Source: Salinigranum halophilum (GTDB taxonomy: Archaea; Halobacteriota; Halobacteria; Halobacteriales; Haloferacaceae). From it: DNA of 64,000 nt. Below, piece after piece: positions 1 to 64,000 of this stretch. The position numbers were made by a program, and so were the translations under genes. Position 1 is the stretch's first letter, and each line of letters begins with the position of its first letter. The stretch spans positions 62,001 to 126,000 of the forward strand of contig NZ_SSNL01000005.1 in the NCBI RefSeq assembly GCF_007004735.1, given 5' to 3'. A model generated the notes under the pieces. The model had not been told where the DNA came from. It made no database searches and saw nothing but the letters and a program-made list of their open reading frames with translations.

Positions 1-307
1 GGAGGTCGCCGCGCTCCAGCCGACGGATGAGAATCTCGCTCTCGACGAGTGCCTGCACCGGCGTCATGTCGCTGCTGGCGAGGCCCTCGCCGACCCGGGT
101 CACGAGTTCGCGAACCCGGTCGTCGGTCGCGACCCGGTCGTTGCGGGCGACCTCGCCGTGGGCGTACTTCGAGACGGCGCTCTGGCTGATGCCCAGGACG
201 GACGCAACCTCGCTCTGGGTGAGCCCCTGCGCGCGAAGGTCCTCAGCGAGCATCGAGCGGAACGTCGGGAGGAACTCCTCGACGACGACCTCCTCGATGA
301 ACTTCAT
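1..307 (-). CDS. ThiR-like HTH transcriptional regulator, cut by window edge
   Basis: Only the first 102 residues are visible; the gene runs off the left edge. Residues about 20-55 form a helix-turn-helix with the pattern [20 protein letters not shown], typical of XRE-like regulators. In haloarchaea a protein with this N-terminus placed directly after dCTP deaminase usually carries a C-terminal ThiN (thiamine-phosphate synthase-like) domain and acts as the thiamine regulator ThiR; that half is outside the window, so this part is inference. The ATG overlaps the dcd stop codon by 4 nt (ATGA), indicating co-transcription and translational coupling. Confidence 0.75.
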
Positions 308-888
308 CGGTCGGCGAACTCCGGGTCCTCGCCGATTCGGGACGCTTGCGGTCCGCGCTGACCCTGGTACTTCGAGCCCCGTTCGGTGCCGTACGGGCGC
401 GTCGCCGGCGACGTTAGTTCGGTGAACGTCAGCTGAGAGATGCGCATGTCGGGCGTGAGGGCGACGGGTGCGCTCCCGAGGTTCGAGAGTTCGAGCGTGA
501 TCTGTCCCTCGTACCCGGGATCACAGAGCCCGGCCGTCGCGTGAACGACGATGGCGAGTCGGCCGAGCGACGAGCGTCCCTCGACGTGAGCGACCAGATC
601 TGGCGGGATCTCGACGCGCTCTTTGGTCGTCCCGAGGACGAAATCGCCCGGGTGGAGGATGAACTCCTCGCCCTCGGGAACGTGGGTCTCTCGGACGTAC
701 TTCGACACCTCGTCCTCGCGGTTGGGATGAATACACGGGATGTTCGTCCGCTGGAACTCGAGAAACTCCGAGCCGAGACGGAGGTCGATACTCGACGGCT
801 GGACCTGCATGTCGACGTCGTCGAGCGGTTCGACGACGAGGTCGCCCTCGTGCAGACGCGCGAGCAGGTCCGTATCGGAGAGAATCAT
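304..888 (-). CDS. dcd: dCTP deaminase
   Basis: The 194-residue product matches the trimeric dCTP deaminase/dUTPase fold family. It converts dCTP to dUTP and ammonia for dTTP synthesis in the cytosol. Visible family features are the N-terminal MILSDTDLL, the PSSIDLRLG segment near residue 31, the VEGRSSLGR motif near residue 102, and the nucleotide-binding [14 protein letters not shown] segment near residues 116-129. The ATG at 888 gives the standard length. The stop codon overlaps the start of the downstream HTH regulator gene, so the two form an operon. Confidence 0.95.
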
Positions 889-1026
889 ACAGGGATGCCG
901 GTTACGGGCGGATTTAGTTTTTCGTGTCGACGACGCGGGACGGAACACGTCGTGGACCTGTCGGAAGGCGTCCCGACACGTGTCGAGTGCAATACATATT
1001 TCAGTCCACACACACTGAACAGAACT

Positions 1027-1785
1027 GTGACGGACGGTCCTCCCGAACGAATCCACGTCCTCCACGTCGACGACGACCCGGACTTCCTCGCGCTCGTCAA
1101 GCAGTTCCTCGAGCGGGTCGACGAGGAACTCCGCGTGATTCCGGCCGAAGGTGTGCCAGCGGCGCTCGACCGCCTCCGGCGTGACGACCGCATCGAGTGC
1201 GTTCTGAGCGATTACGACATGCCGACCGTCGACGGACTCGACTTCCTCGCCCGTGTCAGGGACGTCGCCCCGCGACTTCCGTTCGTCCTCTACACCGGAC
1301 AGGGAGACGAGGCGGTGGCGGCCGCGGCGATCTCGGCCGGCGTGAACGACTACATCCAGAAGGGCGCGAGGACGACCCACTATCTCAAGCTCAGCGTCCG
1401 CATCAAACGCGAGGTCGAACGGCGACGGGCCGAAAGAGAGACCGAGACGCGCCTGGCGGCCCTGGAGGCCGCCCGGGACGGCATCTGTATCCTCGACGCT
1501 GACGGCCGTGTCGAGTACGCGAACGCGGCGTATCTGGACCTGTACGGCTACGAGCACGCCGACCTCGTCGGGACGCCGTGGGAACGGCTCCACCCCGAGT
1601 CCGAAGTCGAGTTCATCACCGCCGAGGTGCTTCCACACCTCGACGAGCACGGCGAGTGGGCGGGCGAGAGCGTCGGCCGCCGGGCGGACGGGACGACGTT
1701 CCCCGAGTCGAAATCGATGGCTGCACTCCCCGACGACAAACTCGTCATCGTCGCCACGGCGTTCACCGACTCGACGGCCACGTAG
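1027..1785 (+). CDS. Response regulator with receiver and PAS domains
   Basis: The 252-residue cytosolic signalling protein begins at a GTG. Residues about 8-125 are a receiver domain: acidic pair in HVDDDPDF, phosphoacceptor Asp in LSDYDMP, conserved Thr/Ser region LYTG and Lys in YIQKG. After a short coiled linker (about 128-145) comes one PAS domain (about 145-250) with the [10 protein letters not shown] segment. No kinase or output DNA-binding domain follows, so it probably acts as a phosphorelay or sensory adaptor; the partner kinase is unknown. It is divergent from dcd, with about 140 bp between the two starts. Confidence 0.85.
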
Positions 1786-1850
1786 CCCGACGAGAGTCGA
1801 ACGAGCGCGCGGATAGCAGGAGACTTCAGCCCGGGCCGAGGAGGGATGGT

Positions 1851-2189
1851 ATGAAGCAAGCCATCGCGGCGCGGACCGACCTCGGCATGGGCCGGGGCAA
1901 GCTCGCCGCACAGGTCGCCCACGCGTCGTTGTCGGCGTACGAGGACGCCTCCGACGCGACGCGGAAGGCGTGGAAAGGGTCGGGACAGAAGAAGGTCGTC
2001 CTCAAGCTGTCGGGCGAGCAGGCGGTGTTCGACGTCGCCTCGGAGGCCGAACGGCTCGGCCTCCCCAACGCGGTCATCCGCGACGCCGGCCACACGCAAC
2101 TCGACCCGGGGACGGTCACGGCAGTCGCCGTCGGCCCGGCCGAGGACGACGAGGTCGACCGCGTGACCGGCGACCTCTCCCTGTACTGA
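1851..2189 (+). CDS. pth2: Peptidyl-tRNA hydrolase Pth2
   Basis: The 112-residue protein is an archaeal/eukaryal type peptidyl-tRNA hydrolase that releases tRNA from drop-off peptidyl-tRNAs. Family hallmarks include the N-terminal [20 protein letters not shown] segment, the GQKKVVLK strand, and the [13 protein letters not shown] region near residues 78-91 with the conserved active-site area. Its stop codon overlaps the truD ATG by one base (TGATG), so the two RNA-maintenance genes are translated from one message. Confidence 0.95.
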
Positions 2190-3574
2190 TGCGTGACGCT
2201 CACCCGCGAGAGCGGACGGTCGGGATGGCGTGGTACGCGAGCGACGCCGAGGGAATCGGGGGGCGACTCAGGGAGCAGCCGACGGACTTCCGGGTCGAAG
2301 AGGTCGAGACGGTCGAGGCCGCCCCGGCCGATAGCGACGTCGGCGACTACGCGCACCTGCTCGTCCGGGCGACGCTGCACGGCTGGGACACCAACGACTT
2401 CGCCGCGCGACTCTCCGACGCGCTGGGGATGAGCCGCGAGCGCGTCTCGTGGGCTGGCACGAAGGACAAACACGCGGTGACGACCCAGCTGTTCTCCCTG
2501 CAGGGCGTCTCCGCGGACGACGTCCCCGACGTGAACAACGCCGACGTCGAGGTGGTCGGCCGACTCGGCCGCGCGCTCCAGTTCGGCGACCTCGCGGGCA
2601 ACGAGTTCTCCATCAGGGTGCGCGACCTGGCCTGTGACACCGAGACGGCGCGCGGCCGAGTCGCGGCTGTGACGGACGACCTCACAGCCCTCGTGGACGG
2701 GACGGGGGAGCGCGCACGCGTCGGCGTCCCCAACTACTTCGGCCACCAGCGGTTCGGGTCGCGCCGGCCCGTCACGCACGTCGTCGGCCTCCACGTCGTC
2801 CGCGGCGAGTGGCGCGAGGCCGTGCTCGCGTACTGTGGCGACCCGGCGGACACGGAACCCGAGGCGACCCAGGACGCTCGCGCCATCGTCGACGAGGAGG
2901 CCGCGAGCGACGACCCCGACTGGCAGCGAGCGCTCGACGCCATGCCGGGCTATCTGCGGTACGAACGGTCGATGCTCCACCGGCTGGCAGAGGGGAGCGG
3001 TGAGACCGAAGACGTGGACGAGGACGCCCGGTTCAGAGACGCGCTCGAGGCGGTTCCGTCCAACCTCCAGCGACTGTTCGTCAACGCCGCGCAGTCGTAC
3101 GTGTTCAACCGAATCGTGAGCGAGCGCCTCGAGCGAGGGCTGCCGCTGTCGCACCCGGTCGAGGGCGACGTGGTCTGTTTCGCCGACCGCTCGCTGGACG
3201 AGGACTTCGCCGTGCCCGACACGAGTCGCGAGCAGCGCGTCACGGCACGGCGTGTCGACATCATGGGGAAACACTGCGCACGCGGGCGGGCGTTCGTCAC
3301 CGCGCCGCTCGTCGGGACCGAGACCGAACTCGGCGAGGGAGAGCCGGGAGACATCGAGCGGGAGGTCCTGGCGGAACTGTCTCTCTCCCCGGCGGACTTC
3401 TCGCTCCCGGGGGCGTTCGACTCGACGGGGACGCGCCGGGCCGTGCTGGTGCGGACGCGGCTCGACGCGACGGTGGACGACGAGGGGGCGACGTTCGACT
3501 TCGCGCTCCCCAAGGGGTCGTACGCGACCGTCGTGCTCAGGGAGTATCTGAAGACGGACCCCCTGGAGCTCTGA
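2189..3574 (+). CDS. truD: tRNA pseudouridine(13) synthase TruD
   Basis: The 461-residue TruD family enzyme isomerises uridine 13 in tRNA. The N-terminal FRVEEV segment and the catalytic-region motif GTKDK (near residue 92) are visible, followed by [16 protein letters not shown], which is characteristic of TruD, and a long insertion (TRUD domain) before the C-terminal part. Length fits archaeal TruD. The start at 2189 overlaps the pth2 stop by one base. Confidence 0.95.
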
Positions 3575-3665
3575 GAGCGACGGCGAGCGGACGGGGAACG
3601 CGAGCGGGGGCGTGGATGCGGAGTGAACCGGACGGGCTTTTACGCTCGCACCCGGAACGGGGGAT

Positions 3666-4394
3666 ATGAACTGTCGGCGGTGTGAGTCCCCGATCGAGCG
3701 TCCGGGCGACTACTGTCTCACCTGCGACACCGCCAACTGTGACACGGTCGTCGTCGACGTCTCGAGAGACCGGGCGACGCTAACGATGCTCGACGAGGAA
3801 CGGGTGGTCGGGGAGTTCACCGTCACCACCATCCCCGAGGAAGGGGGCGAAAACGGCGTCGTCGAACTCCGGAACTTCGCCGGACTCGTGGCGGACGAGA
3901 TCCACCGGAAGCGACCCGACGAGGTGTACGTCTCGGGGGAGCATCGCGTCATCCGTGAGGTCCGCGCCCAGTTACACCTCGACGTCTTTCGGGTGCGAGA
4001 CGACTCGGACCCCGTCGACTCCGTCCTCTCCAGACGTGGTGAGCGCACGCTCGAGGTCGTCGAGGCGTCGCCGAAGGAGAAACTCGGCGGGAGCCACACC
4101 ACGCTCATCGGCGGGCGTGAGGGGCGACGCGCCATCGGGGTGGTGGCCGAACACCCCCACGTGAAGAAGGTCGTCCCCGGCCCCATCGAAGCGGGCGGGA
4201 TGAGTTCGCGGAAGGGGCTCAGAGCGAAGGTGACGCGCGCGGACGGGAACGGCAACGTCCGACTGCTCCTCCGTGACGGCTCCAGCGTCCAGGAGAACCG
4301 GGTCGTGACCACGGCGATGGACCGCGAGACCGGCGAGCGCGTGCGTGAGGACCTCAACGCGGCGCTCCGGGACGAGGCGTTGCAAGACGGCTGA
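3666..4394 (+). CDS. DUF2103 family predicted metal-binding protein
   Basis: The 242-residue cytosolic protein has an N-terminal zinc knuckle with four cysteines (CRRCESP and [10 protein letters not shown]), then a mixed alpha/beta region with the conserved stretches [15 protein letters not shown] and [18 protein letters not shown], and a [14 protein letters not shown]-like block (here [12 protein letters not shown]). These match the archaeal DUF2103/COG4031 family, whose biochemical role is not established. It lies between tRNA modification and ribosomal genes, which hints at an RNA-related role but does not prove it. Confidence 0.8.
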
Positions 4395-4495
4395 GGGGAG
4401 CGCGAACGAGACGGGGTGGCGGGTGTGACGCCGTCACAGGCGCGGCGCGACGACTCGTAGGGTTTATCCCTCCGCTCGGGGTACTTCGCAGCACT

Positions 4496-4768
4496 ATGGC
4501 CGACAGCAAATCGAGCAAGGTCGGGAGTGCCGGCCGGTTCGGCGCGCGGTACGGGCGCGTGGCCCGCCGACGTGTCAAGGAGATCGAAGCGGAGATGCGC
4601 GACTCGACGGTCGACGGCGACGACGTCACGCGCGTCGGCACGGGTATCTGGAAGAACGAGCGCACCGGCGAGGTGTTCACCGGCGGCGCGTACCGCCCCC
4701 AGACGCCCGGTGGCCGCCAGGTCACCCGCTCCATCCGCGCGGCGCTCAGCACCGAGAGCGACGAATAG
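4496..4768 (+). CDS. rpl37ae: Large ribosomal subunit protein eL43 (L37Ae)
   Basis: The 90-residue protein matches archaeal L37Ae from the N-terminal [18 protein letters not shown] to the C-terminal [12 protein letters not shown] and TRSIRAAL. The family normally has a C2-C2 zinc ribbon between these blocks, but here there is no cysteine in the whole protein: the ribbon is replaced by an acidic DGDD turn and KNERTG. It is the first gene of a cluster with rpoP and pcc1, with only 7 nt before rpoP. Identity is firm; the loss of zinc ligands is described as a finding. Confidence 0.93.
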
Positions 4769-4775
4769 GACGACG

Positions 4776-4910
4776 ATGAGCTACAAGTGTTCCCGCTGCA
4801 AGCGTGATGTCGAACTGGACGAGTACGGCGGCGTCCGGTGTCCGTTCTGCGGGCACCGCGTCCTCCTGAAAGAGCGCGCACCGACGGTCAAGGAAGTCCC
4901 CGTCGAATAG
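4776..4910 (+). CDS. rpoP: DNA-directed RNA polymerase subunit Rpo12 (RpoP)
   Basis: The 44-residue zinc-ribbon subunit of archaeal RNA polymerase. The four ligands are seen as CSRC near residue 5 and CPFCG near residue 23, and the [11 protein letters not shown] tail is typical of Rpo12/Rpb12. It sits directly after rpl37ae and 9 nt before pcc1, the usual haloarchaeal arrangement. Confidence 0.95.
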
Positions 4911-4919
4911 CCGAGTGCG

Positions 4920-5195
4920 GTGACGCCGACGGCTCACTCCGGCGACGACTACCCCCACACCATCGGCTTGTCCTTCGAGTACGACGACGAGCGGCGCGCT
5001 CGCCTCGTCGGTGACGCCGTCGCCGTCGAGGTGGGTCAGATCGACGACGACCGTTCGACGGCGCGTGTCAACCGCGACGGCGAGACGCTTCGCGTCGACG
5101 TGTTCGCTCACGACCTCGTCGCCCTCCGCGCGGGTGTCAACACGTGGGTCCGCCTCGTCGAGACCGCCGAGGACGTCTGCGAACTGGCCGGCTGA
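4920..5195 (+). CDS. pcc1: KEOPS complex Pcc1-like subunit
   Basis: The 91-residue protein starts at a GTG. It has the two-helix, three-strand Pcc1 pattern: an N-terminal strand with LSFEYDDERRARLVGDAV, an acidic central strand, and the LVALRAGVNTWVRLVETAEDV helix. Pcc1 bridges KEOPS dimers that install t6A37 on tRNA together with Kae1 and Bud32 (not in this window). Position immediately after rpoP is the common haloarchaeal synteny. Confidence 0.87.
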   Translation: MTPTAHSGDDYPHTIGLSFEYDDERRARLVGDAVAVEVGQIDDDRSTARVNRDGETLRVDVFAHDLVALRAGVNTWVRLVETAEDVCELAG

Positions 5196-5354
5196 GCGGT
5201 CGGGGACAGGTGGCGAGCGTCCGCCGCGGCGGGGCCACGGCGTCGCTCGTCTCCCCCGGGTCACAGAACCGAACGACGGGAACGACTCACACGATTTCGG
5301 GTCTCACGAGGACGAATACGGGGCTTTTTCAGGGTGGATACCTTCCCCTCGCGT

Positions 5355-5744
5355 ATGCAGGGAAGCCTACCGCCGGAAGCGCAGGAGAAGCTCGAAGAAC
5401 TGCAGGACCTCCAGGAGACGGCCCAGAAAGTCGCCGCCCAGAAGGAGTCCGCCGAGTCGACACTGAACGACGCACAGACCGCCCTCGACGCCCTCGACGA
5501 CATCGACGAGGACACCGTCATGTACCGCGAGGTCGGCGAACTGCTCGTCGAGACCGACTACGACGAGGCCTACGAGAGCCTCGAAGACCGCGTCGACACG
5601 CTCGAGATTCGCGTCGAGCAGCTGAACAAGCAGGAGTCGCGCGTGCAAGAGCAGTTCGAGGACCTCCAGCAGGAACTCCAGCAGATGCTGCAGGGCGGCG
5701 CCGGTGGCGGTCCGATGGGCCCCGGCGGCGCTGGCGGCGCGTAA
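5355..5744 (+). CDS. pfdB: Prefoldin beta subunit
   Basis: The 129-residue cytosolic chaperone subunit. It is almost entirely two long coiled-coil helices (about residues 8-45 and 75-110) joined by a short beta hairpin around [12 protein letters not shown], the canonical prefoldin beta layout. The tail is rich in Gly and Pro. The ATG at 5355 is preferred over an upstream ATG at 5334 because the [13 protein letters not shown] start aligns with the family. It is followed after 3 nt by the DUF3194 gene. Confidence 0.95.
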
Positions 5745-5747
5745 GCG

Positions 5748-5999
5748 ATGCCGACGGACGAGGAAGTCGTCCAGACCGCGTCGGAGGCCGCCGAGGGACT
5801 CATCTTCGAGCGGTACAAACAGAGCGCGGTGCGTGACGTCGACGTCACCGTCAGCTTCGAGGAGGGCGTCCTCGACGTCGACGTCTACCTGAACGCGCCC
5901 GACGACGAGAAGGCACAGCGGGTCGCCGACGAGGCCGCACGCGCGGCACAGGACGCCGTCGACGACCTGTTCGCGGCCGAGCAGGACGAACCGCAGTAA
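5748..5999 (+). CDS. DUF3194 family protein
   Basis: The small acidic 83-residue protein matches the DUF3194 family, which in archaea is encoded next to prefoldin beta and is of unknown function. It has an alpha-beta-beta-alpha layout, with the strand pair DVDVTVSFEEGVLDVDVYL in the middle flanked by helices. It starts 3 nt after the pfdB stop codon, so translational coupling and a chaperone-linked role are plausible. Confidence 0.85.
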   Translation: MPTDEEVVQTASEAAEGLIFERYKQSAVRDVDVTVSFEEGVLDVDVYLNAPDDEKAQRVADEAARAAQDAVDDLFAAEQDEPQ

Positions 6000-6119
6000 C
6001 TGCAACACGCGTCCGTTCTCGTTCGACTCACAGCCCGGGAGCGACGGCGCTCGCCCCGGCGTGGTGTGTCCACGCGACCCACCGCAGGGGCTATTACGAT
6101 ACGTGTTGTATGGTAACAC

Positions 6120-6320
6120 ATGTCTGCCTGGCGTACGAGCGGGACGACGCCACTCGACCGACTGAAATCGCAGTACGACCGTAACCTTCGGTGTGGTGAG
6201 TGCGGCTACGTCGACGAGGAGGGGGAGTGGCAGGCGCGGATGACGGGCGACCGCGTGGACTACCGTCACCTCTGTCCGAGCTGCGGGGCCGTCGAACACC
6301 GGACGCTCGAACTCCGCTGA
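6120..6320 (+). CDS. Small zinc-finger protein (HVO_0649-like)
   Basis: The 66-residue protein has two cysteine pairs, CGECGYVDEEG and CPSCGAVEHRT, spaced as in a zinc ribbon, and an N-terminal amphipathic segment (TTPLDRLKSQYD). It resembles a short haloarchaeal zinc-finger family usually found between the prefoldin beta/DUF3194 genes and the DUF2070 gene, as here. The role is unknown; nucleic-acid or protein binding is likely from the fold. Confidence 0.78.
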   Translation: MSAWRTSGTTPLDRLKSQYDRNLRCGECGYVDEEGEWQARMTGDRVDYRHLCPSCGAVEHRTLELR

Positions 6321-6357
6321 CACCGACGGTGTCGTCGACGCGTGGCGAGCGTGAGCC

Positions 6358-8256
6358 TCAGGTGAGGAAGAAGATGAGCACGCTGACCGCCATCGCGGCG
6401 AGGATGACCGCGCCGGCGAGGGCACCGCCGAGCGAGACGACGGCGTTTGCGTGACTCGCGAGCGTCTCCGTCCGGTCGTTCCCGAACACCGTGACCTCGG
6501 CCCGTTCGGTCGCCATCCCTGCGGAGACGGGTTCGCAGTCCGCGAGCGCCTCGTCGACGAGGTCGGAGACGAGTCCAACGAGTTCGTCGTGGTCGAGGAC
6601 GGCACCGACCTGGTTGTCCGCCTCGACGGTGTTGACGATGTGGGTGTCGGTGGTCATCACCTCGCTCACGTCGATGCGGTCGTCGAGCGCGTCGATGATC
6701 CGGTCGCGCAGTCCGGGCTCCATGTTGTTGCCGTCGACGAGGACGTACGCCGTCGTCTGTCCGTCGACCTCCGTGACCGTGACGCGGATTCCGAGCGGGC
6801 CGATACCGTCGACGGGGCCCCACGGCGTGTCGTCCCAGGCCGTGCCGAGCAGGAGTTCTCCCCGCGGTGCGGTCGCGAGACGCCGCCCGACGTCGCCGGC
6901 CGCCTCGATCATGTCGAACGAGCGCTTCGAGCCGGGGGTGACGTGCCCCAGGTCGGGGCCGTCGAGGCCGTTGTTGGAGTTGTGCGCGTCGACGAGGAGG
7001 ACGTTCTTGTGCCCCGCCGTGCGCGCCTCGGTGGCGGCCGAGAGGCCGACGGCGTACTCGACGTCGTCGGCGAAGCCCGGGGCGTACGTGGAGACCAGGA
7101 GGGCACTATCGTCGAACGCCTGGCCGAGCATCTTCGCCTCGCCGGACTGCACGCGAACGCTCTGAGTCGCCTCCAGCGAGTAGGTGATCTTCTCGTACGC
7201 GCGGTCGACCGCGTCGAGGATGGTGTCGACCTCGCGCTCGGTGACGAGGTTGAAGTCGTGGCCCGCGGTCGCGTGGGGCGGGAACGCCAGCCCCTCGGCC
7301 CGCGCGGCGACCCGCTCGGGGAAGTTCCCCCCACCGATTTCGCCCATCGGTCCCGGGTGAATCATCGGGAGAATCCAGCGCGCCTTCTCGCTGCCGTCCA
7401 GCCGGCGGAACGAGAGGACGGTGACGGGGACGATGGCCTCCTGACCGAGCTGTTCGAAGAAGTCCTCTAACTCCCGAGAGCCTTCGATGTGGCCGATGAA
7501 GCCGCGGAGGAAGTCGAGCATCGACACGCCGAGCGACCGCTCCCACGGGCGGTCGATGACACGGATGAACACGTAGACGGCGGTCGCGTAGATGAACGAG
7601 GTGACGACGAGCAGCGCGAAGTGGTTCGGGCCGACGATGAGCAGTTCCGGCGGTGCGCGGTCCGCGCGAGCGAGGTAGGGCATCATATACGCCTGCAGGA
7701 GGGGCCCACCGACTTCGAGGAAGCGGACAGTCCCACTGTAGACGAACAGCAAGACCGCGGAGGCGACGGTCTGGATGCTCGCGGGCACCGCGGCGACGAG
7801 GATCGACGACCGCGACACCGCCATCACCACGAGGAGGCGAAACGCGAAAATCGACGAGAGCGCGATTACGAGCACGTCGAAGACGAACGTCTGGCCGAGC
7901 GGGGTGACGACGGTGACGACGGCCGCGGCCGTCAGGGCGACGACGAGGATGAGCTCGCAGACGAGCGCCAGGAGTGACGACCGGTTGGGCGTGAGCTTCC
8001 CGCCGAGGAAGCGGTCGACGCCGGCGGTCCCCACCGAGGCGATGACCGTCGGGATACCGATGTAGAAGACTCCCTCCCACGCGTCCTGTCCGACGATGAA
8101 TACCCGTCGCCACGACTCGGTCGCGCTCCCGGAGTCGAACGCCGCGATGCCGGCCATCGCGGCGATGAGGAGGGCGAAGCCGAGGCTCGTGTACCACCTC
8201 GGCGCGCGGAAGATGAAACGCGACAGCCCAGCGAGGTCGCTCTGTGTCGCCGTCAT
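6358..8256 (-). CDS. DUF2070 family membrane protein
   Basis: The 632-residue protein has an N-terminal half (about residues 20-245) with six or seven hydrophobic helices, then a soluble domain, and one C-terminal membrane helix (about 605-630). The soluble part contains HPGPMGEIGGGNFPE and LLVDAHNSNNG, conserved in the archaeal DUF2070 family, with histidines and acidic residues suggesting a metal-dependent hydrolase-like site. Function is not established. It ends 38 nt from the converging zinc-finger gene. Confidence 0.87.
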   Translation of the reverse strand: MTATQSDLAGLSRFIFRAPRWYTSLGFALLIAAMAGIAAFDSGSATESWRRVFIVGQDAWEGVFYIGIPTVIASVGTAGVDRFLGGKLTPNRSSLLALVCELILVVALTAAAVVTVVTPLGQTFVFDVLVIALSSIFAFRLLVVMAVSRSSILVAAVPASIQTVASAVLLFVYSGTVRFLEVGGPLLQAYMMPYLARADRAPPELLIVGPNHFALLVVTSFIYATAVYVFIRVIDRPWERSLGVSMLDFLRGFIGHIEGSRELEDFFEQLGQEAIVPVTVLSFRRLDGSEKARWILPMIHPGPMGEIGGGNFPERVAARAEGLAFPPHATAGHDFNLVTEREVDTILDAVDRAYEKITYSLEATQSVRVQSGEAKMLGQAFDDSALLVSTYAPGFADDVEYAVGLSAATEARTAGHKNVLLVDAHNSNNGLDGPDLGHVTPGSKRSFDMIEAAGDVGRRLATAPRGELLLGTAWDDTPWGPVDGIGPLGIRVTVTEVDGQTTAYVLVDGNNMEPGLRDRIIDALDDRIDVSEVMTTDTHIVNTVEADNQVGAVLDHDELVGLVSDLVDEALADCEPVSAGMATERAEVTVFGNDRTETLASHANAVVSLGGALAGAVILAAMAVSVLIFFLT

Positions 8257-8381
8257 CGTGCCCCTCTACCCCATCGAAGTGGTAAAGTCCTCTCCTTCGC
8301 CGTCAGACGGACGGCAGACGCGCTCGTACTCCTGATTTTTCTGAGAGTGTCGTAGACCGAAACCGCAGCGGCCCGCCGCTG

Positions 8382-8939
8382 TCAGCGTCGACAGCGAGCG
8401 ACGAAGTTCTCGAACACCTCGTCGCCGCGTTCGGTGTGAGCGACCTCCGGGTGCCACTGCACGCCGTAGAGTTCGTCGGCGGCGTTGCTCATCGCCTCGA
8501 CGTCACAGACGTCGCTCCGCGCCGTCAGCGTGAATCCCGGTGGGACCTCCTTCACCTCGTCGGCGTGGCTCGCCCAGACGCGCGTCGTAGGCGCGAGCGA
8601 CCCGACGAGCGGGTCGTCCGGGTCGACGATGTCGACGTCGACGTCGGCGTACCCGCCGTAGTCGCCGCCCCCGACGGTGCCGCCGAGTTCGTCCGCGATG
8701 AGTTGCATGCCGAGACAGATGCCGAAGACGGGGACGTCGACGTCGAGGTACTCGCGGGAGTGGCCGATGCGGTCCATCGACGGGCCGCCCGAGAGGACGA
8801 CGCCGTCCACGTCGGCGACGACCTCGTCGGGCGGGGTGTCGTTGTCGACGAGGTCGGCGTCGACACCGATGTCACGGAGCGCGCGCTGTTCGAGATGGGT
8901 GAACTGCCCGTGGTTGTCGACGACGGCGATACGGGTCAT
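8382..8939 (-). CDS. guaAA: GMP synthase glutaminase subunit A
   Basis: The 185-residue class I glutamine amidotransferase feeds ammonia to the separate archaeal GMP synthase subunit B (not in this window), making GMP from XMP. The nucleophile elbow Cys is in FGICLGMQ (near residue 76), and the His-Glu pair is in GVQWHPEV near the C-terminus. The start MTRIAVVDNHGQ and the SGGPSMDR segment match archaeal two-subunit GMP synthases rather than TrpG or CarA. Confidence 0.92.
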   Translation of the reverse strand: MTRIAVVDNHGQFTHLEQRALRDIGVDADLVDNDTPPDEVVADVDGVVLSGGPSMDRIGHSREYLDVDVPVFGICLGMQLIADELGGTVGGGDYGGYADVDVDIVDPDDPLVGSLAPTTRVWASHADEVKEVPPGFTLTARSDVCDVEAMSNAADELYGVQWHPEVAHTERGDEVFENFVARCRR

Positions 8940-9230
8940 TGCGCCGAGATAGTTCGCAGCGGCGTAAAAGCGAATCGAAACCCGGGCTTCCCGACGCCTT
9001 CGCGCCCGCCCCGCGAGCGGACCGGTCGGCAGCGTGCGACTCGGGGGCGATACCGGGAGACGGCAGAGGCCGGAATACCGACCACAGCGACCGAAACTGC
9101 ACACTGCTGACGGACGAGAGGCAGCAGTCCGCACCGATGTCGAGGCGTGGGCAGCGAACTGCCCGAGTGGACGACGTTCTGTCGACCCAACCGATACGGC
9201 TTTGGAGCCGTCTATCAGACTAGGTGACAG

Positions 9231-11000
9231 ATGACAGAGGGGGTCACCGCGGTCGTTCTCGGAGACGAAGGCTCCGAGGCCGCTGCGGCGGTCGCACGCG
9301 CACTCGACGACGGGACTGTCCGGACCACCGCCTCCGTCGACGAGGCGAGCGCGCTGTCGCGGGAGGTCGACTGCGTCGTCGTCACGTCGACCGGCCGGGC
9401 GAGGGCGTTGCTCGAACGGCTCGACGGCGAGCCCGCCTGTCCGGTCGTCGTATTGACGGCGCGCGCGACGCCGGTGACGGACCGGACACGCGTCCGACAC
9501 CATCCCGCCGACGCGCTCGGGACGCTGGGAGAACGGCTCGTCGACGCCGTCCTCGCCGACAGGGAGCGACAGCGAGCCGCGAACCGGGCAGACGACGGCG
9601 ACAGGGGGCTGGCCGAGCGCGAGGCCGCCTACCGGACGCTGGTGGAACACATTCCGAACGGCGGCGTCGCGCTGTTCGACCGGGACCTGCGGTACACGTG
9701 GGTCGGCGGCGAGGTGTTCGAGCGGGTCGACCTCGACCACGAGAACATCGCCGGAAAGACGCTCGAGGAGGTCCACTCGCCGGCGTTCCTCGACGCGAAC
9801 GCCGACGCCTATCGGCGCGCGTTCGAGGGGGAACGCGCCTCGCTCGCGTTTGTCTACGACGACCGACACTTCCGACTGGACATCGTACCCGTTTCCGACG
9901 GCGACGAGGTGGTCGCTGGACTCGCGATGACGCGCGACGTCACCGACGAGGTCGCGGGCCAGCGCGACCTGCTGGTCCGGACGCGCGCGATGGACGCCGC
10001 CGCAATCGGGCTGTGTCTCACGGACCCCAACAGACCGGACAACCCGCTCATCTACGTCAACGAGGGATACGAGCGGATGACCGGCTACGACGCCGAGGAG
10101 GTGCTCGGGCGGAACCCCAGACATCTCAAGGGACCGGAGACCGAGGCCGAGGCCAGCCGACAGATGCGCGAGGCCGTCGAAAACGCCGAATCCGTCTCCG
10201 TCGACGTCACGAACTACCGGAAAGACGGCACGCCGTTCGTGAACCACGTCGACATCGTCCCGCTCTTCGACGACGAGGGTGACCTCGTCCACTTCCTCGG
10301 CTCGCAGGTCGACGTGACCGACCAGTACGAGCGCGAGCGCGCGCTCGCCAGACAGAACGAACAGTTGGCGGAGTTCGCGTCCATCGTCAGTCACGACCTC
10401 CGGAGCCCGCTCGCGGTGGCCCGCGGACGCATCGAACTCGCACGGGCGACGGGCGACCTGTCGCACCTCAAGCAGGCGGAGACGGGCCTCGAGCGAGCGT
10501 CGGAACTCATCGACGACCTGCTGACGCTGGCCCGCGAGGGGCAGACACTCGACCCCGCCCGCGTCGAAACGGTCGCCGTCGACGCCGTCGCCCGCGCCGC
10601 CTGGGACACCGTCGACACCTCGGGGGCGACGCTCACCGTCGTGGACGAGTGGACGGTCGACGCCGACGAGAGCCGCCTCCGCCAACTGTTCGAGAACCTC
10701 TTTCGGAACGGCGTCGAACACGGCGCGACGGGTGGCCGGTCGGTCGAGGTGCGAGTCGGCCCGCTGTCGGAGCGGTGTGGCTTCGTCGTCGAGGACGACG
10801 GTCCCGGCGTCCCCGAGGGGGTGAGCGAGCGCCTGTTCGAGGCGGGCGTCACCACCGCCGAGGACGGGACGGGGTTCGGCCTCGCCATCGTCCGGAGTAT
10901 CGCCGAGGCGCACGGGTGGGCGGTCCGACAGACCGACAGCGAGCGGGGCGGTGCGCGCTTCGAGTTCGACGTCCCGTGTCTCGGGAGCGACGACGACTGA
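9231..11000 (+). CDS. Hybrid-type PAS sensor histidine kinase
   Basis: The 589-residue soluble kinase has, in order: a degenerate receiver-like N-terminus (about 1-105), a first PAS domain (about 135-240), a second PAS domain of LOV-like sequence (about 255-365), a HisKA dimerisation helix with the phosphoacceptor in SHDLRSP (near 387), and an ATPase domain with N box LFRNGVEHG, G1 DDGPGVP and G2 GTGFGLAIV. The second PAS domain has GRNPRHLKG where photoreceptor LOV domains have GRNCRFLQG, so the flavin-binding cysteine is absent. No cognate regulator adjoins it. Confidence 0.9.
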   Translation: MTEGVTAVVLGDEGSEAAAAVARALDDGTVRTTASVDEASALSREVDCVVVTSTGRARALLERLDGEPACPVVVLTARATPVTDRTRVRHHPADALGTLGERLVDAVLADRERQRAANRADDGDRGLAEREAAYRTLVEHIPNGGVALFDRDLRYTWVGGEVFERVDLDHENIAGKTLEEVHSPAFLDANADAYRRAFEGERASLAFVYDDRHFRLDIVPVSDGDEVVAGLAMTRDVTDEVAGQRDLLVRTRAMDAAAIGLCLTDPNRPDNPLIYVNEGYERMTGYDAEEVLGRNPRHLKGPETEAEASRQMREAVENAESVSVDVTNYRKDGTPFVNHVDIVPLFDDEGDLVHFLGSQVDVTDQYERERALARQNEQLAEFASIVSHDLRSPLAVARGRIELARATGDLSHLKQAETGLERASELIDDLLTLAREGQTLDPARVETVAVDAVARAAWDTVDTSGATLTVVDEWTVDADESRLRQLFENLFRNGVEHGATGGRSVEVRVGPLSERCGFVVEDDGPGVPEGVSERLFEAGVTTAEDGTGFGLAIVRSIAEAHGWAVRQTDSERGGARFEFDVPCLGSDDD

Positions 11001-11184
11001 GGAGCCAGGGCGCGGTGCTCACGACGCGGTCCCGGTTCGTCCCGCAATCGCAATCGCAATCGCGAGCGGGGGAACCGCTCGGAGCCCCGGCTGGAGAGAC
11101 GCCGGATGCATCTGTATGAACACTCGGCCCGTCTCCGTCGCCGAGATGTTCTCAGTAATGTATATCCGTCCGTGACCGGAACAG

Positions 11185-12903
11185 ATGTCTATGCCCGATC
11201 AAGTCCGATCGGTGTCACGACGACAGGTGTTGAAGACGCTCGGTTCGACCGGTCTCGTGGTCGGTTTGGCCGGTTGTGGTGGCGACGGGGGCTCCAACTC
11301 GGCCGCCGGCGAGACCGAGACGGGGACACAGAGCCCCGAGCCGGAGTCGACCGACTCCCCCGAGCCGGAATCGACCGAGTCCGCCGAACCGGAGTCGGTC
11401 AGCGGGACGGTCACGCTCATTCACGACACGCATCTGCAGGGCCGTTACGGCAGTCTCGAGGACGCGGAGAACATCGCGAACTACGTCGGGCTGATGGACC
11501 AGCTCACCGAGGAGTATCCAGACGCAGTGCGCGTCGGCGTCGGTGACGACCTCGCGTCGTCGGTGTTGTCGTCGGTGTTCAACGGCGCACACATCGTCGA
11601 CGCGCTCAACGTCGGCGAACTCGACTACGACGGGTTCGGCAACCACGACTTCGACATGGGGCCGGACACGTTCCGCGAGCAGGTCGAAAACAGCGAGTTC
11701 CCCTGGCTCAGCGCGAACTGCCTCGACAGCCGGACCGGCGAGGTGTTCGCGAGTGAACAGGGCGCACAGCGGTACGCGCTCACCGAAGTCGACGGGGTCA
11801 CCGTCGGACTGACCGGAATCCTCACCGAGGAAGCGCCGAACATCGCGTCGATGGGGGAGCACGCCGAGGTGACCGACCCAGCGACGGCGCTGCAGGAGGT
11901 CGTCCCGCAGATGCGCGAGGAAGGTGCCGACGCCGTCGTCGTGCTCTCTCACGTCGCCAGCCCGGCCGTCGAGTCCGAGGTCGCACCGAACGTCGATGGC
12001 GTCGACGCGTACGTCGGCGACCACGCCGCACAGGCGTACGAGACGCCGAACGTCGTCAACGGCAGTCTGGTGTCGATCATCGGTGACGAGTTCCAGTACC
12101 TCGCCGAGCTTCACCTCGAGGTCGAAGCGGGCGAGGTCGTCTCCCACGAGTTCACGCGGCACGCCACGGCCGAGGCGGTCGGGCGCGGGCTCGAACCGAA
12201 CGCCGAGGTCGCCCAGCTCGTCGAGGACTATCGCGCACAACTCGACGAGGAGGTGGGTCAGGAGATCGGGCGCACGGAGACGGCCCTCGACTGCCGGGAG
12301 AACGTCGTCCGCCGCGAGGAGTCGAACATGGGCAACTACATCGCGGACGAGATGCGCGAGGCCACCGACGCCGACGTCGCGCTGATGAACGGCGGCGGCA
12401 TCCGGACCGACAGCCAGTACGGCCCGGGGGCGCTCACCCAGCGGGACGTCTTGAACATCCTCCCGTTCGGGAACGAGCTGACCGTGCTCGAGGTCACCGG
12501 CGAGACGCTGCTCGCCGCGCTGGAGAACGGCGTTAGCGAGGTCGAACGCCTCTCGGGGCGGTTCCCGCAGGTGTCGGGGATGCAGTTCACGTACGACCCG
12601 AGCAACGAGGTCGGGAACCGAATCGTCGAGGTCAGCCTCGGCGGCGAGTCGGTCGACCCCGAGGCGACCTACACCGTCGCCACCAACAACTTCGTCGCCG
12701 GCGGCGGTGACGGCTACGAGATGCTCACGGACGCGACCCGTGTGCTCACGCCGGGCAACGGCCCGGTGCTGGCGAGCCTCATCGTCCGCCGTATCAGGGC
12801 TGAATCACCCATCGCGCCCGAGGTCACGGGCCGGGTCACGGTACAGAACCCGACGTGGGAGCCGCTCGTCGCCGAGGCACTCGCGCCCGTTCTGGCCGCG
12901 TAG
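11185..12903 (+). CDS. Exported 5'-nucleotidase / metallophosphatase lipoprotein
   Basis: The 572-residue protein has a twin-arginine signal (SRRQVLKTLG) and a lipobox ending in LAGCGG, then a Pro/Glu/Ser/Thr-rich linker (about 35-72), so it is anchored outside the cell. The metallophosphatase domain (about 75-330) shows IHDTHLQGRY, GVGDDLA, FGNHDFD and VVLSHVA; the C-terminal 5'-nucleotidase domain (about 350-550) has MNGGGIR and NNFVAGGGDGY. It would dephosphorylate extracellular nucleotides. The first motif has His-Asp-Thr-His, as in UshA relatives. Confidence 0.92.
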   Translation: MSMPDQVRSVSRRQVLKTLGSTGLVVGLAGCGGDGGSNSAAGETETGTQSPEPESTDSPEPESTESAEPESVSGTVTLIHDTHLQGRYGSLEDAENIANYVGLMDQLTEEYPDAVRVGVGDDLASSVLSSVFNGAHIVDALNVGELDYDGFGNHDFDMGPDTFREQVENSEFPWLSANCLDSRTGEVFASEQGAQRYALTEVDGVTVGLTGILTEEAPNIASMGEHAEVTDPATALQEVVPQMREEGADAVVVLSHVASPAVESEVAPNVDGVDAYVGDHAAQAYETPNVVNGSLVSIIGDEFQYLAELHLEVEAGEVVSHEFTRHATAEAVGRGLEPNAEVAQLVEDYRAQLDEEVGQEIGRTETALDCRENVVRREESNMGNYIADEMREATDADVALMNGGGIRTDSQYGPGALTQRDVLNILPFGNELTVLEVTGETLLAALENGVSEVERLSGRFPQVSGMQFTYDPSNEVGNRIVEVSLGGESVDPEATYTVATNNFVAGGGDGYEMLTDATRVLTPGNGPVLASLIVRRIRAESPIAPEVTGRVTVQNPTWEPLVAEALAPVLAA

Positions 12904-12962
12904 GTCCCCCGACGGACGGTCGACGGTCCCGCTCGGAGCCCCGTGGAGCCGAGCGGGCCGAG

Positions 12963-13514
12963 TCAGCAGTCGTCGGACGACGTGTCGTCGGACGGCGCGG
13001 AGGTCGAGGCGTCGGCCCGTTCCCGCGCGGAGGTGAACCCGAGTTCGGCCTGTTCTTTGCTCCGACGCTCTTCGCGGGCGGCGAGCGCTTCCGTCGTCGG
13101 GGCCGCGTCGTCGTCGATGCGGGCGAACGACTGGTGCACCTTCGCGTGACACCACCGACAGAGCGTCACGGTGATCTCGTGGCTCGTGCCGCGGTCGTGG
13201 TACGAGAGGTGATGCGTCTCGAGGAGCGGGCGGGCGGACTCGTGGGCGAGTCGGACCTCTTCGAGCCCACAGCGCTGGCAGGCGCGTGCCTTCGTCGTCG
13301 AGCGGTAGTGCGGACAGTCGCGCCAGGTCGCCCCCTCCGCGGCGGCGACGCACTCGTAATCGGCCCGCCGACGGTCGGTGGCGAACGCGGGGTCGTGGCC
13401 GGCGCGGTCCAGCGCGTACCGGCACCGGCCGTCGTTCGTCAGGTGGTCGCACGGGCCGGCGACCTCGTAGGGGTCATCGACGCCGACCGGCGTCCCCTCG
13501 GGCGTGCGCTCCAT
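12963..13514 (-). CDS. HNH-like zinc-binding protein
   Basis: The 183-residue protein has an N-terminal Cys-rich part (PCDHLTNDGRCRY, DYECVAAAEG, WRDCPHY) and a C-terminal HNH-type core: CQRCG near residue 91, ETHHLSYHDRG, and TLCRWCHAKVHQ. This resembles haloarchaeal HNH endonuclease-like proteins; whether it cleaves DNA is not known. The C-terminal 45 residues are a charged, Ser/Asp-rich tail. The ATG at 13514 is chosen because homologous sequence begins there; a longer in-frame start exists at 13598. It converges with the nucleotidase gene. Confidence 0.72.
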   Translation of the reverse strand: MERTPEGTPVGVDDPYEVAGPCDHLTNDGRCRYALDRAGHDPAFATDRRRADYECVAAAEGATWRDCPHYRSTTKARACQRCGLEEVRLAHESARPLLETHHLSYHDRGTSHEITVTLCRWCHAKVHQSFARIDDDAAPTTEALAAREERRSKEQAELGFTSARERADASTSAPSDDTSSDDC

Positions 13515-13607
13515 GGACGAGAGAAGGGGTGCGTGCAGTTGAAACTGTGGGGGAGTCGACGTGCGGACCGTCCCGACGGGCGTGGTCCCGGCGGCCACGT
13601 CCCGCGT

Positions 13608-13754
13608 TCACTGCTCTCGCGGGACGCTGAGGTCGCGCACGTCGCCGCCACAGGCCGAACAGCGAATCGGCTGGGTCTCGGCCTCGGTTCGCCTGCCGCA
13701 GTCGAGACACTCGAACGTGCGAACGTCCGGGGTGTCGTAGGGGTCGTGAGGCAT
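13608..13754 (-). CDS. Rubrerythrin-like small zinc-ribbon protein
   Basis: The 48-residue protein has two zinc knuckles, FECLDCGRR and RCSACGGDV, separated by about 14 residues, as in short haloarchaeal proteins annotated as rubrerythrin-like domain proteins. It has no diiron domain. Role unknown; it may bind zinc or iron. It lies upstream of the HNH-like gene on the same strand, about 90 nt away. Confidence 0.75.
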   Translation of the reverse strand: MPHDPYDTPDVRTFECLDCGRRTEAETQPIRCSACGGDVRDLSVPREQ

Positions 13755-13878
13755 CACATCACGACATCTGGTAGCACGAAACATAAATCGGCGAACCGGT
13801 TCCAACCGAGTGAGAACGCGGTCGGGTGCGGGCGGCCGGGACGCGAGTACTTTTTTCACTGCCGAGTGAAGGGCGGAC

Positions 13879-14247
13879 GTGCGACTGGTACACGAACACG
13901 ACGACGTAACCCGGACGCTCGCCACCCGGGTCGAGGTCGCGGAGTCGAGGCTGGCGCAGGCGCGTGGGCTGATGTTCCGCCGGTCGGTCCCCGACGAGTA
14001 CGCGCTCGTCTTCCCCTTCGACGGCGTCGGGTCGCGAAGCCTCCACATGGTGTTCGTGCCCTTCTCCATCGACGCGGTGTGGCTCGACGGGGCCGAGGTG
14101 ACGAAGGTCGAGCGACTGCGGGCGTGGACCGGTCTCGGGTGGGGGCGCGCGGACTGCGTGGTGGAGTTGCCGGCGGGTGCGGCGGCCGACGTCGCCGTGG
14201 GCGACAGGATTCGTATCGTCGAGGACCGCGTCGACGGTGACAACTGA
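13879..14247 (+). CDS. DUF192 family protein
   Basis: The 122-residue protein starts at a GTG and matches the DUF192 family: ARGLMFRRSVP (near 33), FPFDGVGSRSLHMVFVPFSIDAVWLD (about 55-80, split here as a single conserved block), and the C-terminal VVELPAGAA segment. No signal peptide is seen, although many relatives are exported. Function is unknown. Confidence 0.85.
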   Translation: MRLVHEHDDVTRTLATRVEVAESRLAQARGLMFRRSVPDEYALVFPFDGVGSRSLHMVFVPFSIDAVWLDGAEVTKVERLRAWTGLGWGRADCVVELPAGAAADVAVGDRIRIVEDRVDGDN

Positions 14248-14287
14248 GTACATCGGCCGACGGAAGGGTACGGCGCTGCCGGAATCC

Positions 14288-14302
14288 GACTCATTTAAGT
14301 CA
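14288..14302 (+). promoter_or_regulatory. Probable promoter of the leuA-like gene
   Basis: A TATA-like ATTTAAG core at about 14293-14299 lies about 30 nt before the ATG at 14327. A transcript from here would be leaderless or nearly so for the short upstream frame, and would carry leuA as a second, overlapping frame. Confidence 0.45.
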
Positions 14303-14326
14303 CGGGAGTGTCACCCTTGGTATACA

Positions 14327-14404
14327 ATGTCGGAACACACCCCGACGGAGGATAGAGGAAGTCGCCGCGAGGCGGCTGGCCGTGAAATTCCCCGACGAGA
14401 CTGA
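14327..14404 (+). CDS. Possible 25-residue upstream frame overlapping leuA
   Basis: An ATG placed at leaderless distance from a TATA-like element opens a 25-residue frame (MSEHTPTEDRG... ending RRD) that stops at 14404, 23 nt inside the leuA-like frame in a different phase. It contains no leucine or valine and one isoleucine, so it is not a classical amino-acid attenuator. It could couple translation to leuA, or simply be the 5' part of the transcript. Evidence is positional only. Confidence 0.3.
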   Translation: MSEHTPTEDRGSRREAAGREIPRRD

Positions 14405-15959
14405 CCGACAGGACCCCATTTTGACAGACACCAACCTCTTCGAGGGTAGCGACGGCTCCCTCGTCTCGGACACCACAGTACAGCTTCTCGACACCACACT
14501 GCGCGACGGCGAACAGGCACCCGGCATCTCGCTCACGCCGACCGAGAAGGCCGACATCGCCCGCGCGCTCGACCGCGCCGAGGTCCAGTACATCGAAGCC
14601 GGCAGCGCCTGTACCGGCACCGGCGAGCGCGAGACCATCCGCAAGGTGGCCTCGCTCGACCTCGACGCGACGGTGACCTCCTTCTGCCGCGGCATCCAGA
14701 AGGACATCGACCTCGCGCTCGACTGTCACGTCGACGGCGTCAACCTCGTCGTCCCCGCGAGCGCGCGCCACATCGAGGACAAGGTCGGGACGACTTACGA
14801 GGACAACGTCGCCGCGACCGAGGAACTGGTCGAGTACGCCAAAGACCACGGCCTCTGGGTCGAGGTCATCGGCGAGGACGGTTCGCGGGCCGACCTCGAC
14901 TACCTCGAAGAGTTGCTCGGGAGCGCCCTCGACGCGGGCGCAGACCGCATCTGCTTCGCCGACACGGTCGGCCACGCGGGGCCCGAACGCGCCTACGAGG
15001 CGGTCTCTCGGCTCTCGGCCCTGGGCCCGACGAGCACCCACACCCACGACGACCTGGGTCTCGGGATGACGAACGTCTACGCCTCCCTGAAGGCCGGGGC
15101 GGACCTCGTCCACTGCACGGTCAACGGCATCGGCGAGCGCGCGGGCAACGTCGCCCTCGAAGAGGTCGCCATCGCCTTACACCACGTCTACGGCGTCGAC
15201 ACCGTCAAACTCGACGGGCTGTACGACCTCGCACAGGTCGTCTCGCGGAAGACGGGCGTCGAACTCCCGCCGAACAAGGCGGTGGTGGGACAGAACGCCT
15301 TCACCCACGAGAGCGGTATCCACACCGACGGCACGCTGAAGGACGACGCGATGTACGAGCCGTACGAGCCCGAGACGGTCGGGCGGGAACGACGGCTCGT
15401 CCTCGGGAAACACGCCGGCCGCGCGGGCGTCCGCGCCGCGCTCGACGAACACGGCGTCGACGTCTCGATGAACGAACTCAAGCAGGTCGTCCAGCGGGTG
15501 AAAGAGCTCGGCGACCGCGGCAAGCGCGTCACCGACGCGGACCTCCTCACCATCGCCGAGGACGTCCAGGGTCGCGAGCGCGACCGCCGGGTCGAGCTTG
15601 TCGACCTCACGGCCGCCTCCGGCGGGCGGACGCCGACCGCGAGCGTCCGTCTCCTCGTCGACGGCGAAGAGCGCGTCGCCTCGGGCACCGGGTCGGGCCC
15701 GGTCGACGCCGCCGTCGAGGCCGTCCGCGCCGCGCTCACCGCGAGCGCCGACGCGGAACTGGAGTCGTACCACGTCGACGCCATCACCGGCGGGACGGAC
15801 GCGCTGGTGACCGTCGAGGTCGAGATGTCCCGCGGCGACCGCTCGGTCACCGTGGCCGCGAGCGACGCCGACATCACGCGGGCGAGCGTCCAGGCGATGG
15901 TCGACGCACTCGACCGCCTTCTGGCGGCCGACTCACAGCACGTCCCGGCCGACGACTGA
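14382..15959 (+). CDS. leuA: 2-isopropylmalate / (R)-citramalate synthase family protein
   Basis: The 525-residue DRE-TIM metallolyase condenses acetyl-CoA with an alpha-keto acid (2-ketoisovalerate for leucine, or pyruvate for the citramalate route to isoleucine). The hallmark LLDTTLRDGEQAPG starts near residue 35, metal ligands lie in STHTHDDLGLGM, and NGIGERAGN is intact, followed by a LeuA-type C-terminal regulatory domain (about 400-515). Substrate choice cannot be settled from sequence here. The start is uncertain: GTG 14382 or TTG 14421, the latter giving MTDTNLF. Confidence 0.85.
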   Translation: MKFPDETDRQDPILTDTNLFEGSDGSLVSDTTVQLLDTTLRDGEQAPGISLTPTEKADIARALDRAEVQYIEAGSACTGTGERETIRKVASLDLDATVTSFCRGIQKDIDLALDCHVDGVNLVVPASARHIEDKVGTTYEDNVAATEELVEYAKDHGLWVEVIGEDGSRADLDYLEELLGSALDAGADRICFADTVGHAGPERAYEAVSRLSALGPTSTHTHDDLGLGMTNVYASLKAGADLVHCTVNGIGERAGNVALEEVAIALHHVYGVDTVKLDGLYDLAQVVSRKTGVELPPNKAVVGQNAFTHESGIHTDGTLKDDAMYEPYEPETVGRERRLVLGKHAGRAGVRAALDEHGVDVSMNELKQVVQRVKELGDRGKRVTDADLLTIAEDVQGRERDRRVELVDLTAASGGRTPTASVRLLVDGEERVASGTGSGPVDAAVEAVRAALTASADAELESYHVDAITGGTDALVTVEVEMSRGDRSVTVAASDADITRASVQAMVDALDRLLAADSQHVPADD

Positions 15960-16073
15960 CCGGCGCTCGACGTGTGGAGCGCGCGCGGCCCGGCGTCACC
16001 GACTCCACTCGCGCGGCTCGTACGTTCGAGCGGGGTACCGTCATTTATCCCTCACGAGCCCTCCAGTCGGGAC

Positions 16074-16436
16074 GTGTCATCGAACCACTCCACGCCGTTC
16101 CTCTCTGCGGCGGCCATCATCGCGTTGCTCGGTTGCGCCCTCGTCGTGGCGACACCACTCGTCGCCGGCGCGAACCGGGCGTTCGTCGGGAGCATCGTCA
16201 CGAGCGGTCTCCTAGGTGTCGTGTTCGCCGGACAGAACCTCCGCCTCTACCGAGCGCAGTCGACCCCGTCGGTGCCAGCCGCGACCCTGACGGTCGTCTT
16301 CGGAGGCTGGTTCATGCTCGCGCCGCTGCTGTACGACGTCGGCTTCCTCGCGACGGCCGGGACCCAGTTCGGCGGCCTGCTGGTCGCAGCGTTCGGGCTG
16401 TACATGCTCGTCTCGGCGGTCGCTCCGCCGCGCTGA
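16074..16436 (+). CDS. Small four-helix membrane protein
   Basis: The 120-residue protein has four hydrophobic helices (about 9-27, 33-52, 63-82 and 92-113) and short loops, with a GGWFMLAPLL segment reminiscent of SPW-repeat membrane proteins. Family not recognised with certainty. The GTG start at 16074 lies about 27 nt after a TTTATC TATA-like element at 16044, fitting a leaderless transcript. Confidence 0.7.
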   Translation: MSSNHSTPFLSAAAIIALLGCALVVATPLVAGANRAFVGSIVTSGLLGVVFAGQNLRLYRAQSTPSVPAATLTVVFGGWFMLAPLLYDVGFLATAGTQFGGLLVAAFGLYMLVSAVAPPR

Positions 16437-16522
16437 GTCCTGCCTAGCACGAAGCAGACACCACCCGGGATGGCGGCTACCGAAGCGACGTATAAAAGTC
16501 GGCGGCCGCCGTACGCTCACGT

Positions 16523-16942
16523 GTGTCGGAGTATCTCGTCGAGGTGAAACACTCGGCACGGAAGTCGAACGCCGCCGTCGGGAGCGTCGTCTGCCAGCAC
16601 GGCGTCTCCCACCGGTTCGCCTCGCGAGACGAGGCCGAAGCGTGGGCGGCCGACCTCGCCGCCGCCGACGCACACGTCTGGATTCGCGCCGCGAACCCGG
16701 ACGACCGCTCCGACGTCGACGCGTACCTCGTCGGCTGGCTTCATCGACCCGCCACGCCGCTCGAAAGGACCTCCAGCGACGACGGCAGCGACGCTGCAGG
16801 GCGGGCTGACGAGGTCGAGCAGGCGTGGCTCGCCGACTACGCGCGCACCGCGGTCGCGTCGAACGAGGAGGAAGCGGAGGAGACGACGTCGACGACCCGG
16901 CGCGGAGGCGAGCGGATCACGGACTGGCTCGCCTCACAGTGA
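16523..16942 (+). CDS. Conserved haloarchaeal hypothetical protein
   Basis: The 139-residue acidic protein begins with a compact domain (about 1-75) of alternating strands and helices, including VKHSARKSNAAVGSVV and RFASRDEAEAWAADL, followed by a charged, probably disordered tail. No family is recognised. The GTG at 16523 follows a TATAAAAG box (about 16491) at leaderless distance. The last 9 nt overlap the converging zinc-finger gene. Confidence 0.65.
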   Translation: MSEYLVEVKHSARKSNAAVGSVVCQHGVSHRFASRDEAEAWAADLAAADAHVWIRAANPDDRSDVDAYLVGWLHRPATPLERTSSDDGSDAAGRADEVEQAWLADYARTAVASNEEEAEETTSTTRRGGERITDWLASQ

Positions 16943-17062
16943 GCCGCCACAGCCCGGGCACTCGTCGGGATACCGCTGTCCGTCGACGACGGCGAGGCCG
17001 TACTCGGCGTTCGTGGGGGCTTCGCGATAGACTCTGTCACCGCAGGAATCGCAGGTTTTCAT
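16934..17062 (-). CDS. Very small zinc-ribbon protein
   Basis: The 42-residue protein has CDSCG at residue 4 and CPGCGG at residue 35, a complete zinc ribbon with little else. It belongs to the many micro zinc-finger proteins of haloarchaea with no known function. Its 3' end overlaps the converging upstream gene by 9 nt. Confidence 0.68.
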   Translation of the reverse strand: MKTCDSCGDRVYREAPTNAEYGLAVVDGQRYPDECPGCGGSL

Positions 17063-17288
17063 GTGAATTGGAACGTCGACTCGCTCGACGCGGACCCGCC
17101 TCATCAGCGTTTCGTCGCTGGAACGAGCGGACCGCCCGGCGGACCCGCGGAGGCCGGTGCGAGCGGCGTCGAGGTGTGGCGAATCCCCTCCCAGAGTATC
17201 AAATCGGATTTTCAGGGGCGAGGCTTTATTATCACCCTTGTGAGAAGCCTTCTCGAACTCCCCGACGAGGTTCGATTCACCCCTAGCT

Positions 17289-17645
17289 ATGCACTGCATC
17301 CGATGCCAGTCCGAGACGAGGTACAATCGCGCGGTCGTCACGCTGGACGACGAGACGGTCCGCGGCGGATTCTGTGCGGAGTGTGAGCGGACGGTCTTCG
17401 GCCGAGCGCTCATCGAGCGGCCGTTCGCTCATCTCGACGGCTGCATCGAGTGCCCGAACGCCGGTGTCGCCGCGATTCCGGAACACGAACTGGAGATATC
17501 CATCGAGACCGACAACGAGTACGTGACCGAGGGCTACGTCGTCGACGAGGAGACGCCCGTCTTCTGCCGCGAACACCTCCCGGCGCAGTTCGCTCGGCTC
17601 ACGACCGGTGACGGACGCACGACTGTCGTCGTCGACCACGTCTAA
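17289..17645 (+). CDS. Zinc-binding hypothetical protein
   Basis: The 118-residue protein has three cysteine groups: HCIRCQ at residue 2, FCAECERT near 28 and GCIECPN near 51, plus FCREHLP near 92, suggesting one or two structural zinc sites. No family recognised. It has its own 226-bp upstream region containing TTTATTATC (17223-17231), about 60 nt before the ATG. Confidence 0.65.
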   Translation: MHCIRCQSETRYNRAVVTLDDETVRGGFCAECERTVFGRALIERPFAHLDGCIECPNAGVAAIPEHELEISIETDNEYVTEGYVVDEETPVFCREHLPAQFARLTTGDGRTTVVVDHV

Positions 17646-17676
17646 GTGGGGCGGTCGCGTGTCGCACCGCGAAAGG

Positions 17677-17934
17677 TCACCGCTCGGAGAACGTTCCGCG
17701 TAACGGGGGTGAGGGCGACGAGCCACGCGGGGCGGACAACAGCACGAACGGGACGTCACACCCGCGAGCGCGCTCTTCGTAGCACGCCTCACACTCGAGC
17801 AACCCGTCCCGCCGAGCGGTCGGCCGGGAGACCGTTCGGGGTGAGGAAGGACAGTGCCGACACCGCGGGGTCGTATGGAAGACGGGCGAGTCGGCGACGG
17901 GGGGAACGTAGACGGAGCGCGGGCGCGGTGACAT
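17677..17934 (-). CDS. Putative small cysteine-pair protein
   Basis: An 85-residue frame with RCRHCPS near residue 24 and LECEACYEERARGC near residue 46, consistent with a haloarchaeal zinc-binding microprotein. It is the best explanation for the otherwise gene-free stretch 17646-18108. Arg- and Pro-rich flanks and ordinary codon use leave real doubt. Confidence 0.42.
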   Translation of the reverse strand: MSPRPRSVYVPPVADSPVFHTTPRCRHCPSSPRTVSRPTARRDGLLECEACYEERARGCDVPFVLLSAPRGSSPSPPLRGTFSER

Positions 17935-18108
17935 GGGTTCGGCGTTCGAACGACCAGAGTCGGAAGGCGGTGATATACGCTCGCCTCCGAGCATCAGCAC
18001 TGAGATTTTCTGACAGCGACGTCCGAGTTCGGACGACTGTCCGGTTGTTCGAGACTGGTCCGGGGCCGAACGCCACAGCACGCACTCGTCGGGTGGTGGT
18101 GGGAGAAG

Positions 18109-18193
18109 CGCCGAGGGTGAGATTTGAACTCACGTGTCCGAATGGACAGTAGATTTCGAATCTACCGCCTTGGCCAGGCTAGGCTACCTCGGC
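18109..18193 (-). tRNA. tRNA-Ser (anticodon CGA)
   Basis: Read on the minus strand, the 85-nt sequence folds into a class II tRNA: acceptor stem GCCGAGG pairing with CCTCGGC, an anticodon stem GTAGA/TCTAC around loop TTCGAAA (anticodon CGA, codon UCG), a long variable arm as expected for serine, and a T arm GTGAG-TTCAAAT-CTCAC. CCA is not encoded. No integrase or repeated tRNA 3' end is seen beside it. Confidence 0.93.
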
Positions 18194-18283
18194 TCACTCT
18201 CTACTGAACGGCGGGGTAAGTAATGGGTTTCGGTTTCCGGAAGTGACACACAGCGGTCCATTTCACCGCATCGCCGGGCCGAG

Positions 18284-18451
18284 TCAGGAGTCGACGACGA
18301 GGTAGGTGCGTGCGCCGCGTCGCTCCAGCGAGCATTCGACGGCGTCGAGCGCCTGCAGACGGATGTAGTCGTCGACGCTGTCGGCCGGGAGTTCGGTAAT
18401 CTCGATGCGGCGGCGCGTTCGGAGCTCACGGGTGTCGTTCGAGGCGAGCAT
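18284..18451 (-). CDS. Small conserved hypothetical protein
   Basis: The 55-residue protein MLASNDTREL... contains a charged strand and helix (RRRIEITELPADSVDDYIRL) and ends in RTYLVVDS. It has good third-position GC and a start near the ferritin-like gene's upstream region. No family recognised. Confidence 0.55.
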   Translation of the reverse strand: MLASNDTRELRTRRRIEITELPADSVDDYIRLQALDAVECSLERRGARTYLVVDS

Positions 18452-18661
18452 AGAGGATACGAGGGGCCAAACCGGCTTGTAGCTCTGCCTAGTGTGGTGA
18501 AAGTGAAAGTGCGCGACGGCGAACGGGCGACCGCGTGGCGGGGGACCAGCGGGGGTATCGGGGCCGGAATTGGGTGAGAACCGCGTCACAACGGGGACAC
18601 AATCCCGTCGTAGTTCGGAGTATCTTCATCCGTGTTTTCGTTCGAGCACAGGTCGCCGACG

Positions 18662-20002
18662 ATGAAGTCACCCAAGACCGCGTCCGACCGCGACGACTCG
18701 ACGCCGACCAGTTCCTCCCGCCGCGCCTTCCTCGGCTCGGCCGCGACGCTCAGTGCACTCGCCCTCGCAGGCTGTATGGGCTCGGACGGCTCCGGGGCCG
18801 CGACCGACACGCCGACCTCGACGTCGACGCCGATGCCCACCGAGGAGCCCACGACCGAGACCGAGATGGAGACCGAGACCGAGACGATGCCGGCCGTCGA
18901 CCCCGACGTGCCTGTCCTGAACTACGCGCTCACACTCGAACACCTCGAGAACGCCTTCTACCGCGACGGCCTCGCCGGGTTCGCCGACGACGAACTGATG
19001 AACGCGAGCGTGCTCTCGGGCTTCGGCGAACAGGTCCGGATGGACGTCCCGGCGTATCTGGCGGTCGTCGGCGAGCACGAGGCCGCCCACGTCGAGGCGC
19101 TCTCGGCCACCGTCGAGCAACTGGGCGGGACGCCGGTCGAAGAGGCCGAGTACGACTTCGGCTACGAGACCCCCTCGGAGTTCCTCGCGGTGGCGCAGGC
19201 GCTGGAGAACACCGGCGTCGCCGCCTACGCCGGTGCCGCACCCGCCGTCCACAGCACCGAGGTGCTCTCGGCCGCCGCGGGAATCCACAGCGTCGAGGCC
19301 CGTCACGCCGGCTTCCTCAACCTCGTCAACGGCGACAGCCCCTTCCCGAACGCGGTCGACGAGGCCAGTTCGATGCAGGAAGTGCTCGAGGTCGCCGGGC
19401 AGTTCGTCACCAGCGACACGAGCGGGCTGTCAGCGGAACCCGAGACGACCACGAAGCCCATCGCCCGCAAGCAGGAGGACGACGTGAGCGACCTCGACGT
19501 TCTGAACTACGCACTCACGCTCGAGCACCTCGAGAACGCCTTCTACCGCGACGGCCTCGCCGAGTTCGCCGCCGACGAACTCGTGAGCGCCGACGTGCTG
19601 TCGGTGTTCGGCGAGGAGGTTCGCGCGAACGTGCCCGACCACCTCGCGACCGTCGGCGAGCACGAGGCCGCTCACGTGACCGCGCTGACCGACGTCGTGG
19701 AGCAACTGGGCGGGACGCCGGTCGAAGAGGCCGAGTACGACTTCGGCTACGAGACCCCCTCGGAGTTCTTCGGCGTGGCGCAGGCGCTGGAGAACACCGG
19801 CGTCGCCGCCTACGCCGGCGCGGCCCCGACGGTGACGAACGACGACATCTTCGCCGCCGCCATCGGAATCCACAGCGTCGAGGCGCGCCACGCTGGCTTC
19901 CTCAACGAACTCAACGTGTCGTCGCCGTTCCCCGACGGGGTCGACGAGGCGATGACGATGGCCGAGGTGAGAGGAGTCGCCAGCCAATTCATCGTCGGCT
20001 GA
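18662..20002 (+). CDS. Tat lipoprotein with two tandem ferritin-like domains
   Basis: The 446-residue exported protein has a twin-arginine signal (SSRRAFLGSA), a lipobox ending LALAGCMG, a Thr/Glu-rich linker, and two copies of a ferritin-like (Ferritin_2) four-helix domain (about residues 83-258 and 278-446). Each copy carries the metal-site type motifs LEHLENAFYRDGL, GEHEAAHV, ALENTGVAAYAGAAP and HSVEARHAGFLN. Periplasm-side iron, oxidative or copper-type roles have been proposed for relatives, but no activity can be assigned. The ATG at 18662 is preferred over 18632 because the Tat motif then lies at a normal distance. Confidence 0.85.
   Translation: MKSPKTASDRDDSTPTSSSRRAFLGSAATLSALALAGCMGSDGSGAATDTPTSTSTPMPTEEPTTETEMETETETMPAVDPDVPVLNYALTLEHLENAFYRDGLAGFADDELMNASVLSGFGEQVRMDVPAYLAVVGEHEAAHVEALSATVEQLGGTPVEEAEYDFGYETPSEFLAVAQALENTGVAAYAGAAPAVHSTEVLSAAAGIHSVEARHAGFLNLVNGDSPFPNAVDEASSMQEVLEVAGQFVTSDTSGLSAEPETTTKPIARKQEDDVSDLDVLNYALTLEHLENAFYRDGLAEFAADELVSADVLSVFGEEVRANVPDHLATVGEHEAAHVTALTDVVEQLGGTPVEEAEYDFGYETPSEFFGVAQALENTGVAAYAGAAPTVTNDDIFAAAIGIHSVEARHAGFLNELNVSSPFPDGVDEAMTMAEVRGVASQFIVG
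18914..20000 (+). repeat. Intragenic tandem duplication (585-nt period)
   Basis: Unit 1 (from about 18914) and unit 2 (from about 19499) of the ferritin-like gene are offset by 585 nt. Blocks are identical at DNA level, the longest running from about 19115 to 19186 and repeated at about 19700 to 19771, so the duplication is recent or kept alike by gene conversion. Confidence 0.85.
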
Positions 20003-20052
20003 GATGCGCTGTTGGTCGTTCCCCGTGCGGGCGTTCGCGCCGTCAGTGCCCG

Positions 20053-20203
20053 ATGGTCGGGGTGACGTGTCGCCGTCGAACACCGCCGCGAGAGCGTGGC
20101 CGGCTGTGAGCCTCTGGAGGTGGTCGTGTGGCGCGCCCTGCTCGCACTCCACGCCCTCGAGACCGTCGCGCTCGTCCCGCTGGCGGACGTGACGCTCGAC
20201 TGA
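20053..20203 (+). pseudogene. Possible small gene broken by a one-base frameshift
   Basis: From GTC at 20069 to the TGA at 20201-20203 one frame has near-perfect G/C third positions and reads VAVEHRRESVAGCEPLEV, then WRALLALHALETVALV and LADVTLD. It has no convincing start, but removing the single T at 20068 joins it to ATG 20053 as MVGVT plus VAVEHRR, giving about 49 residues. This looks like a small gene with a frameshift, or a sequencing error. Function unknown. Confidence 0.35.
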
Positions 20204-20433
20204 GAGGGCGTCGTCGTCGCCCCTCGAACAACCATTCCTCCGACATAACAGCTATTGGTGTCAACTGAGTATACACTAGTGGAGGGATCATGTCACACGC
20301 TCCCTCCCATTCCCTCGACGGCGGACGGCGGGGTTCTCGTCGGACCTGAAGACGACGTCGAGCGCACGTGCTGTCGCTCGACGACGGAGTCGTGCGCAAT
20401 CGTTCGACGAGTCGGGTGTCCGGGACGACCCAC
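20204..20433. other. Intergenic stretch, no gene seen
   Basis: No coding signature is visible on either strand between the broken small gene and the histidine phosphatase gene. An AT-rich patch at 20250-20280 could be a promoter remnant. Confidence 0.5.
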
Positions 20434-21102
20434 TCACTCGGGAGCGTCGGCCCCGTCCTCCCCGTCGTCGAAGTCGGCGTCCGAGTCCGCCGCCGTCTCG
20501 AGGTGCGACGTGTCCGCCAGGATGTCGACGTCCCAGCCCCAGGGGTACGAGGCGAGCCGCGTGATGCCGGCGACGGGCGTGTCCACCTCCTCTCGTCCCG
20601 TGAAGGCGGCCACGACGCTGGCGACGGTGAGGCCGTGACCGACGAAGAGGCTCGTCTCGGGGCCGTCGGCGAGGAGTCGCCGGACCGCTCGTACCGTGCG
20701 GCTGGCCGCCTCCTCGTCGGTCTCGGGGTAGTTCGGCCGGAGGACCGACGAGTGGGTCGGGTCGACGGTGTCGAACCGGTCGGCGAGTGTCCGCGGCGTC
20801 AACACCGACGGGGCGACGTCGAACCAGTCGGCGTTGAGGTGTTCGGAGAGCCCGTGGTCGACGAACACGGGACGGTCGAGGGTGCGGGCGACGAGATGGG
20901 CAGTCTCGGTGGCGCGGACGAACGGCGAAGCGTAGACGGCCTCGATATCCTGCCCCTGGAGGCGCTCGCCGAGGCGCTCGGCCTGCCACCGTCCGTGGTC
21001 GGTCAGCGGAGGGTCGTGCGGCCGCTCGGCCTCTGCCGCCCAGTTGGGGTCCACCTCGTCCCGGCGCTCTCCGTGCCGGACGAGCCACAGGACGCGACTC
21101 AT
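20434..21102 (-). CDS. Histidine phosphatase (phosphoglycerate mutase-like) family protein
   Basis: The 222-residue cytosolic protein has the phosphohistidine motif VRHGER near residue 8, the YASPFVRATETA block, and the second catalytic histidine in FVGHGLTV. Its substrate is unknown; members include phosphoglycerate mutases and small-molecule phosphatases. The ATG at 21102 aligns with the family start. It is followed by an acidic tail (DSDADFDDGEDGAD). It lies 55 nt downstream of the mvaD-like gene on the same strand. Confidence 0.87.
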   Translation of the reverse strand: MSRVLWLVRHGERRDEVDPNWAAEAERPHDPPLTDHGRWQAERLGERLQGQDIEAVYASPFVRATETAHLVARTLDRPVFVDHGLSEHLNADWFDVAPSVLTPRTLADRFDTVDPTHSSVLRPNYPETDEEAASRTVRAVRRLLADGPETSLFVGHGLTVASVVAAFTGREEVDTPVAGITRLASYPWGWDVDILADTSHLETAADSDADFDDGEDGADAPE

Positions 21103-21157
21103 GGAGGTACTGAGGAGAGAGCCGTGTATGTATGTTGTGTCACCGACGAGAACGGCC

Positions 21158-22135
21158 TCAGAAGAGGTGGTCGTCGACGCGTTCGGCCGGGCCGCCGACG
21201 CGCCAGACGTGTGAGTCCAGTCCGAGCGCCTCGACCGCCTCGGCGACACGCTCGGCGTGGGGCGCTGTCGTGTTCAGATACGCCGTCGCACCGGTGTCCG
21301 ACGAGAAGTAGACGGGGAGTCCCTCGTCACGGAGGCGGCGGGCGAGGTCGTACAGCCGCACCGTCTCGGGACGCCAGTACAGCCACCCGTCGGGACCGGT
21401 CATCGTCGTCGCGAGGAGACTCAGCGAGTCGCGTTCGGCGAGCGCGAAGGTCCGCGCGAAGTCGCCGCTGCGAATCGCATCCCGTGCCTCGGCGAGCGTC
21501 TCGTGGACGGCCGCGAGGCGGGCGTCGAAGAACGGCGAAGCGGGTGTCTCCGCGTGCGCACGCGAGGTCCGTTTGTACGCGGGGACCATCCCGACGACCA
21601 TCCGCACCTCCTCAGTGAAGGGCGCGTCGAGCCGCTCGCCCACACACTCGTGGGCCGGCAGGCGCGCGCGGAGCTGTGCGTACCCGCCGGGGACGCTCCG
21701 GGCCGCAGAGGTCGCCCCCTGCCGCGCGAGGGCCGACAGCTCCCGCCGCGAGAGCGACAGGCCGGCCGCCGCGGTGGCCGCGACGGCGAGCGCTGCGTAC
21801 GCCGACGCCGACGCGCCCAACCCGACGTTCGAGGCGAACGTGTTCACCGACTCGACCCGTGCGCCCGACGTGAGCCCGGCGCGGTCACGGACCGCGTCGA
21901 GGACGGTCGTGACGCGGTCGAACCCCTCGTCGTCGACGGGGTCGCCGTCGACCAGGCACGTGTCGGCGTCGTCGCCGAACGCGACGGTGGTGCGCGTCTC
22001 CGAGGGAGCGGTACAGACCGAGATGGAGTCGTGGTACGGGACGTTTCGCGCGGGGTCTCGGAGCCCGTGGTACTTGACGAGCCCCTGGATGGGGTGGGCG
22101 CGGCCAGTCGCTTTCATCGGGGGGGTGGCTGTCAT
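21158..22135 (-). CDS. mvaD: Phosphomevalonate decarboxylase (mevalonate pathway)
   Basis: The GHMP-superfamily enzyme of about 325 residues matches the haloarchaeal phosphomevalonate decarboxylase, which yields isopentenyl phosphate for archaeal lipid isoprenoids. Visible are AHPIQGLVKYHG, YHDSISV, the GHMP phosphate-binding loop VGLGASASAYAAL, SVPGGYAQLRA and the C-terminal SSDTGATAYLNT. Start choice is uncertain: ATG 22135 (MTATPPMKAT), 22117 or 22201. Archaeal decarboxylases of this clade act on mevalonate 5-phosphate; that is family knowledge, not visible here. Confidence 0.87.
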   Translation of the reverse strand: MTATPPMKATGRAHPIQGLVKYHGLRDPARNVPYHDSISVCTAPSETRTTVAFGDDADTCLVDGDPVDDEGFDRVTTVLDAVRDRAGLTSGARVESVNTFASNVGLGASASAYAALAVAATAAAGLSLSRRELSALARQGATSAARSVPGGYAQLRARLPAHECVGERLDAPFTEEVRMVVGMVPAYKRTSRAHAETPASPFFDARLAAVHETLAEARDAIRSGDFARTFALAERDSLSLLATTMTGPDGWLYWRPETVRLYDLARRLRDEGLPVYFSSDTGATAYLNTTAPHAERVAEAVEALGLDSHVWRVGGPAERVDDHLF

Positions 22136-22308
22136 GGGGTGTCCGGCGGCGTCTCCGCCCGCACGCGGCGGCGCCGCGGTACGCTGCGAGGTGTGCGTCA
22201 TCAGTGACTCAGGACGGATAACTGTACGCGTCGAACGGTGCGCCACGCGCCGTGGTTCCGTACGCACCCCTGGCGGGACGCCGCGTATCCGTGTCAACGC
22301 TCCACATA

Positions 22309-22316
22309 TTTAATAT
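22309..22316 (+). promoter_or_regulatory. TATA box for the zinc-finger/pduO pair
   Basis: TTTAATAT lies 27 nt upstream of the ATG at 22339, the spacing of a leaderless haloarchaeal transcript. It probably drives both the small zinc-finger gene and the adenosyltransferase gene 16 nt after it. Confidence 0.65.
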
Positions 22317-22338
22317 CCGTCCGGGCCGTTGTCGCGAC

Positions 22339-22512
22339 ATGACACAGCACCACACGGCGTACGTCGAGACGCTGGTCCACGTGAACTGTGGGAACTGCGA
22401 CGGCTACTGGGGACTGAGCGACATCGACGTGGACGAGATTACGGCGGAGACGTGGTACTGTACCCACTGCGGCCACGAGGCAGCGCTCGGCGAACTGGTC
22501 CGAAGCGACTGA
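22339..22512 (+). CDS. Small zinc-ribbon protein upstream of pduO
   Basis: The 57-residue protein has VNCGNCDGYW near residue 15 and YCTHCGHEA near residue 40, a complete zinc ribbon. Family unnamed. It starts at leaderless distance from a clear TATA box and is separated from the adenosyltransferase gene by only 16 nt, so the two are probably cotranscribed. Confidence 0.7.
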   Translation: MTQHHTAYVETLVHVNCGNCDGYWGLSDIDVDEITAETWYCTHCGHEAALGELVRSD

Positions 22513-22528
22513 TAACTCACACGAACCC

Positions 22529-23062
22529 ATGAAGATATACACCAAGCGCGGCGACGAGGGACAGACCGACCTGCGAGACATGTCGCGGATCTCCAAGGCG
22601 AGCCCACGCATCGAGGCGTACGGCAACGTCGACGAGGTGAACAGCCTCATCGGGCGGGTCCGCCCGACCGGGTACGACGACGTCGACGAGTGGCTCCGGG
22701 AGATCCAGAACCACCTCCACATCGTCCAGGCGGATTTCGCCAACCCCGACCCCGACGAGGACGACCCAGTCATCCGGTCGGAGCACACGGCACAGCTGGA
22801 GACGTGGATCGACGCCGTCGAAGAGGAACTCGAACCGCTGACGGCGTTCATCCTTCCCGGCGGGGGCGACTCCGGGGCGCGACTCCATCACGCCAGAGCC
22901 GTGTGTCGGCGCGCCGAGCGCCGTGCCATCGTCCTCATGCAGGACGAGCCCATCAACGACGAGGCGGTGGCGTATCTGAATCGGCTCTCCGACCTCCTGT
23001 TCGTGCTCGCCCGGCTCGTGAACGCCCGCGACGGTGTGCCCGAGGAGAACCCGACGTACTGA
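22529..23062 (+). CDS. pduO: Cob(I)alamin adenosyltransferase, PduO type
   Basis: The 177-residue enzyme transfers the adenosyl group of ATP to cob(I)alamin, making the coenzyme B12 needed by diol dehydratase. The PduO-type signature is present: KIYTKRGDEGQTDL at the N-terminus, AYGNVDEVNSLIG, RRAERRAI near 130 and AYLNRLSDLLFVLAR near 147. Only the adenosyltransferase domain is here; the C-terminal DUF336 domain found in bacterial PduO is absent and occurs as a separate gene at 28934. It lies half a kilobase from pduCDE. Confidence 0.93.
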   Translation: MKIYTKRGDEGQTDLRDMSRISKASPRIEAYGNVDEVNSLIGRVRPTGYDDVDEWLREIQNHLHIVQADFANPDPDEDDPVIRSEHTAQLETWIDAVEEELEPLTAFILPGGGDSGARLHHARAVCRRAERRAIVLMQDEPINDEAVAYLNRLSDLLFVLARLVNARDGVPEENPTY

Positions 23063-23132
23063 GGCGAGCGACGGCTGCCCGTCGACCCCGCGGGGAACAA
23101 CAGCTATGTGTCGAGTTCTCGTACCACACAGT

Positions 23133-23513
23133 ATGACTGCGAAGGACGCCCGTGACGACACCGGCGTCGGTGGCGACGACGGAGCCGGAGACGCTGCCGA
23201 CGACAATCACAACCCCGACCGTGGGCGCGAGCACATCGAAGTGCTCAAAGAGACCATCGACCGCAACCGAGACGACGACTGGGAGCGCTACCGCGAGCGG
23301 TATCGCTTCACCGTCGTCGACGACGGACGGGTGCGGGTCTCGGCCGTCGACCGGGAGCCGACGCCCGGCCGCGCGATGGAGACCGCGGTCGACCACGTCG
23401 TCAGTGTCGAGGGCGGGGCCGCCGTCGACTGCAACTGCTTCGCCGCGCGACGCCGGTTCGACCGACAGTCGTGCCGACACATGCGCGCGGTCGACGCCCA
23501 CCCGTTTCTCTAG
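23133..23513 (+). CDS. SWIM zinc-finger domain protein
   Basis: The 126-residue protein ends with a SWIM motif, CxCx(n)CxH, seen as DCNCFAARR and CRHMRAVDAH, preceded by a VVDDGRVRVSAVDRE strand region and an acidic N-terminus. SWIM domains bind DNA or proteins. Its convergent position with pduE suggests no operon with the dehydratase. Confidence 0.75.
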   Translation: MTAKDARDDTGVGGDDGAGDAADDNHNPDRGREHIEVLKETIDRNRDDDWERYRERYRFTVVDDGRVRVSAVDREPTPGRAMETAVDHVVSVEGGAAVDCNCFAARRRFDRQSCRHMRAVDAHPFL

Positions 23514-23555
23514 TGGGCGTCGAGCGCCGGCGGACGAAGAGACACGTCAGAGCGG

Positions 23556-23570
23556 AGTGAAAAAAGCGCG
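23556..23570 (-). terminator. Possible terminator after pduE
   Basis: Read on the minus strand, a GC-rich GCGCGC run is followed by six T residues (complement of A at 23560-23565), a plausible archaeal U-tract terminator just after the dehydratase operon. Confidence 0.4.
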
Positions 23571-23582
23571 CGCCACCGCGTC

Positions 23583-23981
23583 TTAGAACAGGTCGCGTTC
23601 CTCGTACACCTCGGCCGCTTCGCGCACGTGCGCCGCGTTGATTTCGGCGTCGTACTCCGATTCGAGTTCGTCGGCGATGGCGTGGAGTTCCTCCTTCTCG
23701 GCCCCGCTGGGGCGGAGCGCGTTGTAGATCTCGAGGATGCGGTCGTCGGGGACGGCCGTCAGTTCGGCGGCGCGGCGGAAGTTGCGCGCGAGCTGCGGTC
23801 GGCCGGCGTCCTCGGCGATCTTCGCTTGCTTCTCGAGCGTCTCCGGCGCGATGACCAGTTCCGAGCCGTCGACCTCGCCGTCGACGATCTTCTCGAGCGT
23901 GATGTCCGAGAGCTTGGTCCCGGCGGGCGTTTCGACGTCGTCGGGGTTGTCCGCGAGTGGGTAGTGAATGTCGTCTGCCAT
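23583..23981 (-). CDS. pduE: Diol/glycerol dehydratase small subunit
   Basis: The 132-residue gamma subunit of B12-dependent dehydratase. Recognisable are YPLADNPDDVETPAGTKL, LEKIVDGEV, and the core LEKQAKIAEDAGRPQLARNF followed by RAAELTAVPDD, all typical of PduE. It is the last gene of a tightly packed pduCDE operon, 2 nt after pduD. The enzyme converts 1,2-propanediol to propionaldehyde or glycerol to 3-hydroxypropionaldehyde. Confidence 0.93.
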   Translation of the reverse strand: MADDIHYPLADNPDDVETPAGTKLSDITLEKIVDGEVDGSELVIAPETLEKQAKIAEDAGRPQLARNFRRAAELTAVPDDRILEIYNALRPSGAEKEELHAIADELESEYDAEINAAHVREAAEVYEERDLF

Positions 23982-23983
23982 GG

Positions 23984-24556
23984 TTATTCGAAGGCCACCT
24001 CCATCTCCATCGGGGGCTTGTCCTCGTCTTTCAACTGCATCTCCTTGATGTGCCAGAGCGCCGCGAGCGCCTGGTACTTCGGGCGCGTCATCGGGTCGTT
24101 GGCGACCGGCACGGGTTCGGGCGTCTCGCCCTTGGCGTACAGCGCCGCGTTCTTGCCGATGGCCCGGAACGTCTCGAGGTCGATGAGCGGTGCCTGCGGG
24201 AACAGCTCCAGATTACTGAGCGGGACGAGGTCCTCCTGGTGGATGAGCGTCGTCCCGCGGGTCTGGATACCGATCGAGATACCGGAGCCGCTGAGTTTCG
24301 CACCCCGGAGGCCGATGACCCCGAGGTCGAGGCTGTCGGAGAAGCGGACGACCCGAGCGCTGAGCCCTTCTTCTTCGATACCGGCCATCATCTCGCGGAG
24401 CGCCCCGGCGAGTTTGACCCCCGAGAGCGTCTCGTCTTTCATCTCGCCGAACCCAACGCTGATCGCGATGACGACTTCGTCGGTGTCGGTTCCCTCCTCG
24501 GCCTCGCCGGCCTCCGTGAGGACCAGTTTCCGTTCGTGCTGCTGTGCCTGTGCCAT
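23984..24556 (-). CDS. pduD: Diol/glycerol dehydratase medium subunit
   Basis: The 190-residue beta subunit. Family blocks include VVIAISVGFGEMKDETLSG, ARVVRFSDSLDLGVIGLRGA and RGTTLIHQEDLVPLSNLELF, which form part of the adenosylcobalamin interface. Bacterial PduD often has an N-terminal encapsulation extension; here the N-terminus is short and begins directly with the catalytic fold, in line with absence of microcompartment genes. It sits 1 nt after pduC. Confidence 0.93.
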   Translation of the reverse strand: MAQAQQHERKLVLTEAGEAEEGTDTDEVVIAISVGFGEMKDETLSGVKLAGALREMMAGIEEEGLSARVVRFSDSLDLGVIGLRGAKLSGSGISIGIQTRGTTLIHQEDLVPLSNLELFPQAPLIDLETFRAIGKNAALYAKGETPEPVPVANDPMTRPKYQALAALWHIKEMQLKDEDKPPMEMEVAFE

Positions 24557-24557
24557 C

Positions 24558-26300
24558 TCAGATGTCCTCCGGGTCGACCGCGAACCGAACCGATTTCTTC
24601 TCCTCCCAGGCCTCGCCTTCGAGCCGGTGACCCGTGCCGGGACCCTGGTACTCGTTGGGGTCGTTGACGGCGCTCACGACGTCGAACTCGCCGTCACCGA
24701 CGAAGATGCCGGACGTCTGGATGTAGTCGCCGGCGACGCGACCCTTGAGCATGCCGAGCATGTTCTCGGCGATGTCCTCGAAGCCGTTCGCGGCGAGAAT
24801 CTTCACCACGTCCGCGCCGGTGACACCTTCTTCCATCAGTTCCTCGGCGGCTTTGATGTCCTCGGACACGCTGCGGTCGGGCATGTCCTTGCTGCCGTCG
24901 GCGTAGATGGCGGCTTCGACCTCCTCGTCGGAGATGGGTGGGAAGCCGAGTTCCTCGAAGACGGTCTGAAGCGCCTTGACGGCCCGTTCGCGGTACTCGA
25001 GGACCGTCTCTTCGTCGACCGGTTTCGTGCCGCCTTCGACCTGCAGGTCCCGCTGGAGGATGTTGTACTCGTCGAAGTCGTAGGAGTCGAACGTCGACCC
25101 CGCGAACATGTTGTCGTAGTTCGGGACGGCGCTGTACCCCGAGAAGATGAAGTCGGTGCCGGCGAGGAACTGCGGCATCATTCGGGCGGTCCGACGCTTC
25201 TCGGAGTGGGTGAACGTCTGGTCGTTCCCGGAGGCGACTTCCAGGTCGGCCATCATCGTGATGAGGTTCTCGGCCGCGACCTCTTTCACCCCGGCGGGGA
25301 CCGAAGTGGGGATGGCGATACAGCTGATGCCGCCGTTCTGGAGCCCCTGGACGCCACAGCCCTTGGTGACGAGGATGCAGCGCGTCTCCAGATAGAGCAT
25401 CGACTTGCCCTCGGCCTGGCCCATGTTGAGCTCGGAACCGGCCCCGGAGGTGTAGCGCATCTTCAGCCCCCGTGACGCGTAGCCCGAGGCGAGGAACGCC
25501 TTCGACCACGGCGTGTCGTCGCCGTCTTTGAACACGTCCTCGGTCCCGTACACCGATACGGTCTCGGCGTAGCTCGTCATCCCGCGCATGCCGAGTTCGA
25601 GTTCGGTCGCCTCCTCGACGGCACACTGCGGCAGTGTTCCGCCACGTCCGGTCTGGGCACCGATCTGCAGGGCGAGCGCGTTCAGCGGTGCCATCCGGGC
25701 GACCCCGACCGTCGTCTCGACCTCGTAGAAGCCCCGGAGCGTGGCCTCCGCCGCGTCGGCGGCGATCTGCGCCGCGTTGTCTTTGAGGCTCGTGACGTGC
25801 GCCTGGTTCCCCGGCGTCTGCCGGGTCCGCATCTTCTTCATCGCCATGATGATCTCGGCCATGTCGAGGTGGTTGATGACCTCGACGAGTTTCGCCGGCG
25901 TCATCGCGGTCGAGAGTTCGACGACCTCCGAGCGCGGCACGTTGATGTCGACGAGCTTGCGGGCGAACTCCAGGGAGTCGGTCGCGACCGCCTCTTCGGC
26001 CTTGTCGACGTTGATGGCGTAGTCGGCGATGAACCGGTCGATGAAGTCGAACTCCTCGCGGGTCTTCCCGTCCATCTCGACGATCTGCCCGTCCTCGACC
26101 GTCACACTCGGGTCGGGGTCGTTCGGGCTCTCCATGGCCACGAACCCGACCTCCGGCCACTCGTTGACGAAGCCGTCCTGGGTGACGGCCCGTTCGTCGA
26201 GCGCCTCGAATCGCTTCGAGCGTCTGGGTGTGGTCTCTTCGACCTCACCCGAGCCGTCGGTGCGTGGTGTGTTGTCTGCTGACGTGTCGTCCTCTGACAT
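24558..26300 (-). CDS. pduC: Diol/glycerol dehydratase large subunit
   Basis: The 580-residue TIM-barrel alpha subunit carries the radical chemistry with adenosylcobalamin. Conserved blocks include the N-terminal RSKRFEALDERAV, RTRQTPGNQAHVTSLKDN, GFSGYSAV-like FSGYSAVPNYDNMFAGS, and SGAGSELNMGQAEGKSMLYLE. It has an extra acidic Ser/Thr-rich extension of about 30 residues before the usual start. The ATG at 26300 lies about 30 nt after a TATA box and is preferred over the in-frame ATG at 26327. Confidence 0.95.
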   Translation of the reverse strand: MSEDDTSADNTPRTDGSGEVEETTPRRSKRFEALDERAVTQDGFVNEWPEVGFVAMESPNDPDPSVTVEDGQIVEMDGKTREEFDFIDRFIADYAINVDKAEEAVATDSLEFARKLVDINVPRSEVVELSTAMTPAKLVEVINHLDMAEIIMAMKKMRTRQTPGNQAHVTSLKDNAAQIAADAAEATLRGFYEVETTVGVARMAPLNALALQIGAQTGRGGTLPQCAVEEATELELGMRGMTSYAETVSVYGTEDVFKDGDDTPWSKAFLASGYASRGLKMRYTSGAGSELNMGQAEGKSMLYLETRCILVTKGCGVQGLQNGGISCIAIPTSVPAGVKEVAAENLITMMADLEVASGNDQTFTHSEKRRTARMMPQFLAGTDFIFSGYSAVPNYDNMFAGSTFDSYDFDEYNILQRDLQVEGGTKPVDEETVLEYRERAVKALQTVFEELGFPPISDEEVEAAIYADGSKDMPDRSVSEDIKAAEELMEEGVTGADVVKILAANGFEDIAENMLGMLKGRVAGDYIQTSGIFVGDGEFDVVSAVNDPNEYQGPGTGHRLEGEAWEEKKSVRFAVDPEDI

Positions 26301-26327
26301 TACGCATGGGTTCAGGGGACGAACCAT

Positions 26328-26335
26328 GTTATATC
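26328..26335 (-). promoter_or_regulatory. pduC: TATA box of pduCDE
   Basis: On the minus strand GATATAAC is centred about 31 nt upstream of the pduC ATG, giving an almost leaderless message. It is one half of a 183-bp divergent promoter region shared with the reactivase genes. Confidence 0.6.
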
Positions 26336-26427
26336 TTCACGGATAATTGTTGGGAATAAAGCAAGGAACCAATAGTTAGTGCAAGATAGCTTGTATTCAT
26401 GTGAAATAATCACACGGGTTCGGTCAG

Positions 26428-26448
26428 CCAGGTTACATTCCGGCCTGG
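26428..26448 (+). promoter_or_regulatory. Inverted repeat in the divergent pdu promoter
   Basis: CCAGG and CCTGG flank an 11-nt spacer immediately upstream of the CTATTTTTC TATA element (26454-26462) of the reactivase operon. Position just upstream of the TATA box fits an activator or BRE-adjacent regulator site. The half-sites are short, so chance is possible. Confidence 0.35.
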
Positions 26449-26483
26449 GAAAGCTATTTTTCACCCCCATCACATGACATCAC

Positions 26484-28388
26484 ATGGCGTACACCGCGGG
26501 TGTGGATATCGGCAACTCGAGCACTGAGGTCGCGCTCTTGCAGACCTCGGCGGACGGGACACACGAGTTCGTCGCCAGTGCCCTGTACCGGACGACGGGA
26601 TTGAAAGGCACGAAGAAGAACGTCCCCGGGGTCGTGAACGCGATCTCGCGGGCGGCGGACAGTGCAGGAATCGACGTCGCCGAGATCGACCGCGTCCTGC
26701 TCAACGAGGCGGCACCGGTCATCGGTGACGTCGCGATGGAGACCATCACGGAGACGGTCATCACGGAGTCGACGATGATCGGTCACGACCCGTCGACGCC
26801 GGGCGGCGTGGGGTTGGGTCAGGGGACGTCCGTCGAGATCACGGCCGACCGCGCCGACCACGACCCCGACGAGCCGGTGGTGGTCCTGGTGCCCGAGACG
26901 GTCGACTTCGCGGTCGCCGCGGGTCTCGTCAACGACTGGGTCGACGAGGGGTACGACGTCGCCGGGGCCATCGTCCAGCGCGACGACGCGGTGTTGATTC
27001 ACAACCGCATCGACGTGGAGATTCCCATCGTCGACGAGGTGTCCGAACTGGACAAGATCCCCCGCGGCCAGCCGACGGCCGTGGAGGTCGCCCCGCAGGC
27101 GACGGGGAAGTCCATCGACGAGCTCTCGAACCCCTACGGCATCGCGACGGTGTTCGACCTCTCGCCGGAGGAGACACAGAAGATCATCCCCGTCGCGCGA
27201 GCGCTCGTGGGGAACAAGTCCGCCGTGGTCATCAAGACCCCGAGCGGCGACGTCGAAGAGCGGACCATCCCGGCCGGGAAGCTCCAGATCATCAACGAAC
27301 GCGGCTCGACGGCCGAGGTCCCCGTCGACGAGGGCGCGGACGTCATCATGGAGACCGTGATGGACAACTGGCCGGTCGCGGACGTCCAGGGCGAGAGCGG
27401 CTCGAACATCGGCGGGATGTTGAACCGCGCGCGGGCCAGCATGGCCGAGGTGACCGGTCAGGCCGTCGACAGCATCGAGATTCGCGACATCGTGGCCGTG
27501 GACACGCTCATCCCACAGGAGGTCGAAGGCTCCGTCGCCGGCGAGTTCAGCATGGAGAGCGCCGTCGCACTGGCGGCGATGGTCAAGACCCAGCAGTTGC
27601 CCATGCAGCAGATCGCCGACGGCATCGAGTCCGAACTCGACACCGAAGTCATCATCCAGGGGGTCGAGGCCAACATGGCCGTTCTCGGCTCGCTCACGAC
27701 GCCGGGGACGGACGTCCCCGTCGCCATCCTCGACATGGGCGGGGGCTCGACCGACGCGGCGTACATGAACACGGACAAGGAGATCGACTCTATCCACCTC
27801 TCGGGTGCCGGCGACATGGTCACGATGCTCATCGACTCCGAACTGGGACTCGACGACAGGGACCTGGCCGAGGCGGTCAAGAAGTTCCCGTCCGCGAAGG
27901 TCCAGACGCTCTTCAGCATCCGCGAAGAGGACGGGACCGTCGACTTCCTCGACGACCCGGTCGACCCGAGCCTCTTCGGGCGGACCGTCCTCCTCGAAGA
28001 CGACGGCGGGATGCGGCCGGTTCCGGTCAGCAAGTCCCCGGAGGAGATCCGGCGGATCCGCCGCCGGGCAAAGCGCCGGGTGTTCGTCAAGAACGCCGAG
28101 CGGGCGCTCAACCTCATCACGCCGACCGAGAGCATCCGGCAGATCCCCTTCGTCGTGATGGTCGGACGCTCGTCGCTCGACTTCGAGATTCCCGAGATGA
28201 TCTCCGACGCGCTCGCCGAGTACGGTATCGTCTGCGGTCGCGCGAACGTCCGCGGCGAGATGGGGCCCCGGAACGCCGTCGCGACCGGGCTGGTCCTCTC
28301 ACACATCGGTGGCGGGTCGTACCTGGACTTCGAGTTACCCGCAGAGCTGTCGACGTCGCTCGAGCGGACGCCGGCGAAGACGAACTGA
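26484..28388 (+). CDS. ddrA: Diol dehydratase reactivase large subunit
   Basis: The 634-residue ATPase of the Hsp70/actin-like reactivase exchanges damaged cobalamin in the dehydratase. Family blocks: YTAGVDIGNSSTEVAL at the N-terminus (phosphate 1), NEAAPVIGDVAMETIT, TPGGVGLGQG, DIVAVDTLIPQEVEGS and ILDMGGGSTDAAY (phosphate 2). The start lies at leaderless distance from a TATA element and diverges from pduC. The small subunit gene follows after 97 nt. Confidence 0.94.
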   Translation: MAYTAGVDIGNSSTEVALLQTSADGTHEFVASALYRTTGLKGTKKNVPGVVNAISRAADSAGIDVAEIDRVLLNEAAPVIGDVAMETITETVITESTMIGHDPSTPGGVGLGQGTSVEITADRADHDPDEPVVVLVPETVDFAVAAGLVNDWVDEGYDVAGAIVQRDDAVLIHNRIDVEIPIVDEVSELDKIPRGQPTAVEVAPQATGKSIDELSNPYGIATVFDLSPEETQKIIPVARALVGNKSAVVIKTPSGDVEERTIPAGKLQIINERGSTAEVPVDEGADVIMETVMDNWPVADVQGESGSNIGGMLNRARASMAEVTGQAVDSIEIRDIVAVDTLIPQEVEGSVAGEFSMESAVALAAMVKTQQLPMQQIADGIESELDTEVIIQGVEANMAVLGSLTTPGTDVPVAILDMGGGSTDAAYMNTDKEIDSIHLSGAGDMVTMLIDSELGLDDRDLAEAVKKFPSAKVQTLFSIREEDGTVDFLDDPVDPSLFGRTVLLEDDGGMRPVPVSKSPEEIRRIRRRAKRRVFVKNAERALNLITPTESIRQIPFVVMVGRSSLDFEIPEMISDALAEYGIVCGRANVRGEMGPRNAVATGLVLSHIGGGSYLDFELPAELSTSLERTPAKTN

Positions 28389-28485
28389 CCCGCGGACCGG
28401 ACGCCGAGCCGCCGCGCGGGCGGACAGCCGAAGCGACGGCGGCGAACGGCGTCATTTATGTCTGTGACGGTGTAACACGACCCGT

Positions 28486-28860
28486 ATGAGCGAGTGTCGC
28501 GGCCCGGTCGACCAGGACGACGACGTGCCCTGCGTTCACGTCCGCTGTCTCGGCGCGCGGGACGCAGAGCCGGAGTGGGTAGCGTACCTCGAACACGGCC
28601 TCGAAGAGGAGGGAGTCCCCTGGCTCGTCGAGTTCGACGCGGCCGACGACAGCGTCGCCGCCGCCCACGGGGCGGCGCTCGAGTCGGCACTGAAGATCGG
28701 CGTCAGCGTCCACGAGACGCGGATCGTCGTCCACCACAAGCAACTGCCCGACGACGAACCCGTCTTCGACGTCTCGGAGGTGACCGCGAGCGACGCGCGT
28801 GACCTCGGGTCGAACGCGGCTCGACTCGCCAAGGGGACACCGCTGAAATCTCTCGACTAA
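28486..28860 (+). CDS. ddrB: Diol dehydratase reactivase small subunit
   Basis: The 124-residue protein matches PduH/DdrB, the small subunit that swaps with the dehydratase beta subunit during reactivation. Seen are VHVRCLGARDAEPEWV, EEGVPWLVEF, a SALKIGVSVH helix and the C-terminal SNAARLAKGTPLKSL. It completes the dehydratase-reactivase set in this locus. Confidence 0.88.
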   Translation: MSECRGPVDQDDDVPCVHVRCLGARDAEPEWVAYLEHGLEEEGVPWLVEFDAADDSVAAAHGAALESALKIGVSVHETRIVVHHKQLPDDEPVFDVSEVTASDARDLGSNAARLAKGTPLKSLD

Positions 28861-28933
28861 TCGTTTTCGAGCCTCGTTCGTCAAAAATTCGAAGTTCGAA
28901 GCCTGTGACTCGTCGGGTACGAGGCAGCTCGCC

Positions 28934-29344
28934 TTACAGCGACTCGAACGCCTCGACGGCGGCCGACGCGACCTGGACGTCCTCCTCGGCGCTCCCGCCC
29001 GAGACGCCGACACCACCGACGACCGAGCCGTCTGACTCCAGCGGGATGCCCCCGCCGAAGGTGATGATGCGTCCGTCGTTCGTGTTGCCGAGCCCGTACA
29101 GCGACTCGCCGGGCTGTGAGACCTCCCAGACCGTCTCCGTGTCCAGTTTCAGCGAGACGGCGCTGTAGGCCTTGTTCTGCGAGATGGAGACGCTCGCGAG
29201 GAGCGCGTCGTCCATCCGGTGGAAGGCGACGAGGTTCGCTCCCTCGTCCATCACGGCGATGCACATCGGGACGTCGATATCGTCGGCTTCCTCTTCGGCG
29301 GCGTCGATCAGGGTCTTTGCGACGTCGAGGGTTACGTCTGTCAT
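28934..29344 (-). CDS. DUF336 (GlcG/HbpS/PduO C-terminal-like) protein
   Basis: The 136-residue protein is a stand-alone DUF336 domain: an N-terminal helix (LDVAKTLIDAAEEEA), CIAVMDEGANLVAFHRMDDA, SQNKAYSAV, TFGGGIPLESDGSVVGGVGVSGG and a C-terminal AAVEAFESL. In bacterial PduO this domain is fused to the adenosyltransferase and can bind haem or cobalamin; here it is encoded separately at the end of the pdu locus and converges with ddrB. The ATG at 29344 is preferred over 29365. A link to cobalamin handling is inference from family and position. Confidence 0.87.
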   Translation of the reverse strand: MTDVTLDVAKTLIDAAEEEADDIDVPMCIAVMDEGANLVAFHRMDDALLASVSISQNKAYSAVSLKLDTETVWEVSQPGESLYGLGNTNDGRIITFGGGIPLESDGSVVGGVGVSGGSAEEDVQVASAAVEAFESL

Positions 29345-29550
29345 GGTTGTGAACCAGAAGACCAATCAGTTCATAACCGTTTAAAATTTTGTTTTTTGCG
29401 AATCACGAAACCAGCGGCGGGCCGAAGCGCGGTCAGTACCGGTCGAGACCGCCGCCCAGCACTCCGGACGGGTATATATCAGAATTATAAACGTACTACC
29501 CCCGTGTCCGTCATCCCCGACGTGAGTCGTCGCGCACGCCACCCGGCGCG

Positions 29551-29988
29551 ATGGCGACTGACGAGACTATGTCGAAGACAGACCAGCGACCCCCCGAGAC
29601 GGCGTGTGAATCGGTCCACAGGGAGTACATCCTCGACGTGCGAGTCGTCGAAGTGACAGACGACGAACCGCGGTATCGGTTCGAGGCACCGGAACACCGG
29701 GGTATCGCGTTCGGCGACCCCGAGATGGCAGAACTGTACGCCGACGTCTACTTTTGCGCCAACGGCTTCGAGGAGGATGGAACCGGCGAATACGGTATCC
29801 CGCCAGCGATTATCGGCGCTGGTCGTGCCGTGCTGGCGTCGTACATGCTCGCGCAACCGCACAACGACCTCGAGTGGGTCGCCTCGTTCTTCGGGTTGAA
29901 ACCACACCGAATCAACAAGTACGCAGAGGTCGTCGCGAACCGTGCCCAGGAGATCCGCGACGGCGCCGAAGAACGAGGCGTCGAGTAA
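29551..29988 (+). CDS. Hypothetical protein with C-terminal helical, HTH-like region
   Basis: The 145-residue acidic protein has an N-terminal beta-rich part (YILDVRVVEVTDDEPRYRF) and a C-terminal helical part with WVASFFGLKPHRINKYAEV, which looks like a helix-turn-helix. Family not recognised. An alternative ATG is at 29569. A TATA-like ATATATC at about 29473 suggests an untranslated leader. Confidence 0.55.
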   Translation: MATDETMSKTDQRPPETACESVHREYILDVRVVEVTDDEPRYRFEAPEHRGIAFGDPEMAELYADVYFCANGFEEDGTGEYGIPPAIIGAGRAVLASYMLAQPHNDLEWVASFFGLKPHRINKYAEVVANRAQEIRDGAEERGVE

Positions 29989-30361
29989 CGCGGGCGATGT
30001 CGTCTCTCGGTGGGTGACCGAGGAGCAACACGCGTCGATTCGAACAGCCGTTCGGCGCGCGTGGTCCGAGATATATAAAATATATTGTGTTTTGCGGAGA
30101 GTGTAGCGTTTTGTATGTGTTCTGAGCGAGCTCGGGCGACACGGCTCTGTGATAGATTTCGATGCGTTCTCTTGCGGAATATTGTCGGAATATCGTCTTC
30201 GATACGCAGAGAAGTACAGTTATCAGTCCGCCTCTTGATGGTCTTTTCGAGCGTCTTCCAACGGCTTCGAGAGCACGAGGCCGTTATGTCAGCCGAGAAT
30301 ATTTACGCGTATGTACGACACGATAGAGTGGGTACCGCTTCGCACCACCCTTGTCGGGTAA
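29989..30361. other. AT-rich intergenic region with an orphan TATA box
   Basis: This stretch lacks a convincing gene. A very strong TATATAAAATATATT (30071-30085) faces an uncoded region. Third-position GC bias, so strong elsewhere, is missing in all frames. It could host an unannotated RNA, or be promoter remnants from a lost gene. Confidence 0.5.
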
Positions 30362-30408
30362 CTCTCGATAGTTGTAATCGAGAGAGATATTATAAAATGC
30401 TTTTATTA
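30362..30408 (+). promoter_or_regulatory. Inverted repeat and promoter of the PhoX-type gene
   Basis: CTCTCGAT and ATCGAGAG (30362-30369 and 30377-30384) form an 8-bp inverted repeat with a 7-nt loop, directly before two TATA-like elements (TTATAAAAT at 30390 and TTTTATTA at 30401). The second lies about 26 nt before the ATG at 30431. The arrangement suits an activator site upstream of the basal promoter. Confidence 0.55.
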
Positions 30409-30430
30409 AACGGTTGTGCCGTCCACGTGC

Positions 30431-33112
30431 ATGGTCGATTTCAGTCGACGTAACCTGATGGCCTCATCGCTGGCTGCGGCGCTCGGCGCGAGCGTGGCGG
30501 GAAGCGGTGTTGCGAGTGCGAGCAACAGCGAGATCGAGGAATCCGACACACCGAACGCTCCGAGCGTGAGGGGGAGCATCAAGCGCTTCTCGAACACCGC
30601 GTTCGGGGCAGAGGTGACCGGACCGTTCGTCTTCGCCGACGGCACCCTCCTCTACAGCAATCAGCACCCGAGCGAGGAGAACACGGGCGAGTTCTCCGCC
30701 CCGGGTGTCGGCTACTTCAGTGGTTTCAACTTCGAGATGGACGGCTCGAACGCCGACTTCTCGGAGCTGTCGATTCCGGAGACCGAAGAACAGCGCCGAC
30801 GGATTCGCTCCAGCGCGGGCGAGTACACCTACCTCGGAAAGGGCCGTGACTCCATCAACGGTGGTACCGAGCGCCTCGGCGTAACCCAGACGCCCGACGG
30901 CACCGACATCACGATGGACAACTTCGCGGGCACCCAGTACGGCGCGGCTGCGACCAACCCTGACTGCAACGAGTTCGTCGCCACGAACGAGGAGGAGACC
31001 GAGGGGTACCTCTTCACCAACTGGGAGAACAGCCCGGGATGCGTCAGCAGGATTCCGATCAGCCAGACCGAAGACGGCGAGTGGGAGTCCGACCTCGAGA
31101 ACGCCATCAACGTCGTCAACACCGACGCGTTCCGCGCCGTCGGTGGAACTCGCATCAACTGTTACGGTGACCTCTCGCCGTGGAATACGATGGTCACCTC
31201 CGAAGAGAACTACGCGCACCCACGCGTCTCTCTGACCAACACGGTGGGCGACATCGTCGAAGCCGGTTCCGGCGAGGGCCTCGTCGGCGGCTGTCAGTTC
31301 TGGAACCGACCGAACCCCTCGGAGATCCAGGGTGCAGTCAACGACTACGCCGACAACGGCGACCTCGAGAGTAGCTGGTACGTCCAGGGCTACTGGGCGC
31401 TGACCGGCGTCGAGTTCCTCGCGTACTACCTCGGCGCGGACCAGGTCGACCAGTCCGGTGACTCGAACACGTTCGCCCCCATCAGCGACGTCTACCCGAA
31501 CCCCTACCGCTACGGCTACCAGGTGGACATCCGCGACGCCGCGGCGGACGAACCCACACCCATCAAGTACTACGTGATGGGCCGCGCCTCCTGGGAGGCA
31601 CCGGACTTCCAGAACGACCACAAGACGGTCTACGGCTGCTCCGACGGCGACTCGAAGGGCATCTACAAGTTCGTCGCCGACGAGGAGATTCCCGGCTACG
31701 ACGACCCGATGGACGTCGAGGGCACGCTGTACGCCCCGAAGATCACCAACGACTCGGCGAACGTCGCCGAGTCCGGCACCCGTGCCTCCCCGGCCGATGT
31801 CAAGCTCGAGATCGAGTGGATCCCGCTCGGCCACGCCTCCAACGCGGAGTGTGAGGAGTGGATCGCCCAGTACGACGACGTCACCCAGATGGACTACCTC
31901 GAGACCCACACGGCCGACGACACCGACGTCGTGGGGGACCTCAACGCGGCACTCAAGCAGGCCGACCTCGAGGTCATCGCGAACGGCAACCAGAACTACA
32001 TCACGAACGAGGAGATTCTCGAGTGGGCCGACCAGTACGAGGAGAACGGCCCCGACGGCGTCGACGACGAACTCCGCAAGGTGCCCTTCCTCGAGACCCG
32101 CGCGGCCGCCAAGGAGATCGGCGCCTCCATCGAGTTCAACAAGGCCGAGGGCGTCGACAGCGTCTCCGACGCCGGTCCCGGCGACTACGTCTACTTCGGC
32201 ATCTCCGAGTTCAACGACGACCTCGCCGACGAGACGGGCGACGTCCGGATGGACCGCGTCGACGGCGGCGTGATCTACCGCGGCGAACTCGACGCGAACT
32301 ACAACGTCTCGACGCTCGAGGCGGCCATCGTCGGCCCGGACTTCACCGACGGGCCGGAGGTCGCAAACGACGCGGTGCGCAACATCGACAACGTCTACGT
32401 GATGGACGACGGTCGCGTCCTCTGCTGTGAGGACGGCTTCGACGAGTCGCGGCGCTCGTACCCCAACGACTGTCTCTACGTCTACCAGCCCAACGTTCAG
32501 GTCGACGTCAGCTCCGTCGCGGTCGGGCAGGGCGAGACGGTCGAGGCGGACGTCATGGCGAAGCACGTCCCGGAGGGACTCGCCGGCGGTACGTTCGAGG
32601 TAGAAGTCGCAGACGAGAGCGTCGTCGAAATCGTGAGCGCGAGCTACCCCGACGCGGTCGGCCTGTCGAAGCAGCCGACCATCGAGGACGGCAAGACGGC
32701 GACGTTCAAGTTCGCCGATACGAACAAGCTGATGCAGCAGGAGGGCACCGAGTTCAAGCTCGCCACCATCACCCTCACCGGCATGGGCGCAGGTGCCACG
32801 GACATCGACACCAGCGCGTCGTTCGACGACGACGACGGCAACGCCATCGACGTCGAACCCCGTTCCGGCATTGCCCTGACCGGTCCCGCAAGCGTCGGCA
32901 GCAGCAGTGCCTCGCCGCAGGACCCCGACGGTGATGGCCGCTACGAGGACGTCAACGGCAACGGCCGCGTCGACTACGACGACGTCGTCACGCTGTTCAA
33001 CAACCTCGAGAACAGCAACGTGAAGTCCAACGCTCGCGCGTTCGACTTCAACGGCAACGAACAACTCGACTACGCCGACCTCGTCGTGCTGTACGAGGAG
33101 ATCGACGCCTGA
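30431..33112 (+). CDS. PhoX-type exported phosphatase with cohesin-like and dockerin modules
   Basis: The 893-residue protein carries a Tat signal (FSRRNLMASSLAAALG) and signal-peptidase-like ASA site. Residues about 40-680 resemble the DUF839/PhoX phosphatase family (NWENSPGCVSRIP, GVEFLAYYLG, VYGCSDGDSKGIYKFVAD, VMDDGRVLCCEDG). A cohesin-like beta module follows (about 690-820: VDVSSVAVGQGETVEADV, EGLAGGTFEV, SYPDAVGL). The C-terminal about 60 residues form a dockerin with two calcium loops, DVNGNGRVDYDD and DFNGNEQLDYAD. It is followed by a surface protein with a related cohesin-like module, so it likely docks outside the cell. The phosphatase substrate is not known. Confidence 0.83.
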   Translation: MVDFSRRNLMASSLAAALGASVAGSGVASASNSEIEESDTPNAPSVRGSIKRFSNTAFGAEVTGPFVFADGTLLYSNQHPSEENTGEFSAPGVGYFSGFNFEMDGSNADFSELSIPETEEQRRRIRSSAGEYTYLGKGRDSINGGTERLGVTQTPDGTDITMDNFAGTQYGAAATNPDCNEFVATNEEETEGYLFTNWENSPGCVSRIPISQTEDGEWESDLENAINVVNTDAFRAVGGTRINCYGDLSPWNTMVTSEENYAHPRVSLTNTVGDIVEAGSGEGLVGGCQFWNRPNPSEIQGAVNDYADNGDLESSWYVQGYWALTGVEFLAYYLGADQVDQSGDSNTFAPISDVYPNPYRYGYQVDIRDAAADEPTPIKYYVMGRASWEAPDFQNDHKTVYGCSDGDSKGIYKFVADEEIPGYDDPMDVEGTLYAPKITNDSANVAESGTRASPADVKLEIEWIPLGHASNAECEEWIAQYDDVTQMDYLETHTADDTDVVGDLNAALKQADLEVIANGNQNYITNEEILEWADQYEENGPDGVDDELRKVPFLETRAAAKEIGASIEFNKAEGVDSVSDAGPGDYVYFGISEFNDDLADETGDVRMDRVDGGVIYRGELDANYNVSTLEAAIVGPDFTDGPEVANDAVRNIDNVYVMDDGRVLCCEDGFDESRRSYPNDCLYVYQPNVQVDVSSVAVGQGETVEADVMAKHVPEGLAGGTFEVEVADESVVEIVSASYPDAVGLSKQPTIEDGKTATFKFADTNKLMQQEGTEFKLATITLTGMGAGATDIDTSASFDDDDGNAIDVEPRSGIALTGPASVGSSSASPQDPDGDGRYEDVNGNGRVDYDDVVTLFNNLENSNVKSNARAFDFNGNEQLDYADLVVLYEEIDA

Positions 33113-33204
33113 GACGACTGCGACTGCGTCGAGCGAACTGACACGGCGGTCTCCGCCGCCGCCCCCGCTCGTTCGGCACACCATCCCCCCACACCACCCA
33201 ACAC

Positions 33205-33906
33205 ATGCCACGAGAGACAGACCGGTTCCGAACCGCCATCGTCGGCGTCGTCCTCCTCGCACTCTGCGCTTCGGCGCTGACCGGAGCGGCGACCGCCCAG
33301 ACAGACAGCCCGACCATCCGCGTCGAGAGCGCGACCGTCCAGCCGGGTGAGACCGCGACCGTCGACGTCGTCCTGACGTCGGCACCGAACGGGCTCGCCG
33401 GCTACGCCGTCGACCTCTCGGTCGGAAACAGTAACGCGCTCATCCAGGGGGCGAGCTACCCCGACGCGTTCGGGCTCACCTCGGAACCCACCCTCTCAGA
33501 GGACGGCTCACGGCTCACCCTCGAGGCCGCAGACCTCAACGAGCAGGTCCAGCCCGGCGCAACGGACGTCGTGCTCGCGACGGTCGAGGTGTCCAGCGGC
33601 ATGGCCGGCGACATCACGCTCTCGGTCGAACCGCTCCAGTTCGACGCCGACGGCGGGTCCGCGGTCGACCCCGTGAGCGAATCGGGAACCGTCACCGTCA
33701 CCGCGGGTGAGGACGCCGACTCGACCGGGACGACCGACGCCGATTCGGCCGACTCGGACGCCGCGGCGGCCGCGTCGAACGACGGCGACGCCTCAGAAGC
33801 CGCGACCGAGACGACGTCGACCGAGTTCGCCTTCCCCGCTGGCGGAATCGCGCTGACGGCGCTCGCGCTGACACTCGTCGCCGCGTTCGCGGCGCGTCGT
33901 CGGTAG
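33205..33906 (+). CDS. Surface protein with cohesin-like domain
   Basis: The 233-residue protein has a Sec-type signal peptide (about 1-32), a cohesin-like beta domain (about 34-165: VESATVQPGETATVDVVL, NGLAGYAVDL, ASYPDAFGL, DVVLATVEV), a Thr/Asp/Ser/Ala-rich stalk (about 168-205) and a C-terminal hydrophobic helix ending ARRR, like an archaeal PGF-CTERM style anchor though the PGF is FPAGG here. It would display the cohesin at the cell surface, available to the dockerin of the upstream phosphatase 92 nt away. Direct binding is inference. Confidence 0.82.
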   Translation: MPRETDRFRTAIVGVVLLALCASALTGAATAQTDSPTIRVESATVQPGETATVDVVLTSAPNGLAGYAVDLSVGNSNALIQGASYPDAFGLTSEPTLSEDGSRLTLEAADLNEQVQPGATDVVLATVEVSSGMAGDITLSVEPLQFDADGGSAVDPVSESGTVTVTAGEDADSTGTTDADSADSDAAAAASNDGDASEAATETTSTEFAFPAGGIALTALALTLVAAFAARRR

Positions 33907-34112
33907 GCGCGCTCGACACCTCCCTTCTCGCGGGGCTCCCGTTCTCACACACTTCTTTCACGTTCCGCACGGCTGCGACGACCGGGAGCCGTCACCCACC
34001 GTTCAATCCGAATCGGACCCGTCCGTCGCACCGACCCGCCGCCGCGACGGAGGACGTCCGACACCCACAGGCGAAACGACTTCCGGGTGGCCGGCGAGTG
34101 ACGACACACGAG

Positions 34113-34958
34113 ATGAAGGCGTTCCCTTCGGACCCGTCCCCGGCCGATGCCCAGCCGGCGCTGTTCGAGCGCGGGCACCTCTGGGTCCACGAACTGGTCG
34201 ACGGCGCACCCCTTCGGGTGCAGGCGCAAGGCGGCGGACGACTCCGCTTCGGCGACGCCGTCCGCGTCTTCGGCGACGGAGACGACGTCCCGCCGGCGTA
34301 CGAACACGCCGTCCGGCACGTCCGCGAGTCGTTCGACCGCGGGGCGCTCGCGGCCGCCGTCGACGACGTCGCGTCGGTCGTCTTCTTCACCCGCGCGATG
34401 CACCGCTGTGGCGTCGACTACGACTGGGACGAGACCCCGAACGTGCTGGGCGTCGACGTCTGGTCGGAGACGAGCGAGCGATATCTCCAGCCCGACCGCG
34501 TCGAGAAGATCTACACGCGACTCGGGCTCGAACCACTCAACACGGTGCGCGCGGAGGTGCGTGCGGCCGACTTCGACCCCTCGTCGTACGCGTTCCCCGA
34601 CTCCGCGTGGTACGACGGACCGTGTGCGGGGGTGTTGCTTCGGAACAAGACCGGGCTCCGCTGTGCGCTCGAGAACCCGGCCGTGGACCGAGGAGAGCGT
34701 CGCGCCGCGTCGGACACCGACGCCGAGGCGTTCGCCCGCGACCAGGCGACGACCGCGCGATTCGACGCCGCCGCACGGCAGCTTCGAGCGGCAGGCCAGC
34801 CAGTGACGTTCGACACGCTGTACGAGCGCGTGCTGGAGCGCGTGGCGCGCGCAGAGCACGACCGCCTCTTCGAGGGCGACGTCGACGTCCGGGCGTTCCG
34901 GTCGGCCGTCGCCGAGCGGACGGGCGCGTACCTCGGCGAGCGCGACGAGGGGCGCTGA
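34113..34958 (+). CDS. RNA ligase-like haloarchaeal protein
   Basis: The 281-residue protein resembles a haloarchaeal nucleotidyltransferase/RNA ligase-like family, starting MKAFPSDPSPADA and containing LWVHELVDGAPLRVQ, a WYDGPCAGVLLRNKTG block (motif IV/V-like), and a helical C-terminus. In standard ligases motif I is KxDG with the AMP-accepting lysine; here the corresponding segment is ELVDG, so the lysine is Leu. Whether it is an active ligase is therefore doubtful. ATG 34113 is preferred to the in-frame GTG 34098. Confidence 0.6.
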   Translation: MKAFPSDPSPADAQPALFERGHLWVHELVDGAPLRVQAQGGGRLRFGDAVRVFGDGDDVPPAYEHAVRHVRESFDRGALAAAVDDVASVVFFTRAMHRCGVDYDWDETPNVLGVDVWSETSERYLQPDRVEKIYTRLGLEPLNTVRAEVRAADFDPSSYAFPDSAWYDGPCAGVLLRNKTGLRCALENPAVDRGERRAASDTDAEAFARDQATTARFDAAARQLRAAGQPVTFDTLYERVLERVARAEHDRLFEGDVDVRAFRSAVAERTGAYLGERDEGR

Positions 34959-34976
34959 GCGGGCCGCCGCCGGCGA

Positions 34977-35225
34977 CTAGACGGCCGTCTCACCGAGCGA
35001 GATATGGCCGGCTTCGAGCGCCTCCAGCAGGCGCTCGTCGAGCGGGCGGTCGTCCCAGTCGTCGCCGCGCTCGGACTCGGGCACGCGGTCGAGCAGCGAG
35101 ACAAGCGAGGCGTGGACGTGTCGCCCGTGTCGTCCGCAGGCGGGACAGGTCAGGACGATGAATCGCACCCCGTAGGAGCGCTCCGTCGTCTCGTGGCAGA
35201 CCGAACAGACGTACGTGTCGGACAC
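34977..35225 (-). CDS. Small zinc-finger protein
   Basis: The 82-residue protein has YVCSVCHETTERSY near residue 5 and LTCPACGRHGRHVH near residue 25, a zinc ribbon, then a charged helical part. The GTG at 35225 is chosen: upstream in-frame codons lose the GC-rich third position, and the further ATG at 35396 would overlap the start codon of the divergent gene. Confidence 0.6.
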   Translation of the reverse strand: MSDTYVCSVCHETTERSYGVRFIVLTCPACGRHGRHVHASLVSLLDRVPESERGDDWDDRPLDERLLEALEAGHISLGETAV

Positions 35226-35394
35226 ACCCCCGCTTCGGGGGCGGAGGGACTCAACGGTTCCGTCCGCGCGGTGCCCACAGCACAGTCCGGCGCGGAGGTG
35301 CGCGCTCAGCCTCCCTCGCCCGTGCTCCGTCCGCCACTCGAGACGGTCAGGTGAGAGCGCACATTTATCACCTGTGCATCTCTGAGTATCGACC

Positions 35395-35640
35395 ATGTCG
35401 AAAGTCGAACTCTCGCTGCCCGACCGAATCGACAGTGACATTCGCCGACTCGTCGAACAGGGCGAGTTCGTCAATCGCGACCAGGCCGTCGAGGAACTCC
35501 TCTCGATGGGGATGTCCGCGTACAACACCACGAACACGGACGACACCCAGGGGCCGGAGGACACCCTCTTCTCGCAGGCCGTCGAGGACCAGCAGGACCC
35601 CGCCGCGCGCACCGACACGGGCGACGACTACTCCTTCTGA
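35395..35640 (+). CDS. Ribbon-helix-helix (CopG-like) DNA-binding protein
   Basis: The 81-residue protein starts with a ribbon-helix-helix: strand VELSLPDR, helix DSDIRRLVEQGEF, turn, and helix RDQAVEELLSMGM. The rest is an acidic tail. It is a small haloarchaeal CopG-family regulator of unknown targets. The ATG lies 28 nt after TTTATC (35363-35368), so the message is leaderless. Confidence 0.75.
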   Translation: MSKVELSLPDRIDSDIRRLVEQGEFVNRDQAVEELLSMGMSAYNTTNTDDTQGPEDTLFSQAVEDQQDPAARTDTGDDYSF

Positions 35641-35757
35641 GTCGGGGCTCCGTCTGCGTCGAGCCGTCGAGCGCAGCCGTCGGCACCGACGCCCACTGCT
35701 CGCGCGCCCGACCCGGGCGCTCGACCCCACGCGTAGAAGGTCCCGGCCGACGGACTC

Positions 35758-36390
35758 ATGCCTCAGTGCTCCCTCCGTTCGGTTGTGCAGCCCGTCCTCT
35801 CCGAGACGGAACGACAGCGGTTCGACGAGCGACCCGACACGACGTTCTACGACAGCCCCCGATTCGTCACGCACGCCGACGACGCGTTCCTCGCACGGCT
35901 GACCGACTGCTACGCGGAGGTACTCACTCCCGGCGACCGCGTCCTCGACGCGATGAGCAGCTGGGTGTCGCACCTGCCCGACGAGTCGTACGAGGTGGTC
36001 GGGCACGGCCTCAACCGCGAGGAACTCGCCGCGAACGACCGCCTCGACGAGTGGGTCGTCCAGGACCTCAACCGCGACCAGACCCTCCCGTTCGCCGAGG
36101 GCCAGTTCGACGCCGTCCTGTGTGCGCTCTCCGTTCAGTACCTGCAGTACCCCGGGCGCGTGTTCGCCGAGTTCCGCCGGGTGCTCGAGGACGGTGGCGT
36201 CCTGGTCGTGAGCTTCTCGAACCGGCTGTTCCCGACGAAGGCCGTCCGGGCGTGGCGTACCGCGTCGATGGCGGGACGCGTCGACCTGCTCCACCGGGCG
36301 CTCGACGCCGCGGGCGGCTTCGAAACGCGTGACGTGCGCCGAGAGCCGGGGACGGACCCGTTCTACGCGGTCGTCGCACACGCGACCTGA
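35758..36390 (+). CDS. SAM-dependent methyltransferase family protein
   Basis: The 210-residue class I methyltransferase-like protein has motif I region RVLDAMSSWVSHLP (near 62), an acidic strand region, a motif IV-like PFAEGQFDAVLCALSVQYLQ (near 110) and RVLEDGGVLVVSFSNR (near 141). The glycine-rich loop of motif I is changed (MSSW in place of GxGxG), so activity is uncertain. Substrate unknown. Confidence 0.75.
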   Translation: MPQCSLRSVVQPVLSETERQRFDERPDTTFYDSPRFVTHADDAFLARLTDCYAEVLTPGDRVLDAMSSWVSHLPDESYEVVGHGLNREELAANDRLDEWVVQDLNRDQTLPFAEGQFDAVLCALSVQYLQYPGRVFAEFRRVLEDGGVLVVSFSNRLFPTKAVRAWRTASMAGRVDLLHRALDAAGGFETRDVRREPGTDPFYAVVAHAT

Positions 36391-36522
36391 CGGGCCACCC
36401 GTTCGTTCGAACGGAGACGGGGAGCGAGTCGAGGGTCCGCCACGCTCGGTCACGACCGGACTGCGTCCGTGTGGTCGACTCGGCGGAGGGGAGAGAGAAC
36501 CGCCGCAAGGGTACCCCGTGGC

Positions 36523-37254
36523 CTACAGTCCGAGGTAGAGGTTCATCAGTTCGTCCTCGTCGGCGAGGTCGGTCGGCTCGCCGTGGAACTGCACCTCGCC
36601 CTCGGCGAAGATGTAGACGTAGTCGGTGATGCGGAGCGCTGCGGAGACGTTCTGCTCGACGAGGACGACGCGGGCACCCCTGTCGACGAGCGTCGTGACG
36701 AGGTCGAACGCGTCGTCGACTAGTTGGGGCGCGAGGCCCGCCGACGGTTCGTCGAGCAGGTAGGTGTCCGCCCCGGACATCATCGCCCGACCCAGACTGA
36801 CCATCATCTGCTGACCGCCCGAGAGGTTCCGCGCCTTGTCCCCCATCTTGTCTTCGAGCACGGGAAACGCGTCGAGGACCTCCTCGACGCGCCGCTCGAC
36901 CGTCTCGCCGTCGCCGACCGTGAAGGCACCGACGCGGAGGTTCTCCTCGACCGAGAGGCTGTCGAAGACGCCACCACCCTGCGGGAGCGTCGCGATGCCG
37001 TTCGTGACAGTCTCTTCGGGCGGCCTACCGGTCAGGTCGACGTCGCCGTACCGGACACGTCCCGACCAGACCGGGACGACCCCGTTCACCGCCTTCAAGA
37101 ACGTGGACTTGCCGGAGCCGTTCGGCCCGAAGATGGAGGTGACCCCCTCGCGGTTCTCGAAGGAGATGCCGTGGAGGACCTCCTGGTCGTCGTAGCCGGT
37201 GACGACGTCCTCCGCGACCAGCGTCGACGGGCCGGCGTTGGCGTCGGGACTCAT
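36523..37254 (-). CDS. livF: ABC transporter ATP-binding protein LivF-like
   Basis: The 243-residue ATPase of a branched-chain amino acid type ABC importer. Walker A is FGPNGSGKST (near 41), signature LSGGQQ, Walker B DTYLLDEPSAGLAP, switch His region replaced by VEQN. Its ATG overlaps the livG stop by 4 nt (ATGA), the last of a string of such overlaps. Confidence 0.9.
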   Translation of the reverse strand: MSPDANAGPSTLVAEDVVTGYDDQEVLHGISFENREGVTSIFGPNGSGKSTFLKAVNGVVPVWSGRVRYGDVDLTGRPPEETVTNGIATLPQGGGVFDSLSVEENLRVGAFTVGDGETVERRVEEVLDAFPVLEDKMGDKARNLSGGQQMMVSLGRAMMSGADTYLLDEPSAGLAPQLVDDAFDLVTTLVDRGARVVLVEQNVSAALRITDYVYIFAEGEVQFHGEPTDLADEDELMNLYLGL

Positions 37255-37991
37255 ATCGGGAGTCCCTCGTCGTCCGCGGTGGTTCCGAGGTACGCCTGGC
37301 GAACCTGTTTGTCCTGTCTGACCTCGTCGAACGTCCCCTCGGCGATGAGCGCGCCCTGGTCGAACACCGAGACGGTGTCGACGATCGACCGGATGACGCT
37401 CATGTCGTGTTCGACGACGACGAACGAGGTTCCCTCTTCGTTGAGCTCGCGGATGTGGTCCATGATTCGCTCCTGTAACGCCGGGTTGACGCCCGCGGCA
37501 GGTTCGTCCAGCATGATCACCTTCGGGTCCAGCATCAGGACCCGCGCCAGTTCGAGCAGTTTCTGCTGACCGCCGCTCATGCCGCTCGCCTGGTTCTCCG
37601 CGACGTGGTCGATGTCGAGGAACGCCAGAATCTCGTCGGCTCGGGCCCGTTTGTCGAAGTCGGCTGTCGTCTGGACGGCCAGCATGTTCTGCCGGACGGT
37701 CATGTTCTCGAACGGCGAGACGATCTGGAACGTTCGGCCGAGACCCCGACGAGCGATCTTGTGGGGTTTCCACCCCGTGATGTCGGTCCCGTCGAAGGTG
37801 ACCGACCCGCCGTCGGGCTGGTAGAACCCGGTGACGGTGTTGAAGAACGTCGTCTTGCCGCTCCCGTTCGGGCCGATGATGCCTCTGATCTCGCCGCGTG
37901 GTACCGACAGCGAGATGCCGTCGTTCGCCCGGAGCGCCCCGAACGTCTTGGTCAACGCCTCCGTCCGAAGGATGATGTCTGAATCGCTCAT
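37251..37991 (-). CDS. livG: ABC transporter ATP-binding protein LivG-like
   Basis: The 246-residue ATPase has Walker A GPNGSGKTT (near 42), Q-loop region TFQIVSPF, signature MSGGQQ, Walker B VIMLDEPAAGVNP, and VVEHDM switch histidine. It pairs with LivF to power uptake through LivHM. Start at 37991 overlaps livM by 4 nt. Confidence 0.92.
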   Translation of the reverse strand: MSDSDIILRTEALTKTFGALRANDGISLSVPRGEIRGIIGPNGSGKTTFFNTVTGFYQPDGGSVTFDGTDITGWKPHKIARRGLGRTFQIVSPFENMTVRQNMLAVQTTADFDKRARADEILAFLDIDHVAENQASGMSGGQQKLLELARVLMLDPKVIMLDEPAAGVNPALQERIMDHIRELNEEGTSFVVVEHDMSVIRSIVDTVSVFDQGALIAEGTFDEVRQDKQVRQAYLGTTADDEGLPI

Positions 37992-39022
37992 AGGAGGTCG
38001 AATTTCTCCGCGAGTTCGCGAGCGTTGTTTCGGATGTCGGTGCTGTCGACTTCGCCGCGCAGGAGCCCCACGACGCCGCTCGGCGCGAACAGGACGACGA
38101 ACATGATGAGGACGCCGATGAGCGGGAGGTAGATGGTCGACTGGCCGAGGAACACCGACGAGAGGCGCTGGAGCAAGAAGACGAGGACCCCGCCGATGAC
38201 GGGGCCGGCGATGGTTCCCAGCCCGCCCAGAAGCGCCATGATCACCATCTGGTCGGTGATGATCGCCGCCAGCACGTCGTTCGGGTGGATGAACGTGATG
38301 AAGTACGCGTGGACGCTGCCGAAGAGCGCCGCGACCGCACACGACAGCACGTACACCTGTCGCTTGACCCGGGTGGTGTCGATACCGAGCGACTCGGCGG
38401 CGTCCTCGTCGTCGCGGAGCGCCTTCACGCGGAACCCGAACTTGCTGCGTTCGAAGAGGACGTACGACACGGCGATCGTCGCGAGACACAGTATCAACAT
38501 GAGGTAGTAGAACAGCGTCGTCGAGAGCTCACCGACCGGGAGACCGAAGCTGGCCGCGGTGGTCGGCAGGCTGAGTCCGAACGTGCCGCCGGTGATGTCG
38601 AGGTTGAGCGCCAACTGCTTGAACGCCTCCGCGAGCGCCCAGGTGGCGATGGCGAAGTACGCCCCGGTCAGTCGGAGCGTCGGGACGGCGACGAGGTACG
38701 CGATGACGGCGGCCGCGGCGGCCGCGACCACGAAGCCCGCGAGAAACGGGAGTTCGAACGAGACCATCACGGCGCCGGTGGCGAACGCACCGATGCCGAA
38801 GTACGCCCCGTGTCCGAAGTCGAGGTAGCCGGCGTAGCCGCCGATCATGTTCCACGACTGTGCGAGTCCGATCCACATGAGCGCGCCCAGTCCGATGCGG
38901 GTCCAGAACGCGTCGAGGGCCATCGGGAGTGCGACCAGCACGACGACCCCGACGAGTGCGACGAGCCAGACCGGGACTGACCCGAACCGCGTCGAGAGGA
39001 CGTCGGTCGTCCGCTCGCTCAT
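37988..39022 (-). CDS. livM: ABC transporter permease LivM-like
   Basis: The 344-residue membrane permease has about ten hydrophobic helices and the LivM signature GGYAGYLDFGHGAYFGIGAF near residue 63, plus the EAA-like loop ALRDDEDAAESLGID near 200. The ATG at 39022 overlaps livH's stop by 4 nt, so it is preferred to the ATG at 39031. Confidence 0.92.
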   Translation of the reverse strand: MSERTTDVLSTRFGSVPVWLVALVGVVVLVALPMALDAFWTRIGLGALMWIGLAQSWNMIGGYAGYLDFGHGAYFGIGAFATGAVMVSFELPFLAGFVVAAAAAAVIAYLVAVPTLRLTGAYFAIATWALAEAFKQLALNLDITGGTFGLSLPTTAASFGLPVGELSTTLFYYLMLILCLATIAVSYVLFERSKFGFRVKALRDDEDAAESLGIDTTRVKRQVYVLSCAVAALFGSVHAYFITFIHPNDVLAAIITDQMVIMALLGGLGTIAGPVIGGVLVFLLQRLSSVFLGQSTIYLPLIGVLIMFVVLFAPSGVVGLLRGEVDSTDIRNNARELAEKFDLL

Positions 39023-39912
39023 GATGCCCACTCTCCCTTCCCGAGGATGCCGGCCGGAGAGACGAGGAGCACGGCGTAGATGAGCGCGAACAGCACGAGC
39101 AGGACGACCTGGCTACTCGCGTACACCGCCGTCAGCGACTGAGCCAGGCCCAACACGATTCCACTGAGAATCACGCCGGGGAGGTAGCCCATCCCGGCGA
39201 GAACGACCATGAAGAACGCGAAGGCGGTGTACTGCAGCCCCATGCCGGGGTTGGCCGTGAACACCATCCCGATGAACACGCCGGCAGCCGCCGTCAACGC
39301 GGCGTAACTCCCGTAGGCGATGGACTGGTACCGGTTGATCTTGATGCCCATCAGGCGAGCGTTCGTGCGGTCCTCGGCGATGGCACGGATCGCCATCCCG
39401 CCTTTGGTGTTGTAGAGGTAGTACATGAACACCACGAGGGCGACGACGCCGAAGACGGCAGTCGCGGCGCGAACGTACGGGAAGATGCCCACGCCCGGAA
39501 CCGTGAGGCTCCCCTGGAGCAGCGACGACGGAACGTCGCGGTTGTTCGGGCCCAGGAGCGTGAGGACGGAGCCCCGGAAGAACGTCGCCAGTCCGAAGGT
39601 GAACACGAGCCCCATCAGCAACGGCTGCGGCCGGTCACCTGTCGTGACGTGGTGGATGAGCGGCTGGACGAGGAAGCCAACGACGAAGAACGCGACGAGG
39701 ACCAGGGGGATGACGAAGACACCCTCGGAGCCGAGCATGGGGGCGACGAGCCCACCGATGATGGCACCGAGCATCACGTACTCGCCGACGGCGAAGTCGA
39801 CGACCTCGAGCACGCCGAACGCCAGCGAGAAGCCGACGCCGACGGTGACGTAGATGCCGCCGAGCAGCAGGCCGTTGACGACCGTCTGAATCAGCAGTCC
39901 CGTCTCGACCAT
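39019..39912 (-). CDS. livH: ABC transporter permease LivH-like
   Basis: The 297-residue permease has eight or so membrane helices, the N-terminal QTVVNGLLLGGIYVTVGVG typical of LivH, and the cytoplasmic coupling loop RAIAEDRTNARLMGI near residue 178. It starts 6 nt after the binding-protein gene's stop and ends overlapping livM. Confidence 0.92.
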   Translation of the reverse strand: MVETGLLIQTVVNGLLLGGIYVTVGVGFSLAFGVLEVVDFAVGEYVMLGAIIGGLVAPMLGSEGVFVIPLVLVAFFVVGFLVQPLIHHVTTGDRPQPLLMGLVFTFGLATFFRGSVLTLLGPNNRDVPSSLLQGSLTVPGVGIFPYVRAATAVFGVVALVVFMYYLYNTKGGMAIRAIAEDRTNARLMGIKINRYQSIAYGSYAALTAAAGVFIGMVFTANPGMGLQYTAFAFFMVVLAGMGYLPGVILSGIVLGLAQSLTAVYASSQVVLLVLFALIYAVLLVSPAGILGKGEWAS

Positions 39913-39918
39913 CGCTCG

Positions 39919-41301
39919 TTACCGCTCACTCCAGCTCGGAATCGGGTACGTCGCCTCGTCGACTGCCTCGCCTTCCGGTCCGACGATCTTCGGAGAGCCG
40001 TCGTCGGCGAGTTGGATGAGGAGCGAGGTCGTGTTGACGTTGTTGTGGTAGTACTCGCCCTCGGTCTCGAACTGCACGTCGCCGTAGAACGTGTTGACCT
40101 CGATGTCCTCGAGGATAGAGATGAGTTCGTCCTTGTCGTCCTGCGAGAGCGGCGGCGCGGAGCCGAGCTGTTTGAACGCCTCCTGAAAGACGATACCCGC
40201 GGCGGTCGACCCGGCCTGCGTGTAGTCCGGCGCGCTGCCGTAGGCGGCCTGTGCGGCGTCGGCGTAGGCGCTCGGCGAGTCGAACAGTGCGCCGCCGGAG
40301 CGGTCGGCGCTCGGGAGCCAGACGGTCGCACCGAACGTGTGGGCCGCACCCGCACCCGCGCCGTCTTTGTAGCTCCCCGTGTTGACGCCGTAGTGCATCA
40401 TGAAGCCGTTCGGCGAGTAGTCGAACTGCTCGGCGGCGTTCATGAGGTTGACGTGGCTCCCGATGTGTCCGCCGTGGAGGTGGAGGTCCGGCTCGGCGCT
40501 CTTCGCCTGGGAGACGACGTTCGCGTAGTCGGCCCCGCGCGGGAAGAGCTGGAAGTCGAGGACCTCGACGCCGGCGTTCTCGGCCGCCGTCCGCATCGCC
40601 TCCGCCGTGCTCTTCGAGAAGGGTTCGTTCACCCCGGTGATGTAGACCGATTCGGCGTTCGGGTCGAGGTTCAACAGCGCCTCCCCGGTTTCGCTGGCGA
40701 TGATCGAAACCGTCGGAATCGTCCCGAACGAGTACTCGAACTGCTGTTGCCAGATCTGCGGGGACTCCGCGCTGCCCGTGATGTGCGGCATGGCGTTCTG
40801 CTCCATGATCGGACAGACGGCCAGCGTGACGTTGCTGGAGTAGGGGCCGAGCACGGCGTCGACGTTCTCGTTCGAGATCATCCGCGAGGCGGCGTCGGCG
40901 CCGGAACTGGGCTTCGACTGGGCGTCGGCGTAGACGATTTCGACGTCGTACGACTCCCCACCGACCTCGATACCGCCGTTCTGGTTGACGGTGTCTGCCC
41001 AGAGGTCGTACCCGCGCTTGGTGACGCCACCGCCGAAGCGGAGGTCGCCGGACAGCGACGTGACCGCACCCAGTTTGAACCGGTCACGGCCGCCGTCGGC
41101 GCTTCCAGTCGAACCGCCGGTTCCGCTCTCACTGGTGGACCCCCCGTCCGAACCGCCAGCGCCACCGGAGCCGCCGTCACCACCGGAGCCGCTGCCAGAG
41201 CCGCCACTGCCGGAACAGCCCGCGAGTCCGACCGCGATCGCACCTGCTCCCGCCCGTTTCAGGAACCGCCGACGCGACTTGTTCTTGTGGTGGTCTGTCA
41301 T
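39919..41301 (-). CDS. livJ: ABC transporter substrate-binding lipoprotein LivJ-like
   Basis: The 460-residue protein has a twin-arginine signal (SRRRFLKRAG) and lipobox VGLAGCSG, then a Gly/Ser-rich linker, so it is anchored to the membrane outside. The Leu/Ile/Val-binding type fold is seen in LGAVTSLSGDLRFGGGVTKRGYDLW and YGVNTGSYKDGA. The amide or amino acid bound is not clear from sequence. It heads the livJHMGF operon. Confidence 0.9.
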   Translation of the reverse strand: MTDHHKNKSRRRFLKRAGAGAIAVGLAGCSGSGGSGSGSGGDGGSGGAGGSDGGSTSESGTGGSTGSADGGRDRFKLGAVTSLSGDLRFGGGVTKRGYDLWADTVNQNGGIEVGGESYDVEIVYADAQSKPSSGADAASRMISNENVDAVLGPYSSNVTLAVCPIMEQNAMPHITGSAESPQIWQQQFEYSFGTIPTVSIIASETGEALLNLDPNAESVYITGVNEPFSKSTAEAMRTAAENAGVEVLDFQLFPRGADYANVVSQAKSAEPDLHLHGGHIGSHVNLMNAAEQFDYSPNGFMMHYGVNTGSYKDGAGAGAAHTFGATVWLPSADRSGGALFDSPSAYADAAQAAYGSAPDYTQAGSTAAGIVFQEAFKQLGSAPPLSQDDKDELISILEDIEVNTFYGDVQFETEGEYYHNNVNTTSLLIQLADDGSPKIVGPEGEAVDEATYPIPSWSER

Positions 41302-41349
41302 ACCATGAAAATGGTATATAGTCCCCCACTTAATGGTTTGGTATATAAT
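41301..41349 (-). promoter_or_regulatory. liv operon promoter with inverted repeat
   Basis: TACCAT-GAAA-ATGGTA (41301-41316) forms a perfect 6-bp inverted repeat touching the livJ start codon, and two GTATATA TATA-like boxes lie at 41314 and 41341. The distal box predicts initiation at about 41318, placing the repeat in the short leader, where a repressor or RNA hairpin could act. Confidence 0.45.
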
Positions 41350-41606
41350 GTCGTAGAGGTGTAGTACGGTATAAATCTTCGAAATAATAACTATCATCTT
41401 AAAAAATCGTAGATTCGTCCCGACGTGGGACGTGCTGGCGAGTCACGGCGCAGTTGTGTGTCTCCGTCGTCGAGGGTTACGAGAGACGCGCTGGCCGAGT
41501 CCGAAGAACGCGAGAGCGGGTCCGTGACCGGCCGGGCGCGCCCCCGTGCGCTCGCTCGACGCGGATATGGGACGGAAGGGAACGTCGATTCGAGCGCCGC
41601 AGCGTC
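41350..41606. other. Intergenic region between liv and the DUF502 gene
   Basis: AT-rich up to about 41410, then GC-rich without coding periodicity. The only signals seen are the liv promoter on its left side; no RNA gene recognised. Confidence 0.5.
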
Positions 41607-42461
41607 TCACTCGCGTCTGGAGCCGTCCTCGGCCGACTCCTCGCCCGTGACGGAGCGCTCGGAGAGCACCGTCGGCTGGAGCGTCTCGAGGTCGGTCGCT
41701 TCCTTGAGGTCGCCCATCGAGGGGACCTCCGTCTGGTCGGCCTCGCCGCCGGTGGCGACGCCGCTCGTCAGGATGCTCCGGATGCCCTCCTCGATGGTCA
41801 TGTCGACGTCGCACACGCGGTCGCTGGGGACGTGTGCGAGAAAGCCCCCGGTGACCGGGTTCGGTGCCATCGGGAGGAACATCGTGACCATCTCCTCGTT
41901 TCCGGTCGCCTCGTTCACCGAGTCGGGCGACGGGCCGGTCTCGAAGCCGAGGACGTACAGGCCCTCACCGAGACACTCGACCAGTTTGACCTCCTTGAAG
42001 TCGTCTGCCCCCTGGTCGAGCATCGCGTCGCTCATCCGCCGGAAACTCCCGTACACGGTTCCGACACCCGGAATCGAGGTGATGGCGAGGTCGACGTAGT
42101 CGATGACCATCTCGCCGTAGCGGTTGTGTCCGACCGTCCCGACCGCCACGACCACGCCGAGAAGGACGACGACCGTGATGAGTTCGGTGTAGAAGTCGGT
42201 CACCGTCGAGTACAGCCCCGTCTCGACCATGAATCGCGCGACCCCCGCGTCCGACAGGCGCTCGATGACCCCCGCCCACTGGAGGATGTCGATAACGGGC
42301 CCGAGGGCGTCCGTTATCAGGTCGAGCGTCATGTTGATGAGGTAGACCGTGATGACGATGGGGATGAGGATGGTGAAGCCGGTGAGCAGTACCTCGAGCG
42401 CGGTCTCGTAGACGCTCTTGCCCGCCTCGACGGGTTTCGAAGCCGTGTCGTCGCCCGTCAC
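41607..42461 (-). CDS. DUF502 family membrane protein
   Basis: The 284-residue protein has two N-terminal hydrophobic segments (about 20-45 and 90-112), then the DUF502 core NRYGEMVIDYVDLAITSIPG and GSFRRMSDAML, and an AHVPSDR segment near 210. Plant and bacterial homologues are membrane proteins of unclear role. The acidic tail is haloarchaeal. Confidence 0.87.
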   Translation of the reverse strand: MTGDDTASKPVEAGKSVYETALEVLLTGFTILIPIVITVYLINMTLDLITDALGPVIDILQWAGVIERLSDAGVARFMVETGLYSTVTDFYTELITVVVLLGVVVAVGTVGHNRYGEMVIDYVDLAITSIPGVGTVYGSFRRMSDAMLDQGADDFKEVKLVECLGEGLYVLGFETGPSPDSVNEATGNEEMVTMFLPMAPNPVTGGFLAHVPSDRVCDVDMTIEEGIRSILTSGVATGGEADQTEVPSMGDLKEATDLETLQPTVLSERSVTGEESAEDGSRRE

Positions 42462-42752
42462 GGCAGATCACGACCGGAACGGACTGCCGAGGATGGCGGG
42501 CGGTGCTGTGTCTCGGACCCGGCCGAGGCCGGCTGCGAGACGACCCGACTGTTCGGTGCGGCCGTCGGGGGCGGTGACCGCGTGGAGGGACCAACTCGTT
42601 CGAAACGCGCTGCGTTCTGCGTCACGGCTACTGCGTGTCGGCCGCCAGTCAAGTGTTTTGAGGTTCGTCACGGGGCGTGAGACCACGGCACGCCCGCGTG
42701 TCCGAGGGCGACCGAGCGGAGACCCCTAGCGTTCTATACCGTCACGGCGAAC

Positions 42753-43592
42753 GTGTGCGTAGTGCGACAGAACTCACGGTCGCTGGCGGTCGCACGGGCG
42801 ACAGTCGCCGTCGTGCGCGAGAAACACGTCGCCGCAGACGCGGCCGGCCTCGCGTACTACGCGTTCAGTTCGCTCGTCCCCCTCCTGGTGCTCGCGTACG
42901 CCGCACTCACGACGTTCGGCACGGCGCTGGTGCTCGCACAGGCACTCGAACTGGTGACGGGCGTCGGCGCAGGGGAGATCGAGGCGGTCATCAGTCGACT
43001 CGGCGGGGACGGCGCGGGCCGGGTTCGCGCGGTCGCGCTCGCGCTCGTCATCTCGGTCTGGAGTACACACCGGATGTTCCGCGCCGTCGACCGCATCTTC
43101 GCCGAGGTGTACGGCGTCCGGCAGGAACGGTCGCGGACGCGCCGCTTCCTCGACAGCACGCTCGTGTTGGTGACCGTCACCGTCGGCATCACGGTGATGA
43201 CGGGCCTCGGCGTCGTCCTCGCGGTGCGCGTCTCGGGACCGCTGTGGGCCGGCCTCGGGCCGGTCGTGCTGTGGCTCTCGCTCGCGGTCGTCTTCGTCCC
43301 GATGTACGTCGCGCTGTCGGGGCCGGACGTCTCGACGACCGAAATCGCCCCCGGCGCGGCGTTCGCCGCGAGCATCTGGACCGTCTCGCTCGTCGTGTTC
43401 CGCCTCTATCTCTCTACCTCCGAGACCGTCGAACTGTACGGCGTCGCCGGTGCCGTGTTGCTCGTCCTCTCGTGGCTGTACGTCGGGTCGTTCGCGCTGC
43501 TCGTCGGTGTCGTCTTAAACGCGGTCATCGCCGGCCGGGTGGAGCCCGACGAGACGTGGGTTCCAGGCGAGGCGGGTGGGACGGGCGGGTGA
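42753..43592 (+). CDS. YihY/virulence factor BrkB family membrane protein
   Basis: The 279-residue protein has six membrane helices and the family block AADAAGLAYYAFSSLVPLLV near residue 28, RIFAEVYGVRQER near 111 and SWLYVGSFALLVG near 250. Once thought to be RNase BN, the family is now considered membrane proteins of unknown function. It starts at a GTG 32 nt after an ambiguous TATA-like TCTATACC. Confidence 0.88.
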   Translation: MCVVRQNSRSLAVARATVAVVREKHVAADAAGLAYYAFSSLVPLLVLAYAALTTFGTALVLAQALELVTGVGAGEIEAVISRLGGDGAGRVRAVALALVISVWSTHRMFRAVDRIFAEVYGVRQERSRTRRFLDSTLVLVTVTVGITVMTGLGVVLAVRVSGPLWAGLGPVVLWLSLAVVFVPMYVALSGPDVSTTEIAPGAAFAASIWTVSLVVFRLYLSTSETVELYGVAGAVLLVLSWLYVGSFALLVGVVLNAVIAGRVEPDETWVPGEAGGTGG

Positions 43593-43658
43593 GCCACGCG
43601 TTCGCGCCGTGAGAATCGGAGCCCAACGGTTAAACCCCTCCCGGTGAACCGACGGGGT

Positions 43659-44417
43659 ATGCGAGCGCCTCTCCTCGCGAGCACCGGCATCGTCGCCGGC
43701 GTCCGGTACGACCTGCGGACGCTCCACGGCCTCTGGATGGCGCTGGCCTTTCCACAGTTGCGCGAATCACACCCCGTGTTGGGCCAGTGGTATCCACAGA
43801 CGACCACACAGCGGGTCACGTACCGGCTGTGGGCCGTCCTCGGCGGGCTCGGACTGCTCGTCGGCTACCCGCTCACCGTAGCAGGCTTCGCGATTCGGTT
43901 CTACGCGCGGCGCTTCGACCGGACGGCCACGCGCATCGGCGTGGTCGGGACCGTCCTCCTCGCGGTCGTGGTCTGGGGCGCGCTCGCGGCGCTCGCGCGG
44001 CTACGGTTCTCCCCGGAGGGGTTCCTCGCCGTCGCCGCCGCCGGCTCCGTCGCCGTCGTCGCCACCGTACTCGCGCTCGGGTTCGCGCGCGTCGGCGGCC
44101 GCGTGACGACGGTGCTGTTCGCCTATCCGCTCGGCGTCGTCGCCGTCTTCTTACCGCCGGTCGTCGCAGCGCTGTACTCGCCGACACTCGCCGGCGTGGT
44201 CTTTCCCGAGAGCGAGTCGCTCGCCATCTGGCTGCTCGACAACGTCCTCGTTGTCGGCGACCTCAACGCGACGCTCAGAGCACGGTTCGACCTCGTCGGC
44301 TTCGCGTACGTCGGGATGTGGAGCGGCCTCGCCGTTCCCGTCGGGTGGGTGCTCGGGATGCTGGTGACGCTCGCGAACCTGGTACGGCCGACAGCAGACG
44401 ACGACGAGACGGAATGA
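43659..44417 (+). CDS. Conserved polytopic membrane protein
   Basis: The 252-residue protein has six hydrophobic helices (about 48-72, 86-104, 113-135, 142-165, 190-210 and 225-245). No catalytic motif is visible and no family is recognised. ATG 43659 lies about 27 nt after TTAAAC, leaderless, and is preferred over GTG 43644. Confidence 0.7.
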   Translation: MRAPLLASTGIVAGVRYDLRTLHGLWMALAFPQLRESHPVLGQWYPQTTTQRVTYRLWAVLGGLGLLVGYPLTVAGFAIRFYARRFDRTATRIGVVGTVLLAVVVWGALAALARLRFSPEGFLAVAAAGSVAVVATVLALGFARVGGRVTTVLFAYPLGVVAVFLPPVVAALYSPTLAGVVFPESESLAIWLLDNVLVVGDLNATLRARFDLVGFAYVGMWSGLAVPVGWVLGMLVTLANLVRPTADDDETE

Positions 44418-44442
44418 ACGGGCGTCAGTGTCAGCGTCGGTG

Positions 44443-45174
44443 TCAGTCGTGTCGGGAGTCGGAGGCGTTCGATGCCCCGGCACGAGGGGTCCGTTCGAGC
44501 GCCTCGGCGAGTTCGTCGAGGCCGAACCACTGCCGACCGGCGTACGACACCTGGTGGTCGCCGTAGTCGTACGCGAGGAGTCCGACCGCGTCCAGTTTCG
44601 GGAGGTGTAGATGGTGGAGCATCGTCGCGAGGTGCGCACCGTCGTCGACGGGTTCCGCAGTGGGGCTGTCCGGGCGTTGGGCGGACGCCCCGTCGACGGT
44701 GTCGGCGAGCTGTTCGAGCGTGAGCGTCGGCCCCGACCGCGCCAGGGCGGCGACGACCTCGACACGTCGTCGGTCGCTGGAGGCGGCCGCAATCGCCGTC
44801 CACACGTCCTGACAGACTCCGTCGAGCAGTCGTGTGGTGAGCGGTCCGTCGCGGACGTCCTGGTGTGGCCCCGGAGCGAGCGTCCGGCCGTCGACGGAGA
44901 TTAGTTCCGCAGCGTCGAGTTTCGGGAGGTGACAGTGCTGGAGCGAGACGGCCGCCTCGCGCTCGTCTGTGACCGACAGGTCGGCCGTCGCCGCCTGCGG
45001 CGCAGCGGTGACGATAGCCGCGAGGTCGGACAGCGAAACCGCCCCGCGCGACAGCAAGACGCGCAGGACGAGTCGGCGAGTGGGGCTGTCGAGGGCCTGG
45101 ACCGTCGATGGCGAGCACGCACAGAGCCGCAGAGGTGAGGGCGAGGGGGCAGAGGACCGGGCGTCTGAGCTCAT
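44443..45174 (-). CDS. Protein with two tandem DUF7344-like winged-helix domains
   Basis: The 243-residue protein contains two similar units (about 25-110 and 118-225). Each begins with a helix of the type PTRRLVLRVLL or DRRRVEVVAAL, contains LSDLA/LEQLADTV, and ends with QHCHLPKLDAAELIS or HHLHLPKLDAVGLLAYD, the pattern of haloarchaeal DUF7344 regulators. It likely binds DNA as a pseudo-dimer. Its target is unknown; it is divergent from the following sensor-regulator gene. Confidence 0.8.
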   Translation of the reverse strand: MSSDARSSAPSPSPLRLCACSPSTVQALDSPTRRLVLRVLLSRGAVSLSDLAAIVTAAPQAATADLSVTDEREAAVSLQHCHLPKLDAAELISVDGRTLAPGPHQDVRDGPLTTRLLDGVCQDVWTAIAAASSDRRRVEVVAALARSGPTLTLEQLADTVDGASAQRPDSPTAEPVDDGAHLATMLHHLHLPKLDAVGLLAYDYGDHQVSYAGRQWFGLDELAEALERTPRAGASNASDSRHD

Positions 45175-45439
45175 TGGATTACCAGTTGTCTCTCATCGGA
45201 CAAAGACGACATTCCCAAACAGTTAGTGTATACTGAATGTTCATTCAGGCGTGTATGAACGTTCGTCCGGGAGCAGGTGGATTGGAACCGACCCCCGACG
45301 AGCGGTGCGAGGCCGCCACGGCCCGCCCGCCCGAGTGACGTCCGCGGGCGCAACGCAGTCCGTCCACGAGACGGGCCGTACAGGGCGGCTGACGGACGCG
45401 AGCCCCCGGCGTGTCGGGAGTTCCGTCAACGGAAGTACT

Positions 45440-47986
45440 ATGATGGAGGGACCGGTATCCGGAGCAATGCAGACGGGGAGCAGTGGCTGGCTCGCGGAGA
45501 CACTCGCGGTGTTCGCGCGGACGGACACGCGTGGAGAGCCACTCACGACGCGAGAGGTGACCGAACAGCTCGACTGTACGCGCCGCGCAACCTACGACCG
45601 ATTACAGCGACTCGCCGACCGCGGCACCCTCCACACGAAGAAGGTGGGCGCTCGCGGGCGAATCTGGTGGCGCGCGCCGTCGGACGACGCCGGCCTGTTC
45701 ACGGTCGACGAACAGTATCGGCTCGTGTCCGTCGACGACCGCGCGGCGGACCTGTTCGAAGCGCGTGACGGTGGGCTCGTCGGCGAACCGCTCTGGGAGG
45801 TGCTGACGGCGTTCGACGAGTGCGACGTCCGCGAGCACCTCGACCGGGCGTTCGACTGCCAGGAGCCGACCGATTACGAGGGCTACGTCGAGTCGCAACA
45901 GCGCTGGGTCAGCCTCACCATCTCCCCGTCCGAGACCGGCCTCTCGGTCTCGGTGCGGGACGTCACCGCACGCCGAGCGCGCGAGCGGGAACTCGAACGC
46001 TACGAGGCCGCAGTCGAGACGATCGGTGACGGCGTCTACATCGTCGACGACGAGAGCCGCTTCCTGCTGGTGAACGACGCACACACCCACCTCACGGGGT
46101 ACGACCGCGAGGAGTTGCTCGGCGCTCACGCGTCGCTCGTGACGACCGACGAAGCCCTCGCGTTGGCCGAACGACAGCGCGACGACCTCGAACTCGCCGG
46201 CGAGGGCGTCACCACCATCGAGACCGAACTCGTCACGAAAGACGGGGAGCGACGCCCCATCGAGACCCGGTTCGCACTGTTCCCGCTCGGCGCGGGGCGG
46301 ACCGGTCGCGTCGGCGTCGTCAGGGACATCACCGAGCGGAGAGAACGCGAGCGCGAACGCCAGCAGTACGAGACCATCGTCGAGACCATCGACGACGGGG
46401 TGTACGTCCTCGACGGCGACTACCACTTCACCGCGGTCAACGACGCGTATCTGGAGATGATGGGGTACGACCGCGAGGAACTGCTCGGGGCACACTGCTC
46501 GCTGGTCGTGGGCGAGGACGTCTCGTCGGCGGCTGTCGAGCAGTCGCGGGCGCTCGTCGGCACCGACGGCCACGCGACACTGGAGGCGGAGATAGAGCGG
46601 GCCGACGGCAGTCGGTTCTTCGCGGAGAGCAAGTTCACTCCCCTGCCCGTCGACGAGGGACGCGACGGGGCCAGCGACGCGGGCGAACGGTCCGGCGGGA
46701 CGGTGGGCGTCGTCCGCGACACGACCGCGCGACGGCGACGCGAGCAGGAACTCGCCCGCCAGCGCGAACAGCTCGCGGCGCTCAACGACCTACAGAGCGT
46801 CATCAGCGGGCTCACCGAGGCGGTCATCGCCCAGTCGACGCGCGAGGAGATCGAACGGGTCGTCTGTGACCGCCTCGCCGACGCCGAGACGTACCAGTGC
46901 GCGTGGGTCGGCGAGATCGACCGCTCGCTCGGCGCGGTTCGGGTCAAGGCGACCTCCGGCTGTGGGGCCACCGAGGGGACCGAGGTACCCATCGGCGCGG
47001 ACGCGACGTCGGGCGACGGTGAGATGGTCGACGCGGCTGTCCGAACGGCGGCGGTCCAGGTGAGACGGCGCTCGGACGACAGTGGCTGGCCGGCAGACGA
47101 CCGGGCGGACGGCGACACGCCCGAGGAGCCGTCCGCCTCGGCATCGCCCGCGCTCGAGGCCGAACTGCACTCGGCCGCCGCGATTCCGATCGTCCACGAC
47201 GGGGTCGTGTTCGGTGTCGTGGTCATGTCGACAGCGCGCCCGGACGCCTTCGAGGACGACGAGCAGGCGACCATCGACCACCTCGGCGAAATCGTCGGCC
47301 ACGCCATCGCCAGCATCGACCGAAAGCGCGCGCTCATGAGCGACGAGGTGGTCGAACTCCGCTTCCAGATGAGCGACGTCTCGACCGCACTCGGCATCGC
47401 CGGGGAGATGGACGGGACCGTCTCCATCGCGCGGACCGTCCCCGTCGACGACGGCCGATATCTCGCCTACGGCACGGTCACGGCGGACGCCGTCGAGACA
47501 CTCGAGGTCATCGTCGAGAACGACGCACACTGGGAGGAACTGACGTTCAGAGACCACGGTGACGCCGAACGGGGGTTCGAGGTCGTCGTCACCGAGCCAC
47601 CCGTGACGTCGGCAGTCGCGGCACAGGGCGGGGAGGTCGTCGAGGCGCGAATCGTCGACGGCACTCTCAACCTGGGCGTTCACCTCCCCCCCGGCGCGGA
47701 CGTCAGAGCCCTCAGCGACGTGGTCGAGGCGACGTACCCGGGGGTCGAGATGGTGACCCGCCGGCAGGTCAGCCGGGCCGCGCCACGGCGAGAGAGCCTC
47801 CTGGAGACGGCGCTGACAGACCGCCAGCGAGCCGCGCTCGAAGCGAGCTACCAGGCGGGCTTCTTCGAGTGGCCGCGTGTCACGTCGGGCGAGGAGGTCG
47901 CCGCGACGCTCGGAATCAGCCCCTCGACCTTCCACGAGCACCTCCGGACGGCCGAGCGGAAACTGGTCGCGTCGTTCCTCGAGTGA
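45440..47986 (+). CDS. Bat-like sensor-regulator with PAS, GAF and HTH-10 domains
   Basis: The 848-residue transcription regulator has an N-terminal winged helix (about 34-80: LTTREVTEQLDCTRRATYDRL), a short PAS-like unit, two clear PAS domains (with GYDREELLGAH twice, about 190-310 and 315-440), a GAF domain (about 465-645) and the haloarchaeal Bat-type effector with C-terminal HTH_10 (EALTDRQRAALEASYQAG-like, and VAATLGISPSTFHEHLRTAE). It probably senses redox, light or a ligand and binds DNA at both ends. Start uncertain: ATG 45440, 45443 or 45467. Confidence 0.88.
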   Translation: MMEGPVSGAMQTGSSGWLAETLAVFARTDTRGEPLTTREVTEQLDCTRRATYDRLQRLADRGTLHTKKVGARGRIWWRAPSDDAGLFTVDEQYRLVSVDDRAADLFEARDGGLVGEPLWEVLTAFDECDVREHLDRAFDCQEPTDYEGYVESQQRWVSLTISPSETGLSVSVRDVTARRARERELERYEAAVETIGDGVYIVDDESRFLLVNDAHTHLTGYDREELLGAHASLVTTDEALALAERQRDDLELAGEGVTTIETELVTKDGERRPIETRFALFPLGAGRTGRVGVVRDITERRERERERQQYETIVETIDDGVYVLDGDYHFTAVNDAYLEMMGYDREELLGAHCSLVVGEDVSSAAVEQSRALVGTDGHATLEAEIERADGSRFFAESKFTPLPVDEGRDGASDAGERSGGTVGVVRDTTARRRREQELARQREQLAALNDLQSVISGLTEAVIAQSTREEIERVVCDRLADAETYQCAWVGEIDRSLGAVRVKATSGCGATEGTEVPIGADATSGDGEMVDAAVRTAAVQVRRRSDDSGWPADDRADGDTPEEPSASASPALEAELHSAAAIPIVHDGVVFGVVVMSTARPDAFEDDEQATIDHLGEIVGHAIASIDRKRALMSDEVVELRFQMSDVSTALGIAGEMDGTVSIARTVPVDDGRYLAYGTVTADAVETLEVIVENDAHWEELTFRDHGDAERGFEVVVTEPPVTSAVAAQGGEVVEARIVDGTLNLGVHLPPGADVRALSDVVEATYPGVEMVTRRQVSRAAPRRESLLETALTDRQRAALEASYQAGFFEWPRVTSGEEVAATLGISPSTFHEHLRTAERKLVASFLE

Positions 47987-48078
47987 CGCGGTGCTCGGGC
48001 CGTTACGGTGAGTGTGCGACCCGACCGCGACGACCCCAGTGTGGCTCCTTTTGTCGCTGCGGCCCTCACTCTCACGCG

Positions 48079-48996
48079 ATGACACAGCCACCCGAGAGAC
48101 GCGCCGCCGTCGAGGGGACCGACCTCACAGGAACGACCGCGCTGGTGACGGGGTCGACGAGCGGCATCGGCCGGGAGGCCGCGCTCGCGCTGGGGCGACT
48201 CGGCGCGCGCGTCGTCGTCCACGGCCGCGACGAACAGGCCGGTTCGGCGGCGGTCGAAGACCTCGAATCGGTGGGGGCCGACGCGCTGTTCGTCCGGGCC
48301 GACTTCGCCGACGTCGACGACGTACGAGCGCTGGCCGAGACGGTGCGAGCCGAGACCGACGACCTCGACCTGCTCGTCAACAACGCCGGGGGCTTCTTCC
48401 GCGAGGCGCGGCTGACCGACCGCGGCGTCGGGTACACCTTCCACGTCAACCACCTCGCGCCGTACCTGCTCACCGCCGAACTCCTCGACCACCTCGCGCC
48501 CGACGCCCGAATCGTCACCACCGCCTCGGAAGCCCACCGCGGCGTGACGCTCGACCTCGACGCCGTCACCGCCAGGGAGGGCGCTGCGGGGTGGGCGGCC
48601 TACCAGCGGTCGAAGCTGGCGAACGTCCAGTTCAGCGCCGAACTCGCCCGGCGGCTGTCGGCCCGGGAGTCGACCGTGACCGCCAACTCGCTCCACCCGG
48701 GCGCGATTCCGGGCTCGGGCTTCACCAGGTTCCTCCCGACGCCGCTCTCACAGGGCGCGAAGCTCCTCAACGCCGTGCCCGGCGTCACCTCGGTGCGAGA
48801 CGGGGCGGCGGCGCTCGTCTTCCTGGCGGCGTCGGACCGCCTCAACGGCGTGTCCGGGCGGTACTTCTCGAAGCAGCGCCAGGCCGAGCCCTCGGATGCT
48901 GCCCGGGACCGTACAGCGCAACAGCGGCTGTGGGAGCGGAGTGCGGAGCTGTTGGAGATGCAAGAGCCGCTGGCGTCGGATGCATCCCCCGACTAG
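48079..48996 (+). CDS. Short-chain dehydrogenase/reductase
   Basis: The 305-residue SDR has the nucleotide loop TGSTSGIGREAA (near 24), NNAGG, a catalytic Ser region VTTASEAH and active-site YQRSK. It resembles retinol-dehydrogenase-like haloarchaeal SDRs. Substrate and cofactor preference unknown. ATG 48079 is preferred over upstream in-frame starts because the motif spacing is normal. Confidence 0.9.
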   Translation: MTQPPERRAAVEGTDLTGTTALVTGSTSGIGREAALALGRLGARVVVHGRDEQAGSAAVEDLESVGADALFVRADFADVDDVRALAETVRAETDDLDLLVNNAGGFFREARLTDRGVGYTFHVNHLAPYLLTAELLDHLAPDARIVTTASEAHRGVTLDLDAVTAREGAAGWAAYQRSKLANVQFSAELARRLSARESTVTANSLHPGAIPGSGFTRFLPTPLSQGAKLLNAVPGVTSVRDGAAALVFLAASDRLNGVSGRYFSKQRQAEPSDAARDRTAQQRLWERSAELLEMQEPLASDASPD

Positions 48997-49155
48997 CGAC
49001 CCGTCCGAAGGGCGGGCCGTCCACCGAGCCTCGTAGCCCACACTCCGACGTCGACGTTCCCCACGACCCGATAGAGTGTGCCGCCGTGGTCGGCGGCGGC
49101 GTGGGCAGGCTGATTCGTCCCTCCTGGCGTCGCGTCCTCGTCTACGGGGGACGGG

Positions 49156-49455
49156 TCACTCGCCGTCGAGCGGACTGCCGCGCCGAGAGACGCGTGTCGC
49201 CGGGAGGCCGGCACGCTCTGCGTGTTCGCGGACGGCGTCCTCGTCCTCCGCCCGATAGTGACAGAAGGTCCCGGTGACCTGCCCCTCGTCGTTCGTCATC
49301 ACCTCCGAGTCGACCCACGTGATACCGACGCCTTCCGCTCGGAGCGTGCGCAGCGTCTCACCGGACTGCTCGGCTGCGGCGTCGAGTTCGGCTTCCGAGA
49401 TCGGTTCGTCGAGGTCGCGAAGAATCAGGAAGTCTTCCAGCTCTGTGTGAGCCAT
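49156..49455 (-). CDS. DUF4242 (SCO4226-like) family protein
   Basis: The 99-residue protein fits the ferredoxin-like DUF4242 family (one member binds nickel): FLILRDLDEPISEAELDAA, GVGITWVDSEVM, TFCHYRAEDEDAVREHAERAG. Function in archaea unknown. It is the last gene with normal high-GC composition before the integrated element. Confidence 0.82.
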   Translation of the reverse strand: MAHTELEDFLILRDLDEPISEAELDAAAEQSGETLRTLRAEGVGITWVDSEVMTNDEGQVTGTFCHYRAEDEDAVREHAERAGLPATRVSRRGSPLDGE

Positions 49456-49713
49456 CGTGACACCTGTTCGAGTTCCCGTGTTGGAAGCGACATAAAAGTT
49501 GTCCGGCGCTCGGTCGCGAGTAAAGTATAAGACCTAAGATAGTTCATTATGTCACATGAACAACTACTATGTATTGAATGTGCTTAAACGGCCTAAAGCA
49601 GATAGAGACGGGGGGCGAAACTCGCTGCGAGGAGGCCTCGTTTGCCACTTGGGATGCGAGGACGGGATTCACGCGGTCGTGACGGACCCTCGTCTTGGTA
49701 GTTCGACGTACTG

Positions 49714-50925
49714 ATGGACCTCAAACAGCTCGTATCCGAGTACTTCGGGCTCTGTCTCAGTCCCGTCTGCGTCCGGCGAATCGTTCTCACTGCGGTGTTT
49801 GCTGCAGTCTCGACCGTCATCTTCGGAGCCGAGATTCTCTTCTGGATCTTCCTCCCGATATTCGTCGTCGTACTCGTGGTATCGTGTCGGCTGACGAGCC
49901 TCCAACAACGATTTCTCGACAACATTGCCCACGAGGAAACAGAGCTGGACGCCTACGCGTTGACGCTGGAGCAACTCCGTAACAGGGAAGATACGAAATC
50001 GAATGTGGTCCTGATCGAACAGACGCTCCGCCACGTGAAAGGCGCGCTCAAAGAACTCGAGGAGGCGAAGGCGGCGACCTACCGGCGCGACAACGTGAGT
50101 GTACTGGAATCGCTGTACTCCGCGAGCCGACAGGAAGTGTGGGTATACCGGATACTGGAGCGAGAATACGACGAAGAGGCGAAGAGACACGAAACGCGTA
50201 CTGTGAATCTGGCCCGCCGAATCCTGTCGGCGGCCGATGAGCTACCCGCTCGGAAACGACAGCTCGTCAGGGAGTATCTCACCACCGAAAGTGACGGCAC
50301 ATTGAATGAGGACGTCACCACAGCAGAGTTGTACTCCGCAGTCCGCGTGGTCCAAGAGTGGAACGTCGAAGTGTACGAGAGCGCCCAAGAGGTCAAGCAG
50401 TATCTACAACTCGCCATTATTTTCGCAGTCGCCATCCTGTTCACGTTGTACTCAGCATCCGTCATCACGGCGTTCTTTTTACCAGTACCGTCGACTGGGC
50501 TGGTGAGTTCAGCGGCGCAACAGTTTGCTCCCTCGATAGATCAAGTCTCGCTCTTTCTCGCCGTCAGCCTCCTCGGCGCTCTCGGCGCGACGTTCAGTAT
50601 TCTCGTTAAGTTCTCCAGCGACTCCTATCAGGTAGAAACCGCGGACCCCGACATCCCGAACCCCAGTTACCTCGTCGAAGCCGTCACCGTTCGCGTGCTG
50701 ATCGGAGTCGTCTCGGCACTGGTTCTCGTCGTGCTGTTCCAGTCAGAGATTGGTTTCCAAGTGTTCAAAGCGGACATACGCGATAACCCGCTGATGCCGC
50801 TGCTTCTCGCATTTGTCGGCGGGTTCTTCGAACGGCTCGCCAAAGAGCGGCTCGGCGGGTTCGCCGAGAGCATCAGTACGAGCGAATCGGATGCTGACGC
50901 AAATCGAGAAGCGACCGACAGATGA
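49714..50925 (+). CDS. Multi-pass membrane protein of unknown function
   Basis: The 403-residue protein has two close N-terminal helices (about 22-58), a cytosolic helical domain of about 170 residues rich in charged coils (about 60-225), and four further hydrophobic helices (about 230-385) with DSYQVETADPDIPNPSYL between two of them. The C-terminal tail is charged. No family is recognised. It is the first gene after the composition shift, alone before a 243-bp AT-rich gap. Confidence 0.65.
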   Translation: MDLKQLVSEYFGLCLSPVCVRRIVLTAVFAAVSTVIFGAEILFWIFLPIFVVVLVVSCRLTSLQQRFLDNIAHEETELDAYALTLEQLRNREDTKSNVVLIEQTLRHVKGALKELEEAKAATYRRDNVSVLESLYSASRQEVWVYRILEREYDEEAKRHETRTVNLARRILSAADELPARKRQLVREYLTTESDGTLNEDVTTAELYSAVRVVQEWNVEVYESAQEVKQYLQLAIIFAVAILFTLYSASVITAFFLPVPSTGLVSSAAQQFAPSIDQVSLFLAVSLLGALGATFSILVKFSSDSYQVETADPDIPNPSYLVEAVTVRVLIGVVSALVLVVLFQSEIGFQVFKADIRDNPLMPLLLAFVGGFFERLAKERLGGFAESISTSESDADANREATDR

Positions 50926-51168
50926 GACGAACGAGGGTGTACCTGTCGTGACCCCAGGATGTCTCGAGTCACCCGAGCGAGCGTTGATCTCACCGGTGAT
51001 GAAGCAACGAATACCACCGGAGCCACCAGCCAGAAAGGCTAGTATATGAATGGTACTTAAACTGTGGAAATACCCGTATATACAACGAGTTTAGTTATTG
51101 GACAAATTTGGCAGTATGATAGTATTTCCCGATAGTATTATGTCTTATATCGCGGAATAGTTGAATAT

Positions 51169-51624
51169 ATGTTGGAAAGAGAGACCGACAGCAATTCGAG
51201 AACGTTCTCCGGAGAGGGCAGTTCTCGTGAACGAGCGACGCGCACGTGGGATGTACTGCGGAACCGGTGTGAGCGGTTCGGACAGAAAGTCGTCTTCGGT
51301 ATTGTCGTTCTCAGCCTAGTCGCGGTGGAACCCGCCCTGGCACAGAACGCCGTCTGTGACGCAACGGGCCTCCCGAACATGGTTTCAGGCTTCTTCCAAC
51401 TCACGACCGGAATCGGTCTCATCGGAGTGGTAGTGGTCTGGCAAGCGAACTCGCTCGCAGAGATGTTCACACTCGGCCCCGACCAGCGAGAGCGACTGAA
51501 GCAATATCGACGACAGGCACTCAAATCTGGGGTCGTCTTGGTCATCCTTGGGCCGCTGTACAGCGTTGCTGGTGCGATGATGGGACTGCCTCTCGCCTCC
51601 TGCATCGACCTTACGCCGTTATAA
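51169..51624 (+). CDS. Small VirB2-like membrane protein
   Basis: The 151-residue protein has three hydrophobic segments: a signal-like one ending in ALAQ (about 43-60), one near 75-95, and one near 120-145. That layout fits a TrbC/VirB2-type pilin or a coupling-protein partner in haloarchaeal conjugation clusters. Sequence alone does not prove it. It is followed 16 nt later by the large secreted protein. Confidence 0.5.
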   Translation: MLERETDSNSRTFSGEGSSRERATRTWDVLRNRCERFGQKVVFGIVVLSLVAVEPALAQNAVCDATGLPNMVSGFFQLTTGIGLIGVVVVWQANSLAEMFTLGPDQRERLKQYRRQALKSGVVLVILGPLYSVAGAMMGLPLASCIDLTPL

Positions 51625-51640
51625 TCGCCACCAGAAAGCC

Positions 51641-53422
51641 GTGACTGCGTCTCGTCTCATCAACGTCCTCGTCGCGCTGGGGGTTACTGCCAGCGTCCTC
51701 ACTGCGGGAGTGACGCCCGTGGCCGGCCAGTTCCAGTCAGCGGAAGGGACGACTGTCGAAGATGGCGATGTACCAGTGACAACGTCGTCTGTTTGGGACA
51801 CTTCACCGTCGTTGAACGAGACGAACACGTCGACAGGTCAGAGCTGTCAGGCAGCGTCAACGACGCAGCTGCACAACACCACACAGTTCCTCGCCGCGTT
51901 CGCGAATTGTACGAGTGTTTCATATCGCAACCCACCCGAAACAGCGGCCACAGCAACAGCAGCGCATTTCGAGACACTCGAACCGGGAGATCACTCCACG
52001 TCGCGATATCCACCGGGAGCGAACCTCACCCAGACATCACGTATCGCTGATGCACATGTGACGATTCACGGGGCACACCCGTCGACACGAGTGCAGACGA
52101 CCGAGAACAATTCGACACTCCTCATCGCACCAGCCGGCGTACTGCGGGCGTTCATCGATTACCGCCTCACGGACACAGCGGTTCGCACTCACCGTGTCGA
52201 CATAGTCCGTCTCCTACATAACGAAACGGTAATCGACGAACACCAAGCGGCTACTCAGACACCTCAGTTCAGATACAGTGACCTCCCCCCTGGGCCAGCT
52301 GTGCTGACTGTCGAAGCGACGATTCGGGTCGTCTACGAAGAGACATCAGCGTCGGTGTCACAGACGCTGAGCGAGACGAACGTGACCGTGGTTGACCAGC
52401 GTCGTGTCGTCGTCACGAACGTCTCTCGGGAGTCAATCCGAATCAGACAGGTCCGATACGATTCCGAAGAGATGGCGATCGCCGTCAGTCACCCGTACTG
52501 GAATCAGCTCTCGGTGACGTCGAGGACAACCGAGTCACAACCGCAAACGGCACACGTAGCCATACAAGCCAGCAACAACGCGACTGTCCGTGTCCAGAAC
52601 AGCTGGCGATTCAAGATAGAGCCCGACGAGTCGTGGAGACACCTCACCACGGCGACAGCCGTGGAGGCCACATCCACGCGGATCGAGACGCCCCCGAAGT
52701 ATGTTCATGCCGTACCGACGCGAGAGGGTACGGCCTCACTGTCTGCTGGTTCCACGTCTGTGGGCAGCGCGGACGTCTTGCGATGGGAAGAAGAACCATC
52801 TCAGTCTTCAGGAGACAGTCAGTCGAGTCACCACGCGGTCGATGCGAACTCGCCGTCGACCTCGGGGGTAACGTTCCGAATCCGAGAATCAGATGGAGAA
52901 CGACTGCTCCACGTGGCTGGCCTCGTCCGGGGTACTAACACGAGTATCGATCTGCGGGAGTTACCGGTGGAAAAGAGCCGACGACCGAATCTCTCGGTGA
53001 GCGTTCTCTCCCAGAACGAATCCGTCGCGATACTCAGTGTCCGCCTTCGCGACCCGGAGGGCGACGCACCAATCGTAGTCTCAGACGCAGAGGGTGCTGA
53101 AGCGTCACCTTCGAGCGGTGCGGGGCCAGTCCTGGTTGTCAACGGGCAGCCGGTCACGACAGACGAGAACGGGCACGTGGCCATCGTCGTAAACGAGTAT
53201 GGCCCCTACAGTGCACGGTTCCACCCAGGACCGGTGACCACGATGAGTGGACAGCCAGCCTACAGTGACGTCACTACAACCGTGTCGTGGCATCCACTGC
53301 TGACCGTCGCAGGTGTGACGACGTTCGCGACGACCCTGCTCAAATGGCTCGTGTTCAGCCTCTTGTTGCTGTACGCAGGCCGCCGCCTCGGCCGCTTCCT
53401 CCATCCAGGTAATCAGCTATGA
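51641..53422 (+). CDS. Large secreted, membrane-anchored element protein
   Basis: The 593-residue protein starts at a GTG, with a Sec-type signal peptide (about 1-29), a long beta-rich Thr/Ser extracellular region with many Asn-X-Thr/Ser glycosylation sites (NETNTS, NNST and others), and a C-terminal membrane helix (about 555-580) followed by RRLGRFL. It is likely a surface protein for mating contact or entry exclusion. No named family; position in the conjugation cluster is the main clue. Confidence 0.68.
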   Translation: MTASRLINVLVALGVTASVLTAGVTPVAGQFQSAEGTTVEDGDVPVTTSSVWDTSPSLNETNTSTGQSCQAASTTQLHNTTQFLAAFANCTSVSYRNPPETAATATAAHFETLEPGDHSTSRYPPGANLTQTSRIADAHVTIHGAHPSTRVQTTENNSTLLIAPAGVLRAFIDYRLTDTAVRTHRVDIVRLLHNETVIDEHQAATQTPQFRYSDLPPGPAVLTVEATIRVVYEETSASVSQTLSETNVTVVDQRRVVVTNVSRESIRIRQVRYDSEEMAIAVSHPYWNQLSVTSRTTESQPQTAHVAIQASNNATVRVQNSWRFKIEPDESWRHLTTATAVEATSTRIETPPKYVHAVPTREGTASLSAGSTSVGSADVLRWEEEPSQSSGDSQSSHHAVDANSPSTSGVTFRIRESDGERLLHVAGLVRGTNTSIDLRELPVEKSRRPNLSVSVLSQNESVAILSVRLRDPEGDAPIVVSDAEGAEASPSSGAGPVLVVNGQPVTTDENGHVAIVVNEYGPYSARFHPGPVTTMSGQPAYSDVTTTVSWHPLLTVAGVTTFATTLLKWLVFSLLLLYAGRRLGRFLHPGNQL

Positions 53423-53524
53423 CGAATCACATCCCACAGAGAAGCAAGCATCGTTGGCCGTGTGTGTACCGGACGCTGCGGGCAGCACGAGACAGACACG
53501 AGCCGCCCCCGAACCCGAGTGGAA

Positions 53525-54670
53525 ATGCGTCAATTCCGTCGCCCCAATCGAGGGGGTGGTGGTGTGGCTGAACTCTCACTCGGAGAACTGGGTGTCAAAT
53601 GGTTCGAAGACGCGGTCCGGCTCGTGACGGGCTGGTTCCGAACGGGACTCAGTGAGGGGTATCAGACCATCACCCCGCTGTTGTTCGGCACGCCGACGCC
53701 GACGACGAAGGGAGCGCTCGTCTTCGGAATGCCGACGAACGCCCCATGGCCGATGCTACACGACGCGCTCGTCGGCGGCGAGATCACCATCCTCGCATTG
53801 CTCACACTCGTCGTCTGTGTCCAGGGCCGACACGCAGTCCGTATCTTCAACGTCGGGAGCGCCTACGAGGATCGGCGAACGAAGCGGACCGCATGGACTG
53901 GTGCATTCCTCATCGTCATCTGGTACTGGCTCGCTGCGGTCATTCTGATGCTCGTCGAAGGGTTCACACTCGCCCTCCTGCCCGACATCGAGGTGCTCAT
54001 CGGGGCGATGCAGCAGTTCCTCACCGTCTCACTCGTCAATCCTGCGCTCGGCTTCCTCATGGCGAGTCTTGGCGGTGCAGCGATGTGGGTCCTCCAGGCG
54101 CTGTTCTTCGTCAGGAGTATCCTCATCCTCGTGTACGTGTACGGGATGCCGTTCGGCATTGCACTCGCGTTTGCGAACCTCCCCGTCATCTCACAGATCG
54201 CACGGGGACTGTGTCTCAGATTCGTTCCGCTGGCGATGCTCCCCCTGCCAATCGCGCTCTTGTTTGCGGGCTATGGGTTCCTGTTCGGCGGGGGTGAGAT
54301 AGGACTCCTGGCGCTTCCGAGTGCATTCCTCCAACTCCTCGTGGCGACATCACTGCCTGTCCTTGCCGTGTGGGTCGCGTGGAAGACGTTCGGGTACGCG
54401 ACACCGACTGTCGCACGCCTCACCGGGTCGATCGGCCGGACAGCTGTGACCGCAGGCGCGATAGCTGGTGTGAGCACGGTTGGGGGTCCGGCTCTCGCAG
54501 CGGCCGCGAGTCGTGAGGGCCCACGGACAGCAGTCCGAGCTGCCGCTGCGAGGCAACTTGCAGCGCAGACCTCGAACGAACCGACAGACGAACACGCGGT
54601 GCGCGACGCACACGGACAGACGGGCGTCCCCTCGTACCGACGAACCGAAAACGACCCAGGATACTACTGA
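53525..54670 (+). CDS. VirB6/TrbL-like polytopic membrane protein
   Basis: The 381-residue protein has seven or so membrane helices (about 80-100, 122-145, 165-188, 195-213, 240-263, 270-300), followed by an Ala-rich and charged C-terminal tail. This resembles the channel-forming VirB6/TrbL component of a type IV secretion apparatus. Start ATG 53525; GTG at 53462 is also in frame. It overlaps the next gene by one base. Confidence 0.65.
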   Translation: MRQFRRPNRGGGGVAELSLGELGVKWFEDAVRLVTGWFRTGLSEGYQTITPLLFGTPTPTTKGALVFGMPTNAPWPMLHDALVGGEITILALLTLVVCVQGRHAVRIFNVGSAYEDRRTKRTAWTGAFLIVIWYWLAAVILMLVEGFTLALLPDIEVLIGAMQQFLTVSLVNPALGFLMASLGGAAMWVLQALFFVRSILILVYVYGMPFGIALAFANLPVISQIARGLCLRFVPLAMLPLPIALLFAGYGFLFGGGEIGLLALPSAFLQLLVATSLPVLAVWVAWKTFGYATPTVARLTGSIGRTAVTAGAIAGVSTVGGPALAAAASREGPRTAVRAAAARQLAAQTSNEPTDEHAVRDAHGQTGVPSYRRTENDPGYY

Positions 54671-55851
54671 TGTCACGAGACACGAACAGCGCAGACCGGC
54701 GAATCATGGACATGATCGGTGAGCAGACACGCGTCCCGATCTTGAATATCGAAGAAGGGGACCTCTACGTCCTCATCGGACTCCCGATTGTAGGGCTTCT
54801 CATTGGAGGACTCAGTGAGTTCGATGCAATCGTGCTTCCACTCGCCGCAGCCGGGTTCGTACTCGGTGTCGCAATCGTCTTTGCAGCACCAAGTCACCTT
54901 CCGGCGACGACGTGGCTCGGGGACGTCTATCGATACTACCTCACCCGCCCGCGCCGAACCTACGCGTCACCGAAAGAGACAGCCGGGCTCAGTACCGAGG
55001 CCGTCCGACGAACCGACGGCGGACTCGCAGCATACCACCCTTTCTCGGTCGATGAGCGTACGCAGGACCTGACCAGTGTCGAGCGCGCCTGGCCTGGAGC
55101 GGGCGCAATCGAGCGGACGGACGGTGCAGTCGTGGGGATGCTCGAACTCGACCCAGCGAACATGGACTTCGCGATGTCAGGCGACTGGGCTCACCTCCAA
55201 TCAGTCGGCGAGGCGTTCGCGAACAACGACCTCGACTTCCCGCTCACGGTCCACGCGACGACGCGTCGCTTCCCTGTCGATCGATTACTCGAGAGTATCT
55301 CCGACCGACTCGATGATTCCGACGTCACGCAAGCGCCCATCTTCCGTACGCTTCTCGAAGAGTATCGGGAGACGCGTCCCGAGGAGATCAGCGGCACGCA
55401 GCAACTCCGCTACTTTCTCGCCGTCGAGGTACACCCGAGAGACGTCTATCGGCGGCATCAAACAGAGCCGTCACCAGCTGAGCGCCTCACCAAGATTCCA
55501 GTCGTCGGCCTCTTGCTGACGCCGTTCGTGACGCGACGGACACCGTTGACCGAGGGCGACGTACGCGCGAAGCTGTTCGAAGAGCTCAACCGTCGCTGTC
55601 GGACTATCGACACCGGTCTCGTGACGAAGGCACCTGGCTGGACGGCACGCCGCGTCAGCACGACCGAGTTGTTCGTCCTCACGATGGAGTTCTGGAACGG
55701 CGAAGCACACGAGTATGGGAGACCAGATGCTGCGGTGCGGTCGCTTCCGGTACTCGGCTCGTCTCCGGACCAACTGAAGAGTTCATCGATGGGAGTCAGC
55801 CGGAACGGATCGGGTAACGTCACTAACGCCACCGCGGGGGAGAAGCGATGA
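54670..55851 (+). CDS. Conjugation-associated membrane protein upstream of VirB4
   Basis: The 393-residue protein has an acidic start, two adjacent membrane helices (about 30-73) and a large cytosolic domain with AIERTDGAVVGMLELDPANMDF, where VirB4/TraC-type proteins have their N-terminal domain. It could be a split VirB3-plus-VirB4 N-terminal domain. Its stop overlaps the VirB4-like start by 4 nt (ATGA-type), so the two are made together. Confidence 0.65.
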   Translation: MSRDTNSADRRIMDMIGEQTRVPILNIEEGDLYVLIGLPIVGLLIGGLSEFDAIVLPLAAAGFVLGVAIVFAAPSHLPATTWLGDVYRYYLTRPRRTYASPKETAGLSTEAVRRTDGGLAAYHPFSVDERTQDLTSVERAWPGAGAIERTDGAVVGMLELDPANMDFAMSGDWAHLQSVGEAFANNDLDFPLTVHATTRRFPVDRLLESISDRLDDSDVTQAPIFRTLLEEYRETRPEEISGTQQLRYFLAVEVHPRDVYRRHQTEPSPAERLTKIPVVGLLLTPFVTRRTPLTEGDVRAKLFEELNRRCRTIDTGLVTKAPGWTARRVSTTELFVLTMEFWNGEAHEYGRPDAAVRSLPVLGSSPDQLKSSSMGVSRNGSGNVTNATAGEKR

Positions 55852-57986
55852 ACAGCATTGTTGGAACCCTTGGGAGGCGCTCGACAGCGAGCTCGTCCAG
55901 TCAGATCGCACAGCTCGACTGGCAGGTCTTCGAGACAGCTGCTGAGGCACCGCTCGAAGCGACTCTCATCGGTGTCGGCTTCATCATATTCGGTCTCGTC
56001 AGCCACGCCCTCTGGCGTCGCTACACCACCGAGGAACCAGAGTTCGATCTCTCGGCAGTGTTCGACGAAGCACTGCTCGATGCGGGAGAAACAGAACACG
56101 GCACACTGACGTCGCTTTCGGAGACGCACAAGCGTGCAGTTGCACCAGCCGCAATCGACTGGGAGACCCGCGCCGCCCAAGTTGGTGAGCAGTGGACGAC
56201 GACACTCTATATCGCGGATTATCCGGACTACCCCGCAGATGGCTACCTCAACGAACTCTTCACGTTGACTGACATCGCCTTCGACTGCACAGTTCGGCTC
56301 CATCCGAAAGATCAGTCACGGGCACGGTCTGACCTACAGAAGGTCGCAGACGACCTGCAGGTCGACGCCGACCTCACCCAAACGGTTCGCGGTGCGTATC
56401 TCCAAGAGCGCGCACGAGAAGCCGCAGCGACGTATACGGCAGTCGAAGCCGGCCAGCGGGTGTTCTCTCAGTCGATGTTCATCACCGTTCGTGCCGAGAC
56501 GAAGACAGACCTCCGTGAAGCCGTCCGAACGGTTCGGCGTCGCTTACGCGATTATCCGGCGAACCTCACACCGAAGACAGCGATCGCCCGTCAAGACCTC
56601 GCGCTGCAAGCTGCCGCACCGCTCGGTCCGAGTCGGTATGGCCGAGAAGCGATTGCACTCGGAGGAGCGGCCGGAGCACTGCTCGCATCGTTACACAATC
56701 CAACGATACTCGAGCCGGATGGCATCGAGTTCGGCGTGCATCGACAGACCGAGGGGCCAGTCGTCATCAACGCGTTCGCCCGTGAGAACGGCTATGCGAT
56801 GTTCACTGTTGGCGACCCCGGCTCGGGGAAGTCGTTCGGAGCGAAGCAGAACTTCCTCCGGACGATTGCACAGTCGGAAGACCGGATTGGAATCATCCTC
56901 GAGCCGCTCAACGATTGGGCCGGTGTCGCTGAAGCACTCAATGCACAACGGATTACGGTGGGTGGGTCACTCGGATTGAACCCTCTCGAAATCAAGCCGA
57001 TTCCAGCACACGTCCGTCGAACGCTCGGAGAGGACGCAAGTCCGTTCAACGAGAAGAAAGACAGCGTGTTGAGCTTCCTGACGAATTTCTTTGCCCTCCG
57101 TGGGGTGACACTCGATGATCGCCGCACGACGCTTGAAGCAGCGATTGCTGCGGCCTACCACCAGAAGGGAATCACGGAGGACGTAGAGACACACGCAAAC
57201 GAGAGCCCAACGATGCGGGACGTTCTCGACGTCCTCGAAGCGATGGTCGAAGACCCTGAGCCGTATGTGGTTCGAACGGATGCAGAAGGGGAGAAGCTCA
57301 GTCACGATGCGATGTGGCTTATCGACCAGCTCCGCCCCTTCGCAGTGGGTGGTCGCTATGAGAATCTCGGGCGCTCCTCGGAGTTCGATATCCGTGATGA
57401 GAAGATCATCTATCTCGATCTCGGCCAGCAAGAGGGGTCACTCGGTGGCTCGACGAGTCTCCTGATGCAGTTGCTCATCTCGCTCGTGTACGAGCGGGCA
57501 AAGGAGACGACCAAGGAGGTCGTGTTCGTGATCGACGAAGCTCGGTACATCATGCAAGACGCGGCGAGTCTCTCCTTCTTGGAGACCGTGTTCAGACATC
57601 ATCGCCATCACGACCTCTCGATTCGCCTCGTGACCCAGACGGTTGATGAGTTCTTCCGCCATCCTGAATCGGAAGCCATCCTCGACCAGTGTGCGATCAA
57701 GCAGTTCCATCGGCTCGACGGGATGGACGGACAGTGGGCAACGGAGTTTGGCCTGAATCACGCCCAGATGCGGTTCGTCCAGGAGGCGACGCCGGGGAAC
57801 GACAAAGCAGGGTACTCGGAAGCGTTGATCGGCGTCGACGGAGAGTGGCGCGGGGTTGAGGTACGAGCGATGCCGAAAGAGAAAGCAGTTATCGATCACA
57901 ATCCGAGTGGAGAGTTGAGAAAGCGGCCAGTCAGGCCAGAGACAACGAGTCAGAACCCGTGGACAGACCACCAAGAGCCAATCTGA
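55848..57986 (+). CDS. VirB4/TraC-like conjugation ATPase
   Basis: The 712-residue ATPase has one N-terminal membrane helix (about 38-58), a regulatory domain with repeated strands (about 110-260), then the P-loop core: Walker A FTVGDPGSGKSFGAK (near 322) and Walker B VVFVIDEARYIMQ (near 558), with RLVTQTVDEFF as a motor motif. It matches the VirB4 family that powers type IV secretion. The last protein of the conjugation cluster, it marks the element as transferable or formerly so. Confidence 0.88.
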   Translation: MNSIVGTLGRRSTASSSSQIAQLDWQVFETAAEAPLEATLIGVGFIIFGLVSHALWRRYTTEEPEFDLSAVFDEALLDAGETEHGTLTSLSETHKRAVAPAAIDWETRAAQVGEQWTTTLYIADYPDYPADGYLNELFTLTDIAFDCTVRLHPKDQSRARSDLQKVADDLQVDADLTQTVRGAYLQERAREAAATYTAVEAGQRVFSQSMFITVRAETKTDLREAVRTVRRRLRDYPANLTPKTAIARQDLALQAAAPLGPSRYGREAIALGGAAGALLASLHNPTILEPDGIEFGVHRQTEGPVVINAFARENGYAMFTVGDPGSGKSFGAKQNFLRTIAQSEDRIGIILEPLNDWAGVAEALNAQRITVGGSLGLNPLEIKPIPAHVRRTLGEDASPFNEKKDSVLSFLTNFFALRGVTLDDRRTTLEAAIAAAYHQKGITEDVETHANESPTMRDVLDVLEAMVEDPEPYVVRTDAEGEKLSHDAMWLIDQLRPFAVGGRYENLGRSSEFDIRDEKIIYLDLGQQEGSLGGSTSLLMQLLISLVYERAKETTKEVVFVIDEARYIMQDAASLSFLETVFRHHRHHDLSIRLVTQTVDEFFRHPESEAILDQCAIKQFHRLDGMDGQWATEFGLNHAQMRFVQEATPGNDKAGYSEALIGVDGEWRGVEVRAMPKEKAVIDHNPSGELRKRPVRPETTSQNPWTDHQEPI

Positions 57987-58080
57987 GACAGGGGTTGTCC
58001 ATCAGCTAGGTGGTGATTTAGGTGGTGGTTTTCCGGAAGAGATCGGCCAGGCACCCGGACAGCTGGTCTCTCGTGACGAG

Positions 58081-58485
58081 TTAGTACGGGTCGTACTTCG
58101 CAACTGGAAGGACAGATTGTACGTCCGGTTTCCAGAAGTGCTTTTCAGCAGTCGCGAATGTGCCCCCGTGTTCACGAGCGTTTGCGGCAATCAGTGCGTC
58201 CGGATGGTCAGCCGGGACGCCAACAGCCATCAACTCTTCTTGAAGCGATGCGGCTTCGTTCGCCGTCTGCTCTGTAACGTCAAGAACGTCCATCGACATC
58301 GTGATTGCCTGTCTGATGGTTGATGGAGAGCCACCGATGTATCCGTGAATACTCCCCATGTAGGCCTCATACAGAACGATTGAAGAGACAGCCCAGGATT
58401 CTTCTTCATACTGTTCGAGAAACGTCCGAGCCGCTTGTTTCCCATCGAGATAGTCGCTTAGGAGATTATTATCGAGGACGAGCAT
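58081..58485 (-). CDS. vapC: VapC-type PIN toxin
   Basis: The 134-residue PIN ribonuclease has the acidic residues in MLVLDNNLLSDYLDG, VLYEAYMG and DALIAANAREHG, plus TAEKHF at the C-terminus. Members cut tRNA or rRNA during stress unless bound by VapB. Its ATG directly follows the vapB stop (no gap), the standard pair order. It may stabilise the integrated element. Confidence 0.88.
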   Translation of the reverse strand: MLVLDNNLLSDYLDGKQAARTFLEQYEEESWAVSSIVLYEAYMGSIHGYIGGSPSTIRQAITMSMDVLDVTEQTANEAASLQEELMAVGVPADHPDALIAANAREHGGTFATAEKHFWKPDVQSVLPVAKYDPY

Positions 58486-58710
58486 TCAGTTCTCGATGTC
58501 CTCGGTAACGCCCTCACGCATCGCTTCCCGCATTCGTCCTAGCCCCTCTCGCGTGTCCGTCGACGTCTCAGACTCAGAGAGAACGCCGAAGCCGGCCCAC
58601 TTGTCGCGCTCGGTGAGTCGCAAGATGACGTCCTCGTAACTCTCTCCCTCTCGTTTGAACCGGTCGAGTCGAGCCTTGGCTTCTTTTGAAAGTCGAATCG
58701 AGGTACTCAT
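58486..58710 (-). CDS. vapB: VapB-type antitoxin
   Basis: The 74-residue protein has an N-terminal ribbon-helix-helix-like segment (STSIRLSKEAKARLDRFK, GESYEDVILRLTER) for DNA binding and an acidic C-terminal part (MREAMREGVTEDIE) that would wrap the toxin. It precedes vapC with zero spacing. The ATG at 58710 is preferred over 58809 because it starts the DNA-binding unit. Confidence 0.84.
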   Translation of the reverse strand: MSTSIRLSKEAKARLDRFKREGESYEDVILRLTERDKWAGFGVLSESETSTDTREGLGRMREAMREGVTEDIEN

Positions 58711-58740
58711 AATGTATGCACATACGTATGCGTATGCAAT
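58711..58740 (-). promoter_or_regulatory. Candidate vapBC operator
   Basis: Immediately before the vapB start are repeated GTATG and GCATAC units around a 10-bp palindrome CATACGTATG (58721-58730). Type II antitoxins normally bind such repeats to repress their own operon, so the site is a plausible autoregulatory operator. Confidence 0.5.
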
Positions 58741-58830
58741 AAGGTTCTCGCTAGGAGCACAGCGAACGGCTGTGAGTGAAGTACCTCGGGGGGACAAATC
58801 CCGAGGCACTCGCTTTGCACCACCTGTAGA

Positions 58831-60051
58831 TTAGTCGTGATCGTGCCCGAAGCGCTCTCGGAGGAGTGCTTCACGTTCCTCGAACGACGCTGCCTTTGAG
58901 CGAACATCCGCACTCACACGCTCGATCTGTGCCAGTGCAGCCTGACTTTCTACACCCGTTTGGCCATCGCTGTTTGTCTCCGATACTGCCTGCCGTTCGT
59001 AGACTTGTTCCACAGTCGTGAGGGTCGCCTCCGGGTTGAACAGCAGGTCGTTCGCCGTCCGGACGTACCCATCGAGTGCGGACCCCTCCTTTCCGGTGAA
59101 GAAGTGCGTGAGCGCGTACGTCGCACCCGAATGCAGCGTCCAGAAGTCGATCTCGAACGGGTCTACTGCGTTCGCCTGTGCGTCACTCGCTGCTTGCTTC
59201 GAGAGATAGTCGGGGAAGTCCAGAAGTGAGTACAGTTCCTCAACGCTGAACGGCATCTGCGAGAAGTCAACCGTAATCTCCTGGGCGTCGGTGATGAACT
59301 CGTAGAGGTCGTTGGCGATGAATGCGAGTTGGTCCAGAGTGTCCTCCCACCAGCCTTCGAACTCACCGATATCGCCGACGTGCTTGATCGTCTCGCGGTC
59401 CGTCAGCGACCGAATCGAGTTCGCACAGGTGGTGTCCCGAGCGAACCCCTCGACGTAGACTGCGTGGCCACCGAAGAAGTCATACCCTGAGGAGAAGCCC
59501 ATCGTGATTGGGTCGCGTCTATCGGGAAGCTCGACAGAGAGCCCATCGAACATGAGGTCCATATGAACCTCGCCGCCGCCTCTGTACTGCCGTATCTCGC
59601 CGAAGACCACGTCGCCGAGTGTACGGTCATCGATTGTCGTCTCACGAAGGACGTTCTCCAAGGGTCCGAAGGCATCGACCGGGTTGATCACCGAATACGA
59701 TCTGGTCGGGATGTGGAAGAGCGCATCCGTAGCCGTCGTGGGTGAGGCGTCTGTGGTCTCGACAGCCTCGACCCCACCATCGGGCTCGATGCAGTCAGGT
59801 CCACTCGTTGGTGCGAGTCGTGATGGCTCGACGAGGGCGTTGAACCGCGAGGTTTCGACCCACTCATGTCGATACGGATTGTAGTATGCGACTGCTGTTT
59901 CGACCGCCCGCGGGAGCGACCGAATCGCTTCTGCGAACGAGACGGTTTCTGTCGAGTCTACGGATGTCTGTCGTGCGTACCAGTCTGGGAGCTGTGTGTC
60001 TGAGCGCCCGTCGACGCCTGCGAACACGGTCGTTGTTTCGAGTTGTGACAT
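58831..60051 (-). CDS. DUF932-like plasmid/phage protein
   Basis: The 406-residue protein resembles DUF932-type mobile-element proteins: HIPTRSYSVINPVDAF near 112, EIRQYRGGGEVHMDLMFDGL near 150, MGFSSGYDFFGGHAVYVEGF with DTTCANSIRSLTDRETI near 190-230, and a helical C-terminus (about 240-400) with an acidic end. Such proteins occur on plasmids and proviruses with unknown function. It is preceded by the shared TATA/GC-repeat module, so it is coregulated with tfb and the SWIM gene. Confidence 0.66.
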   Translation of the reverse strand: MSQLETTTVFAGVDGRSDTQLPDWYARQTSVDSTETVSFAEAIRSLPRAVETAVAYYNPYRHEWVETSRFNALVEPSRLAPTSGPDCIEPDGGVEAVETTDASPTTATDALFHIPTRSYSVINPVDAFGPLENVLRETTIDDRTLGDVVFGEIRQYRGGGEVHMDLMFDGLSVELPDRRDPITMGFSSGYDFFGGHAVYVEGFARDTTCANSIRSLTDRETIKHVGDIGEFEGWWEDTLDQLAFIANDLYEFITDAQEITVDFSQMPFSVEELYSLLDFPDYLSKQAASDAQANAVDPFEIDFWTLHSGATYALTHFFTGKEGSALDGYVRTANDLLFNPEATLTTVEQVYERQAVSETNSDGQTGVESQAALAQIERVSADVRSKAASFEEREALLRERFGHDHD

Positions 60052-60078
60052 AGGTCTCTACGAGGCACATCTCTCTGC

Positions 60079-60106
60079 GCCCCGCACCCCACAGGGGGCG
60101 ATAAAA
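60079..60106 (-). promoter_or_regulatory. Shared promoter module, copy 1 (DUF932-like gene)
   Basis: Read on the minus strand: TTTTAT, then CG, then CCCC-CTGT-GGGG, then TGCGGGGC, ending 28 nt before the start codon at 60051. The TATA box to tail spacing places the repeat between TATA and the expected initiation site. Confidence 0.75.
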
Positions 60107-60183
60107 CGCACTCTTCGACGCATGGGCTCAGAACTCCCACGTTGGCCTCGTCAGTTGTGTCGACGACGAACGCCCGTTTACAA

Positions 60184-60896
60184 TCAGCCAGAGGAGTCCG
60201 ATTGGCCACCGGTCTCGGCACGCGAGTCGGGTTGCTCTGCCGTAGCAAACGCCTGGACACGCCGTTCGTGTTCCGCAGAGAGACCAGTCTGTCGAGCGCT
60301 TTCCAGTTGCGAATCGACGAGACGGCTCTGCTGAGGACCCCATACTTCTGGTGGTTGTTCTCGAATATACGCGACCCACCGTTTGATACCAGCTAATCGG
60401 TCCTGACGGTTCTGCCCATGCTTTTGTTTCAGCCGATCAGAGCGATGTATCTCCGAGGCCGTTCACCCATGATTCAAGCTCTACAGTGCTATGGTTTTCT
60501 TGACAGAGCAGATTCAGATGAGCTGTATCTTCCAAGTCTTTCTGTCCGCTTAGGTGACATCCTCCCCGTCGTAAAAGTAGATGCCAAATCAAATCGAGGC
60601 CGGAAGAGGTTCGTTTCCTTCGACAGCTCCGCGTCGAGTTGTCGAAGGTTGTAGAGCAGCGATTTCGCGAGTGGGTTCCGATCCGTCGACGTCACGTCGA
60701 CCGACTCGGACCGGTCCAGTTGGACGGTCTTGCCGCCCGTGTTCGCGAACTCTTGATTGAAGGCGATTCGAGAGAGGACTTGCTCGAAGTCCTCTCTCGT
60801 ATAGGTTCCACACGGGGTGGTCCCGAAGTCTAGTGCCGGATAAAGAAGGGTTGAGGCGGTGCGTTCAGTCTGCCGTGTGCGCTCGAAGCTCCTCAC
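60184..60896 (-). pseudogene. Broken minus-strand gene with at least two frameshifts
   Basis: Three consecutive minus-strand frames carry coding-like sequence but no single frame is open through all: first DFGTTPCGTYTREDFEQVL to NLFRPRFDL (down to about 60590), then HLLLRRGGCHLSGQKDL and AHLNLLCQENHSTVELES (about 60590-60445), then RLKQKHGQNRQDRLAGIKRW to QPPEVWGPQQSR and beyond (about 60445-60184). The middle part has an HNH-like C..H...LNLLCQENH pattern. Two frame changes near 60590 and 60450 suggest decay of a gene of about 230 residues. It overlaps the tfb 3' end. Confidence 0.55.
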
Positions 60897-61806
60897 ATCG
60901 CGCCCGAATGGTTGTTGGCGTCGTTCCAGCCATTTCCGCGAGGTCCGTCTGTCTCACTGGACGATTCGACTCCTTTAGCGCCACATAGAGGCACGCTGCC
61001 GCCACCCCCGAGGGACGACGGCCGTTGGCGATTCCGGTCGATTCTGCTCGACAGACCAGTTCCTCCGCACGTCGTCGCACCATCGGCGAGAGCGGGAAGT
61101 CGAGGTCCGAGATGAGTCGAGGCAGAAGCGTTCGCGGACGGATGATTGCAGTCTCCAGGCCGAGTTCAGTGTTGATGACTCGATAGGCGTTCTTCACTCT
61201 GGACTCGCTAACGCGAGCGTTCGAGGCGACCTCTGCGAGCGTCCGCCTGCTTCCCGTACACCGACAGACAGCATACACACTTGCTGCAGCCATCGCCTCG
61301 ATGGACCGCCCACGAATCAGGTCGTCGGACATCGCCTGACGATAGAGCGTACACGCTTGTTCGCGCACGTCCCAGCCGAAATCGAGGGCGCTCGCCAATC
61401 GGGCGATCTCCCCACAGGCGAACGCGAGGTTCTGTCTCTGCTTCGTCGTGTATCGCGCTCTGTTCTGATGATGACGAAGCCGACGAAACTGCCGTCGAGT
61501 CCGCCCGGAAAGCGCGTTCCCATATCCGTCTCGCTTGTAGCCTATCTCGGTCGAGAGGCCACGGTCGTGACGCGTTGCCGTCAGCGGTGCGCCCGTCTGC
61601 GCTGACGCAGTCTCTGCATCGGGATACGACTGTGCGGTCGCCGCGTGGTCGATCCAGTACTCGTTCACGATGAGTCCGCAGTCACCGCAGGTGACCTCAC
61701 CGCCGTCAGTCTCGATTCGGCCACTGCATTCGGGGCACTCGGTGGCCGACATCGTCTTTCCACACGCTTCGTCGAAGCTCGTTTCGTAGGTATCTCTGAG
61801 CGACAT
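60865..61806 (-). CDS. tfb: Transcription initiation factor B (TFB)
   Basis: The 313-residue archaeal TFIIB homologue has the N-terminal zinc ribbon CPECSGR and CGDCGL (near 24-45), a B-finger region, and two cyclin repeats (about 105-200 and 205-305) including AAASVYAVCRCTGSRRTL and AAACLYVALKESNRPVRQ. It recruits RNA polymerase to TATA/BRE promoters. Haloarchaea have several TFBs; this copy is element-encoded and its own promoter carries copy 2 of the shared module, so autoregulation or a private regulon is possible. Confidence 0.93.
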   Translation of the reverse strand: MSLRDTYETSFDEACGKTMSATECPECSGRIETDGGEVTCGDCGLIVNEYWIDHAATAQSYPDAETASAQTGAPLTATRHDRGLSTEIGYKRDGYGNALSGRTRRQFRRLRHHQNRARYTTKQRQNLAFACGEIARLASALDFGWDVREQACTLYRQAMSDDLIRGRSIEAMAAASVYAVCRCTGSRRTLAEVASNARVSESRVKNAYRVINTELGLETAIIRPRTLLPRLISDLDFPLSPMVRRRAEELVCRAESTGIANGRRPSGVAAACLYVALKESNRPVRQTDLAEMAGTTPTTIRARCEELRAHTAD

Positions 61807-61834
61807 CGGTTCTCCACGAGACGCGTCTGCTCAC

Positions 61835-61863
61835 GCCCCGCACCCCCTCAGGGGGCAATAAAA
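61835..61863 (-). promoter_or_regulatory. tfb: Shared promoter module, copy 2 (tfb)
   Basis: Read on the minus strand: TTTTATT, then G, then CCCCC-TGA-GGGGG, then TGCGGGGC, ending 29 nt before the tfb start codon at 61806. It is nearly identical to copy 1 in order and spacing. Confidence 0.75.
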
Positions 61864-61922
61864 TCTGGCTGGCGTCGACAGAGAGTCGGTAGCGATTTGC
61901 TGTTCGGCCGGCTCTCACAATC

Positions 61923-62870
61923 GTGTCTCGCCGCTCGATACTCGGACCGCTCATGCTTGTCTTCGTCATGTTACTCGCAGGGTGTACCACAGGGGTAGCT
62001 CCGAGTGATTCGTCGACAGAAGGAGCAGCGACAAGTGGAAGCCTCGAGCAGGGTCTCTCCGTCACCGTCGTCAAGGTCACTGACGGCGACACGATGGATG
62101 TCCGCTTTTCCAACGGGCGCACAGAGACCGTCCGACTCCTCGGTGTCGACACACCGGAGGTCTACGCAGAGAATCGACCGTCAGAGTGGGATGGGGTTCC
62201 ACAAACAACCGCGGGGTCGGAGTGGCTCCACTCCTGGGGAACACGGGCCAGCGAGTTCGCAACTGAGAAACTCAGCGGTGAAACAGTGACGATTCGAACC
62301 GATCCGCGTGCGGACCGACGTGGTAGCTACGGGAGACTGCTCGTGTATCTCTCTGTACCGGATGAGAGCCAGTCGTTCAATTGGCAGCTTCTCAACCGCG
62401 GCTACGCCCGCCTGTACGACACACCCTTCACACAGCGCGATGAGTTTGCAGCGACAGAGCGGCGCGCACGGGACAGCGGAACTGGCGTCTGGGGGTTCAG
62501 CGGGGAAGCGTCTGACGAGCCCACAGTAGCCACCGAAACAGTCTCACTCGCGCTCGTCGAGGTCAACGCCGACGCTGCAGGCAACGATAACGAGAACCTC
62601 GACGACGAGTTCCTCGTGTTCGAGAACACCGGGACAGAGCCACTCGACCTCTCAGGGTGGACGGTCTCAGATTCGGCAGGGCATACGTACAGGCTGCCAG
62701 AAGGGCTCGTCCTCAACCCCGGCGACCGCCTCCGACTGACGACCGGGCCGGGAACGACCACTGAGACGACCCTCTACTGGGGACGCACGAGCGCAGTCTG
62801 GAACAACGGTGGCGATACGATCATCGTACGGACGTCCGGTGGCGAACTCGTCCTTCGCGAGTCGTACTGA
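61923..62870 (+). CDS. Secreted thermonuclease-like lipoprotein with lamin-tail domain
   Basis: The 315-residue protein starts at a GTG with a lipoprotein signal (lipobox LLAGCTTG) and has a staphylococcal-nuclease domain (about 45-205: VVKVTDGDTMDVRF, VRLLGVDTPEVYAE, RADRRGSYGRLLVYL, GTGVWGF). A C-terminal lamin-tail (LTD) domain (about 225-312) follows, EFLVFENTGTEPLDLSGW and WGRTSAVWNNGGDTI. It would degrade extracellular DNA at the surface. It is divergent from tfb. Confidence 0.86.
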   Translation: MSRRSILGPLMLVFVMLLAGCTTGVAPSDSSTEGAATSGSLEQGLSVTVVKVTDGDTMDVRFSNGRTETVRLLGVDTPEVYAENRPSEWDGVPQTTAGSEWLHSWGTRASEFATEKLSGETVTIRTDPRADRRGSYGRLLVYLSVPDESQSFNWQLLNRGYARLYDTPFTQRDEFAATERRARDSGTGVWGFSGEASDEPTVATETVSLALVEVNADAAGNDNENLDDEFLVFENTGTEPLDLSGWTVSDSAGHTYRLPEGLVLNPGDRLRLTTGPGTTTETTLYWGRTSAVWNNGGDTIIVRTSGGELVLRESY

Positions 62871-62935
62871 GCTGGGACGAGTGCGCCTCGCTTGATTGAG
62901 AGACGAGAGTATGTTGGCTGGAAGCGAAGGGGTCC

Positions 62936-63448
62936 TTATCCGTCCAACCGCCGAAAGCACTCCCAACACGGGGGATCGTCGAGTACACCGTCGCAGTCAC
63001 ACGGGTCCTCGGAGTCGTCATCTATTCTATGTGGGTCCACTTGCCCGTCACCCGGAGCGAGTTCATACTGTTTGATGTCTGCTGAAGGCAGCGTCGGTGA
63101 GTGACTACCGTCACTCTGAGTATCCATATCAGCCGGTTGGCCACCATCGGTGACCGCCTGCATCCGACGAACAGTCTCGAGGAGGACATGCCGCATCGCA
63201 ACTGCAACACGGTGTTTACAAGCCCCCGCAAATCGCTCATCGGCAGGGCAGGTACAGCTGAGGGGGACGCCGCTTCTGACAGTCACTGTGTATTCGTGGT
63301 TCTCGGGGTCGGCGTAACTCCTGTTTCGAACACTGACGCCCTCGGGGACGAGTGTAAACTCGAACGCTTCGTACTGGGCGCGCTTTCGGACGCGACTCGA
63401 GAACTCAAGCTGAGCAAGTGGGTGAATCGTCTGTCTTGGTTCGGGCAT
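62936..63448 (-). CDS. SWIM zinc-finger protein of the element
   Basis: The 170-residue protein has FEFTLVPEGVSVRNRSY, then a SWIM motif CTCPADERFAGACKH (near 66), an Ala/Val-rich helix, and an acidic C-terminus with CDCDG and CWECF. SWIM domains bind DNA or proteins in plasmid-associated archaeal proteins. Its promoter carries copy 3 of the shared module, about 56 nt before the start codon. A second SWIM protein in this window, at 23133, has a different architecture. Confidence 0.75.
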   Translation of the reverse strand: MPEPRQTIHPLAQLEFSSRVRKRAQYEAFEFTLVPEGVSVRNRSYADPENHEYTVTVRSGVPLSCTCPADERFAGACKHRVAVAMRHVLLETVRRMQAVTDGGQPADMDTQSDGSHSPTLPSADIKQYELAPGDGQVDPHRIDDDSEDPCDCDGVLDDPPCWECFRRLDG

Positions 63449-63503
63449 GGTGGTTCCGCGAGACTCCCACGCTCACCGTCAATAACGGGAAACCGCACGT
63501 GGA

Positions 63504-63531
63504 GCCCCGCACCCCCTGTGGGGCGCATAAA
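63504..63531 (-). promoter_or_regulatory. Shared promoter module, copy 3 (SWIM gene)
   Basis: Read on the minus strand: TTTAT, then GCG, then CCCC-ACA-GGGG, then GTGCGGGGC, 56 nt before the start codon at 63448. The GC repeat is in the same order as in copies 1 and 2, though the leader is longer. Confidence 0.7.
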
Positions 63532-64000
63532 CTGTCCATGGACGCGAGGAGACGCCACTTCATCTGCACTGATTCGGGTCCAGTTAGCGCATACGAGGAC
63601 TGGGAAGTTTGGCCGACTGGTTCTTCGCCCAGAGAATATTGAACGCGTTCAAGTACGAATGAAGCTTGATTACAAGGTATGGACCAACAAAGAGAGCATA
63701 GAGGCTTACAACCCAGAGGCTAGGAAGTGCAGGCGGTGTTTTTATTCAGCCAATATAATTTTAGACAAAAGTCGTCGGGGGGCAGAGTCAGAGCCGGCCC
63801 AATCACAGAGCAAAACATCGAGATGTATTGGAATTTGAACACTTCAATGTATTATGAGTACTATCCTCTGGCCTTGATGTGAGATAACTGATTACGCTGG
63901 GCGAATTTCTGGTCAATTTGTTTTGACCACCCTAGATTAACAGCAACAAACAACGCTACCAAATCCACTGAAACTGCACACCATTACTAACTTTGCCCAC
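63532..64000. other. AT-rich end of window, no gene identified
   Basis: Coding periodicity is absent and AT content rises sharply after about 63640. The ATT-rich tail could be a promoter region or replication-associated sequence of the element, but nothing specific is recognised. Confidence 0.5.

Follow-up and report, generated by a model that had tools for sequence, protein, structure and literature searches.

A dockerin-bearing PhoX-type phosphatase and an adjoining cohesin protein as a conserved, putative enzyme-and-anchor pair of haloarchaea

The stretch of DNA analysed here, called the window hereafter, comprises 64,000 nucleotides of Salinigranum halophilum (NZ_SSNL01000005.1, positions 62,001 to 126,000) and contains a gene for a PhoX-type phosphatase followed by a gene for a smaller cohesin protein, which we call P2 (table 1). 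The phosphatase counts 893 residues when read from the ATG at 30431 (MVDFSRRNLMASS...), a better start than the alternative in-frame GTG at 30416. The intergenic gap yielded no promoter in a scan for those of bacterial type, archaeal promoters lying beyond the scope of that scan. No phosphate operon was found around the pair, the identifiable neighbours of which are diol-dehydratase reactivation genes and genes for an HbpS-like protein and a methyltransferase.

Table 1. Features of the phosphatase and P2 genes, in positions of the window
Feature	Positions	Strand	Basis or details
Gene for PhoX-type phosphatase ending in a cohesin-like module and a dockerin	30431..33112	+	ORF; PF05787 and PF00404 matches
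Twin-arginine signal region of the phosphatase (VDFSRRNLMASSLAAALGASVAG...)	30431..30523	+	Sequence; invariant Arg pair
PhoX domain	30563..32488	+	Pfam match, residues 232-680; match to solved PhoX 3zwu/4amf
TC, cohesin-fold module within the phosphatase	32489..32905	+	PF00963, 19.7-21.3 bits; homology to the P2 module; orthologous module models as cohesin
Dockerin, two calcium loops	32915..33109	+	PF00404 above cut-off
Dockerin calcium loop 1, DVNGNGRVDYDD	32948..32983	+	Position-7 Arg at 32966-32968; position-10 Tyr at 32975-32977
Dockerin calcium loop 2, DFNGNEQLDYAD	33044..33079	+	Repeat-2 position-17 Tyr at 33092-33094
Gap between phosphatase and P2	33113..33204	+	92 bases
P2, surface cohesin protein of 233 aa with Sec-type signal peptide at its start	33205..33906	+	ORF; orthologues directly after PhoX-TC-dockerin genes
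P2 cohesin module	33310..33705	+	Tyr50-Pro51 at 33457-33462; Glu72 at 33523-33525; Gln110 at 33637-33639
Acidic Ser/Thr/Ala stalk of P2	33706..33825	+	Sequence; composition kept in orthologues
C-terminal anchor helix of P2, FAFPAGGIALTALALTLVAAFAARRR	33826..33903	+	Sequence

The first protein belongs to the PhoX family: it scores 82.2 bits with PF05787 (cut-off 24), shares blocks with solved PhoX, and a 27-row profile of its haloarchaeal relatives matches 3zwu/4amf with an E of 6e-12. With the PhoX of Pseudomonas fluorescens (3zwu/4a9v) it has in common, besides the family match, the blocks NC....PW.T....EEN and GR...E as well as a signal of TAT type. It differs from that enzyme in the location of the propeller block FGAEVTG...QHP, which sits at the N-terminal end of the PhoX domain whereas the bacterial EVTG...QHP block is C-terminal, and in the extra cohesin and dockerin modules. 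Both arginines of the signal are invariant among 27 aligned haloarchaeal PhoX proteins, the Pfam profile TAT_signal giving only an E of 0.3, and from this arginine pair we infer export by the TAT system.

A preliminary description of this DNA, made from its letters, had proposed that the phosphatase ends in a two-loop dockerin and also contains a cohesin-like module, with a related module in the next gene. The dockerin is clearly recognised, since PF00404 (dockerin type I) scores 26.0 bits against a cut-off of 22.9 and also matches 21 of 21 PhoX tails tested; moreover, DVNGNGRVDYDD and DFNGNEQLDYAD carry the calcium ligands of a two-repeat type I dockerin at positions 1, 3, 5, 9 and 12. The expectation that profiles would identify cohesins too failed at the Pfam level, for the cut-off of PF00963 (24.1 bits) is missed both by TC (19.7 bits) and by the P2 module alone (13.9 bits, E 0.066), while whole P2 has zero Pfam matches; it held at the level of families, the P2-module family aligning with the TC family in hhalign at a probability of 99.9 and an E of 2.7e-34 (36% identity over 129 columns). 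The blocks GLAG and SYPDA.GL, noted earlier as common to both modules, are real, with G28-L29-G31 and Y50-P51 invariant in P2 orthologues. Judged by sequence, the TC and P2 modules thus form a divergent branch of cohesins.

Searching the PDB by sequence with the P2 profile retrieved no cohesin; cohesins came up by fold comparison only. Structure prediction, which the preliminary description had suggested as a check, was carried out with AlphaFold2 on natural read-through chains of Haloarcula mannanilytica, alanine standing for the intergenic stop codon, one chain comprising TC, dockerin and P2 module and the other dockerin and P2 module; a mixed alignment was set aside since its P2-only rows had fallen on TC. 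All the modules fold, the cohesin ones mostly with pLDDT 85-98, and the nine-stranded sandwiches of TC and P2 have solved cohesins as their top Foldseek matches, the target TM of most single-module matches being 0.6-0.79. For the three-module chain the top match is the type II cohesin dyad 3l8q, with an alignment length that could span both modules, followed by single cohesins such as Archaeoglobus 2xdh, to which the P2 chain aligns with a target TM of 0.78, the upper end for the single cohesins that this chain matches. The family profile and these models together uphold the cohesin-like nature of TC, its low Pfam score notwithstanding. The pTM values, 0.49 for the three-module chain and 0.57 for the other, indicate no confident docking and, roughly estimated, lie near those expected of modules that fold separately.

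As for the rest of P2, inspection by eye recognises a signal peptide, a stalk rich in D/S/T/A and a terminal hydrophobic helix with RRR, so that the neighbouring gene had been correctly described as encoding a signal-peptide protein with a cohesin-like domain, a Thr/Ser stalk and a C-terminal anchor helix. PGF occurs at the C-terminal helix in 36 of 79 P2 orthologues; the P2 of the window reads FPAGG and lacks the PGF that precedes this helix in archaeosortase (PGF-CTERM) substrates.

How general is the association of the two genes? A scan of one genome per species, covering 84,980 species, returned 45 PhoX relatives, 19 with a tail of TC and dockerin and 26 tail-less. Of the 19 with the tail, 12 have P2 directly downstream, against none of the 26 without it. 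In one locus (L019) the contig begins with a P2 gene, and a tail-less PhoX lies downstream of it; this order resembles the array of another locus (L021), namely long PhoX-P2-short PhoX. Searches of whole genomes yielded no strong P2, neither in 6 genomes whose tail-bearing PhoX has no adjoining P2 nor in 10 that had been fetched for a tail-less PhoX. A search of 391 Halobacteria showed a PhoX-TC-dockerin gene immediately upstream of P2 in all loci fetched with a P2 above 140 bits, with one exception cut off by a contig start, and in five loci two tail-bearing phosphatase genes precede a single P2 in tandem. Dozens of species of haloarchaea share this pairing of phosphatase and anchor. Every tail-bearing PhoX protein seen combines TC with a dockerin, save one (L192), in which TC is present and a dockerin is not recognisable.

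Dockerins recognise their partners through positions 10, 11, 17, 18 and 22 and bind calcium through positions 1, 3, 5, 9 and 12 (PMC6780208; for positions 10 and 11 also PMC8063739). We compared 95 distinct PhoX tails, of which 80 lie beside P2, five are first copies of tandem arrays and 10 come without P2; the loci were partly fetched via P2 matches, hence these counts do not measure prevalence. The largest change of all dockerin columns is at position 10 of repeat 1, which is Tyr in 85 of 85 tails with P2 versus 1 of 10 without. Next comes position 5 of the same repeat, where Asn becomes Asp without P2 and is still a ligand. Position 17 of repeat 2 is Tyr in 76 of 85 tails with P2 but in 2 of 10 without, and position 7 of repeat 1 is Arg in 84 of 85 versus 4 of 10. 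By comparison, the calcium positions are Asp or Asn in all 95 tails, and the dockerin core is also kept without P2. The PhoX tree shows about three changes between presence and absence of P2; the Tyr goes along in two independent pairs out of three and opposes none, events that are too few for a test, and two whole-family searches for further independent losses gave no clear case. The 10 tail-bearing PhoX proteins without P2 retain an intact-looking dockerin, which must therefore have some other use, and the persistence of TC together with the calcium sites in those genomes likewise indicates that the tail has some function without P2.

Which of the two cohesin-fold modules would then be the partner of the dockerin? 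Leu22, Ala48, Tyr50-Pro51, Glu72-Ala73 and Gln110 are invariant or nearly so in P2 and not in TC, and they belong to strands 3, 5, 6 and 8 as predicted by AlphaFold2, or sit where these end. In solved complexes it is the 8-3-6-5 sheet of the cohesin that contacts the dockerin. Glu72 is present in 80 of 80 P2 proteins, while in 93 of 95 TC modules the equivalent site holds Arg, Lys or Gln, a difference that argues for P2, rather than TC, as the dockerin receptor. A contact between Arg7 of the dockerin and Glu72 of P2 may form part of the interface.

From gene order, folds, conservation and co-variation we consider it probable that the locus constitutes a two-gene cassette of enzyme and anchor, in which P2 tethers the phosphatase in trans at the cell surface through a predicted binding. 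The phosphatase would leave the cell by TAT and P2 by Sec, the latter being held in the membrane through its C-terminal helix, with the stalk lifting the cohesin outward. Outside, the dockerin of the phosphatase, presumably loaded with calcium, would bind the P2 cohesin, with Tyr10 and Arg7 of repeat 1 making the main contribution and position 17 of repeat 2 assisting, on a face that may include Tyr50-Pro51, Glu72-Ala73 and Gln110. The phosphatase, which we expect to be enzymatically active, would so be retained on the surface, and the phosphate that it frees would become available for uptake. TC would serve as a diverged cohesin fold acting as spacer or as support of the dockerin in cis. Surface docking by the adjoining cohesin protein, as originally suggested, is well supported by synteny and by the retention of dockerin recognition residues solely in the presence of the anchor gene.

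The same early account had entertained a homo-oligomeric enzyme, because the phosphatase bears both module types. In its broader form, this idea has the dockerin binding its own TC, either within the chain as a closed C-terminal unit or between chains as a homo-oligomer or filament, with P2 as an addition or cap. Such an arrangement would fit the nearly constant company of TC and dockerin, also in PhoX proteins without P2, and the dockerin pLDDT of about 85 with TC in the chain versus about 74 without it, a weak hint of contact in cis between models whose alignments differ. We nevertheless hold it unlikely: TC has Arg, Lys or Gln in place of the anchor Glu and misses the other P2-specific invariants as well, the recognition Tyr of repeat 1 is mostly lost in genomes without the anchor although TC stays, and the PhoX of L192 has TC without a recognisable dockerin. 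The homo-oligomer has consequently been demoted as main reading, since TC has no face of P2 type and the recognition Tyr tracks P2.

Other proposals would leave P2 without a role in binding the phosphatase. Haloarchaeal dockerins have been called substrate-binding (PMC10963439, PMC13260240), and the tail could accordingly fasten the phosphatase to a substrate or glycan outside the cell, P2 being a mere neighbour; this appears very improbable, as it leaves unexplained the strict pairing with a membrane-anchored cohesin gene and the recognition residue that depends on P2. The genome also encodes, on another contig (C3), a second cohesin protein, equipped with a stalk rich in Thr and a helix at its end, which might serve the phosphatase dockerin instead of P2. 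That cohesin adjoins its own dockerin enzyme, having a dockerin sequence of another type, and across species it is P2, not the C3 cohesin, that is linked to PhoX; we give this proposal hardly any credence.

Under the preferred cassette of phosphatase and P2 anchor, TC is more likely a spacer than a receptor, and the reading we prefer is that it supports the dockerin in cis, by analogy with the X-modules ahead of type II dockerins; its self-association is possible. The X-module-dockerin tails of type II cellulosomal systems similarly have a beta-sandwich module directly ahead of a C-terminal dockerin; the haloarchaeal module differs in having itself a cohesin fold, and its support of the dockerin is a proposal.

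Among archaea, the binding of cohesin and dockerin is established in the case of Archaeoglobus, and such modules are numerous in ANME archaea (PMC9012536, PMC9705933). The non-cellulosomal pair of Archaeoglobus fulgidus (cohesin 2xdh) resembles ours in combining an archaeal cohesin and dockerin outside cellulose degradation. Adjoining A. fulgidus genes encode one protein with cohesin plus dockerin and one with cohesin alone. Binding has been shown there and the function attached to it is not clear, whereas here the dockerin lies on a recognisable phosphatase and binding is predicted; in addition, the haloarchaeal partner has a stalk and a membrane anchor, and the pair is kept over many genera. 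The single-cohesin anchors of OlpA/OlpC type in Clostridium thermocellum (3ul4, 4dh2), which the models of P2 and TC match, likewise offer an anchored cohesin to a dockerin enzyme. These clostridial anchors use an S-layer homology domain; the haloarchaeal system has a C-terminal helix instead, and neither cellulases nor scaffoldin. A literature search, in a coverage excluding most subscription journals, found no paper linking haloarchaea with the cohesin domain. Our observations are best read as a conserved enzyme-anchor docking in haloarchaea, of a cohesin-dockerin kind that is itself already known.

The search for further dockerin proteins in the genome, also suggested at the outset, gave three in total, two of them phosphoesterases by family. 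Besides the phosphatase they are a choice-of-anchor-I protein with a PhoX-type tail (L082) and a calcineurin-like phosphoesterase (L081), directly followed by the different cohesin, whose stalk is rich in Thr and whose end forms a helix. A cellulosome would have a multi-cohesin scaffoldin together with several dockerin-bearing enzymes for polysaccharides; the matches in this genome include no protein with multiple cohesins, and none of the three dockerin proteins is recognised as a glycoside hydrolase. Elsewhere, the PhoX-type tail is found on other choice-of-anchor-I proteins (L120, L129) and on 5'-nucleotidase-like proteins (L119, L124), the repeat-1 Tyr being kept in both groups, and the genomes concerned also have a PhoX-linked P2. 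In L115-L118 the gene for a large protein with a more diverged tail precedes a P2-like gene; the protein of one of them (L115) carries DUF4350 and a nuclease-like domain. These proteins may tentatively be seen as parts of a surface assembly for phosphorus scavenging, a doubtful but conceivable extension, in which PhoX, 5'-nucleotidases, choice-of-anchor-I and nuclease-domain proteins would share an exchangeable tail, consisting of cohesin-fold spacer and Tyr-type dockerin, and be held on P2-type anchors as gene pairs or in trans. If true, this would amount to a cellulosome-like logic applied to phosphate in place of cellulose.

Knowledge of cohesins and dockerins in archaea goes back to Archaeoglobus, with little established about their cargo. 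A defined enzyme, an equally defined anchor and a candidate contact residue make the question of docking testable in culturable haloarchaea, and a putative salt-tolerant docking pair is on offer for surface display. Because the pairing of dockerin phosphatase and cohesin anchor is conserved, these cells probably keep enzymes for phosphorus scavenging attached to their surface, much as bacteria with cellulosomes do with their cellulases, and, if the docking holds, surface retention of phosphatases would be widespread in haloarchaea.

Besides the window phosphatase, the genome of Salinigranum halophilum encodes a choice-of-anchor-I protein (locus L082) in which the tail, a cohesin-fold module directly followed by a dockerin, is almost identical to that of the phosphatase. 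No gene resembling that of the surface cohesin protein P2 was found adjoining it at this locus, and it is possible that P2 serves this protein as a client in trans. The same genome holds another enzyme–anchor pair (L081), in which a TAT calcineurin-like phosphoesterase with a DNRLRE domain and a dockerin, different in type from that of the phosphatase, is immediately followed by the gene for a cohesin protein with a Thr-rich stalk and terminal helix.

Large tail-bearing proteins of 1131–1150 aa occur at four other loci (L115–L118), each followed by a P2-like gene; that of L115 combines DUF4350 with a nuclease-like domain. In L133, the P2 gene lying downstream of two tail-bearing PhoX genes appears to be broken into two overlapping frames, through either a frameshift or a sequencing error. 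The phosphatase of L171, from a member of the window's genus, extends about 40 residues beyond its dockerin, and this extension has a high content of Gly, Asn, Asp and Ser.

Compared with the solved bacterial enzyme (3zwu), the PhoX of haloarchaea appears to be a circular permutation: its block EVTG...QHP lies on the N-terminal side, whereas in 3zwu it is C-terminal (515–558). The scores are weak, but the motif is the same.

Two scaffoldin-like haloarchaeal ORFs (1040 and 1260 aa in G286 and G064, respectively), both of which contain five or more matches to cohesin, were found despite the earlier statement that archaea lack such proteins (Peer 2009, as cited in PMC9012536); PMC9012536 itself reports some in ANME. 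Whole-genome searches of two individual haloarchaea gave as many as 77 (G023) and 52 (G125) matches of dockerin or tail-like type, which suggests large dockerin repertoires.

Coordinates of the features discussed
Feature	Location
Large tail-bearing protein	L115:361-4586
Choice-of-anchor-I protein, contig C2	L082:6756-9089
P2 gene, apparently in two overlapping frames	L133:7200-8014
Extended phosphatase	L171:1519-4359
Phosphoesterase–anchor pair, contig C3	L081:4084-7343
Regions compared for PhoX block order	window 30563-30688 vs 31109-32455
Scaffoldin-like ORF	G286:C1:2396356-2398515
Scaffoldin-like ORF	G064:C1:484736-487342
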